Positions 1-32,767 of a stretch of DNA of 32,767 nucleotides are shown piece by piece. The notes below the pieces were generated by a model that saw only the letters and a list, made by a program, of their open reading frames with translations, made no database searches and was not told the origin of the DNA. The stretch covers positions 1-32,767 of the forward strand of contig CAJOIP010000030.1 of the NCBI GenBank assembly GCA_905234785.1. Direction: 5' to 3'. The translations under genes and the position numbers were made by a program. The stretch comes from an uncultured Eggerthellaceae bacterium (GTDB taxonomy: Bacteria > Actinomycetota > Coriobacteriia > Coriobacteriales > Eggerthellaceae). The number at the start of each line of letters is the position of its first letter. Positions within the stretch are counted from its first letter, which is position 1.

Positions 1-103
1 CTCACATGACATGTCGGCAACCCTGCCCGCCAGAATCTGCATTGCATCCATAAGCATTCGATAAAAGGCTTAGAAATGCAACGACTTAAAGATAGGAGCA
101 GAC

Positions 104-1087
104 ATGGACTTCACTTCCAACAAGCGACCCGAGCATATGCAACGCATCACGACGCCCGAATTGGCCGATGCGTTCATAGAAGAAGCCGTCGAGGCCATGC
201 GCGCCCAAGTCGGCGACGGGAAGGTGCTGCTCGCGCTTTCCGGAGGCGTTGATTCTTCGGTTGTCGCTGCGCTGCTCATAAAGGCCATCGGCAAACAGCT
301 CGTATGCGTGCACGTGAACCACGGCCTCATGCGCAAGGGCGAATCCGAGCAAGTCATCGACGTGTTCAAAAACCAGATGGACGCGAACCTCGTCTTCGTC
401 GACGCGAGCGACCGTTTCCTCGACTTGCTCGCAGGCGTGGAAGACCCCGAGGCTAAGCGTCACGTCATTGGCGAAGAGTTCATCAAGGTGTTCGCCGAGG
501 AAGCAGCCAAGCTCGACGGCATCGGCTTCTTGGGCCAGGGAACCATCTATCCGGACATCCTCGAGTCCGAGGCGGGCGTGAAGGCCCATCATAACGTGGG
601 CGGCTTGCCGGAAGACCTCGACTTCGAGCTCGTCGAACCTGTGAAGCTGCTCTTCAAGGACGAGGTTCGCGTCGTCGGCAAGCAGCTTGGCCTGCCCGAC
701 AGCATGGTGTACCGCCAGCCGTTCCCGGGTCCAGGCCTGGGTGTCCGGTGCCTTGGCGCCATCACGCGTGACCGCCTGAACGCCTTGCGCGAAGCCGACG
801 CCATCGTGCGCGAGGAAATCGACGCGGCCGGCCTCGACATATGGCAGTACTTCTGCGTCGTCCCCGACATGCGCGCGACTGGCGTGCGCGACGGCATGCG
901 CGCCTACGAATGGCCGTGCATCATCCGCTGCATCAACACGGTCGACGTCATGACGGCGGAAGTGCCCGAACTTGACTGGGCGCTGCTGAAGAGGATTACG
1001 AACCGCATCCTCGCAGAAGTGCCTGGTATCTGCCGCGTGTGCTACGACTTGTCGCCCAAGCCCATCGGAACGGTCGAGTGGGAATAG
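104..1087 (+). CDS. guaA: GMP synthase, ATP-pyrophosphatase subunit (stand-alone GuaA C-terminal part)
   Basis: 327 aa. The protein adenylates XMP and transfers ammonia to give GMP, the last step of guanine nucleotide synthesis. The P-loop SGGVDSS lies near residue 46, and the C-terminal dimerisation part contains YRQPFPGPGLGVR and ends in TVEWE, as GMP synthases do. The usual N-terminal class I glutamine amidotransferase domain (about 190 residues) is absent. This is not a window-edge effect, because an in-frame ATG at 104 is preceded by TAGGAG at 93-98. The layout resembles the archaeal two-subunit enzyme (GuaAb), so a separate glutaminase subunit should be encoded elsewhere, or free ammonia is used. 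A small membrane-protein gene follows after 3 nt. Function is very secure; the split form is read directly from the sequence. Confidence 0.95.
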   Translation: MDFTSNKRPEHMQRITTPELADAFIEEAVEAMRAQVGDGKVLLALSGGVDSSVVAALLIKAIGKQLVCVHVNHGLMRKGESEQVIDVFKNQMDANLVFVDASDRFLDLLAGVEDPEAKRHVIGEEFIKVFAEEAAKLDGIGFLGQGTIYPDILESEAGVKAHHNVGGLPEDLDFELVEPVKLLFKDEVRVVGKQLGLPDSMVYRQPFPGPGLGVRCLGAITRDRLNALREADAIVREEIDAAGLDIWQYFCVVPDMRATGVRDGMRAYEWPCIIRCINTVDVMTAEVPELDWALLKRITNRILAEVPGICRVCYDLSPKPIGTVEWE

Positions 1088-1090
1088 CCC

Positions 1091-1585
1091 ATGGATTCCG
1101 TCGTCAGAAAACACCTCTCGGTCATCATCGCCGTGACGCTCGTGGGAATCGTCACGACGTCCTTGCTGCTGCAGCTCGTGCACGATTCCGCTGCAGGCAT
1201 GGGCGCGAACCAGTTCGCGATGGCCATATTCCTCGTGCCATGCGCAGTCATGCTCATCGGGTCGTTTGCCATTGCGGCAACCGCCCGGCAAATTGGCAGG
1301 CAACTCTATCTCGTCGTGCTCGCCATATGCTTGGTAACCGGGATCGTGTCGATGGTGGTCACGTCGGGATGGCTCTCGGATCCCTCGATTGCCGCATTGC
1401 TCATGGCCAATTCGCCAGCCGACACGGTCATAACGCCCATCCTGCAATCTCCGATCACCATTTTCCGCGACATCGCGGCGTACGTGGTCATACCGACGGT
1501 CGGCTGCATCTTCGGGGCATGGCTCGGTTCACGCATTCATCCGCTTAGCGACGACGGCACCGCGAAGAAGAAAAAGAAGAAGTAA
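1091..1585 (+). CDS. small multi-pass membrane protein, unknown function
   Basis: 164 aa, family not recognised. About four hydrophobic segments are visible (near residues 9-28, 40-62, 70-92 and 128-150), so an inner-membrane protein is likely. The C-terminus ends in a run of six lysines that should stay in the cytoplasm. The ATG lies 3 nt after the guaA stop, with weak spacing for its own Shine-Dalgarno, so it is probably translated from the guaA message. A long inverted repeat follows. No catalytic motif is seen and the link to guaA may be positional only. Confidence 0.7.
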   Translation: MDSVVRKHLSVIIAVTLVGIVTTSLLLQLVHDSAAGMGANQFAMAIFLVPCAVMLIGSFAIAATARQIGRQLYLVVLAICLVTGIVSMVVTSGWLSDPSIAALLMANSPADTVITPILQSPITIFRDIAAYVVIPTVGCIFGAWLGSRIHPLSDDGTAKKKKKK

Positions 1586-1591
1586 TCAAGA

Positions 1592-1655
1592 CGCATCGCC
1601 CTCGCCTGGCCGCTTTGGCGCAAGCGCGTCACAGCGGCCAGGCGAGGGCGATGCG
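1592..1655. terminator. 23-bp perfect inverted repeat, probable terminator
   Basis: Arms at 1592-1614 and 1633-1655 are perfectly complementary over 23 bp, with an 18-nt loop. It sits directly after the membrane-protein gene and before the Shine-Dalgarno of the SixA-CHAD gene. There is no U tract after the stem (CTCTATAG), so it may be a barrier or mRNA-stabilising hairpin rather than a classical intrinsic terminator. Confidence 0.6.
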
Positions 1656-1678
1656 CTCTATAGCCAAACGGAGGAACG

Positions 1679-2986
1679 ATGTCGGACACGCTTATCCTCA
1701 TGCGCCATGGGAAAGCCCAGCGCCCTTCTGACGACATGCTCGATATGGAACGAAAGCTTACCGAAGCGGGGAAGCGCTCGCTTTCGGCGACGCTTCTTTA
1801 TTCGCTTGGCTTGCTTTCGGGCAAGGGAACGAGCGTGCAAGTTTGGTCGAGCCCTGCTGCGCGTGCCGAGCAGACAGCGCGCATCATGATGAAGGCGTGC
1901 AAGCGACATGGAGCCGACGTCGCTTCAGACCTCGTGTTGGTCGACGCGCTTTGGAGCCAAGACGCAGACGCGTTCTTGCAGATGGTCGAATCATGCGAAA
2001 GCGACGTCGTGGTGGCTGTCGGCCACAACCCCTTCATCGAGGATGTCACGGCAAAGCTCACTGGCTCGCATATCGATTTCGCAACGGGCGGTTTCGCTGC
2101 GATCGACCTGTCGAAGGAGACCACAACCGAGGGAAGCGTTTCGTACCCCGGACGCTTGCTCTGGTTCGCCCAGGGCCCGGTATCACAACGCTGGCGTACG
2201 GTGGTGCACATGGAACGCGTGCTCGGCGATGCCGCCGATGCCGTTCGCGAGCGCCTGGATGCGTTCTTGGCGCAACCGGACGACATCGAGACCATGCACA
2301 AGTTTCGCGTATCGATTCGCACGTTGCGCAGCCTGGTCGCGTTCGTCGCGCCTTGGCAGGTACCGTCGCAGAACAAGAGCGTGCAAGCGGAGTTGAAGGA
2401 CATCGTGGCCGAGACCTCTCGTTTACGCGAGCTCGACGTGCTGACCGAGCAGGCAAGTGCCATGGAAGGATCGTCGCTCGAATTCGTCGCGTTCTGCTCT
2501 GACGAAGCGGCGCAGGAGCGTGCGCGCGTTTCAAAGGTCCTTTCCTCGAAGCGCACGGAAAAGCGGATCGAGCGCGTGAGGAACGAGCTTCACGACGTGA
2601 AATGGCGCAAGTTCGTGAATGCAGCCGGCCTCGAGGAGGCCGATATCCGCTCGAGGTTCGACGAATTGGCCAAATCGCTTGAGGATGACCTTGCGGCGCT
2701 CGACATGACCGATGTCGAGAAGACCCACGACGTGCGCAAGAGCGCGAAGCGCGTGCGCTACGACGCCGAAAAGTTCAAGGCGCTCATCGGCGAAGACGCG
2801 GTCGATATCGCCAAGGACATGACCGCGCACCAAGACAACCTCGGCGCGATATGCGACGCACGTGTGAACATCGACATCATAAACGGCCTCGACCTCGAAA
2901 GCCTCCCCGACGCCGTTGCATGGGACCTCGCCCTGCTGCGCGCCCAGAACGAGACGTTTTTGTACACGACCCTCAGGAACGCATAA
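1679..2986 (+). CDS. SixA-type histidine phosphatase fused to a CHAD domain
   Basis: 435 aa in two parts. Residues 1-165 form a histidine phosphatase of the SixA branch: the RHG motif is at residues 9-11 (LMRHGKA), the second catalytic His is in VGHNP near 115, and a WSSPAARAEQTA segment lies between. Residues about 175-430 form a CHAD domain, an alpha-helical, basic, polyphosphate-associated fold, with its two signature helices MHKFRVSIRTLRS and HDVRKSAKRVRYDAE. SixA proteins remove phosphate from phosphohistidine; CHAD domains bind polyphosphate granules. A role combining the two is inference. GGAGG at 1671-1675 supports the ATG at 1679. fbp follows after 21 nt, so the two may share a message. 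Confidence 0.88.
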   Translation: MSDTLILMRHGKAQRPSDDMLDMERKLTEAGKRSLSATLLYSLGLLSGKGTSVQVWSSPAARAEQTARIMMKACKRHGADVASDLVLVDALWSQDADAFLQMVESCESDVVVAVGHNPFIEDVTAKLTGSHIDFATGGFAAIDLSKETTTEGSVSYPGRLLWFAQGPVSQRWRTVVHMERVLGDAADAVRERLDAFLAQPDDIETMHKFRVSIRTLRSLVAFVAPWQVPSQNKSVQAELKDIVAETSRLRELDVLTEQASAMEGSSLEFVAFCSDEAAQERARVSKVLSSKRTEKRIERVRNELHDVKWRKFVNAAGLEEADIRSRFDELAKSLEDDLAALDMTDVEKTHDVRKSAKRVRYDAEKFKALIGEDAVDIAKDMTAHQDNLGAICDARVNIDIINGLDLESLPDAVAWDLALLRAQNETFLYTTLRNA

Positions 2987-3007
2987 ACTCCGAAAGGAAG
3001 GCCCATC

Positions 3008-4963
3008 ATGGATGCAAACGAGAAGCGCTACCTCGAGCTGCTCGCCCGATCGTTTCCCACGGCAGCGCAGGCCTCGACGGAAATCGTGAACCTGAACGCC
3101 ATCCTGAACCTGCCCAAGGGAACCGAAGTGTTCGCTTCGGACATCCACGGCGAATTCGAGGCGTTCTCGCATATCCTGCGCAACGGTTCGGGCGCTGTGA
3201 AGCTGAAGATCGAAGACGCGTTCGGCGATTCGCTTTCCGAGGCCGAGAAACGCTCGCTCGCGACGCTCATCTACTATCCTCGCGAGAAGATGGAAATCGA
3301 GCTTGCGAAGACCGACGACAAGAACGCATGGTATGCGCAGACCCTGTTGCGCATGGTGACGGTTTGCAAGCAATCTGCGGGCAAGTACACGCGCTCTAAG
3401 GTGCGAAAGGCGCTTCCCGACGAATACGCCTACATCATCGAGGAGCTCATGACCGAGAGTAACCTCGCGGTCGACAAGAAGGCCTACTACGACGCCATCA
3501 TCGAGGCGGTCATCCGCACGGGGCAGGCAGAGCCGCTCATCGAGGCGCTTTCGAAGCTCATCATGCGCCTGAGCCTCGATCATCTGCACCTGGTTGGCGA
3601 CATCTACGACCGCGGCCCGGCGCCGCACCTCATCATGGACACGCTCTTGCGGTTCCACTCGCTCGACATTCAGTGGGGCAACCACGACATCGTGTGGATG
3701 GGGGCCTCGCTCGGGCAGCGAGGCTGCATCGCCCACGTGGTGCGCAATTGCGCGCGTTACGGCAACCTCTCGATCCTCGAAGACGTGTACGGCATCAACA
3801 TCTTGCCGCTTGCCTCGTTCGCGCTCAGCGCGTATGCGGACGACCCCTGCGTCGCGTTCGGGCTCAAAGGCAATCCGAAGCTTTCCGAGCAAGACATCGA
3901 GCTGAACGTGAAGATCCAGAAGGCCATGGCAATCATCCAGTTCAAGGTCGAGGCTGCGCTCATCGCAGAGTACCCGAGCTTCGGTCTGGAAGACCGCAAC
4001 GTTTTGCACCGCATCGATTACGACAAGGGAACCGTCGTGGTCGACGGCGTGGAATACGAGCTCATCGACAAGGTGTTCCCGACGGTCGACCCGCATGACC
4101 CGTATCGCCTCACGCCCGAGGAGGAAGAGGTCATGCAGCGCCTCGAGCTTTCGTTTAAGGGCTCGGAGAAGCTTCAGCGCCATATGAGGCTGTTCCTCGA
4201 AGTGGGAAGCCTGTACAAGATATCGAACGGCACGCTGCTATTCCACGCATGCGCTCCGCTTAACGAGGATGGCACGTTGAAGGAAGTCGACGTGTTCGGC
4301 GGGAAGTACAAAGGCCGTGCGTTGTACGACGTGCTCGAGCGCTACGTCCGCGCCGGGTTCTACGGCGCGAACCCGGAAGTGCGCAAGCGCGGCCAGGACC
4401 TGATGTGGTGGCTGTGGCTCGGCGAGGGATCGCCTTTGTTCGCCAAAAGCAAGATGGCGACGTTCGAGCTGTACCTCATCGCCGACAAGGCCGCGCGCAA
4501 GGAGGTGAAGAACCCCTTCTACACATTGCTCGACGACGAGAAGGTCGTGGCTGGCATATTCGAGGATTTCGGCATGGATCCTGCAACGTCGCGCATCGTA
4601 TGCGGCCATGTGCCCGTGAAGGTGAAGGATGGCGAGGACCCCGTGAAATGCGGCGGGAAGGTGCTTTGCATCGACGGCGGCTTCTCGCGTGCCTACCAGC
4701 CCACGACGGGCATCGCCGGCTTCACGCTGATTTCCAACTCGTACGGATTCATCTTGGCCGCCCATGAGCCACTCGAATCCGCTCGAGCCGCCGTGGAAAA
4801 CGAGCTCGACATCCACTCGTCCCAGCGCGTCGTGGAACTGGTGGGGGAGCGCACGCTCGTTGCCGACACCGACACCGGGGCGCGCCTGAAGGAGCAAATC
4901 GCCGATCTGGAGAAACTCCTCGACGCATACAGGCAGGGCATCATCCCGGAAGGTTTGAAGTAA
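3008..4963 (+). CDS. fbp: fructose-1,6-bisphosphatase class III
   Basis: 651 aa, close to the roughly 640-670 aa typical of the Firmicute-type class III enzyme. It hydrolyses fructose-1,6-bisphosphate to fructose-6-phosphate, the committed gluconeogenic step. The metallophosphatase core shows SDIHGEFEAF near residue 44, GDIYDRGP near 197 and GNHD near 223, which are metal ligands. The C-terminal part carries CGHVPVK and CIDGGFSRAYQ. GAAAGGAAG upstream serves the ATG at 3008. Its position beside the lactate/lactaldehyde genes fits growth on three-carbon acids. Terminated by the hairpin at 4985-5015. Confidence 0.97.
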   Translation: MDANEKRYLELLARSFPTAAQASTEIVNLNAILNLPKGTEVFASDIHGEFEAFSHILRNGSGAVKLKIEDAFGDSLSEAEKRSLATLIYYPREKMEIELAKTDDKNAWYAQTLLRMVTVCKQSAGKYTRSKVRKALPDEYAYIIEELMTESNLAVDKKAYYDAIIEAVIRTGQAEPLIEALSKLIMRLSLDHLHLVGDIYDRGPAPHLIMDTLLRFHSLDIQWGNHDIVWMGASLGQRGCIAHVVRNCARYGNLSILEDVYGINILPLASFALSAYADDPCVAFGLKGNPKLSEQDIELNVKIQKAMAIIQFKVEAALIAEYPSFGLEDRNVLHRIDYDKGTVVVDGVEYELIDKVFPTVDPHDPYRLTPEEEEVMQRLELSFKGSEKLQRHMRLFLEVGSLYKISNGTLLFHACAPLNEDGTLKEVDVFGGKYKGRALYDVLERYVRAGFYGANPEVRKRGQDLMWWLWLGEGSPLFAKSKMATFELYLIADKAARKEVKNPFYTLLDDEKVVAGIFEDFGMDPATSRIVCGHVPVKVKDGEDPVKCGGKVLCIDGGFSRAYQPTTGIAGFTLISNSYGFILAAHEPLESARAAVENELDIHSSQRVVELVGERTLVADTDTGARLKEQIADLEKLLDAYRQGIIPEGLK

Positions 4964-4984
4964 CTGGTTGCACCCGTTCCACCA

Positions 4985-5015
4985 AAAAGGCCGGCTCCAA
5001 TGGAGCCGGCCTTTT
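4985..5015. terminator. bidirectional intrinsic terminator between fbp and aldA
   Basis: The GC-rich stem 4985-4998/5002-5015 has an AAT loop, preceded by an A run and followed by TTTT, so it can terminate both the plus-strand fbp message and the convergent minus-strand aldehyde dehydrogenase message. Confidence 0.9.
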
Positions 5016-5036
5016 GCATGGTGCGAAAGTGTTGAC

Positions 5037-6491
5037 TTACGCCTTGTTGCGGTTGAGGTCGTAGTCGATGTAGTTGATGTGCGTCTCGAGGTACTCCTCC
5101 AGGCCGCGCTCGCCGTCCTCGCCGCCGATACCCGAGCCGCGCACGCCCTGATGGAAGCCCTGGAAGGCCTCGAAGTGCTCGCGGTTGACGTACGTCTCGC
5201 CGAACTTGATCTCGTTCATGGCGCGCATGACGGTGTCGTAGTCGGTCGTGAAGATGGAGCTCGTCAGGCCGAACTCGCAGTCGTTGGCCATCTCGATGGC
5301 CTCGTCGAGCGTCTCGAACGTGGTGATGGGCAGCACCGGGCCGAAAATCTCCTCGACCATGACGCGGCTTGTATGCGTGACGCCCGTGATGACCGTCGGC
5401 TCGAAGTAGTAGCCCTTGCCGTCGATATCGACGCAGTTGCCGCCGCACTCGATTTTGGCGCCCTCGTCGATGGCGCTCTGAACCAGCTCGGCAACATGCT
5501 CGCGCTGGGCCTTGTTGACCATCGGGCCCATGTCGAAGCCGGGCTCGAGCGCGGGGCCGTACGTGACCTTCTTCATGCGCTCGACGATCTTGGCGATGAA
5601 CTCGTCGGCGATGCCGGACTGCACGTACACGCGCTCGGCTGCGTTGCACACCTGGCCGGTGTTGAAGACGCGCGAGTTGATGACGTGCTCGACCGTCTCG
5701 TCGAGCTTGCAGTCGTTCATGACGATGACAGGCGCCTTGCCACCGAGCTCGAGCGACACCTTGGTGACGTTGTCGGCAGCGGCCTTCATGATCTTCTTGC
5801 CCACGGCGGTGGACCCGGTGACGGTGACGATGCCGAGCTTGGGGTTGGCGGCCAGCGCGTTGCCGGCGACGGCGCCCGAGCCGGTGATGACGTTGATGAC
5901 GCCCTTGGGAAGCGACGACTGCGCGACCAACTTGGCGAACTCGTACGCGCCGTTCGGGCAGTCGGACGAAGCCTTCAGCACCACGGTACAGCCGGCGATG
6001 AGAGCCGGGGCCACCTTGCGGCCGATGAGGAACAGCGGGAAGTTCCACGGCATGATCTGGCCGGCCACGCCGATGGGCATCTTGTACAGCAGGATGTTCT
6101 CGTTCGGGCGGTCGGACGGGATGATCTCGCCCTTGATGTGACGGGCCTGCGCCGCCATGTACTGGATGTAAGCAGCAAGCCAGCCGGCCTCGTCGGTGGC
6201 CTGGGCGATGGGCTTGCCCATTTCCTCGGACGTCGCGCGGGCCAGGACGTCGGCGTTGTCCTTCACGAGCTGCACGAGCTCCATCAGGTAGTTGGCTCGC
6301 TCGATGGCGGGAACCTTCTCCCAAGATTTCTGAGCCTCGAAGGCCGCGTCGACCGCTGCGGCAACGTCTTCCTCGGTCGCCATCGGGAAGCGTCCGATCA
6401 CTTCCTCGGTCGCGGGGTTGATGTTGTCACGCATCTCCCTGTCGCCGTTGTCGAGGAACTCGCCGTTGATGAAAAGCTGGACTTCTTTCAT
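5037..6491 (-). CDS. aldA: AldA-like lactaldehyde/glycolaldehyde dehydrogenase
   Basis: 484 aa NAD-dependent aldehyde dehydrogenase. Catalytic residues are visible: Asn150 in PWNFP, Lys173, Glu248 in LELGGKAP and the nucleophile Cys282 in GQVCNAAERVYV. Segments SDRPNENILL, FGETYVNRE and FEAFQGFHQG match Escherichia coli AldA closely, so L-lactaldehyde to L-lactate (or glycolaldehyde to glycolate) is the likely reaction. I chose ATG 6491 because AGGAGG (6498-6503) sits 6 nt upstream; a TTG at 6497 would abut that site. It is divergent from a lactate permease and lutABC, whose substrate would be its product. Other small aldehydes remain possible. Confidence 0.9.
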   Translation of the reverse strand: MKEVQLFINGEFLDNGDREMRDNINPATEEVIGRFPMATEEDVAAAVDAAFEAQKSWEKVPAIERANYLMELVQLVKDNADVLARATSEEMGKPIAQATDEAGWLAAYIQYMAAQARHIKGEIIPSDRPNENILLYKMPIGVAGQIMPWNFPLFLIGRKVAPALIAGCTVVLKASSDCPNGAYEFAKLVAQSSLPKGVINVITGSGAVAGNALAANPKLGIVTVTGSTAVGKKIMKAAADNVTKVSLELGGKAPVIVMNDCKLDETVEHVINSRVFNTGQVCNAAERVYVQSGIADEFIAKIVERMKKVTYGPALEPGFDMGPMVNKAQREHVAELVQSAIDEGAKIECGGNCVDIDGKGYYFEPTVITGVTHTSRVMVEEIFGPVLPITTFETLDEAIEMANDCEFGLTSSIFTTDYDTVMRAMNEIKFGETYVNREHFEAFQGFHQGVRGSGIGGEDGERGLEEYLETHINYIDYDLNRNKA

Positions 6492-6769
6492 GCACAACCT
6501 CCTAGGCTCGTTTGCGGGCGTACCCGCTCCAATGGCGTGAGGCAGGGCGCATATCGCGCCCTCTTCACTTATTGACCATTTTAGCCATTATTCTTTAACT
6601 GGTTCATAGCATTTTGATAATGGGCCATGGGGCGAGCGATTCGCCGCTCTGCGCAAAAGCCAAAACGCAAGCCCTCGCGCACGTTCCCCGAATTATTCTT
6701 GTTTTGAAATTGCCCGATAGCGTACTATCGATTCCGTACTTGACGATCATGTCATGAAGGGGAGATGTC
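6492..6769. promoter_or_regulatory. divergent aldA/lctP control region
   Basis: This 278-nt noncoding region separates the two divergent starts. For the permease, TTGTTT (6699-6704) and TACTAT (6723-6728) are 18 nt apart and form a plausible sigma-70 promoter. A short inverted repeat CGATAG-cgta-CTATCG (6715-6730) overlaps the -10 and could be an operator. GGGGAG just before 6770 is the ribosome binding site. AT-rich sequence around 6570-6600 probably holds the aldA promoter, but no clear boxes could be assigned. Confidence 0.45.
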
Positions 6770-8446
6770 ATGTTCCAAGCGCTACTCGATCCCGTAATGG
6801 GAAACCTCGGCTTATCCGCCCTCGTCGCCTGCATTCCGCTCGTCGCGTTCTTCATCATGCTGCTGGGCGTGAAGGCGAAGGCCCATGTTTCGGCCGTAGT
6901 GGCGCTCGTGGTTGCCCTTATAGTCGCCATCATAGGGTTCCAAATGCCCGCCGACCTCGCTCTCGTGTCGGCTACCCAGGGCGCTGCGTTCGGCGCGTTT
7001 CCCATCGTGTACATCATCTGCATGGCCGTGTGGTTCTACGAGGTCACGGTCGTGTCCGGGCGCTCGGAAGACCTGCGCAAGTTCTTCGACCAGGTTGGCG
7101 GAGGCGACATCCGCATCCAGGCCATGATGATCGCGTTCTGCTTCGGCGGCCTGCTCGAGGCGCTCGCCGGCTTCGGTGCGCCGATCGCCGTCACCGCCAC
7201 GATGATCCTGGCGCTTGGCGTGAAGCCGAAGAAGGCCGCCCTTGCCGTCCTGCTTGCGAACACGGCGCCCGTTGCCTACGGCGCCGTGGCGACGCCCATC
7301 ACCACGGCCGGCAACATGGTTGCCAACGTTACCGGCGATGCGGCCGGCACCGCCGCCCACGTAGCGGCCATCGTCGGATACCAGGCACCCATCTTCGCGA
7401 TGTTCGTGCCCTTCATCCTCGTCATAATCCTCGACGGCAAGCAGGGCGCCAAGGACTGCTGGCTGCCCGCGTTCGTGGTCGGCATATCGTTCGCCATCAC
7501 GCAGTGGTGGTGCTCGAACCACTTCGCCTACGAGCTGACCGACGTCATCGCCTCGCTCGTAGGCCTTGCCGCCATAGTCGTGTTCATGCGCTTCTGGAAG
7601 CCCAAGGGCGTCGATGGCGTGCGCGCCCGCTTCGGCTTGCCGCCCCTGGCCGAGTCTGAGCAATCCGACCTGAATGCGGGCCGCACGTTCATGGCCCTCG
7701 TGCCGTACCTCATCGTCGTGGTCGTCTTCGGCGTTTGCAAGCTCGGCATCCCCGGCATCCTCGCCCAGACTGACATCAAGATTCCGTGGCCGCTCATTTC
7801 CGGCGGTGCGATCCTCAGCGCAGCTGGCGCGGACCCCGGCACCACGTTCAACCTGAACCTGCTCTCCACGCCCGGCACGATGCTGCTCGTCGCCGGACTC
7901 ATAACGGCGCTCGTGTACACGCTCAACACCGAGAACGGCCGTTACAGCATGACCATGGGCGCGGCTATCAAGGCCATCGGCTCGACCTTCTACCGCATGC
8001 GCTTCTCGGCGTTGACCATCGTGCTCGTGCTGTCGCTTGCGTACGTTATGAACTTCAGCGGCCAAACCATCTCGATCGGCGACTTTCTATCGGGTTCCGG
8101 CCCGGTGTTCCCGGTCATCTCGCCGACGCTCGGCTGGGTGGGCACTGCCGTCACTGGCTCCGACACGAGTGCCAACGCCCTGTTCGCGGGCCTGCAATAT
8201 TCTGCCGCGCTCAGCAACCCGGCCCTTTCCGGCGTTACACCCGACTTGTTCCTAGCAGCCAACACCATGGGTGGCGTCGTCGGCAAGATGATCAGCCCGC
8301 AGTCGCTGGCCATCGCCGCCGTCGCCACGCAGGAGCGCGAAGCCGACATCATGAAGAACGTCCTTCCGTGGTCGATCGCGTTCCTCGTCGGCACGTGCGT
8401 GCTCGTCGGCTTGCAGGCTACGGTGCTCACGTTCATATTGCCTTAA
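6770..8446 (+). CDS. lctP: L-lactate permease, LctP/LldP family
   Basis: 558 aa, the usual length of the lactate permease family (proton-coupled lactate or glycolate uptake). It is very hydrophobic, with about 12-14 membrane segments. The family-typical stretch FGGLLEALAGFGAPIAVTA lies near residues 124-142, followed by NTAPVAYGAVATPI, and the C-terminal part contains GGVVGKMISPQSLAIA. It stands immediately upstream of lutABC, separated by a terminator, and divergent from an AldA-like dehydrogenase, so lactate is the most likely substrate; glycolate is the main alternative. Confidence 0.95.
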   Translation: MFQALLDPVMGNLGLSALVACIPLVAFFIMLLGVKAKAHVSAVVALVVALIVAIIGFQMPADLALVSATQGAAFGAFPIVYIICMAVWFYEVTVVSGRSEDLRKFFDQVGGGDIRIQAMMIAFCFGGLLEALAGFGAPIAVTATMILALGVKPKKAALAVLLANTAPVAYGAVATPITTAGNMVANVTGDAAGTAAHVAAIVGYQAPIFAMFVPFILVIILDGKQGAKDCWLPAFVVGISFAITQWWCSNHFAYELTDVIASLVGLAAIVVFMRFWKPKGVDGVRARFGLPPLAESEQSDLNAGRTFMALVPYLIVVVVFGVCKLGIPGILAQTDIKIPWPLISGGAILSAAGADPGTTFNLNLLSTPGTMLLVAGLITALVYTLNTENGRYSMTMGAAIKAIGSTFYRMRFSALTIVLVLSLAYVMNFSGQTISIGDFLSGSGPVFPVISPTLGWVGTAVTGSDTSANALFAGLQYSAALSNPALSGVTPDLFLAANTMGGVVGKMISPQSLAIAAVATQEREADIMKNVLPWSIAFLVGTCVLVGLQATVLTFILP

Positions 8447-8472
8447 AGGCGCTATGACAACCGTCATTCGAA

Positions 8473-8496
8473 AAGGGCCCGCAAACGCGGGCCCTT
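8473..8496 (+). terminator. intrinsic terminator after lctP
   Basis: A 10-bp perfect stem 8473-8482/8487-8496 (core GGGCCCGC) with an AAAC loop is followed by ATT. It separates the permease transcript from the lut operon, which has its own promoter. Confidence 0.85.
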
Positions 8497-8513
8497 ATTG
8501 GTAAAACGTGGCG

Positions 8514-8540
8514 TTTGACCAGCCTGTTGCACGGTATAAT
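8514..8540 (+). promoter_or_regulatory. putative lutABC promoter
   Basis: A perfect -10 TATAAT (8535-8540) is preceded by TTTGAC (8514-8519) at a short 15-nt spacing, or TTGACC at 14 nt. The short spacer suggests activator dependence or use of the -10 alone. Downstream in the leader, GTTACAAG is repeated at 8549-8556 and 8566-8573, 17 bp apart, a possible regulator site. Confidence 0.55.
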
Positions 8541-8586
8541 TCATCCTAGTTACAAGGGGATGTCCGTTACAAGAGAGAGGGGTCAC

Positions 8587-9333
8587 ATGAAGGTGGCGTT
8601 TTTCCCGGGTTGCATGGTGGACATGATCTACCCGGAAGTCGGCATCGCGGCCGTTAACGTGCTCGAGCGCCTCGGGTGCGAAGTCGAGATGCCCGAAGAG
8701 CAGGTGTGCTGCGCGCAGGGCCTCATCAATTCGGGTTACACGAAGGAAATGATCCCTGCGGCCAAGATGATCGTCGACGCGTACGAGACGAGCGAGTACC
8801 AGACCATCGTTTCGCTCACGGGCTCGTGCATGAACGCCATCGTGAACGACTACCCGGTGCTGTTCAAAGACGACCCCGAATACCTTAGGCGCACGGCCCT
8901 GCTGAAGGATCGCTTCTTCGAGTTCACCGACTTCATCGTGAACGTGCTGGGCAAGGAAGACGTGGGCGCGAGCTTCCACGATACGGTCACGTATCACAAG
9001 AGCTGCCACATGACCCGCCTGCTCGGCATTAAAGAGCCTCCGCTGAAGCTGCTCGAAAACGTCAACGGCCTCGAGTACATCGAAATGGCGCATGCCGACC
9101 GTTGCTGCGGGTTCGGCGGAACGTTCTCGTTCAAGCAACCCGTCATCGCGGGCGAGATCGTCTACGAGAAGTGCCAGACCATCATCGACACGGGCGCCAA
9201 CGTCATCTGCGGCGCCGATGTGCCGTGCCTGCTGAACATCAAGGGCGCCCTCGGCCGCATGCGGTCCGATGGCAGGCTCGACCGCGACATCCGCGTGATG
9301 CACATCGCCCAGATCCTCGATTCTAAGGAGTAA
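8587..9333 (+). CDS. lutA: lactate utilization protein A (CCG-domain subunit)
   Basis: 248 aa, matching LutA/YkgE length. It is one of three subunits of the iron-sulfur L-lactate oxidase complex producing pyruvate. Two cysteine-rich (CCG) domains are visible: Cys-Cys at 41-42 (CCAQGL) with Cys81, and Cys140 with Cys-Cys 173-174 (CCGFGGTFS). I chose ATG 8587 over the earlier open frame because the family starts here (MKVAFFPGCMVDM) and GAGAGG lies 6-7 nt upstream. lutB follows after 2 nt. Confidence 0.96.
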   Translation: MKVAFFPGCMVDMIYPEVGIAAVNVLERLGCEVEMPEEQVCCAQGLINSGYTKEMIPAAKMIVDAYETSEYQTIVSLTGSCMNAIVNDYPVLFKDDPEYLRRTALLKDRFFEFTDFIVNVLGKEDVGASFHDTVTYHKSCHMTRLLGIKEPPLKLLENVNGLEYIEMAHADRCCGFGGTFSFKQPVIAGEIVYEKCQTIIDTGANVICGADVPCLLNIKGALGRMRSDGRLDRDIRVMHIAQILDSKE

Positions 9334-9335
9334 CC

Positions 9336-10793
9336 ATGGCGATCCTCTACAACACCGAGGCGACGCTTGCCGAGCGCGTGGAAGAATGCCTCGAAGACGA
9401 TTTCAAGCATAACGCCATCAAGAACGCGCAGGAGGCGTTCTACGTCAGCCGCGGAAAGCTCGTCGAGGAGATGGGCGATGGCTGGCAGCAATTGCGCATG
9501 CACGCGATGGAAGTGCGCAACCATGTCACGGAAAACCTCGATTACTACGTGAAGCAGTTCGCGGAAAACGCCGAGGCCAACGGTTGCATCATGCATTACG
9601 CGCCGACGGGCGACGACGCGCTGTGGGAAGTGCTCGACATCTTCGAGAAGCACGGCGCCGCGTATGCCGTGAAGTCGAAGAGCATGATGACCGAGGAAGT
9701 CGGCCTTAACGAGATTCTCGAGGAAACGGGCATCAAGATCGTCGAGACCGACTGCGCCGAGAACATACTGCAGACCGCCGAATCGAAGCCGTCTCACATC
9801 GTGGTCCCAGCACTGCACTTCAACCGTGACGCAATCGCCGACATCTACCGCGAGAAGCGTGGCTACACCGGCTCGAACGTCCCCGAGGAAATAACGCACT
9901 TCCTGCGCAAGATCTTGCGCCACGAGTTCATGGAAGCTGAAGTCGGCATCCGCGGCTGCAACTTCGCCGTCGCCAGCACCGGCTCGGTCACGCTTGTCAC
10001 CAACGAAGGCAACGGCCGCATGGTCGATTCGTTCCCGAAAGTCCAGATCGTCTTCGTGGGCATCGACCGCATCGTTCCCGACCTCGAGTCGCTCGACACC
10101 ATGATGGCGCTTCTGCCACGCAGCGCGGTCGGTGCCAAGATGACGGCCTACTTCTCGCTCGACAGCGGCCCGCGAGGCGCTGGCGAAATCGACGGCCCCG
10201 AGGAAGTGCACATCATCTTCATGGACAACGGTCGCCACGAGCTTGCGAACAGCGAGTTCTCCGACATGCTGCGCTGCATGCGCTGCGGCGCGTGCCTGAA
10301 CATCTGCCCGGTGTACCGCCACATCACGGGCCATGGCTACGGTTCCATTTACCCCGGCCCGATGGGTCTCGTCCTCACGCCCGGGCTCGTCGGTTATGAC
10401 GACATCGACAACATGGTCTTCGCGTGCTCGCTGTGCGGCGCGTGCACCGAGCATTGCCCGGTCAGCATCCCCATTCACGACCTGGTGCGCCAGCATCGCA
10501 TCAACATGGTCGACGAGCACAAGAACCATGCCATCGAGGTGCCGATCTTCAAGGCCCTCGGCCTGTTCTGGTCGAGCCGCCCGGTGTACATGGCCGGTAT
10601 GACGCTCGGTCCCCCGATCATGAAGGCGCTGGCCCATGGCGGGCAGGCGCTCGATGCGAGCAGCGCCTGGATTCCCGTCGTGAAGGGCTGGACGTCCACA
10701 CGCGACTTCGACGTGCTTTCGTCGACCCGCTTCCGCACCTGGTTCAAGGCGCACAAGGAAGCGCAGGCTGACGAGAAAGGCGGTGAGCAGTAA
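9336..10793 (+). CDS. lutB: lactate utilization protein B (LUD domain plus two 4Fe-4S clusters)
   Basis: 485 aa, the family length. The N-terminal LUD domain (about residues 70-300) includes FAVASTGSVTLVTNEGNGR. Two 4Fe-4S motifs follow: CMRCGACLNICP near residue 315 and CSLCGACTEHCP near 364. The C-terminal helical part ends in a Lys/Glu-rich tail. It passes electrons from lactate oxidation to an unknown acceptor. Translationally linked: starts 2 nt after lutA and its stop overlaps the lutC start by one base (TAATG). Confidence 0.96.
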   Translation: MAILYNTEATLAERVEECLEDDFKHNAIKNAQEAFYVSRGKLVEEMGDGWQQLRMHAMEVRNHVTENLDYYVKQFAENAEANGCIMHYAPTGDDALWEVLDIFEKHGAAYAVKSKSMMTEEVGLNEILEETGIKIVETDCAENILQTAESKPSHIVVPALHFNRDAIADIYREKRGYTGSNVPEEITHFLRKILRHEFMEAEVGIRGCNFAVASTGSVTLVTNEGNGRMVDSFPKVQIVFVGIDRIVPDLESLDTMMALLPRSAVGAKMTAYFSLDSGPRGAGEIDGPEEVHIIFMDNGRHELANSEFSDMLRCMRCGACLNICPVYRHITGHGYGSIYPGPMGLVLTPGLVGYDDIDNMVFACSLCGACTEHCPVSIPIHDLVRQHRINMVDEHKNHAIEVPIFKALGLFWSSRPVYMAGMTLGPPIMKALAHGGQALDASSAWIPVVKGWTSTRDFDVLSSTRFRTWFKAHKEAQADEKGGEQ

Positions 10794-11503
10794 TGGCTCT
10801 GGGTAACAAGACGCTGAACGACCTGGTTTCCCCGATTTCCGCTCAGCTTGGAAACGCGCGCGTAGCGGACAAGGTCGATATGCCCGAATGGGAATTCAAG
10901 GCCCAGCGCGTCACAGACGGGCTCTCGCACGAGCAACTCGTCGATATGTTCCAGGCAGAAGCCGAGAAAGTGCGCGTGAAGGTGAGCCGTTGCTCTGCAG
11001 CCGACCTTGCCACGTGCATCGGTGACATCGTGCGCGAGGGCGTTCCGGGAACAGGCGAGGAGTGCGAAGTCGTCTGCGCGAATGACGAGCGGTTCGAGCA
11101 GGCGGGCCTGTATGACGCCCTGAAGCGCCGCAAGCTCGTGTCTAAGGTGACCGTATGGGATCCTGAAGCCGGAGATGCGAACGTCGATGCTGCGCTTGTT
11201 GCGACGTACGGCATCACGTACACTACGGGCGGAATCGCCGAGACCGCTACGGTCGTGCAGCCTACGAGTGCGAATTGCGGCCGTGCTATCAGCCTTCTTC
11301 CCCTTGTGCATATCGCCGTGGTCGATGCATCTTCAATCGTCGCCACCATGCACGATGTCATGAAGGGGTTCGAGGAATCAGGCGAGAAGCTACCCTCGCA
11401 GGTGTGCTTCATCAGCGGTCCGTCTGCGACGGCAGACATCGAGCTCGTACGCGTCGAGGGCGTTCACGGCCCGATGTACGTGCACTACGTGATCGTGGAG
11501 TAA
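10793..11503 (+). CDS. lutC: lactate utilization protein C (LUD domain)
   Basis: 236 aa single LUD-domain protein, third subunit of the LutABC lactate oxidase. Typical segments are ATYGITYTTGGIAETATVV and the C-terminal SGPSATADIELVRVEGVHGP, a hallmark of LutC/YkgG. The start codon overlaps the lutB stop (TAATG at 10791-10795), indicating coupled translation. A strong hairpin follows the stop, closing the operon. Confidence 0.95.
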   Translation: MALGNKTLNDLVSPISAQLGNARVADKVDMPEWEFKAQRVTDGLSHEQLVDMFQAEAEKVRVKVSRCSAADLATCIGDIVREGVPGTGEECEVVCANDERFEQAGLYDALKRRKLVSKVTVWDPEAGDANVDAALVATYGITYTTGGIAETATVVQPTSANCGRAISLLPLVHIAVVDASSIVATMHDVMKGFEESGEKLPSQVCFISGPSATADIELVRVEGVHGPMYVHYVIVE

Positions 11504-11515
11504 ATCCTGCTGTCC

Positions 11516-11537
11516 GCCCCCGCCTGTTGGCGGGGGC
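11516..11537 (+). terminator. lut operon terminator
   Basis: A 9-bp perfect G/C stem 11516-11524/11529-11537 with a TGTT loop lies 12 nt after the lutC stop. The following sequence has no long U run. Confidence 0.7.
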
Positions 11538-11557
11538 TACGCACTTCCTTGAAAGCC

Positions 11558-11592
11558 AGACGGGCGCCGGGAGATGATCCCAGCGCCCGTCT
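11558..11592. terminator. hairpin downstream of the usp gene
   Basis: A 10-bp outer stem 11558-11567/11583-11592 continues with an inner GGGA/TCCC after one mismatch. It lies 20 nt beyond the stop of the minus-strand UspA gene and close to the lut terminator, so it most likely ends the usp message. Confidence 0.65.
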
Positions 11593-11611
11593 TGTATTGC
11601 GCAAGATGTAT

Positions 11612-12097
11612 TTAAAGGCCCAAAGGCGCGTATTCCTCTTCGGGGACTTCCTCGATCGATTCGGGACGCACGACGAGGACGTCGCAGGTCATGTGATGCA
11701 CGAGATGCGTCGAGACGCTGCCCACGAAGGCGTACCTGATGTTCGAAAGCCCGCGTACGCCGCAGATTACGAGGTCGGGGTTGAAAGGCTTGATGAGATC
11801 GTTTTCGAGGGTTTCGGCGATGCGTCCGATGCCGACCTTCAAATCGAGCGAGGGAATGCACTCGTCCTGCTCGGCACGCTTGAAGTAGCGTTCGAGGTCG
11901 CCCCGGAGCCTTTCGCGCGTCGATTCGACAAGCGCATCGTCACCGACGCCGCTGGTCTCGAACTTGGAACTGTCGATGACGTATCCGAAGAGGATTTCAG
12001 AATTGTTGTCGTGCGCGATGGAGAAAGCGCGCCGGGCGACTGCCTCTTGCGTCGAGCCGCCGTCAAGCGCTGCGAAGATCCTGTTGTAACGTGCCAT
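11612..12097 (-). CDS. universal stress protein, UspA family
   Basis: 161 aa, single UspA domain. The C-terminal ATP-binding signature is visible as GVRGLSNIRYAFVGSVS followed by CDVLVVRP (residues about 114-147), so this is probably an ATP-binding Usp. The N-terminus YNRIFAALDGG is also typical. The ATG at 12097 is preceded by AAAGGTGG. It is transcribed alone, convergent with the lut operon. Role in stress tolerance is general for the family; the specific signal is unknown. Confidence 0.92.
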   Translation of the reverse strand: MARYNRIFAALDGGSTQEAVARRAFSIAHDNNSEILFGYVIDSSKFETSGVGDDALVESTRERLRGDLERYFKRAEQDECIPSLDLKVGIGRIAETLENDLIKPFNPDLVICGVRGLSNIRYAFVGSVSTHLVHHMTCDVLVVRPESIEEVPEEEYAPLGL

Positions 12098-12154
12098 GAG
12101 CTAACCACCTTTCACATATACGCCTGAGAACATGGTACACGATGTTGGATAAAG

Positions 12155-12166
12155 GGGGGTACCCCC
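12155..12166. repeat. 12-bp GC palindrome GGGGGTACCCCC upstream of usp
   Basis: A perfect palindrome lies between the stop of the CapA-like gene and the usp start, about 58 nt upstream of usp. It could be an operator or a short hairpin for the upstream message; nothing decides between these. Confidence 0.35.
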
Positions 12167-12187
12167 ACTTGATAAAGCTCTTCTGGG

Positions 12188-13306
12188 CTATTCAGTCACA
12201 CGAACCAAGCCGCTGTCGTCAACCGTTACGTTTATCGAGATGTCTTCGATATGGTCGAAGATCCCGCGGCGCCATTCCGGCGTATCGGCAAAGGCGGTGA
12301 ACACGTTCGACTGGGTGCCAGGATGCAGGATGAGCTCGACGCGCGCGTTATCGAGAGAACGGAACCCGTTGCTGCCCTCATCGCCTGTGATCCGTATTTC
12401 TGCGACCATCGTGTCGATGTCGTAGCTGTCGAACCAGAAGTTGCCGAGGCTGTAGACGATGGGCTTCCCATCGTAGTACTCGATGCCCTGAAGGATGTGC
12501 GTATGCGCGCCAATGACGGCATCCGCCCCCGCATCGAGGTACGCATGGGCGCTGTCTATCTGCGAGCCTTCGAGTTCGGTTGAATGCTCGACACCCCAAT
12601 GCGGTAGCGCGATGACGTAATCGGCATTCGCCGCAGCTTCGCGAATCGAATCAAGGAACAGCGCATCGTCATAGCACCACAGTATCCCAGGAGACGATTC
12701 GGTTGCCTCAGGAGTGTAGATGGTGTACTCGGCGCATGATGCCGCGACATACGCGATGGTGAATCCGTCTGCCTTAAGGTATACCGGCGCTTTCGCTTCG
12801 TCGATGTTGCGGCCGGCTCCGACGTAGGGCATGCCGTCGTTTTCTAGGGTGTCCAGCGTGTCGTAGAACGCGTTTTCGCCGTAATCGAAGACATGGTTGT
12901 TGGCCAGTCCTGCAATGTCGACGCCCAAATCGTCAAGAAACGTCACGTGGGAAGGTGAGCCGCGGAATGTGTACATCTTACCCTCGAGGGGCTCGCCGCG
13001 ATCGCTGTAGCAGAACTCGTTGTTGATCCACATGAGGTCCTGGCTTCGCATGATGTCGATGAACCGTTGATCGATGCCGTCGGCAATGTTGTTAGACCCG
13101 AGCTCTTCCAAGTGCCACATGGTGTCATTGTCGTCGGCGAAGCTGATGTCGCCTGCGAAACCAAGCGTGATGTCAAAATGGCGTTGCGACTCGTCCGATA
13201 TGCGGTTTCGTAAAACCGACCAGGGATCGGCAGGCGTGCAGCTTGCAAGCGCAAAGCAGCAGGCCAACAGAGCTATGAGGGATATGCGAATCGCGTATTT
13301 CTTCAT
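12188..13306 (-). CDS. CapA-family lipoprotein (PGA_cap metallophosphatase fold)
   Basis: 372 aa. The N-terminus (MKKYAIR, hydrophobic stretch, LASC) is a lipoprotein signal with the lipid-modified Cys near residue 22, so the protein should be anchored outside the membrane. The body is of the CapA/PgsA family, related to calcineurin-like phosphatases: FAGDISF near 50, INNEF, LANNHVFDYG, PHWGVEH and GAHTHILQG give the expected metal-ligand pattern. I chose ATG 13306 over upstream codons because it begins the signal peptide and has AAAGG 5 nt upstream. Such proteins take part in polyglutamate capsule assembly in bacilli, but no pgsB/C genes are nearby, so the substrate is open. Confidence 0.85.
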   Translation of the reverse strand: MKKYAIRISLIALLACCFALASCTPADPWSVLRNRISDESQRHFDITLGFAGDISFADDNDTMWHLEELGSNNIADGIDQRFIDIMRSQDLMWINNEFCYSDRGEPLEGKMYTFRGSPSHVTFLDDLGVDIAGLANNHVFDYGENAFYDTLDTLENDGMPYVGAGRNIDEAKAPVYLKADGFTIAYVAASCAEYTIYTPEATESSPGILWCYDDALFLDSIREAAANADYVIALPHWGVEHSTELEGSQIDSAHAYLDAGADAVIGAHTHILQGIEYYDGKPIVYSLGNFWFDSYDIDTMVAEIRITGDEGSNGFRSLDNARVELILHPGTQSNVFTAFADTPEWRRGIFDHIEDISINVTVDDSGLVRVTE

Positions 13307-13367
13307 GGGTGCCTTTCGCGGAACAATCAAGCTCATGATACCTGAATAGCATACAATATCGATGTCT

Positions 13368-13475
13368 GGCAAGCAGACGGACGGGGAGCTCGCGCGATGC
13401 GGGCTGAGAGGAAGCGTAAGGCCGCTTCGACCCGAAGAACCTGATGCGGGTAATGCCGCCGGAGGGAGTTGCCCT
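13368..13475 (+). promoter_or_regulatory. TPP riboswitch (Thi-box) controlling cytX
   Basis: The conserved landmarks occur in order: GGGGAGC (about 13383), GGCTGAGA (about 13400), ACCCG, GAACCTGATGCGGGTAATGCC and GGAGGGA (13461-13467). GGGG can pair with ACCC, forming P2. The last element doubles as the Shine-Dalgarno of the gene at 13476 (9 nt spacing), so thiamine pyrophosphate binding probably blocks translation. A TACAAT -10 lies at 13352-13357, just upstream of the expected RNA start. Confidence 0.95.
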
Positions 13476-14663
13476 ATGGGTGATCGTGATAATCAACGCG
13501 TTATGTCAACGCCCACGCTCGGCCTTGTATGGTTCGGGGCATCGGTATCGCTTGCGGAAATACTCACCGGAACGTTTTTCGCCCCGCTCGGGTTCGAGAT
13601 GGGCTTGCTGGCGATTCTCGTAGGTCACATCATCGGTTGCGTGCTGTTCGGGTTCGTGGCATACGTGAGCGCGCGGGCTGGCGTATCCGCAATGGGCGCG
13701 GCCCGCAGGTCGTTCGGGGCAGCGGGGGAGAAGTTCTTCTCGGTGGCTAATGTCGTGCAGCTCGTCGGCTGGACGGCCATCATGGTGGTGTCGGGCGCAT
13801 CGGCCGCATCCCTTCTCGTGCCGCAGCTGGGAATCGCCGGATGGAGCATTGTCATCGGCGCGCTCATCGTCGTGTGGATCGCGCTCGGCATGAAACGCAT
13901 GGGCTACGTTCAGTCAGTTGCGGCTGTTCTGCTGTTCGCATTAACCGTCGTCGCAAGTTCGGCTGTGTTCGGCCCGGGCGATGTGGCGGCACAGCCTGAA
14001 GAGGCGCTGTCGTTCGGCGCGGCAGTCGAACTTGCCGTCGCCATGCCGCTTTCGTGGCTGCCGGTCGTCGGCGATTACGCGCGGGAAGCCAAGCACCCGC
14101 TGACGGGGTCGCTTGCGTCAACGATTGCTTACTGCGTTGGAAGTTGTTGGATGTTCGCAATGGGCCTCGGGTGTGCCTTGTTCGCAGGTTCGGACGATAT
14201 CGCGCTCGTGCTTTCGCAGAGCGGATTGGGCGTTGTGGGAATACTCATCGTCGTTCTGTCTACGGTGACGACCACGTTTCTCGACGCGCAATCCGCAGGC
14301 ATATCGGCGACAAGCGTTTGGGGCAAGCTCGACGCGCGCTTATGCGGCATTTTTGCAACAATTATCGGGGTGATTCTCGCCATCTTCGCTCCCGTGTCTG
14401 ATTTCGAGGAGTTCCTGTACCTGATTGGATCGATTTTCGCCCCGATGGCTGCAATCGTCATCGCAGATAACTTCGCGTTGAAGCGAAACAACGACGCCAA
14501 GGGCATCGACATCCGCAACGCTGTGCTGTGGGTGCTCGGCTTCGCGCTGTACCGCGTGTCGCTTGGGTGGGATATCCCTTGCGGCAACACCCTTCCCGTA
14601 ATCGCGATAATCGTTATCGCTGCCCTTGCCGCCGACGCGGCGGCGCGCGCGTTACAGCGGTGA
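13476..14663 (+). CDS. cytX: CytX-type hydroxymethylpyrimidine permease (NCS1 family)
   Basis: 395 aa. NCS1 nucleobase/cation symporter family with about 10-12 membrane segments; the N-terminal LVWFGASVSLAEILTGTFFAPLG and central SWLPVVGDYAREAKHP are typical of the thiamine-precursor branch CytX. Together with the TPP riboswitch immediately in front, import of hydroxymethylpyrimidine for thiamine salvage is very likely. The start at 13476 is fixed by the riboswitch-embedded GGAGGG; an ATG at 13503 is a less likely alternative. No thiD/thiE is present in the window. Confidence 0.92.
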   Translation: MGDRDNQRVMSTPTLGLVWFGASVSLAEILTGTFFAPLGFEMGLLAILVGHIIGCVLFGFVAYVSARAGVSAMGAARRSFGAAGEKFFSVANVVQLVGWTAIMVVSGASAASLLVPQLGIAGWSIVIGALIVVWIALGMKRMGYVQSVAAVLLFALTVVASSAVFGPGDVAAQPEEALSFGAAVELAVAMPLSWLPVVGDYAREAKHPLTGSLASTIAYCVGSCWMFAMGLGCALFAGSDDIALVLSQSGLGVVGILIVVLSTVTTTFLDAQSAGISATSVWGKLDARLCGIFATIIGVILAIFAPVSDFEEFLYLIGSIFAPMAAIVIADNFALKRNNDAKGIDIRNAVLWVLGFALYRVSLGWDIPCGNTLPVIAIIVIAALAADAAARALQR

Positions 14664-14697
14664 TGCACGGGAGGGGAGCTACTGCATCATCGATGCA

Positions 14698-15048
14698 TCA
14701 AAGCGGTCGCGTCGTGGGTGCTGAACCGCCGCCGATGACAAAATCTATGCGCTCCTTCAATCGCCCGGCTGACACGATCTCGTCGAACAAGGGCGTCTTC
14801 ATCTTGTTGTGAACCATGACGATGTAGGGATATGCCGCAACGGCGAACTTGATGCGCAGTGCCTTTTGCTCGTCGGTGTTCACAATGCAGAACTTAACGT
14901 CATCGCCGTATTGCTCGGATAGCTCTTCGAACACGGGAACGAGCTCGTCGCAAAACGTGCACCATCCGGCCGTGAACTCTATGACGCAGGGAACATCGCT
15001 TTCGACGACTTCCGATTCGAAGTTCTGCTCAGTGATCTCATATACCAT
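14698..15048 (-). CDS. thioredoxin-like protein with WCTFC active site
   Basis: 116 aa thioredoxin fold. The active site is WCTFC (residues about 29-33) instead of the canonical WCGPC, and the cis-proline loop is AAYPYIV. AAGGAG precedes the ATG at 15048. The changed CxxC dipeptide should alter redox potential or partner choice. It is cytoplasmic (no signal peptide). It stands alone between cytX and a decayed sensor gene; a dedicated reductase is not adjacent. Confidence 0.9.
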   Translation of the reverse strand: MVYEITEQNFESEVVESDVPCVIEFTAGWCTFCDELVPVFEELSEQYGDDVKFCIVNTDEQKALRIKFAVAAYPYIVMVHNKMKTPLFDEIVSAGRLKERIDFVIGGGSAPTTRPL

Positions 15049-15099
15049 GTGAATTCTCCTTCAGGTGCGCCATGGTTCAATCTATATCCGACAATGATG

Positions 15100-16438
15100 C
15101 TAAACGCCCTCATTGCCTTCATTGCCCACATCGTACAACCTGAACGTGTTGCGCAAGGCCTTCGCCTCGTACAAGGCGCTATCGCAGCGGCGTATGACCG
15201 GCGTTATGTCTTCGTCGTCAGGTTGGAAGAAGGCCGCGCCGACCGAAATGGTGACCTTCTCGCCCTTGCCGGCCATCGTGAAGTCCGCATTGCCGATGGC
15301 GCTGACCATCTTCTCGAGAATGCGGTCGGCGTTATCGGCGTTCGTTCGCGGAAAGAGCACGATGAACTGGTCACCGCCCCAGCGGATGACCTCGTCCGAC
15401 TTGCGCAATGTCGAGCGGAGGATCTCAACGGCCTTTCTCAGGACGAAATCGCCGTACTCGTGACCGTATGCGTCATGAAGCCCTGCGGCAAGTTCGCGAG
15501 CGCGGTGCGGATGTCGGTCTTGCCGTTGACGGCGTTCTCGATGAAGGCCTCGTCCATGGCGCTGCTCGACACGGCTATGGTCTTGTTGAGCACGAAGAGC
15601 AGGGTAGGGTTGTCCTTGCTCACGGCGCCGCGTATGCCGAGCGTCACGTTGGGCAGTATGGACACGCTCGACCCTCGTGTCGTGTGCTGATTTATCAGGT
15701 AGGTTATGGCCGTCATCGAGCCGATCATGGCGTCCACCTCGCCGTCCATGACGGCTCGGTAACCGGTTTCGACGTTGGGGTAGGCCTTGAGCTCTATGTC
15801 GGAATCGATCTGCTCAGCCAGCAGGTACGCCGTACGGGTGGTCACCGCGGCGGTCTTCACGTCGCCGTTGAAGTTGCTCCTGGTGAGACGGGCGCATTCG
15901 GTTGTGCCATATTCCATGGTGTCGTAGAGCCCGTCGCGCTCCGCGATGATTATGTCGCCGTAGAAGTGCCCGAGCACGTCCGTCTTGCCGCTCGACACTG
16001 AGTCGATGGCGTCCTGGGTGTTGTCGTAGGCCACGTAGTGGAACGTCACGCCGAGCCTCGTGCCGAGCGCGTCGTAGTAGTCGGGGATCACGCCGCCCAG
16101 CGTGCCGTCGTCTTCCTCGAACGTGAACGGCTCGGCGCCGCGCACGACGGCGACCGTTATCTCGGGATGCTCAGCGAGGTAGGCGCACTCCTGCGACGTG
16201 AGCGGCGACATCTCCTTAATGTGAACGGCCACATACTGGTGGTACAGGTCCGACAGATAGTCGGGATTGTCAGTCCTGAGCTGGTTGATCGCCGCATCAA
16301 GGCGTATGCGCAGCTGCTGTTGATCGGCGCGGCGTAGTCGCCGTCGGCGTACAGGCTCACTTGCTCCTCGAGGATGGAGTTGTTGGTGAAGATGAACTCC
16401 TGCTGCCGCTTGTCGGTGCTCAGGAAGTCTATGAGCTG
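15100..16438 (-). pseudogene. decayed sensor diguanylate cyclase (SBP_bac_3 + GGDEF)
   Basis: Remains of one gene in three reading-frame pieces. The first piece (about 16438-16316) encodes LIDFLSTDKRQQEF to SLYADGDYAAPIN, with no start codon and a stop upstream, so the N-terminus is missing. A frameshift near 16312-16318 leads to a solute-binding-like segment (PEITVAVVRGAEPFTFEED, DYYDALGTRLGV) ending near TALANLP. Near 15480 the frame changes again and the sequence jumps into the middle of a GGDEF domain (HDAYGHEYGDFVL, then RWGGDQFIVLF). The membrane segment and first half of the cyclase domain are deleted. The signature reads GGDQF instead of GGDEF. No c-di-GMP activity is expected. Confidence 0.85.
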
Positions 16439-16461
16439 TATTCGTCAATAGCAAAGTCGAC

Positions 16462-16486
16462 ACCGCCCGTTGGATAGACGGGCGGT
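16462..16486 (-). terminator. terminator after the SDR operon
   Basis: A 9-bp perfect stem 16462-16470/16478-16486 with a 7-nt loop lies about 50 nt beyond the stop of the minus-strand SDR gene. A second small inverted repeat (ATTGATG/CATCAAT) lies just before it at 16495-16512. Confidence 0.65.
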
Positions 16487-16538
16487 TTCTGCCATTGATG
16501 CCACCATCAATAGGCCATCGAACACTGACTGTCGGCAA

Positions 16539-17357
16539 TTAAAAGCTCGTCCAACCGCCATCGACGTTCAGCTGTGCGCCGTTGACGTAGTGTGCTTCAT
16601 CGCTGATCAGGTACAAGATGGCGTTGGCGATGTCCTCGGGCCAACCGGTGATGTTGTTACCGTCGTAGTCCACGCCGAGCGCCACAGCGCCGCGGACGTT
16701 GTACAGCTCGTTGCCTTCGGCGTCCATGACGTCGCGGTCGGGCCATTTTTCCATCGCGTTGGAGAGGATGTCTGTGACACACGCGCCCGGGTTCACAACA
16801 TTGGTACGCACGTTGCGGAATCGGTAGGTGTGCGCGAGGTTGCGCGCGAGGCCCAGAACAGCGTGCTTCGAGGTGATGTAGGCCGCACCGGCCGACGAGC
16901 CGACCTGGCCGCCCACGGAGCCGACGATCACAATGCTCGCCGGCAGGCCCTCGTGGTCCCACAGAAGCGGCAGGCAATCGCGGCACATGCGGAAGCATGA
17001 GTTCACGTTCACGTCCATGACGTAGTCGTACAGCTCATCATCGGTCTTGTGCGCGGGGCACATGAGGTCGAGCACACCAGCGATGTAAAGCAGCGCATCC
17101 AGTGTGCCGAACTTTTCCTTCGCGTAATCGATGGCGTTTTGACGAACGGAAGCATCGTTCACGTCGCCTGCCACGAAATGCAGTGTGCCGGGGCCGCTCT
17201 CAAGCTCCTCGTCCTCGATGAGCTCCTCCATTGCCTCCTCGTTGATGTCGAGGACGATCAGGTTCGCGCCTTGGCGGTACAGTGCGGTGACCGTTGCCGC
17301 GCCCATGCCGCAGGCGCCGCCCACGACCAGAATATTGCGACCTTCGTTCGTACTCAT
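16539..17357 (-). CDS. short-chain dehydrogenase/reductase, third gene of a GcvT-like operon
   Basis: 272 aa classical SDR. The cofactor-binding motif GGACGMG is near residue 13, NAG is replaced by IAG (ALLYIAGVLD), the catalytic Ser is in VGSVGG and the YxxxK pair is YITSKH near 160. The C-terminus NGAQLNVDGGW is typical. GGAGGGG precedes the ATG at 17357, 13 nt after the GcvT-like gene. It likely oxidises or reduces an alcohol/carbonyl in the same pathway as its operon partners; the substrate cannot be read from sequence. Confidence 0.88.
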   Translation of the reverse strand: MSTNEGRNILVVGGACGMGAATVTALYRQGANLIVLDINEEAMEELIEDEELESGPGTLHFVAGDVNDASVRQNAIDYAKEKFGTLDALLYIAGVLDLMCPAHKTDDELYDYVMDVNVNSCFRMCRDCLPLLWDHEGLPASIVIVGSVGGQVGSSAGAAYITSKHAVLGLARNLAHTYRFRNVRTNVVNPGACVTDILSNAMEKWPDRDVMDAEGNELYNVRGAVALGVDYDGNNITGWPEDIANAILYLISDEAHYVNGAQLNVDGGWTSF

Positions 17358-17370
17358 GGCTTTCCCCTCC

Positions 17371-18366
17371 TTAGCACCACTTGGGTTCGACGATGACAGC
17401 TGGCGAATCGTTCGGGCCGATGGTCACGCGCGTGCCGATCGGCACCTTGGCCGCATCCACGATGCCGAAGCCGATGTTCTTATCGACCGTGTATCCGTAA
17501 ATCATCTGGCGGCAGATGCCAACGGGGATGCCGCGCTTGCGGATGATCTCATTTTGCGCGATGTCCTCGTAGCTCTCGCGTTCGATCTCGATGCCGACGA
17601 AAGCGTGCTTGGGGCCTTCCGCCTGGGCCGCTTCGAGTGCCTCCTTGCCAAGGAAGTCCTTGTCCATGCGCACCGACCAGCCAAGGTTTGCCTCGAAGGG
17701 CGTGAGTCCCTTGTAATCCTGGCGCAACGCCATGCCCTTCTCCATGGGAAGCGAGCGGACGTACACTTCGAGGGTCTTGCACCGCGGCGCGTCGTGTTTG
17801 GCGGCAGCGGCCTCGATCGCCTCGGCGACAGCTGCGGAATCCTCGCGTGCGCAGTAGATCTCGTATCCGAGCTCGCCTGTGAACCCACCGCGGTCGATGG
17901 TCACGGCGATGCCGCCGATAGCGCCTTCGATGATCTGGAAGCGCTTGAGCTCATCAACAGAATCGGCAACGAGCTCGTTCATGACCTTTGCGGAATTCGG
18001 GCCTTGAACGGCGTACATGTCGATTTCCTGGGTGATGTCCTCGTATGCGACCTCGAACCCTTCCGCGTGCGCGTCGAACCATTTCACCGCGTGCGGACCG
18101 TACAGCGTGGACAGCCACCACAGCCCCTCGTCCTTGTGGAAGACAACGAGGTCGTCGATAATCCCGCCTGCCTCGTCGAGCATCGTCGTGTATTTGCCCC
18201 TGCCGACCGGGAGACCGGCGATCGTGTTGACGAGAATCCAGTCGAGGAACCTTTCAGCGTCTTTGCCGGTAACCTTCACGAGGTCGTGCGTCCAGCGGTA
18301 CCATGCGGCATTCGTACGCACAGCAGCTGCTTCCGCTCGAGCAGTTTCGTCTTCTTTGAACAGCAT
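17371..18366 (-). CDS. GcvT-like tetrahydrofolate-binding aminomethyl/methyltransferase family protein
   Basis: 331 aa. It has the GcvT fold: GGIIDDLVVF near residue 67 holds the conserved acidic pair, AVQGPNSAKVM near 119, GFTGELGYEIY near 165 and a C-terminal barrel with GFGIVDAAKVPIGT. Family members include the glycine cleavage T protein, DMSP demethylase DmdA and folate-dependent aromatic O-demethylases (LigM/DesA). No gcvH or gcvP is nearby, and partners are an SDR and an unknown protein, so a specialised demethylase is more likely than glycine cleavage (inference). AAGGAGG precedes the ATG. Confidence 0.85.
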   Translation of the reverse strand: MLFKEDETARAEAAAVRTNAAWYRWTHDLVKVTGKDAERFLDWILVNTIAGLPVGRGKYTTMLDEAGGIIDDLVVFHKDEGLWWLSTLYGPHAVKWFDAHAEGFEVAYEDITQEIDMYAVQGPNSAKVMNELVADSVDELKRFQIIEGAIGGIAVTIDRGGFTGELGYEIYCAREDSAAVAEAIEAAAAKHDAPRCKTLEVYVRSLPMEKGMALRQDYKGLTPFEANLGWSVRMDKDFLGKEALEAAQAEGPKHAFVGIEIERESYEDIAQNEIIRKRGIPVGICRQMIYGYTVDKNIGFGIVDAAKVPIGTRVTIGPNDSPAVIVEPKWC

Positions 18367-18378
18367 CTCGCTACCTCC

Positions 18379-19577
18379 TTACAGCGCTCGGTCGTCGACC
18401 TTGCGGCCCACGTTGATGATGAAATCGTCATCGTCCTCGTCAATCCACACGGACCATTCGGGCGAGACCAGCGTATGGCAGGCGCCGTTCCATTGCGCTT
18501 CGTAACCGATTGTGATCTCGTCGAGCGGAGCCATTTCGAAGCGGCCCGTGAACGTATCCTGGTCAACGCGAATCTCGACGCCGTATGCGTCGAAGGCCTC
18601 GAGTTCGTGGGGTACGAGTTGGCATCCGAGGATTGCCTGGATGTAGGCGCCCATGACGCGCGGATCGTTGTCGCCAATCTCGCGGGGAATGTCGAGCCAA
18701 TTGCGCAGGCCCTCGCGTGCGAACGGGTCGATGAAGGCATTCTTGCCCGCCGTGGCGAAAACGATCTTCAGGATGCGCTCGAACTCGTCATCGTCGTCGG
18801 CCATGTCGCGGATTGCGATGAGCGGGAAGCTGATGGACCATACCCAGCCCATCTGAGCGACCCAGTTGTACTGCCATTCCAGCGATTGCTCCTCGCCGAA
18901 GGCATTCGTGTATTGGCCGTTGCGCAAGCCTTGGGCATGCTTCACGCGGCGCTCAGGCGGCGTGTCGTGGACAGGCAGGAACGCCTGGCCGCGGTGGTCG
19001 AGCCAACCCTGCTTTTCCAGGCCGAATGTGTCACGGCGCTCAGCGACCACACGGCAGTGCGGGTTACCGCAACCGCGCGCCTCGCACATGTTCAATGCTA
19101 CGTCGTTGGTGATTTCGCCGTGTTCGCCGCCTGCAGCAATGTCGAAGTTCGCTGTGAACATGGCGGTCGTCATGTTGCACATCTCGGAGCCAACGATGTC
19201 CCACGGGCAGGAGTCGAGTTCCTTCTCCACGCGATCCTCGGTGAACTGGATGACGCGCCCGGCCATGTCCTCGGCTTCGTCGCCGTAGTCTTCACGAGCT
19301 CGGGGATGTTCCACTCGTCGTAAAAGTCGTTCAGGTAATCGAAAAGCTCCTCTTCGCTGCCCGAGCAAGCGGCGCAGTTCATCATGTTGGCGATCTCGCA
19401 GATTTGCGAGGTGCGATCCTCCCAGTCGTCGTTCAGCATGCGCATCACTTGGAAGATGTTCGCGGAAAACGCCGCGATGGTTCGAAGGCAGTAGCTGTAC
19501 GCCTCCTTTTCGGGGATGATCTTGCCGAATGCGGTCTCGACGCCACGGTGCGTTTCGACATGTTCGAGCAATGCCAT
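18379..19577 (-). pseudogene. frameshifted gene for a ~399-aa Cys-containing protein of unknown family
   Basis: First gene of the operon. Reading from ATG 19577 (AGGAG upstream) the frame gives MALLEHVETHRG to DEWNIPELVK, then the coherent protein continues in another frame with DYGDEAEDMAGRV to the stop at 18379. One base appears missing around 19288-19295; restoring it gives about 399 aa. Notable features are NCAAC near residue 68, CPWD near 115 and CEARGCGNPHC near 155, a cluster that could bind metal or a cofactor; the C-terminus is acidic (EDDDD). Family not recognised. Both halves are intact apart from the shift, so either recent inactivation, a sequencing error or programmed slippage is possible. 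12 nt separate it from the GcvT-like gene. Confidence 0.7.
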
Positions 19578-19680
19578 AACCTCTCCTCTCTTCTTTGTCG
19601 TTTTTGACGGGCGAGCTTCCGCCCTGCTGGCACATAGCCAGTTTGTTGTGTGTGGGGATGGGTTGCTAGACTGCATTGTG

Positions 19681-19710
19681 TTGCCATATCGCATAGGAAA
19701 GCCCTACAAT
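19681..19710 (+). promoter_or_regulatory. putative promoter of the PucR-type regulator
   Basis: TTGCCA (19681-19686) and TACAAT (19705-19710) are separated by 18 nt and lie 100 nt upstream of the regulator start, in the 232-nt divergent region shared with the GcvT-like operon. Confidence 0.5.
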
Positions 19711-19809
19711 ATGCAGGGTATGAATACGTTTGATAATTGTGGGATTCATGCGGTCAACGATGTAATGCGCAAAATCATCTGAGCGGTACACCTTCAATCA
19801 GGAGGTCTC

Positions 19810-21357
19810 ATGAACCTGAATGCCGACATTGTTTTCGATAACCTTCCGCCTGAGATGAATGCGAAGACGGCGGGCCCCAAGGTCCTTGAGCTGACGTTGT
19901 GTCGACCCGAGCTCTACGAAGGCGGGGGAACGCCTTTCGAGGCGAACCGACTCTACCTAGTCAATTCGGAGAGGGTGCCGCAACGGGCGCATGCAGAGCG
20001 GGGAAGCGTGATCGTGTGCATCGGGGATTCGCCCCTGCTCGAGAGGTATCGAAAGAGCTGCAGCGTCATCGTCGTCGAGCGGGATGCGAGCTTCTACCAG
20101 GTGTTCAACACGCTCCAGCGGATCTTCGACGGCTACGATAGGTGGGAATCCGAGCTACGCGAGGCCATCGACAGGAACGAGGACATTAGGGCGTTGTTGA
20201 CGTGCAGCGAGCCCGTATTCGGGAACCCCCTGTTCGCAATCGACGAGGATTTCAAGATTCTCGGTGCATCGGGCGGTGTTGTGACGCCCCTTGTTGGTAG
20301 GGGACAAACCGATGGAAAGACCCTCGGAGTCGACGTGTTCGACCAGTTTCTCGAGTTGCATGATCTGTCCATGTACGAGCGGGAGCCGCTCGTGCTGACG
20401 CTACTCGACCAAACCACCCTGAACTACAACCTCTTTGAGTCTGATGCTTTCCGCGGATGCTTGACCGTGCTTTACGAGGCCCGTCCGTACCGTCCGAGCG
20501 ACAAGCCCCTCATCGAGGTTCTTGGAAAATACCTCCTTGCCGCTATGCAGCAGCTAGCCGCATGTGCGCCCGAAGGGCTCGGATCGTTGAGGCAGGCGAT
20601 TCAGGCTCTGGTGGAAGAACGTCCCCTCGATTCTGTCGAGCGCGACGTCATTGCGGCTGCGAACGACGGGAGATGCTTCGTTTGCGCGCGGTTGAAACTC
20701 TCGAACCAGCTCGAGCAGCTTCCGCTCGGATTCGTACGCAATGCAATCGAGGAAGCGTTCCCTGGAGGCATCGTGTTCGAATACCATCGCAATTCGGTCG
20801 TCGCTATGCTCGACGTCGGCGAATCGGGTGGCTCGGGCTTCCGCACAGCGATTGAGAAGGGCCTTGAACCGTTCGTGAACGCCATGGCGATGGACGTCGG
20901 CGTGTCCAGTCCCTATAACGACCTCCTTGTGGCGAAATCGCTGTTCTTGCAGGCCAACCACGCGCTCGATCTCGGCCTGCTCTTCGACCCGGCGAAACGC
21001 CTCTATTATTTCGAAGATTACGCGCTACGCGAACTTGTCATGAGCTCGGTGCAGGACATGCGTCTAGAGCTCTTGTTCCCCGAAGGGCTGCGCCGTTTGA
21101 TCGAACACGACAAGGACTCGTCGACGAGCTACATCGAAACGCTTCGGGTCTATCTCGAGAACAACCTGAGTATTGCGAAGACCTCATCGGACCTTTTCGT
21201 GCACCGCTCGACCCTCATGGAGCGGCTTGCGCGCATCAAACGGGAGCTTGGCCTCAACCTCGACGACCCAGATGTGCAGCTGCGCCTCAGAATCCTTTTG
21301 AAGGCGATGCAATCGCGCACTGAGCTCAGGTCTGCTCAGGAGCGGAAGCAGGTATAG
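19810..21357 (+). CDS. PucR/CdaR-type transcriptional regulator
   Basis: 515 aa. The C-terminus (about residues 430-505) is the PucR-type helix-turn-helix: YLENNLSIAKTSSDLFVHRSTLMERLARIKRELG. The N-terminal half resembles the purine-catabolism-regulator sensor arrangement, and the middle (about 280-400) resembles a degenerate GGDEF-like CdaR region. AGGAGG (19800-19805) fixes the ATG. It is divergent from the unknown/GcvT-like/SDR operon, so it most likely activates that operon in response to its substrate (inference). Ends at a strong hairpin. Confidence 0.85.
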   Translation: MNLNADIVFDNLPPEMNAKTAGPKVLELTLCRPELYEGGGTPFEANRLYLVNSERVPQRAHAERGSVIVCIGDSPLLERYRKSCSVIVVERDASFYQVFNTLQRIFDGYDRWESELREAIDRNEDIRALLTCSEPVFGNPLFAIDEDFKILGASGGVVTPLVGRGQTDGKTLGVDVFDQFLELHDLSMYEREPLVLTLLDQTTLNYNLFESDAFRGCLTVLYEARPYRPSDKPLIEVLGKYLLAAMQQLAACAPEGLGSLRQAIQALVEERPLDSVERDVIAAANDGRCFVCARLKLSNQLEQLPLGFVRNAIEEAFPGGIVFEYHRNSVVAMLDVGESGGSGFRTAIEKGLEPFVNAMAMDVGVSSPYNDLLVAKSLFLQANHALDLGLLFDPAKRLYYFEDYALRELVMSSVQDMRLELLFPEGLRRLIEHDKDSSTSYIETLRVYLENNLSIAKTSSDLFVHRSTLMERLARIKRELGLNLDDPDVQLRLRILLKAMQSRTELRSAQERKQV

Positions 21358-21360
21358 AAA

Positions 21361-21389
21361 AAGGGTCGGAACGTGCTGTTCCGACCCTT
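21361..21389. terminator. bidirectional terminator after the PucR-type regulator
   Basis: A 12-bp perfect stem 21361-21372/21378-21389 with a GTGCT loop is flanked by A residues upstream; read from the other strand it also ends the 71-aa minus-strand gene. Confidence 0.88.
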
Positions 21390-21412
21390 CGTGCTCACAA
21401 GGCTAATGAAAG

Positions 21413-21628
21413 CTAGTCTTCGATTGCCTTCAGGCGGGCGTCGATCTCGTCCAGGGCGTCGGCGAGCTCTTTTGCCTGCGGGAAGCTCGCGAGCTTGCGC
21501 AGCGTCAGGCCCATGACCATCTTCATTTGCGGGTCGGTCGTGAATCCAGGGGAATACTCGGTGATGATCGCTGCGGCCTCGGGGCACTTCGCGAGCTTCT
21601 TGCACTTGTCGTCGACTGAATACGGCAT
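21413..21628 (-). CDS. small helical protein, 71 aa, unknown function
   Basis: Starts at ATG 21628 with AAGGAGG at good spacing, so it is a real gene. The sequence CPEAAAIITEYSPGFTTDP followed by MKMVMGLTLRKLASFP resembles a short helical module (PEAxAVLEKYxPG...GMSLRxLA) that occurs alone or attached to enzymes in anaerobic Firmicutes and Actinobacteria; this comparison is from memory and unchecked. Two Cys are in the N-terminal part. It stands alone, convergent with the regulator gene. Confidence 0.7.
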   Translation of the reverse strand: MPYSVDDKCKKLAKCPEAAAIITEYSPGFTTDPQMKMVMGLTLRKLASFPQAKELADALDEIDARLKAIED

Positions 21629-22022
21629 GGTGGCCTCCTTCTTCTTTCTTGGCTAAAACAATCCTGTCTGCTCATGCAGGTTCGGCTAACTTGCCTGCTG
21701 GAACGATTCTCTGGCGAAAGGCGGTTGGAGGCTATCCTCAAGAATGAAGGGAAACGGGAAGCGCTGCCCAATCAATTTGTAGGGCTGGAACGCGCCTTCA
21801 ACAATTCCGTCGCCCGAGCCTCTCTCCTGGTAGCTGGCGCCCAAACCGCGATCATAGGTTCGCGTTGCGACGCTTCGAGGGCGCACTCACCCATGCTCAC
21901 CGCTGAGTGCGTTTCTGCACTTATCCATCGGGGGTGGTGCAGCTGTAGGTCGATGATGGGGGAGTACTACTCGCTTTCGCGAAGTGAGTATAGTTGCAGT
22001 CGGTTTTGAACGCGTGGCGGCG
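21629..22022. other. noncoding stretch between the 71-aa gene and ogt
   Basis: 394 nt with no credible gene. Open frames on both strands lack a ribosome binding site and recognisable motifs. It contains an 8-bp hairpin at 21882-21911 (CGCACTCA/TGAGTGCG) and a near-perfect palindrome at 21968-21990. It may be the remains of a deleted gene with its control site. Confidence 0.5.
21968..21990. promoter_or_regulatory. orphan operator-like palindrome
   Basis: TACTCGCTT-tcgcg-AAGTGAGTA is an inverted repeat with 8 of 9 pairs, next to TATAGT (about 21988-21993). Its form suits a dimeric repressor site (HxlR, MarR or TetR type), yet no gene starts beside it: ogt ends 33 nt away. Confidence 0.4.
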
Positions 22023-22586
22023 CTATCGGCCCCAGCTTGCGGGGTCGATAGCCGTGCCGCGCTTCGGGCGGTAAAAGCACGACACGTCGACGCCTTCATG
22101 CTCGAGCAGCTTCACCTTCATGTCGATGCCCCCGCCGAATCCGGTGAGGCTGCCATCGGCTCCGACGACACGGTGGCACGGGGCGATGATGCACAGCGGA
22201 TTGTGCCCGACGGCCCCGCCCACGGCGCGCGCAGAAGAGCGCTTGCCCGTCTCGGACGCAATGCGGTTCGCAATGTCGCCGTAGGTGGTCGTTTGCCCGT
22301 AGGGGATGTCGAGCATGGCCTCGCGCACGCGCAACTGGAAGGGGGTCGCGTTCGCCGAGAGCGGAAGCTCGCGCGGGTCGGGCGCCTTGCCTTCGAAGTA
22401 CCGGTCGAGCCATGCGCGCGCCTGGTCGAACACGGGCAGGTCGCCGTTCGGCTCCATCTCGCCGTCGACGCCATAGCCGAAGTATCGGTCGTTTCCGAAC
22501 CAGCAGCCCACGATGGCCTCGCCGTCGCTTGCCAGCGTGAGCGGACCGATGAGCTCGGATTCGTATTCGGTGCGGTAGGTCGTCAT
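22023..22586 (-). CDS. ogt: methylated-DNA--protein-cysteine methyltransferase
   Basis: 187 aa suicide enzyme removing O6-alkyl groups from guanine. The acceptor Cys lies in APCHRVVG, preceded by GQTTTYGDIA and AVGGAVGHNP, all family hallmarks. I chose ATG 22586 because it overlaps the alkA stop in ATGA (22583-22586) and matches the family N-terminus; GAGGAG lies upstream. Coupled translation with AlkA gives a two-enzyme alkylation repair unit without an Ada regulator. Confidence 0.94.
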   Translation of the reverse strand: MTTYRTEYESELIGPLTLASDGEAIVGCWFGNDRYFGYGVDGEMEPNGDLPVFDQARAWLDRYFEGKAPDPRELPLSANATPFQLRVREAMLDIPYGQTTTYGDIANRIASETGKRSSARAVGGAVGHNPLCIIAPCHRVVGADGSLTGFGGGIDMKVKLLEHEGVDVSCFYRPKRGTAIDPASWGR

Positions 22587-23707
22587 AATATCTGTTCTCC
22601 TCTCGGTTTCGGCACCTGATCGCTGAGCGAATTCCAAAGGCAGACGACCGCGTAGCTTCGCCACGGTCGGCACGGCTCCACGGCTTCGAGTCGCTCTTTC
22701 GGCGTCATATCGGGAAGGGCATGCGCGACGCCGGAGTCCTTCTCCAGGAACGCGTCGGGATACGAGTACGCGCGCATCGCGATGTAGTTTGCCGTCCAGG
22801 GACCGATGCCCTTCACCGACAAGAGTGCGTTCATCTGCTCGACCGGGTCGGCGAGCGCGTCGAATCGAAGGTCTCCCGATACCGCCATGCGGGCTATCTC
22901 CGCTATGACCGAAGAGCGCGTGCGAATGACGCCGAGCGGGCCCAACGTCCCTGCGAGGTCATCGATGGCGGTGATTTCTTGCGCAGATGGCCAAGCGCGA
23001 TCGAGACCCTCGACGCCGGTATGGACTTGCTGGCCGATCGCCTCGACGATGCGGGCCGCAAGCTTGTTGGCTGCGGCAACGCTCACCTGCTGGCCGAGCA
23101 CGGCGCGGCAGCACGTCTCGAAGGGATCAAAACACCCTGGCAAGCGCGTCCCGCACACATTAGCCCCAGGACGTATCGTGTTGAGCGAAGCGAGACCTCC
23201 GTACACGGTCTCCGGGTCGCAGTCGAGGTCGAACATCCTGCGCACGCGGGCCACCACCATCGAAGTTGCCGGCAACAGCGATTCAGCCATAGAGAGCACG
23301 AGCTCGTTGTGGCTAGGGTCGTTTTCCACCCGTATCCAACCAAAAACACCACTGCCGTCGGGCATTACCATGCGAGCTGTCCGTGCATACGACTCTTCTC
23401 CCACCACCTCGACGCCGGCAAGAGCACGGTCACGGAAGAACGCTAGCAGCTCGCCAAAGTACAGGGGAGGACGGTAGCCGAGCTTCAGTCTGATTGCCGC
23501 TCCGGCATTGGGAGCGTCGGTGCCGCGGTTCTTCGCAAGCCTTCGCTGTTCTGACGGCACCAGACTGTAATGGCTCTTGAACGCGCCATAGATCGCGCGC
23601 TTGCGCTCGGGCGAGCTGTTCAGAGACTCCGACGACAATCCAGCATCTAGGTATTCAAAAGCGGCTTCGCGTTCCGCGGAGTTTTGCATAAACGACTTGT
23701 CTTTCAT
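22583..23707 (-). CDS. alkA: DNA-3-methyladenine glycosylase II (AlkA-like)
   Basis: 374 aa. An AlkA N-terminal domain (about 90-190) is followed by the HhH-GPD glycosylase (about 195-360): helix-hairpin-helix VKGIGPWTANYIAMRAY with the catalytic Asp in LEKDSGVAHAL. No N-terminal Ada Cys4 zinc or AraC domain is present, though about 85 extra residues precede the AlkA fold. ATG 23707 (MKDKSFMQ) has AAAGG upstream. It overlaps ogt by 4 nt. It excises alkylated purines, complementing direct reversal by Ogt. Confidence 0.9.
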   Translation of the reverse strand: MKDKSFMQNSAEREAAFEYLDAGLSSESLNSSPERKRAIYGAFKSHYSLVPSEQRRLAKNRGTDAPNAGAAIRLKLGYRPPLYFGELLAFFRDRALAGVEVVGEESYARTARMVMPDGSGVFGWIRVENDPSHNELVLSMAESLLPATSMVVARVRRMFDLDCDPETVYGGLASLNTIRPGANVCGTRLPGCFDPFETCCRAVLGQQVSVAAANKLAARIVEAIGQQVHTGVEGLDRAWPSAQEITAIDDLAGTLGPLGVIRTRSSVIAEIARMAVSGDLRFDALADPVEQMNALLSVKGIGPWTANYIAMRAYSYPDAFLEKDSGVAHALPDMTPKERLEAVEPCRPWRSYAVVCLWNSLSDQVPKPRGEQIL

Positions 23708-23767
23708 CCTGCCCGCCTTTCTTTCGATGCAAATGTAACCGATGAGCATTCGGATGAATAGCCAAAA

Positions 23768-23813
23768 TCGGACATCGAATCAATCGATGTCATACGACGA
23801 TTTCGATGTCCGA
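23768..23813. promoter_or_regulatory. triple GACATCGA box upstream of alkA-ogt
   Basis: A 12-bp perfect inverted repeat TCGGACATCGAA (23768-23779)/TTCGATGTCCGA (23802-23813) encloses a third copy of the same 8-mer (TCGATGTC at 23784-23791). The three GACATCGA units, one direct and two inverted, lie 60-105 nt upstream of the alkA start, where a regulator of alkylation repair would bind. It does not match the actinobacterial LexA box. Confidence 0.5.
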
Positions 23814-23897
23814 AAACGGCCAGCTCGCATGCCGTTGCACGGGTAGAATCGACGACGTTATCAACCACCAACCACCGGCAAAAGGGAGGCCAAGGCT

Positions 23898-24068
23898 ATG
23901 AGAAGGAAGAACCGCGAAGTTACGGAGCACTGCGGTTTCGAAGACGTGCCGCTCGACACCTGCCGGGGGCTCTCTGCCGTGCGCATCTACCGCATCACGC
24001 TCGACGACATCACGGGCAAGCGCAACTTGCCTGGCAGCGAATCAAAGGCATTCCAGGTTGTCTCATAG
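23898..24068 (+). pseudogene. internally deleted PNPOx-like (NimA/flavin-binding) gene, 56-codon remnant
   Basis: An open frame with ATG 23898, GGGAGG (23884-23889) and stop 24068. It begins MRRKNREVT, the typical start of stand-alone pyridoxamine-phosphate-oxidase-like flavin proteins, and later reads VRIYRITLDDITGKRN, resembling the C-terminal strand of the same family. The intervening roughly 100 residues are missing, so this looks like an in-frame deletion product. It is still translatable. A genuine small protein is the alternative. Confidence 0.55.
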
Positions 24069-24176
24069 CTTAGAATGGCTTCCTGAGGCTTAAGAAACCC
24101 CTCTGCAAAGCGCGTCTCAGCAGAGGGGTTTAGCATGTTTAGCTGGGCAAATGTGCCTTTCTGTCACTCCCACTCT
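24067..24176 (+). repeat. repeat module copy 1 (with terminator)
   Basis: AGCTTAGAA (24067-24075), 13 nt, CTTAAG (24089-24094), then a CCCC-arm hairpin, then GTTTAG..GGG..AAATGTGC (to 24156) and GTCACTCCCACTCT (24163-24176). The same order and the same 13-nt gap occur at 27919 and 32656. It begins on the stop codon of the preceding remnant gene. Confidence 0.75.
24095..24131 (+). terminator. terminator hairpin in repeat copy 1
   Basis: A 12-bp perfect stem 24095-24106/24120-24131 (AAACCCCTCTGC and its complement) with a 13-nt loop, ending in TTT. Confidence 0.85.
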
Positions 24177-24590
24177 ATTGTTGCAAACCCCGAAAACCCG
24201 TCCGTCTCGTGCCATGTCGTCCGACTGGTGCAGTTTTGTGTTGCCAAGTCCGGGGAACAGGCTTCTCCGGGTGGTAGCCAGTTGGTAGCCAGTAGGTGGC
24301 TACCAAGGTGGTAGCCAGCATAGGGGAATAAATGCCCTCGGTTAGGGGAAAAATCCATCTACCTGCGGAAACGTCTAGTAGCCAGTTCTCTTTTTCGTCA
24401 AAGTGGCTACCACCCTCGAAAACGCCCTCGAAAGCCTTCTTTTGACCGAGTGAGGGGAATAAAAGATTTCTGTACAGGGAATTAACCAACCGACCTGCGG
24501 AAACATCGATTCTCGATTCTCCCACGAAGGTCCAGTGGCTACCAGGGACGCACTCGATAAAGGCCCTTCTTGGGGGCGTTCCGAGTTGCA
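24177..24590. repeat. noncoding 132-bp degenerate tandem duplication with TGGTAGCCA/TGGCTACCA repeats
   Basis: No gene is supported here. TGGTAGCCA occurs near 24272, 24283 and 24309, and its complement TGGCTACCA near 24297, 24404 and 24536. Landmarks recur with a 131-132 bp period: GGGGAATAAA at 24323 and 24454, CCTGCGGAAAC at 24362 and 24494, AGTGGCTACCA at 24402 and 24534. The clustered complements allow several hairpins. A minus-strand open frame across it only repeats a DVSAGR peptide and has no ribosome binding site. Confidence 0.75.
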
Positions 24591-25376
24591 TCAGATTCCG
24601 AGCAGCTCGCGGTAGATGTGTTCGTCTTCACCGACGAACACATTGAACACGACGGTCATATCCAAGTCGTTCTCATTGAGCCACTTGCGTACGGTGTTCA
24701 CGGCGAGTTCCGCAGCCTTCTTCTGTGGGAACCCGAAGACGCCCGTGCTGATGCAGCAAAATGCGATAGAGGCAAGGCCGTTCTCGGCGGCGAGGTCGAG
24801 GCAGCTGCGGTAACACGACGCCAGCTGCTTGTGATGCAGGTCGGTCGGCTCTCCGTTCGCAATGGGCCCGACCGTGTGGATGACATGCTTAGACGGCAGA
24901 TTGTATGCAGGCGTGATCTTGGCCATTCCCGTCGGCTCCTCGTAGCCCTGCGCCTCCATGATGCGGGCGCACTCGATGCGCAGCTGGACGCCGGTGAATG
25001 TGTGGATGGCGTTGTCGATGCAATGGTGGCTTGGCACCCAGCAGCCGAGCATCTGGCTGTTCGCGGCGTTGACGATGGCGTCCACCGCAAGCGTGGTGAT
25101 GTCGCCGCGCCACAGGTGCAGGCGCGGGTCGTAGGTCGAGGGGGCCGCGTCATCCACCGAGCTCACACCCGCCTCGGCGATCATGCCCTGCAGCAGCTCG
25201 TCCTGCATCGCGAGCCACTCGTCGCTTGCCGAGATTGGCGGACGCGTGTTCACGAGCGCACGGAAGGCGGTCCAGAGTTCGTCGACGTCTTCTGCCCTCG
25301 GCAGCTCGAAGCCGCGCTCGGCGCAAAGACCGGCCACAAGGCCCTTCAGCAGCTCTCGCTTGCGGGCGTTATCCAT
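24591..25376 (-). CDS. zinc-dependent macrodomain ADP-ribosyl hydrolase
   Basis: 261 aa. The macrodomain spans about residues 85-255: WRGDITTLAVDAIVNAANSQ near 90, then the Zn-macro signature GCWVPSHHCIDNAIH with Cys/His ligands, and CISTGVFGFP as the phosphate-binding loop. An N-terminal helical extension is typical of the type linked to SirTM sirtuins. It removes ADP-ribose added by the partner sirtuin. ATG 25376 has GGGAGG upstream and overlaps the SirTM stop by 8 nt, so the two are co-translated. Confidence 0.93.
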   Translation of the reverse strand: MDNARKRELLKGLVAGLCAERGFELPRAEDVDELWTAFRALVNTRPPISASDEWLAMQDELLQGMIAEAGVSSVDDAAPSTYDPRLHLWRGDITTLAVDAIVNAANSQMLGCWVPSHHCIDNAIHTFTGVQLRIECARIMEAQGYEEPTGMAKITPAYNLPSKHVIHTVGPIANGEPTDLHHKQLASCYRSCLDLAAENGLASIAFCCISTGVFGFPQKKAAELAVNTVRKWLNENDLDMTVVFNVFVGEDEHIYRELLGI

Positions 25377-26229
25377 CTTGCCCTCCCAGCAGATCATCTA
25401 AAACTTGGTCGATGTCGGCGTCGATCAGGATCGAACGGTCGCGGATGTCGGGGTGCGTGTACGCCTCGCCGTAATTCACGCAGACGTACGTGGCATCCGG
25501 GTTTGCGTACGTGCGGCGCCAGAACGGGTACTTGATGATGACGGGCGTGTTCGCACCCACGCCGAGCTCCAGGTAGAGCACCTTGCCCATCTGGTGCATT
25601 TCGAGGAAATCGCGGTAGCGTCCAGCCGCTGCGTGCCATCCCTCGTCCTCGACGAACGTGTCGTCGGCGCGCAAATTCATGGCCATAGGCTTGCCGCATA
25701 CGGGGCAATATGGCACGAGCTCGGATGGCACGCGCATGCCGTGCCGTTCCTCAATCATGCGCTTCACGGTCTCGTAGTTGTCGTAGGTCTTGTCGTGGCA
25801 CGGCACGCTGCACTGCCAGAGGCCGTAATCGCCCTGCGTGTAGTACAGCCGCTCCTTGGGGAAGCCCGTACACTGGAACTGGTGGTCGACGTTCGTGGTT
25901 AAGACGAAGAAGTCTTTGCCCTGCACGAGCCGCAGCAGCTTGGCGTACGTATCTTTCGGCGGTTCGACGTAGCGGTTGTACCAGATGTGGCGGCTCCAGT
26001 AGGCCCATTGCTCTTCGAGCGTCTGGAACGGGAAAAACCCAGCAGAGTACATGTCGCGGAAGCGGTACTTGGCGATGAAGTCGCCGAAGTAGCGCTCGAA
26101 CCGATCTCCGGAGTACGTGAGCCCGGCGGCGGTGGAGAGCCCCGCGCCTGCGCCGACCACGATGGCGTCGGCGGCATCGATCGCATCGCGGAGCTCGGCG
26201 ATCGACTGCTCGTAATCCTTCTTTTTCAT
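25369..26229 (-). CDS. class M sirtuin (SirTM), protein ADP-ribosyltransferase
   Basis: 286 aa. The NAD-binding motif GAGAGLSTAAGLTYSG is at residues 26-41, TTNVDHQF at 111-118 corresponds to TQNID, and zinc cysteines are 140, 144, 175 and 178. The position of the canonical catalytic His reads Gln132 (YTQGDYG), as known for SirTM proteins that ADP-ribosylate rather than deacetylate. AGGAG precedes the ATG. In staphylococci and streptococci the partners include GcvH-L and a lipoate ligase; neither is adjacent here, only the macrodomain. Confidence 0.93.
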   Translation of the reverse strand: MKKKDYEQSIAELRDAIDAADAIVVGAGAGLSTAAGLTYSGDRFERYFGDFIAKYRFRDMYSAGFFPFQTLEEQWAYWSRHIWYNRYVEPPKDTYAKLLRLVQGKDFFVLTTNVDHQFQCTGFPKERLYYTQGDYGLWQCSVPCHDKTYDNYETVKRMIEERHGMRVPSELVPYCPVCGKPMAMNLRADDTFVEDEGWHAAAGRYRDFLEMHQMGKVLYLELGVGANTPVIIKYPFWRRTYANPDATYVCVNYGEAYTHPDIRDRSILIDADIDQVLDDLLGGQDG

Positions 26230-26239
26230 ATCGCGGCTC

Positions 26240-26684
26240 CTATCGCTTCACGATCGCCTGCACAGGGCATGCCTCCTGGCTACAGTAGGTTCATAGAGGG
26301 GTTCATCTCGAAGAGAGCATCGACAAGCGCGTGCTGTACGGCTTCTCCCTCGGGGTGCGCGACTCTGCCGCGCAGGCGGCATGTGCGATAGTCGGACGTC
26401 TGGCCGACGAGGGCCACGAACTGCTCGCGCATGACTTCGGCGTGAAATTCCTTGCCGCGTGGCGCAAGGAAATACAGACGCTTGTCGGTCACGGCCATCA
26501 CGTCGATGATGCGCACGCTGGGCAGCCCGTCGGCATCCACGGTAGCGAATGCGACGTCGCGGATGGCCCGAAGGAACCGCAGGCACCATGCTGCGTCGAC
26601 CTCGCCGGATTCGGGTATCGCCGCCAGGTCGAGGCTCTCACCCTTCCCGAACGCCGCGATGTCGCTATCAACGCAGTAGGTCAT
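26240..26684 (-). pseudogene. broken PNPOx-like flavin protein with ferredoxin tail
   Basis: The intact frame from ATG 26684 runs 134 codons to 26280: CLRFLRAIRDVAFATVDADGLPSVRIIDVM, a split-barrel pyridoxamine-phosphate-oxidase-like domain, up to FEMNPSMNLL and a stop. Directly after, in another frame (about 26280-26240), comes CSQEACPVQAIVKR and a stop, which looks like the end of a 4Fe-4S ferredoxin domain. The segment between (end of the barrel and most cluster cysteines) appears deleted with a frame change. It lies 10 nt upstream of sirTM in the same direction. The truncated barrel may still fold. Confidence 0.7.
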
Positions 26685-26708
26685 GCCCGCATCCCTTCCG
26701 TCCATGCC

Positions 26709-26738
26709 GCATCGGGGGCATCGTGCAGCCCCCGATGC
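26709..26738. terminator. hairpin between the NAD(P)-binding gene and the PNPOx remnant
   Basis: An 11-bp perfect stem 26709-26719/26728-26738 (GCATCGGGGGC and its complement) with an 8-nt loop. It lies 24 nt downstream of the NAD(P)-binding gene stop on the minus strand; there is no U tract. Confidence 0.6.
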
Positions 26739-26761
26739 AGACTTACCTTCTTGCCGCTATT

Positions 26762-27394
26762 CTACTTGCGCACGGTGCTGATGCGCTGCTGCACGTGATC
26801 TCCGGACTCGATCTCGTCGACCATGGCGATGGCGTAGTCGGCGTAGCTGATGACCGACTCGCCGGCCGCGTTGAGCGTCAGCTCCTCGCCGCCCAGGATG
26901 TAGGAGCCGGTGCGCTCGCCGTCTGCCTGGAAGTCGCCCGCAGGGGAGATGTAGGTCCACTTGACGTCGCCGCGCCCGCGCAGCTCGCCGAGGGCCTTGG
27001 CCATGGCGGCCGCCAGCGGCTTGAAGGCCTCGGGGAAGTCTGGCGTGTCGGAGACGGTCATGGTGTGCTCGGGGCTGACGTAGAGCGAGCCCGCGCCGCC
27101 CACGACGAGCAGCCGCGTTTCGGTGCCCGCGAGGCAGTCGCAGAGGTGCGCGAGGGTCGCGGAGTGCTGGTCAAGCGTCTCGGGAGTCCAGGTGCCGAAG
27201 GCGTCGATGACCGCGTCGAAGCCCGCGAGATCGGTAGCCTCGATGTCCATGATGTCCTTGACGACGACCTTCTCGGCTGCGGTCCTGTTCTCGCCGCGCA
27301 CGAATGCGGTGACGTCCATGCCGCGCGAGATGGCCTCCTTGACGATGAGCTGGCCGGCCTTGCCGTTGGCTGCGACGACTGCAATCTTCTTCAT
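26762..27394 (-). CDS. NAD(P)-binding oxidoreductase, NmrA/atypical SDR type
   Basis: 210 aa. An N-terminal Rossmann motif AANGKAGQLIVKEAI (residues 8-22) replaces GxxGxxG with AxxGxxG. The rest (DAVIDAFGTWTPE, LLVVGGAGSLY, WTYISPAGDF) is typical of NAD(P)H-binding quinone-reductase-like atypical SDRs. ATG 27394 is preceded by AAAGGA; earlier codons lack a site. It is divergent from an HxlR regulator, the usual arrangement for electrophile or quinone-responsive pairs. Substrate unknown. Confidence 0.88.
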   Translation of the reverse strand: MKKIAVVAANGKAGQLIVKEAISRGMDVTAFVRGENRTAAEKVVVKDIMDIEATDLAGFDAVIDAFGTWTPETLDQHSATLAHLCDCLAGTETRLLVVGGAGSLYVSPEHTMTVSDTPDFPEAFKPLAAAMAKALGELRGRGDVKWTYISPAGDFQADGERTGSYILGGEELTLNAAGESVISYADYAIAMVDEIESGDHVQQRISTVRK

Positions 27395-27563
27395 GGTGGT
27401 GTCCTTTCTGTCGTGGCGACTGCCTGACTGCCGCCTTGCCTTTCCATGACACAAACTGTATGCTCTTCGGTACCAATATGGAAGTAGGCACTATACTGTG
27501 CTATAGGCACCAAATGGTAACCATTGGCGGTTACCTGCTTAAAAATTTTGAGGTGAATCGAAA
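27395..27563. promoter_or_regulatory. divergent control region with HxlR operator-like repeats
   Basis: AATGGT-a-ACCATT (27513-27525) is a perfect odd palindrome, GGTAAC and GTTACC recur around it, GCAC-tatact-GTGC is centred near 27495, and TAGGCAC is repeated at 27485 and 27503. A TTCCAT..TACAGT pair with 17-nt spacing may be the minus-strand promoter. One of these palindromes is probably the HxlR site. Confidence 0.45.
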
Positions 27564-27914
27564 ATGGCGGAACCGAGGCTTGAGGACCTGCCAGCATGCC
27601 CGGTGGAGACTACGCTCATGCTCATAGGAAACAAGTGGCAAGTGCTGATACTTCGCGACCTGAACCTGAACGGCACCTTGCGGTTCAAGGAGCTGCAACG
27701 CTCCATCGGCAAGATCTCGCAGAAGGTGCTGACATCCAACCTGAGGGCCATGGAGGAGTCGGGCATCGTGCATAGGGAGGTGTTCGCAGAGGTACCCCCG
27801 CGCGTGGAGTACTCGCTGACCGAGCTTGGCGAAACGCTGCAGCCGGTGCTCGACGCGATGTGGGCGTGGGGCGAGAACTACAAGGAGCGATTTCGCAAGG
27901 TGCGCTCGTCGTAG
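27564..27914 (+). CDS. HxlR-family transcriptional regulator
   Basis: 116 aa winged-helix regulator. Family motifs are CPVETTLMLIGNKWQVLILRDL (Cys12, the usual redox or electrophile sensor position), LRFKELQRSIGKISQKVLTSNLRAMEESGIV and VEYSLTELG. Divergent from the NAD(P)-binding oxidoreductase, which it most likely controls. Ends just before repeat module copy 2. Confidence 0.93.
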   Translation: MAEPRLEDLPACPVETTLMLIGNKWQVLILRDLNLNGTLRFKELQRSIGKISQKVLTSNLRAMEESGIVHREVFAEVPPRVEYSLTELGETLQPVLDAMWAWGENYKERFRKVRSS

Positions 27915-27918
27915 CGAC

Positions 27919-28039
27919 AGCTTAGAAAGGCTTATGCGGGCTTAAGGGTAGCCCCTCGGCAACATGTTTGCTGGCGAGGGGCTATCGTGTTTAATTGGGA
28001 AAATGTGCGCTTACGGCAGCCTTTTGTCACTCCCACTCT
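27919..28039 (+). repeat. repeat module copy 2 (with terminator)
   Basis: AGCTTAGAA (27919-27927), 13 nt, CTTAAG (27941-27946), a hairpin 27949-27984, GTTTAATTGGGAAAATGTGC (to 28008) and GTCACTCCCACTCT (28026-28039). The last 14-mer is identical to copy 1. It starts 4 nt after the hxlR stop. Confidence 0.75.
27949..27984 (+). terminator. terminator hairpin after hxlR (repeat copy 2)
   Basis: A 10-bp perfect stem 27949-27958/27975-27984 (TAGCCCCTCG and its complement). Confidence 0.8.
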
Positions 28040-28315
28040 GTGATGCATCGGTGGTATGTTTTGCTTTCAGGTGCTTCCTATTGTTCAAGCCTTATCTTGA
28101 TATGGCAGATGTGCTCTAGGCTACACTCAGGCCGAACGCCAAAACGACGCCAGGAATAGTTCCAAGACACCACCGATGATCCTCCGCGACAATAGCCTTC
28201 TGGCTCAGAAACACCGGCTTGGTTATGAGATGACCGCCAAACCCGCGTGACCTCCGAGCTGAAACCGGGGGCAGTAATCGGGGGAAAGGGCGTATCGACT
28301 GTTTGCCGTCGCTTA
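28040..28315. other. noncoding stretch between repeat copy 2 and the TetR gene
   Basis: 276 nt without a credible gene; overlapping open frames have no ribosome binding site. The only structure seen is a spaced inverted repeat CATCGGTGGT (28046-28055)/ACCACCGATG (28169-28178) enclosing 113 nt. Confidence 0.5.
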
Positions 28316-28954
28316 TCAGCGAGCGGCATCCTCGATGCACATGCGCACGAAATCGGCGTAGGCGTCCTCGAAGTTGCCCCGCGTCTCCGGAAGCCCGGCG
28401 GCGCGCATGGCCTCCTTGGTGGTTTCGGTGAAGTGGAAGTGGTCCCACAGCCCCGGCGCCTGGTAGAGGAGACGCAGGTACACCTCAAGCGCTGCGTCCT
28501 CGCCGATGCCGCACTGCCGAGCGATCACGGCGGCCACGGGCTGGACCATCTCGGCGAAAGAACGCTTGAAAGCGGCAAGGCGCTCAAGCGTGACGTTGCT
28601 CTCGATAATCGACACAAGGATGCCCTGGTAGCGCAGGAAGGACGCCTGGCGGCCCGTGACCTCGGCCCACGTTCGGGCGAATTGCTCCAGCGGCAGAGGC
28701 GCGTCGGCCAGGGCCTCTTCGAGTTCATCGAGCCAGGCGCGGTTCTTCTCGGAGTGCAGCTCGAGGAAGATTTCCTCTTGCGTGGCGGCGTACTTGTACA
28801 GGTTCGAGCGCGACCATCCTAAACGCTCGGCTATCGTTCCCATGGTTATCTGGTGGTAAGGATGCTGTGCGAACAGCTCGTCGGCTGCCTGCATGATGGC
28901 CTGCATGCGCTCCTGCTTCTGCTCGGGCGAGCGTGCCCGTATGTATTCCGACAA
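28316..28954 (-). CDS. TetR-family repressor
   Basis: 212 aa. The N-terminal helix-turn-helix is ITMGTIAERLGWSRSNLYKYAATQEEIFLEL (about residues 36-66); the rest is a ligand-binding helical domain. Translation starts at TTG 28954, supported by AAAGGAGG about 7 nt upstream and the lack of a better ATG. Divergent from the five-gene redox operon, with operator-like repeats between, so it most likely represses that operon and itself until a ligand binds. Confidence 0.92.
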   Translation of the reverse strand: MSEYIRARSPEQKQERMQAIMQAADELFAQHPYHQITMGTIAERLGWSRSNLYKYAATQEEIFLELHSEKNRAWLDELEEALADAPLPLEQFARTWAEVTGRQASFLRYQGILVSIIESNVTLERLAAFKRSFAEMVQPVAAVIARQCGIGEDAALEVYLRLLYQAPGLWDHFHFTETTKEAMRAAGLPETRGNFEDAYADFVRMCIEDAAR

Positions 28955-28996
28955 TGCCTTCCTCCTTTACTTTCGAAAGGAATTTTAACAAAGTGC

Positions 28997-29044
28997 TTGC
29001 CAAGCGACAATATGTCTCTTATAATCCTTTAGCGACACATTGTC
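28997..29044 (+). promoter_or_regulatory. redox operon promoter with two TetR operator-like half-repeats
   Basis: TTGCCA (28997-29002), 17 nt, TATAAT (29020-29025): a near-consensus promoter. GACAATATGTC (29006-29016) lies inside the spacer and GACACATTGTC (29034-29044) just after the -10; the second is the complement of the first with one change. Binding there would block polymerase. Confidence 0.7.
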
Positions 29045-29063
29045 ACCAATAGGAAGGAATCTC

Positions 29064-29588
29064 ATGAAGAATCTCATCGTGTACTATTCCCGCAAGGGCG
29101 AGAACTACTGGGCCGGCGGCGTGAGGAACCTCGAGAAGGGCAACACCGAGCGCGTGGCCGAGTTCGTGCAGGAAGCTGTGGGCGGCGACCTGTTCGAGAT
29201 CGAGACCGTGAAAGAGTACGCGGCCGACTACTACCAGTGCATCGACGAGGCTAAGGCTGAGCTCCAGGCCGACGCCCGGCCCGAGATCAAGCGATGCCTG
29301 GAGGACGTGGGGCTTTCCCTCGACGACTACGACACGATCTTCCTGGGCTACCCCAACTGGTGGGGGACCTGCCCGATGTGCGTGTTCACGTTCCTGGAGC
29401 GCTACGACCTGGCCGGCAAGCGCATCATCCCGTTCTGCACGAACGAGGGGTCCGGCATGGGCGGGTCCGAGAAGCACCTGAAGAAGATATGCGCGGGCGC
29501 GACGGTCGAGCGCGGCCTTTCCATCACCGGCAACCAAGCCGCGCAGTCCAAGGACAAGGTTGCGGCCTGGACGAAGAAGTTCGCATAG
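29064..29588 (+). CDS. flavodoxin
   Basis: 174 aa. FMN-binding loops are visible: VYYSRKGENYW near residue 6, GYPNWWGTCP near 93 and CTNEGSGMGGSE near 125. No signal peptide. ATG 29064 is chosen over an earlier codon because AGGAAGGA stands upstream and the flavodoxin strand begins here. First gene of the TetR-controlled operon; it may supply electrons to the reductases that follow. Confidence 0.9.
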   Translation: MKNLIVYYSRKGENYWAGGVRNLEKGNTERVAEFVQEAVGGDLFEIETVKEYAADYYQCIDEAKAELQADARPEIKRCLEDVGLSLDDYDTIFLGYPNWWGTCPMCVFTFLERYDLAGKRIIPFCTNEGSGMGGSEKHLKKICAGATVERGLSITGNQAAQSKDKVAAWTKKFA

Positions 29589-29612
29589 TCCAAGGTTAGA
29601 TAAGGAGAAATC

Positions 29613-30452
29613 ATGGCAAGCGAAGTGGTTCTCTGGACGGGCGCTGGGCAGATCGGCATGGCGATCGCGCGGCGCGTGGGGTACGGCAAGAAGATCCTCG
29701 TGGGAGACAAGTCCATCGACAACGCGAACGCCATCGCAAGGGTCATGAACGAGGCGGGCTTCGACGTGGAGCCCTACCAGATGGACCTTTCCAGCCGCGC
29801 GTCCATCATAGGTATGATCGAGCGGGCGCAGGAGCTGGGCGAGATCGCCACGCTCATAAACGCGGCGGGCGTGTCGCCGTCGCAGGCACCCATCGAGACC
29901 ATCCTCGCGGTCGACCTGTACGGTACGGCCGTCTTGCTCGAGGAGGTCGGGAAGGTCATAGCGCCGGGCGGTGTGGGCGTCACCATCTCGAGCCAGTCGG
30001 GAAAGCGCATGCCGCAGCTAACGGCCGAGGAGGACCGCCAGCTTGCGACCACGCCGACCGAGGAGCTGCTCGACTTGCCGTTGCTCCGGCCCGAAAACGT
30101 GCGGGATACGCTGCACGCCTACCAGCTTGCCAAGCGCTGCAACGAGAAGCGCGTCATGTTCGAGGCGTGCCGCTGGGGCGAGAAGAATGCGCGCATCAAC
30201 TCCATTTCCCCCGGCATCATCGTGACGCCGCTGGCCATTGACGAGTTCAATGGGCCGCGCGGCGACTTCTACAAGAACATGTTCGCCAAGTGCCCGGCGG
30301 GGCGCCCCGGCACGGCCGACGAGGTTGGGGCGCTGGCCGAGCTCGTCATGGGCCCGAAAGGTGCGTTCATCTCCGGCAGCGACTTCCTCATCGACGGCGG
30401 CGCCACGGCGAGCTACTACTACGGGCCGCTGCAGCCGGAAGAACAGGAGTAG
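29613..30452 (+). CDS. short-chain dehydrogenase/reductase
   Basis: 279 aa. Cofactor motif TGAGQIG at residues 9-15, NAAG near 88, Ser in SSQSG near 131 and YxxxK as YQLAK near 170; the C-terminus SGSDFLIDGGA is classical. An insertion of about 25 residues lies between the catalytic Ser and Tyr. AAGGAG precedes the ATG. Co-transcribed with the flavodoxin (24 nt) and NTF2-like gene (5 nt). Substrate unknown. Confidence 0.88.
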   Translation: MASEVVLWTGAGQIGMAIARRVGYGKKILVGDKSIDNANAIARVMNEAGFDVEPYQMDLSSRASIIGMIERAQELGEIATLINAAGVSPSQAPIETILAVDLYGTAVLLEEVGKVIAPGGVGVTISSQSGKRMPQLTAEEDRQLATTPTEELLDLPLLRPENVRDTLHAYQLAKRCNEKRVMFEACRWGEKNARINSISPGIIVTPLAIDEFNGPRGDFYKNMFAKCPAGRPGTADEVGALAELVMGPKGAFISGSDFLIDGGATASYYYGPLQPEEQE

Positions 30453-30457
30453 CCGCC

Positions 30458-30838
30458 ATGCCGACGACCGATGAGGAGCTTTGCGCGCAGCTTTATCGCG
30501 ACCTGTGCGACGCATCGATGCGCAAGGACGCTACGGGCATAGCAGCGGTCCTCGCCGACGACTACGCGCTCGTGCACATGACGGGCATGCGCCAGTCCAA
30601 GCGCGCCTACATCGAGGCGGTGTGCGATGGCACGCTGAACTACTACTCGACCGAGCACGACTCGATCGACGTGCGCGTGGAGCCAGACGGCGAGCATGCG
30701 GCCATCCGCGGCCGTTCGCGCGTGAACGCCGCGGTTTTCGGCGGCGGGCGCCACACCTGGCGCTTGCAACAGGACCTGAAGGCCGAGAAGAGAGAGCGCG
30801 CGTGGCTGCTCGTGGAGTCACGGGCCTCCACGTACTAG
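30458..30838 (+). CDS. NTF2-like (SnoaL/DUF4440) family protein
   Basis: 126 aa. Sequence such as LCDASMRKDATGIAAVLADDYALVHMTG, followed by a beta-rich half ending TWRLQQDLKAEKRERAWLLVESRAS, fits the nuclear-transport-factor-2-like fold, which includes ketosteroid isomerase, SnoaL cyclases and non-enzymatic binding proteins. ATG 30458 has GGAG upstream and begins 5 nt after the SDR stop. Function within the operon is not determined by sequence. Confidence 0.75.
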   Translation: MPTTDEELCAQLYRDLCDASMRKDATGIAAVLADDYALVHMTGMRQSKRAYIEAVCDGTLNYYSTEHDSIDVRVEPDGEHAAIRGRSRVNAAVFGGGRHTWRLQQDLKAEKRERAWLLVESRASTY

Positions 30839-30848
30839 GAGGGACGGC

Positions 30849-31481
30849 ATGAAGGCATTGCTTGTGAACGGCTCGCCGCACAAGGTGGGATGCACGCACA
30901 CAGCGCTCGAGCTTGTGGGAGGCGCCCTGCGTGAGTCGGACATCGAAACGGACGAGTTCTGGATCGGCGCCAAACCGATTGCGGGATGCATCGGCTGCTA
31001 CAAGTGCGCGGAACTCGGACGCTGCGTGTTCAAGGACGACAAAGTCGAGGAGTTTCTCGAAATAGCGGGCGAATACGACGCGTTCGTGTTCGGCTCACCC
31101 GTATACTTCTCGGGCGTAGCCGGTTCGATGAAGTGCTTCATGGACCGCGTGTTCTTCAGTAACCGCGGGCGCGTTGGCTTCGTGCTCAAGCCCGCGGCCG
31201 TTGTTGCGAGCGCGCGGCGCGCTGGCACCACCGCTACGCTCGAGCAGCTGGAAAAGCACCTGCAGCACCAGCAGATGGTCCAGGTTAACAGCAGATATTG
31301 GCCTATGGTGCATGGCAACACACCCAACGAGGTCATGCGCGACGAGGAAGGCGTGCAGGTGATGCAACAGCTCGGGCGAAACATGGCCTGGCTTCTGAAA
31401 TCCATCGAGGCGGGACGCGCCGCCGGCGTGGAACCGCCGATGCAGCCCGCGCGGCGCATCGGCACGAACTTCATCCGCTGA
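30849..31481 (+). CDS. NAD(P)H-dependent FMN reductase-like flavoprotein
   Basis: 210 aa. Flavodoxin-like fold: NGSPHKVGCTHTALELV at residues 7-23, GSPVYFSGVAGSMKCFMDR near 80-100. CIGCYKCAELGRCVFKDD (about 47-64) carries a Cys cluster, as in iron-sulfur flavoprotein relatives. GGAGGGACGGC precedes the ATG, 10 nt after the NTF2-like gene. A role in reducing FMN, quinones or nitro/azo compounds is inferred from the family. Confidence 0.88.
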   Translation: MKALLVNGSPHKVGCTHTALELVGGALRESDIETDEFWIGAKPIAGCIGCYKCAELGRCVFKDDKVEEFLEIAGEYDAFVFGSPVYFSGVAGSMKCFMDRVFFSNRGRVGFVLKPAAVVASARRAGTTATLEQLEKHLQHQQMVQVNSRYWPMVHGNTPNEVMRDEEGVQVMQQLGRNMAWLLKSIEAGRAAGVEPPMQPARRIGTNFIR

Positions 31482-31498
31482 CGCGAGAAGGGAGCCGT

Positions 31499-32626
31499 AT
31501 GGCTAGATGGACAGACGAGGTGAGGGGCCGCCTGGGCTTCGGGTGCATGAGGCTTCCCGGGGGCGGCGGCGCGGGCGGCTACGACGAGATGTGCCGCATG
31601 GTGGACGCTTTCCTGGATGCGGGGTTCAATTACTTCGACACGGCGCGCCCCTACCACGGCGGCAAGAGCGAGACGGCGCTACGCGAGTGCCTGGTCAAGC
31701 GCCATCCGCGCGAGAGCTTCTTCCTCACCGACAAACTGACGCACGGCACGTTCCGCGATCAAAAGAGCCTGCGCAAGGTGTTCGCAAGCGAGCTTGACGC
31801 ATGCGGGGTTGACTACTTCGACATGCTGCTCGCCCATGCCGTGAACGCTGCGCACTACGATCTGTACACCCGCTGCTGCGTATTCGACGTTGTGCGTGAA
31901 TTCTTAGCTGACGGAAGGGCGCGCCATTTTGGGATATCGTTCCACGACACACCTGACGTGCTCGAGCATATCCTGTCCGAACACCCAGAGATTGAGGCTG
32001 TGCAAATCCAGTTCAACTACGCCGACTTCCGAAACGGTGCAGTGCAATCACTTGGTTGCTACGAGGTGTGCGAGCGGCATCGCGTGCCGTGTCTGGTTAT
32101 GGAGCCCGTGAAGGGCGGTCAGCTTGTGAACCTGCCAGCTGCGGCACAAGCGGTGGTGAACGCGCTGCCCAACCCCGAGCGGCTATCCAACGCTGGGCTC
32201 GCGCTGCGCTTCGCGGCGAGCTATCCCAACAACAAGATGATCCTCTCAGGCATGAGCACGCTTACGCAGATGGAGGACAACATCCGCTCGATGACCGATC
32301 CCGAACCGCTTACGCAGGAGCTTCTTGATGGGCTCCTGCAGGTGCATGACGTCTTTCGCGAGCTCGGCATGGTGGAGTGCACAGCCTGTCACTACTGCAC
32401 GGAGGGCTGCCCGAAAAACATCATGATTCCGGAGATGCTCGGCGCGCTCAATACCCAGCGCGTGTTCGGCGGCTGGAACCCAGGATGGTACTATTCGAAT
32501 TCGCTCGTCGGAAATGGACACGCACGCGCCGGCGACTGCATCAAGTGTGGGCTGTGTGAGCGAGAATGTCCGCAAAAGCTGCCCATTCGTGAACTGCTCA
32601 AGAAGGTTTCGGCGGAATTCGACTAG
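31499..32626 (+). CDS. aldo/keto reductase with C-terminal 4Fe-4S domain
   Basis: 375 aa. TIM-barrel aldo/keto reductase with Asp/Tyr/Lys region FDTARPYHGGKSE (about 44-56), DKLTHGT and HFGISFHD. The C-terminus has CTACHYCTEGCPKNIMIP and CIKCGLCERECPQKLPI, two Cys clusters for iron-sulfur centres, common in anaerobes. ATG 31499 is preceded by AAGGGAG; the longer open frame has no such site. Last gene of the operon. Confidence 0.93.
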   Translation: MARWTDEVRGRLGFGCMRLPGGGGAGGYDEMCRMVDAFLDAGFNYFDTARPYHGGKSETALRECLVKRHPRESFFLTDKLTHGTFRDQKSLRKVFASELDACGVDYFDMLLAHAVNAAHYDLYTRCCVFDVVREFLADGRARHFGISFHDTPDVLEHILSEHPEIEAVQIQFNYADFRNGAVQSLGCYEVCERHRVPCLVMEPVKGGQLVNLPAAAQAVVNALPNPERLSNAGLALRFAASYPNNKMILSGMSTLTQMEDNIRSMTDPEPLTQELLDGLLQVHDVFRELGMVECTACHYCTEGCPKNIMIPEMLGALNTQRVFGGWNPGWYYSNSLVGNGHARAGDCIKCGLCERECPQKLPIRELLKKVSAEFD

Positions 32627-32655
32627 CTTCGGTAGAACCGCTGCAGCAGGGAATC

Positions 32656-32740
32656 AGCCTAGAACGGCATTTGCAGGCTCAAGGAAGCCCCCGGCATTAT
32701 TTCTAATGCCGGGGCTCTATTGCTAAAAGGGGAGAATACA
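32656..32740 (+). repeat. repeat module copy 3 (with terminator)
   Basis: AGCCTAGAA (32656-32664), 13 nt, CTCAAG (32678-32683), then a CCCC-arm hairpin. The downstream tail is less similar (GGGGAGAATACACGC) and the window ends before any GTCACTCCCACTCT could be seen. It starts 30 nt after the aldo/keto reductase stop. Confidence 0.65.
32686..32716 (+). terminator. terminator of the redox operon (repeat copy 3)
   Basis: Stem AGCCCC(C)GGCATTA 32686-32699 pairs with 32704-32716 with one bulged C and a TTTC loop, followed by CTATT. Confidence 0.8.
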
Positions 32741-32767
32741 CGCCCGCAAGCCGTTGGGCGCTATTCC

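Follow-up and report, generated by a model that had tools for sequence, protein, structure and literature searches.

A 9-mer array beside a guaA-derived repeat at the end of a small cassette in Eggerthellaceae: a probable integrase arm-site region

The contig of an uncultured Eggerthellaceae bacterium analysed here (CAJOIP010000030.1, positions 1 to 32,767; hereafter the window) holds a dense cluster of short repeats in both orientations next to genes for a macrodomain protein and a SirTM-like sirtuin, and the question it raises is what such a cluster is for. Exact 9-mers TGGTAGCCA/TGGCTACCA occur six times within 273 bp (24272-24544), at 24272(+), 24283(+), 24297(-), 24309(+), 24404(-) and 24536(-), and a one-mismatch copy of TGGTAGCCA lies at 24376(+), which bears out the original prediction of at least six 9-mers in both orientations. 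Where 3.69 occurrences of TGGTAGCCA with up to one mismatch would be expected in the window, there are 10, a number reached in none of 100 shuffles, and in 60 dinucleotide shuffles the maximum was four copies of any 9-mer per 300 bp, compared with six in the array. The degenerate 132-bp duplication that had been predicted is also present: 24344-24375 and 24476-24507 are 75% identical at a spacing of 132 bp, AGTGGCTACCA is found at 24402 and 24534, and copies of GGGGAATAAA lie 131 bp apart. The array had been placed between a repeat module and the SirTM-macrodomain genes, which is correct along the plus strand; these genes are read from the minus strand, however, and the array is therefore downstream of their 3′ end.

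About 105 bp past the start of the last 9-mer, the minus strand reads ATA-GAG-TGG-GAG-TGA, that is IEWE-stop, the C-terminus of the GMP synthase GuaA. A second, directly oriented copy of the 12-mer GAGTGGGAGTGA lies at 28027, so that a cassette is delimited by direct repeats of the guaA 3′ end, one at 24164 and one at 28027 (Table 1). After each core there is a second conserved motif, a CATTTCCCCAGCTAA-like box with a hairpin, and TAAGCC repeats are clear at 28027. What had been called copy 1 of a repeat module belongs to the neighbouring unit, as its conserved left end (24065-24175), and there is a second copy at about 27915-28038. The SirTM-like gene gave no match to Pfam, and no tRNA target was found in the window.

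Table 1. Features of the cassette and its surroundings (window coordinates).
Feature	Position	Strand	Basis or remark
Whole cassette (core, left end, cargo, array, core), 3,875 bp	24164..28038	-	bounded by two direct GAGTGGGAGTGA copies
Core direct repeat, right boundary (guaA 3′ end, IEWE-stop)	24164..24175	-	homology of the neighbouring unit with G001 ends here
Core direct repeat, left boundary	28027..28038	-	direct GAGTGGGAGTGA copy
Cassette left end: CATTTTCCCAATTAA box, hairpin, TAAGCC repeats	27915..28026	-	alignment
Left end of next unit (predicted repeat module copy 1)	24065..24163	-	sequence comparison
Spacer, array to core	24176..24263	-	alignment; the window has a variant type in common with G290:C157
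Array, candidate arm-type 9-mers in two 131-132 bp units	24266..24545	-	core distances same in relatives
Putative accessory boxes, proximal unit: GGGGAATAAA, GGGGAAAAAT, ACCTGCGGAAAC	24323..24373	+	conserved in 16 aligned right ends and in the families with other 9-mers
Putative accessory boxes, distal unit: GGGGAATAAA, ACCTGCGGAAAC	24454..24505	+	alignment of right ends
Macrodomain protein, protein-ADP-ribose hydrolase NF003163 (cargo)	24591..25397	-	NCBIfam
SirTM-like sirtuin (cargo)	25369..26229	-	name from the original prediction; NF001753 deacylase weak, E 7e-5, below cut-off
HxlR-type regulator (cargo)	27564..27914	+	profile match

The true guaA of the source genome is on contig C18 (6637-8205, minus strand) and ends in the core; the contig of the window (C30) is not joined to it in the assembly. 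On C18 a 6.5-kb element sits directly on guaA, bounded by cores at C18:6634 and C18:88, and its far end consists of a second array copy and a core. In two further genomes, G012 and G009, array elements begin at guaA itself, and in G347 and G111 they stand in tandem downstream of it. The complete, single-contig chromosome of G347 has a direct series of cores at guaA (2152206), 2113731, 2109533 (the array core) and 2099835, and in G111 other cores separate guaA from the array core, which is about 11 kb further downstream. A decayed array copy near 335,000 in G347 was left out of the tabulated copies. The window itself has a guaA-like gene at 104-1087 (+), of which the contig start includes only the C-terminal synthase part, ending in GTVEWE; considered as the target, it was rejected as a paralogue whose 3′ end is unoccupied. 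Separately, we observed in G004 (L246) the core of such a guaA paralogue followed by a TGGAACTCA element.

When the order was searched at the DNA level, 13 or 14 of 395 genomes proved to have the array, G041 counting by a 27-bp match alone, and it stands about 105 bp from a guaA-type core throughout. The pattern of 9-mer pairs was found in 15 of the 395, three of them unrelated: the TGGTAGCCA pairs in G203, G218 and G383 come without core or array and were rejected as family members. A scan of genome contigs gave 18 stretches, made up of 11 array members, two tRNA-integrase cases and five others; the stretches L022, L027, L032, L034 and L038 were dropped as unrelated. We aligned 16 TGGTAGCCA right ends, leaving out a near-identical copy in G289. 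In most of them the short sites keep fixed distances of -142/-130/-116/-105 from the core, and 10 of the 16 have the distal unit, two being cut by contig ends. Twelve elements, of 1.2-9.2 kb, are bounded by cores on both sides, and the left-end motif is clear in ten of these, weak in G058 and absent in G332. Conservation of the two ends (about 130 and 400 bp) extends over genera and families, and the cargo between them is wholly different. A second, CCCACGGAGTRGCACCGTTTAACTTCTCTTGGCATCGT-like type of left end follows the core in four genomes (L123 1-87, L015 ~12546, L097 ~1912 and L241 ~3173).

Besides SirTM/macro, the cargo of the various elements comprises an aldo-keto reductase accompanied by flavodoxins, DUF362 and a CMD/cupin protein; a phosphate-type set of binding protein, permease and ATPase genes, together with a histidine kinase, a PhoU-like protein and a PHO4 transporter; nitroreductases together with LysR; TetR together with HXXEE; AAA_14/DUF4143; and a hydrolase together with LysR. 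The Pfam scan covered 26 cargo ORFs, taken from elements other than those of G058, G347 and the second one on G009:C91, and among these 26 there were no transfer genes, transfer-gene relics or replication genes. The largest of the cassettes (L015 423-9602, G012:C31; 9.2 kb), directly at guaA, has a seemingly whole phosphate-uptake set. We also observed a core-bounded unit with Msr-like ABC-F and Mef-like efflux genes (L237, G009:C117, 2174-6938), whose NCBIfam matches to Msr and Mef are below the exception cut-offs and which scores above the cut-off for a ribosomal-protection-like ABC-F; hence resistance-type genes, too, occur in guaA islands.

None of the 12 bounded array elements had a true match to an integrase or an integrase remnant when searched by tblastn with a panel of 83 ORFs from integrase loci. 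Eleven elements gave no match at all, and the two matches in the phosphate cassette came via L040 and L130, which are the same G061/G290 locus; at L040, where the panel ORF was read, it encodes an ABC transporter instead of an integrase. The integrase family PF00589 was likewise missing from the array contigs of the searched genomes except in G347, where the integrase belongs to a neighbouring 38-kb element. The array element showed no homology to plasmids or phages, and viral contigs gave no array matches.

The unit adjoining the window cassette is 97-98% identical in G001, where it follows a right end of a sister family (family B, below), and the homology of this unit ends at the core. In G002 guaA is separated from a related left end by a 0.8-kb element bearing TGTACTCAC sites, and in G007 a related left end follows guaA directly. 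A cassette colinear with that of the window, at about 89% nucleotide identity, is found in G038, from another family of the order, whose best guaA match to the window genome is 53% at the amino acid level; that match may be a divergent paralogue, and the contrast is thus indicative but no clock. The window cassette is without about 249 bp present in the G038 copy, the junction (26276-26281) falling inside a Fer4/PNPOx-like (ferredoxin-like) gene.

The same islands contain right ends in which a different 9-mer takes the place of TGGTAGCCA (family A). In family B (seven right ends tabulated) it is replaced by TGGAACTCA, and in family C by TGTACTCAC, with six right ends tabulated, of which three have a full array, one a degenerate array and two none. 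The putative accessory boxes and the core are kept in both. Between families all copies of the 9-mer switch together. The proximal cluster, at -142/-130/-116/-105 from the core in A, is typically at -153/-142/-127/-116 in B and at about -166/-152/-141/-131 in C, where the second site has one mismatch; by our own reading the orientations are r-f-r-r in all three if the motifs are read in the equivalent direction. Family A has a repeat unit of 131-132 bp, family B one of about 110 bp. Further types of right end beside cores, with TGACGTCA-like and TGAGTACCA direct repeats (L102 ~2620 and 5349, L097 ~1913), suggest more than three families.

One member of family B associates such sites with an integrase gene. 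At guaA in G347 there is a 38.5-kb conjugative element that codes for a tyrosine integrase combining Arm-DNA-bind_4 and SAM domains, for a relaxase and for a T4SS coupling protein, and that also has type I restriction genes. The B 9-mer is present at both of its ends, unlike in the cassettes, in whose aligned left ends no TGGTAGCCA 9-mer was found. The integrase scores far below the curated cut-offs of integron-integrase models and has relatives in 95 of the 395 genomes; among 30 loci of its clade that we fetched, 25 have the core and 21 a guaA C-terminus with the core. Neither the 395 genomes of the order nor the viral contigs yielded an integrase accompanied by TGGTAGCCA sites. A 485-aa integrase near a left end on G009:C117 was considered as the cognate enzyme and rejected, as that contig has no TGGTAGCCA site. 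Outside the order, Roseomonas and Roseococcus (alphaproteobacteria) have TGGTAGCC(A/G) repeats that separate a tRNA gene from the beginning of an Arm-DNA-bind_3 integrase; the setting is as expected and gives an independent hint, which may also reflect convergence.

Arm-type sites beside a core att site are the anatomy of lambda- and Tn916-type integrases. Judged from the sequence, the array is very probably the arm-type binding region of a tyrosine integrase att site, forming the right end of a small cassette. Of the predicted functions it is thus the recombinase site array that is well supported, on account of the linkage to a directly repeated guaA-3′-end core about 105 bp away and of the sister 9-mer family in an integrase-bearing element. 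The window unit itself is probably an integrase-less cassette stacked at guaA and mobilised in trans. We propose that the cassette would integrate site-specifically at the 3′ end of guaA, or at a resident element's copy of that end, so that cassettes would stack head to tail at successive guaA-end copies. An integrase would link the TGGTAGCCA arm sites with the guaA-like core, and the other boxes, repeated as GGGGA(A/G)TAAA and CCTGCGGAAAC, would be accessory sites, presumably bound by a directionality or host factor. Having no integrase of its own, the cassette would move in trans or together with a neighbour; whether it is still mobile we consider evenly balanced.

A strict CIME is an alternative: the array would then be a dead relic, the leftover att half-site of a decayed integrative element able to move only in cis with a neighbour, and we give this reading a little less than an even chance. 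That no integrase remnant is left in any of the 12 bounded elements, that no helper integrase is seen among the genomes of the order, and that the left ends are without the 9-mer all fit such a relic, and decay and accretion of this kind are described in the sections of a review that deal with CIMEs (PMC5704250). Decay of separate ICEs would not, however, readily give ends conserved across genera and families around wholly different cargo, a compact cassette common to two families at about 89% nucleotide identity, or cargo in which the 26 scanned ORFs include no transfer-gene relic. Ends that stay conserved around differing cargo would favour a maintained cassette type over one-off ICE or IME decay.

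A binding array for a regulator of the neighbouring operon, or an iteron-like array for replication, is very unlikely: short sites do recur at regular spacing next to the SirTM/macro genes, but the array is on the 3′ side of these genes, adjoins unrelated cargo in other elements, and has no replication gene in the scanned cargo, which leaves the predicted iteron array unsupported. The structured RNA also predicted, whether riboswitch-like or a small RNA formed from the inverted repeats, is extremely unlikely. Both strands of the array fold more strongly than shuffled sequence does (z -2.6 and -2.4, matched by 4 of 200 shuffles), but this modest excess is as much as inverted repeats would give, the array has no match in Rfam, its position is not tied to one gene, and its 9-mers are direct as well as inverted, keep a fixed spacing to the guaA core and switch together between families. 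A decayed coding gene has a negligible chance, for although a 138-aa ORF (24175-24591, minus) overlaps the array, it has no Pfam match, none of the six frames is stop-free in all 16 copies of the proximal segment, and conservation tracks the 9-mers and boxes. An ACG-repeat ladder between array and core was dropped as irregular among copies.

Several parts of this picture are known: ICEs at the guaA 3′ end, CIMEs and accretion, and tandem ssrA islands (PMC4701971, PMC4844618, PMC5704250, PMC3146451, as far as the relevant parts of these sources go). CIMEs are outlined in the review as elements without integration or transfer genes that keep attL and attR and form tandems where a target gene has its 3′ end (PMC5704250). 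Array cassettes share this trait, in that attL and attR (cores and ends) are kept and no integrase and, among the 26 scanned ORFs, no transfer gene was detected, as well as the tandem arrangement; they are unlike the CIMEs of those sections in that conserved ends (about 130 and 400 bp) are common to several families, in which the cargo is wholly different and the 9-mers are substituted, which suggests a maintained cassette type and not one-off decay. Tn5801-like and other ICEs and IMEs sit in the guaA 3′ end, the repeats of Tn5801 being 11 bp (PMC4844618, PMC4701971; list in PMC5704250). They resemble the cassettes in target, in direct repeats of the guaA 3′ end and in the tyrosine integrase, which for the cassettes is a proposed one, and according to these accounts carry their own integrase and, in the ICEs, transfer genes, unlike the window element. 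Multiple islands in tandem behind one gene with 3′-end direct repeats are also reported at ssrA in Dehalococcoides, where 16 of 31 islands have an integration module; these differ in a serine recombinase module and the ssrA target, and the parts of that paper on the islands describe no array with swapped 9-mers (PMC3146451). We regard the array-bearing unit as a variant of CIME-like accretion islands. Searches of the open-access literature on guaA with Eggerthella or Coriobacteri- brought up no description of such cassettes.

Collectively our data show core repeats, linkage to guaA, conserved ends and variable cargo directly, as well as the lack of a detectable integrase and sister families with substituted 9-mers, one of them in an integrase-bearing element. 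The attachment-site reading is strong; to be set against it are that no integrase with TGGTAGCCA sites was seen in the searched genomes and viral contigs, that the left ends are without the 9-mer, that C30 is not joined to guaA, that the paralogue at 104-1087 is unoccupied and that the guaA match in G038 may be a paralogue. The original prediction was right in part: it overlooked the core repeat, the other end of the element at 28027 and the connection to guaA, and of the outcomes it had named as contrary to its view, an insertion element or a decayed gene, the unit is indeed part of a mobile element, which is not a known insertion sequence, and the decayed gene is not supported.

Integron cassettes lack an integrase, stand in series and are moved by a tyrosine recombinase. 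Cassettes of the window type differ in being multi-gene, with their own regulators, and in being anchored at guaA instead of attI. We tentatively put forward, as a possibility that we consider somewhat improbable, that Coriobacteriia have a guaA-anchored cassette system of integrase-less multi-gene families with shared ends and arm-site layout but different 9-mer ‘addresses’, each recognised in trans through the arm domain of a matching guaA integrase on a separate conjugative element, which would amount to an integron-like store of adaptive genes with selectable address codes. If the attachment-site reading is right, SirTM/macro, phosphate-uptake, flavodoxin, nitroreductase and further genes of gut Coriobacteriia would ride on small site-specific cassettes behind guaA, a hotspot for which any genome of the group could be screened. 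The substituted 9-mers at constant layout would make the arm-site specificity of tyrosine integrases, and the mobilisation in trans of integrase-less elements, directly testable.
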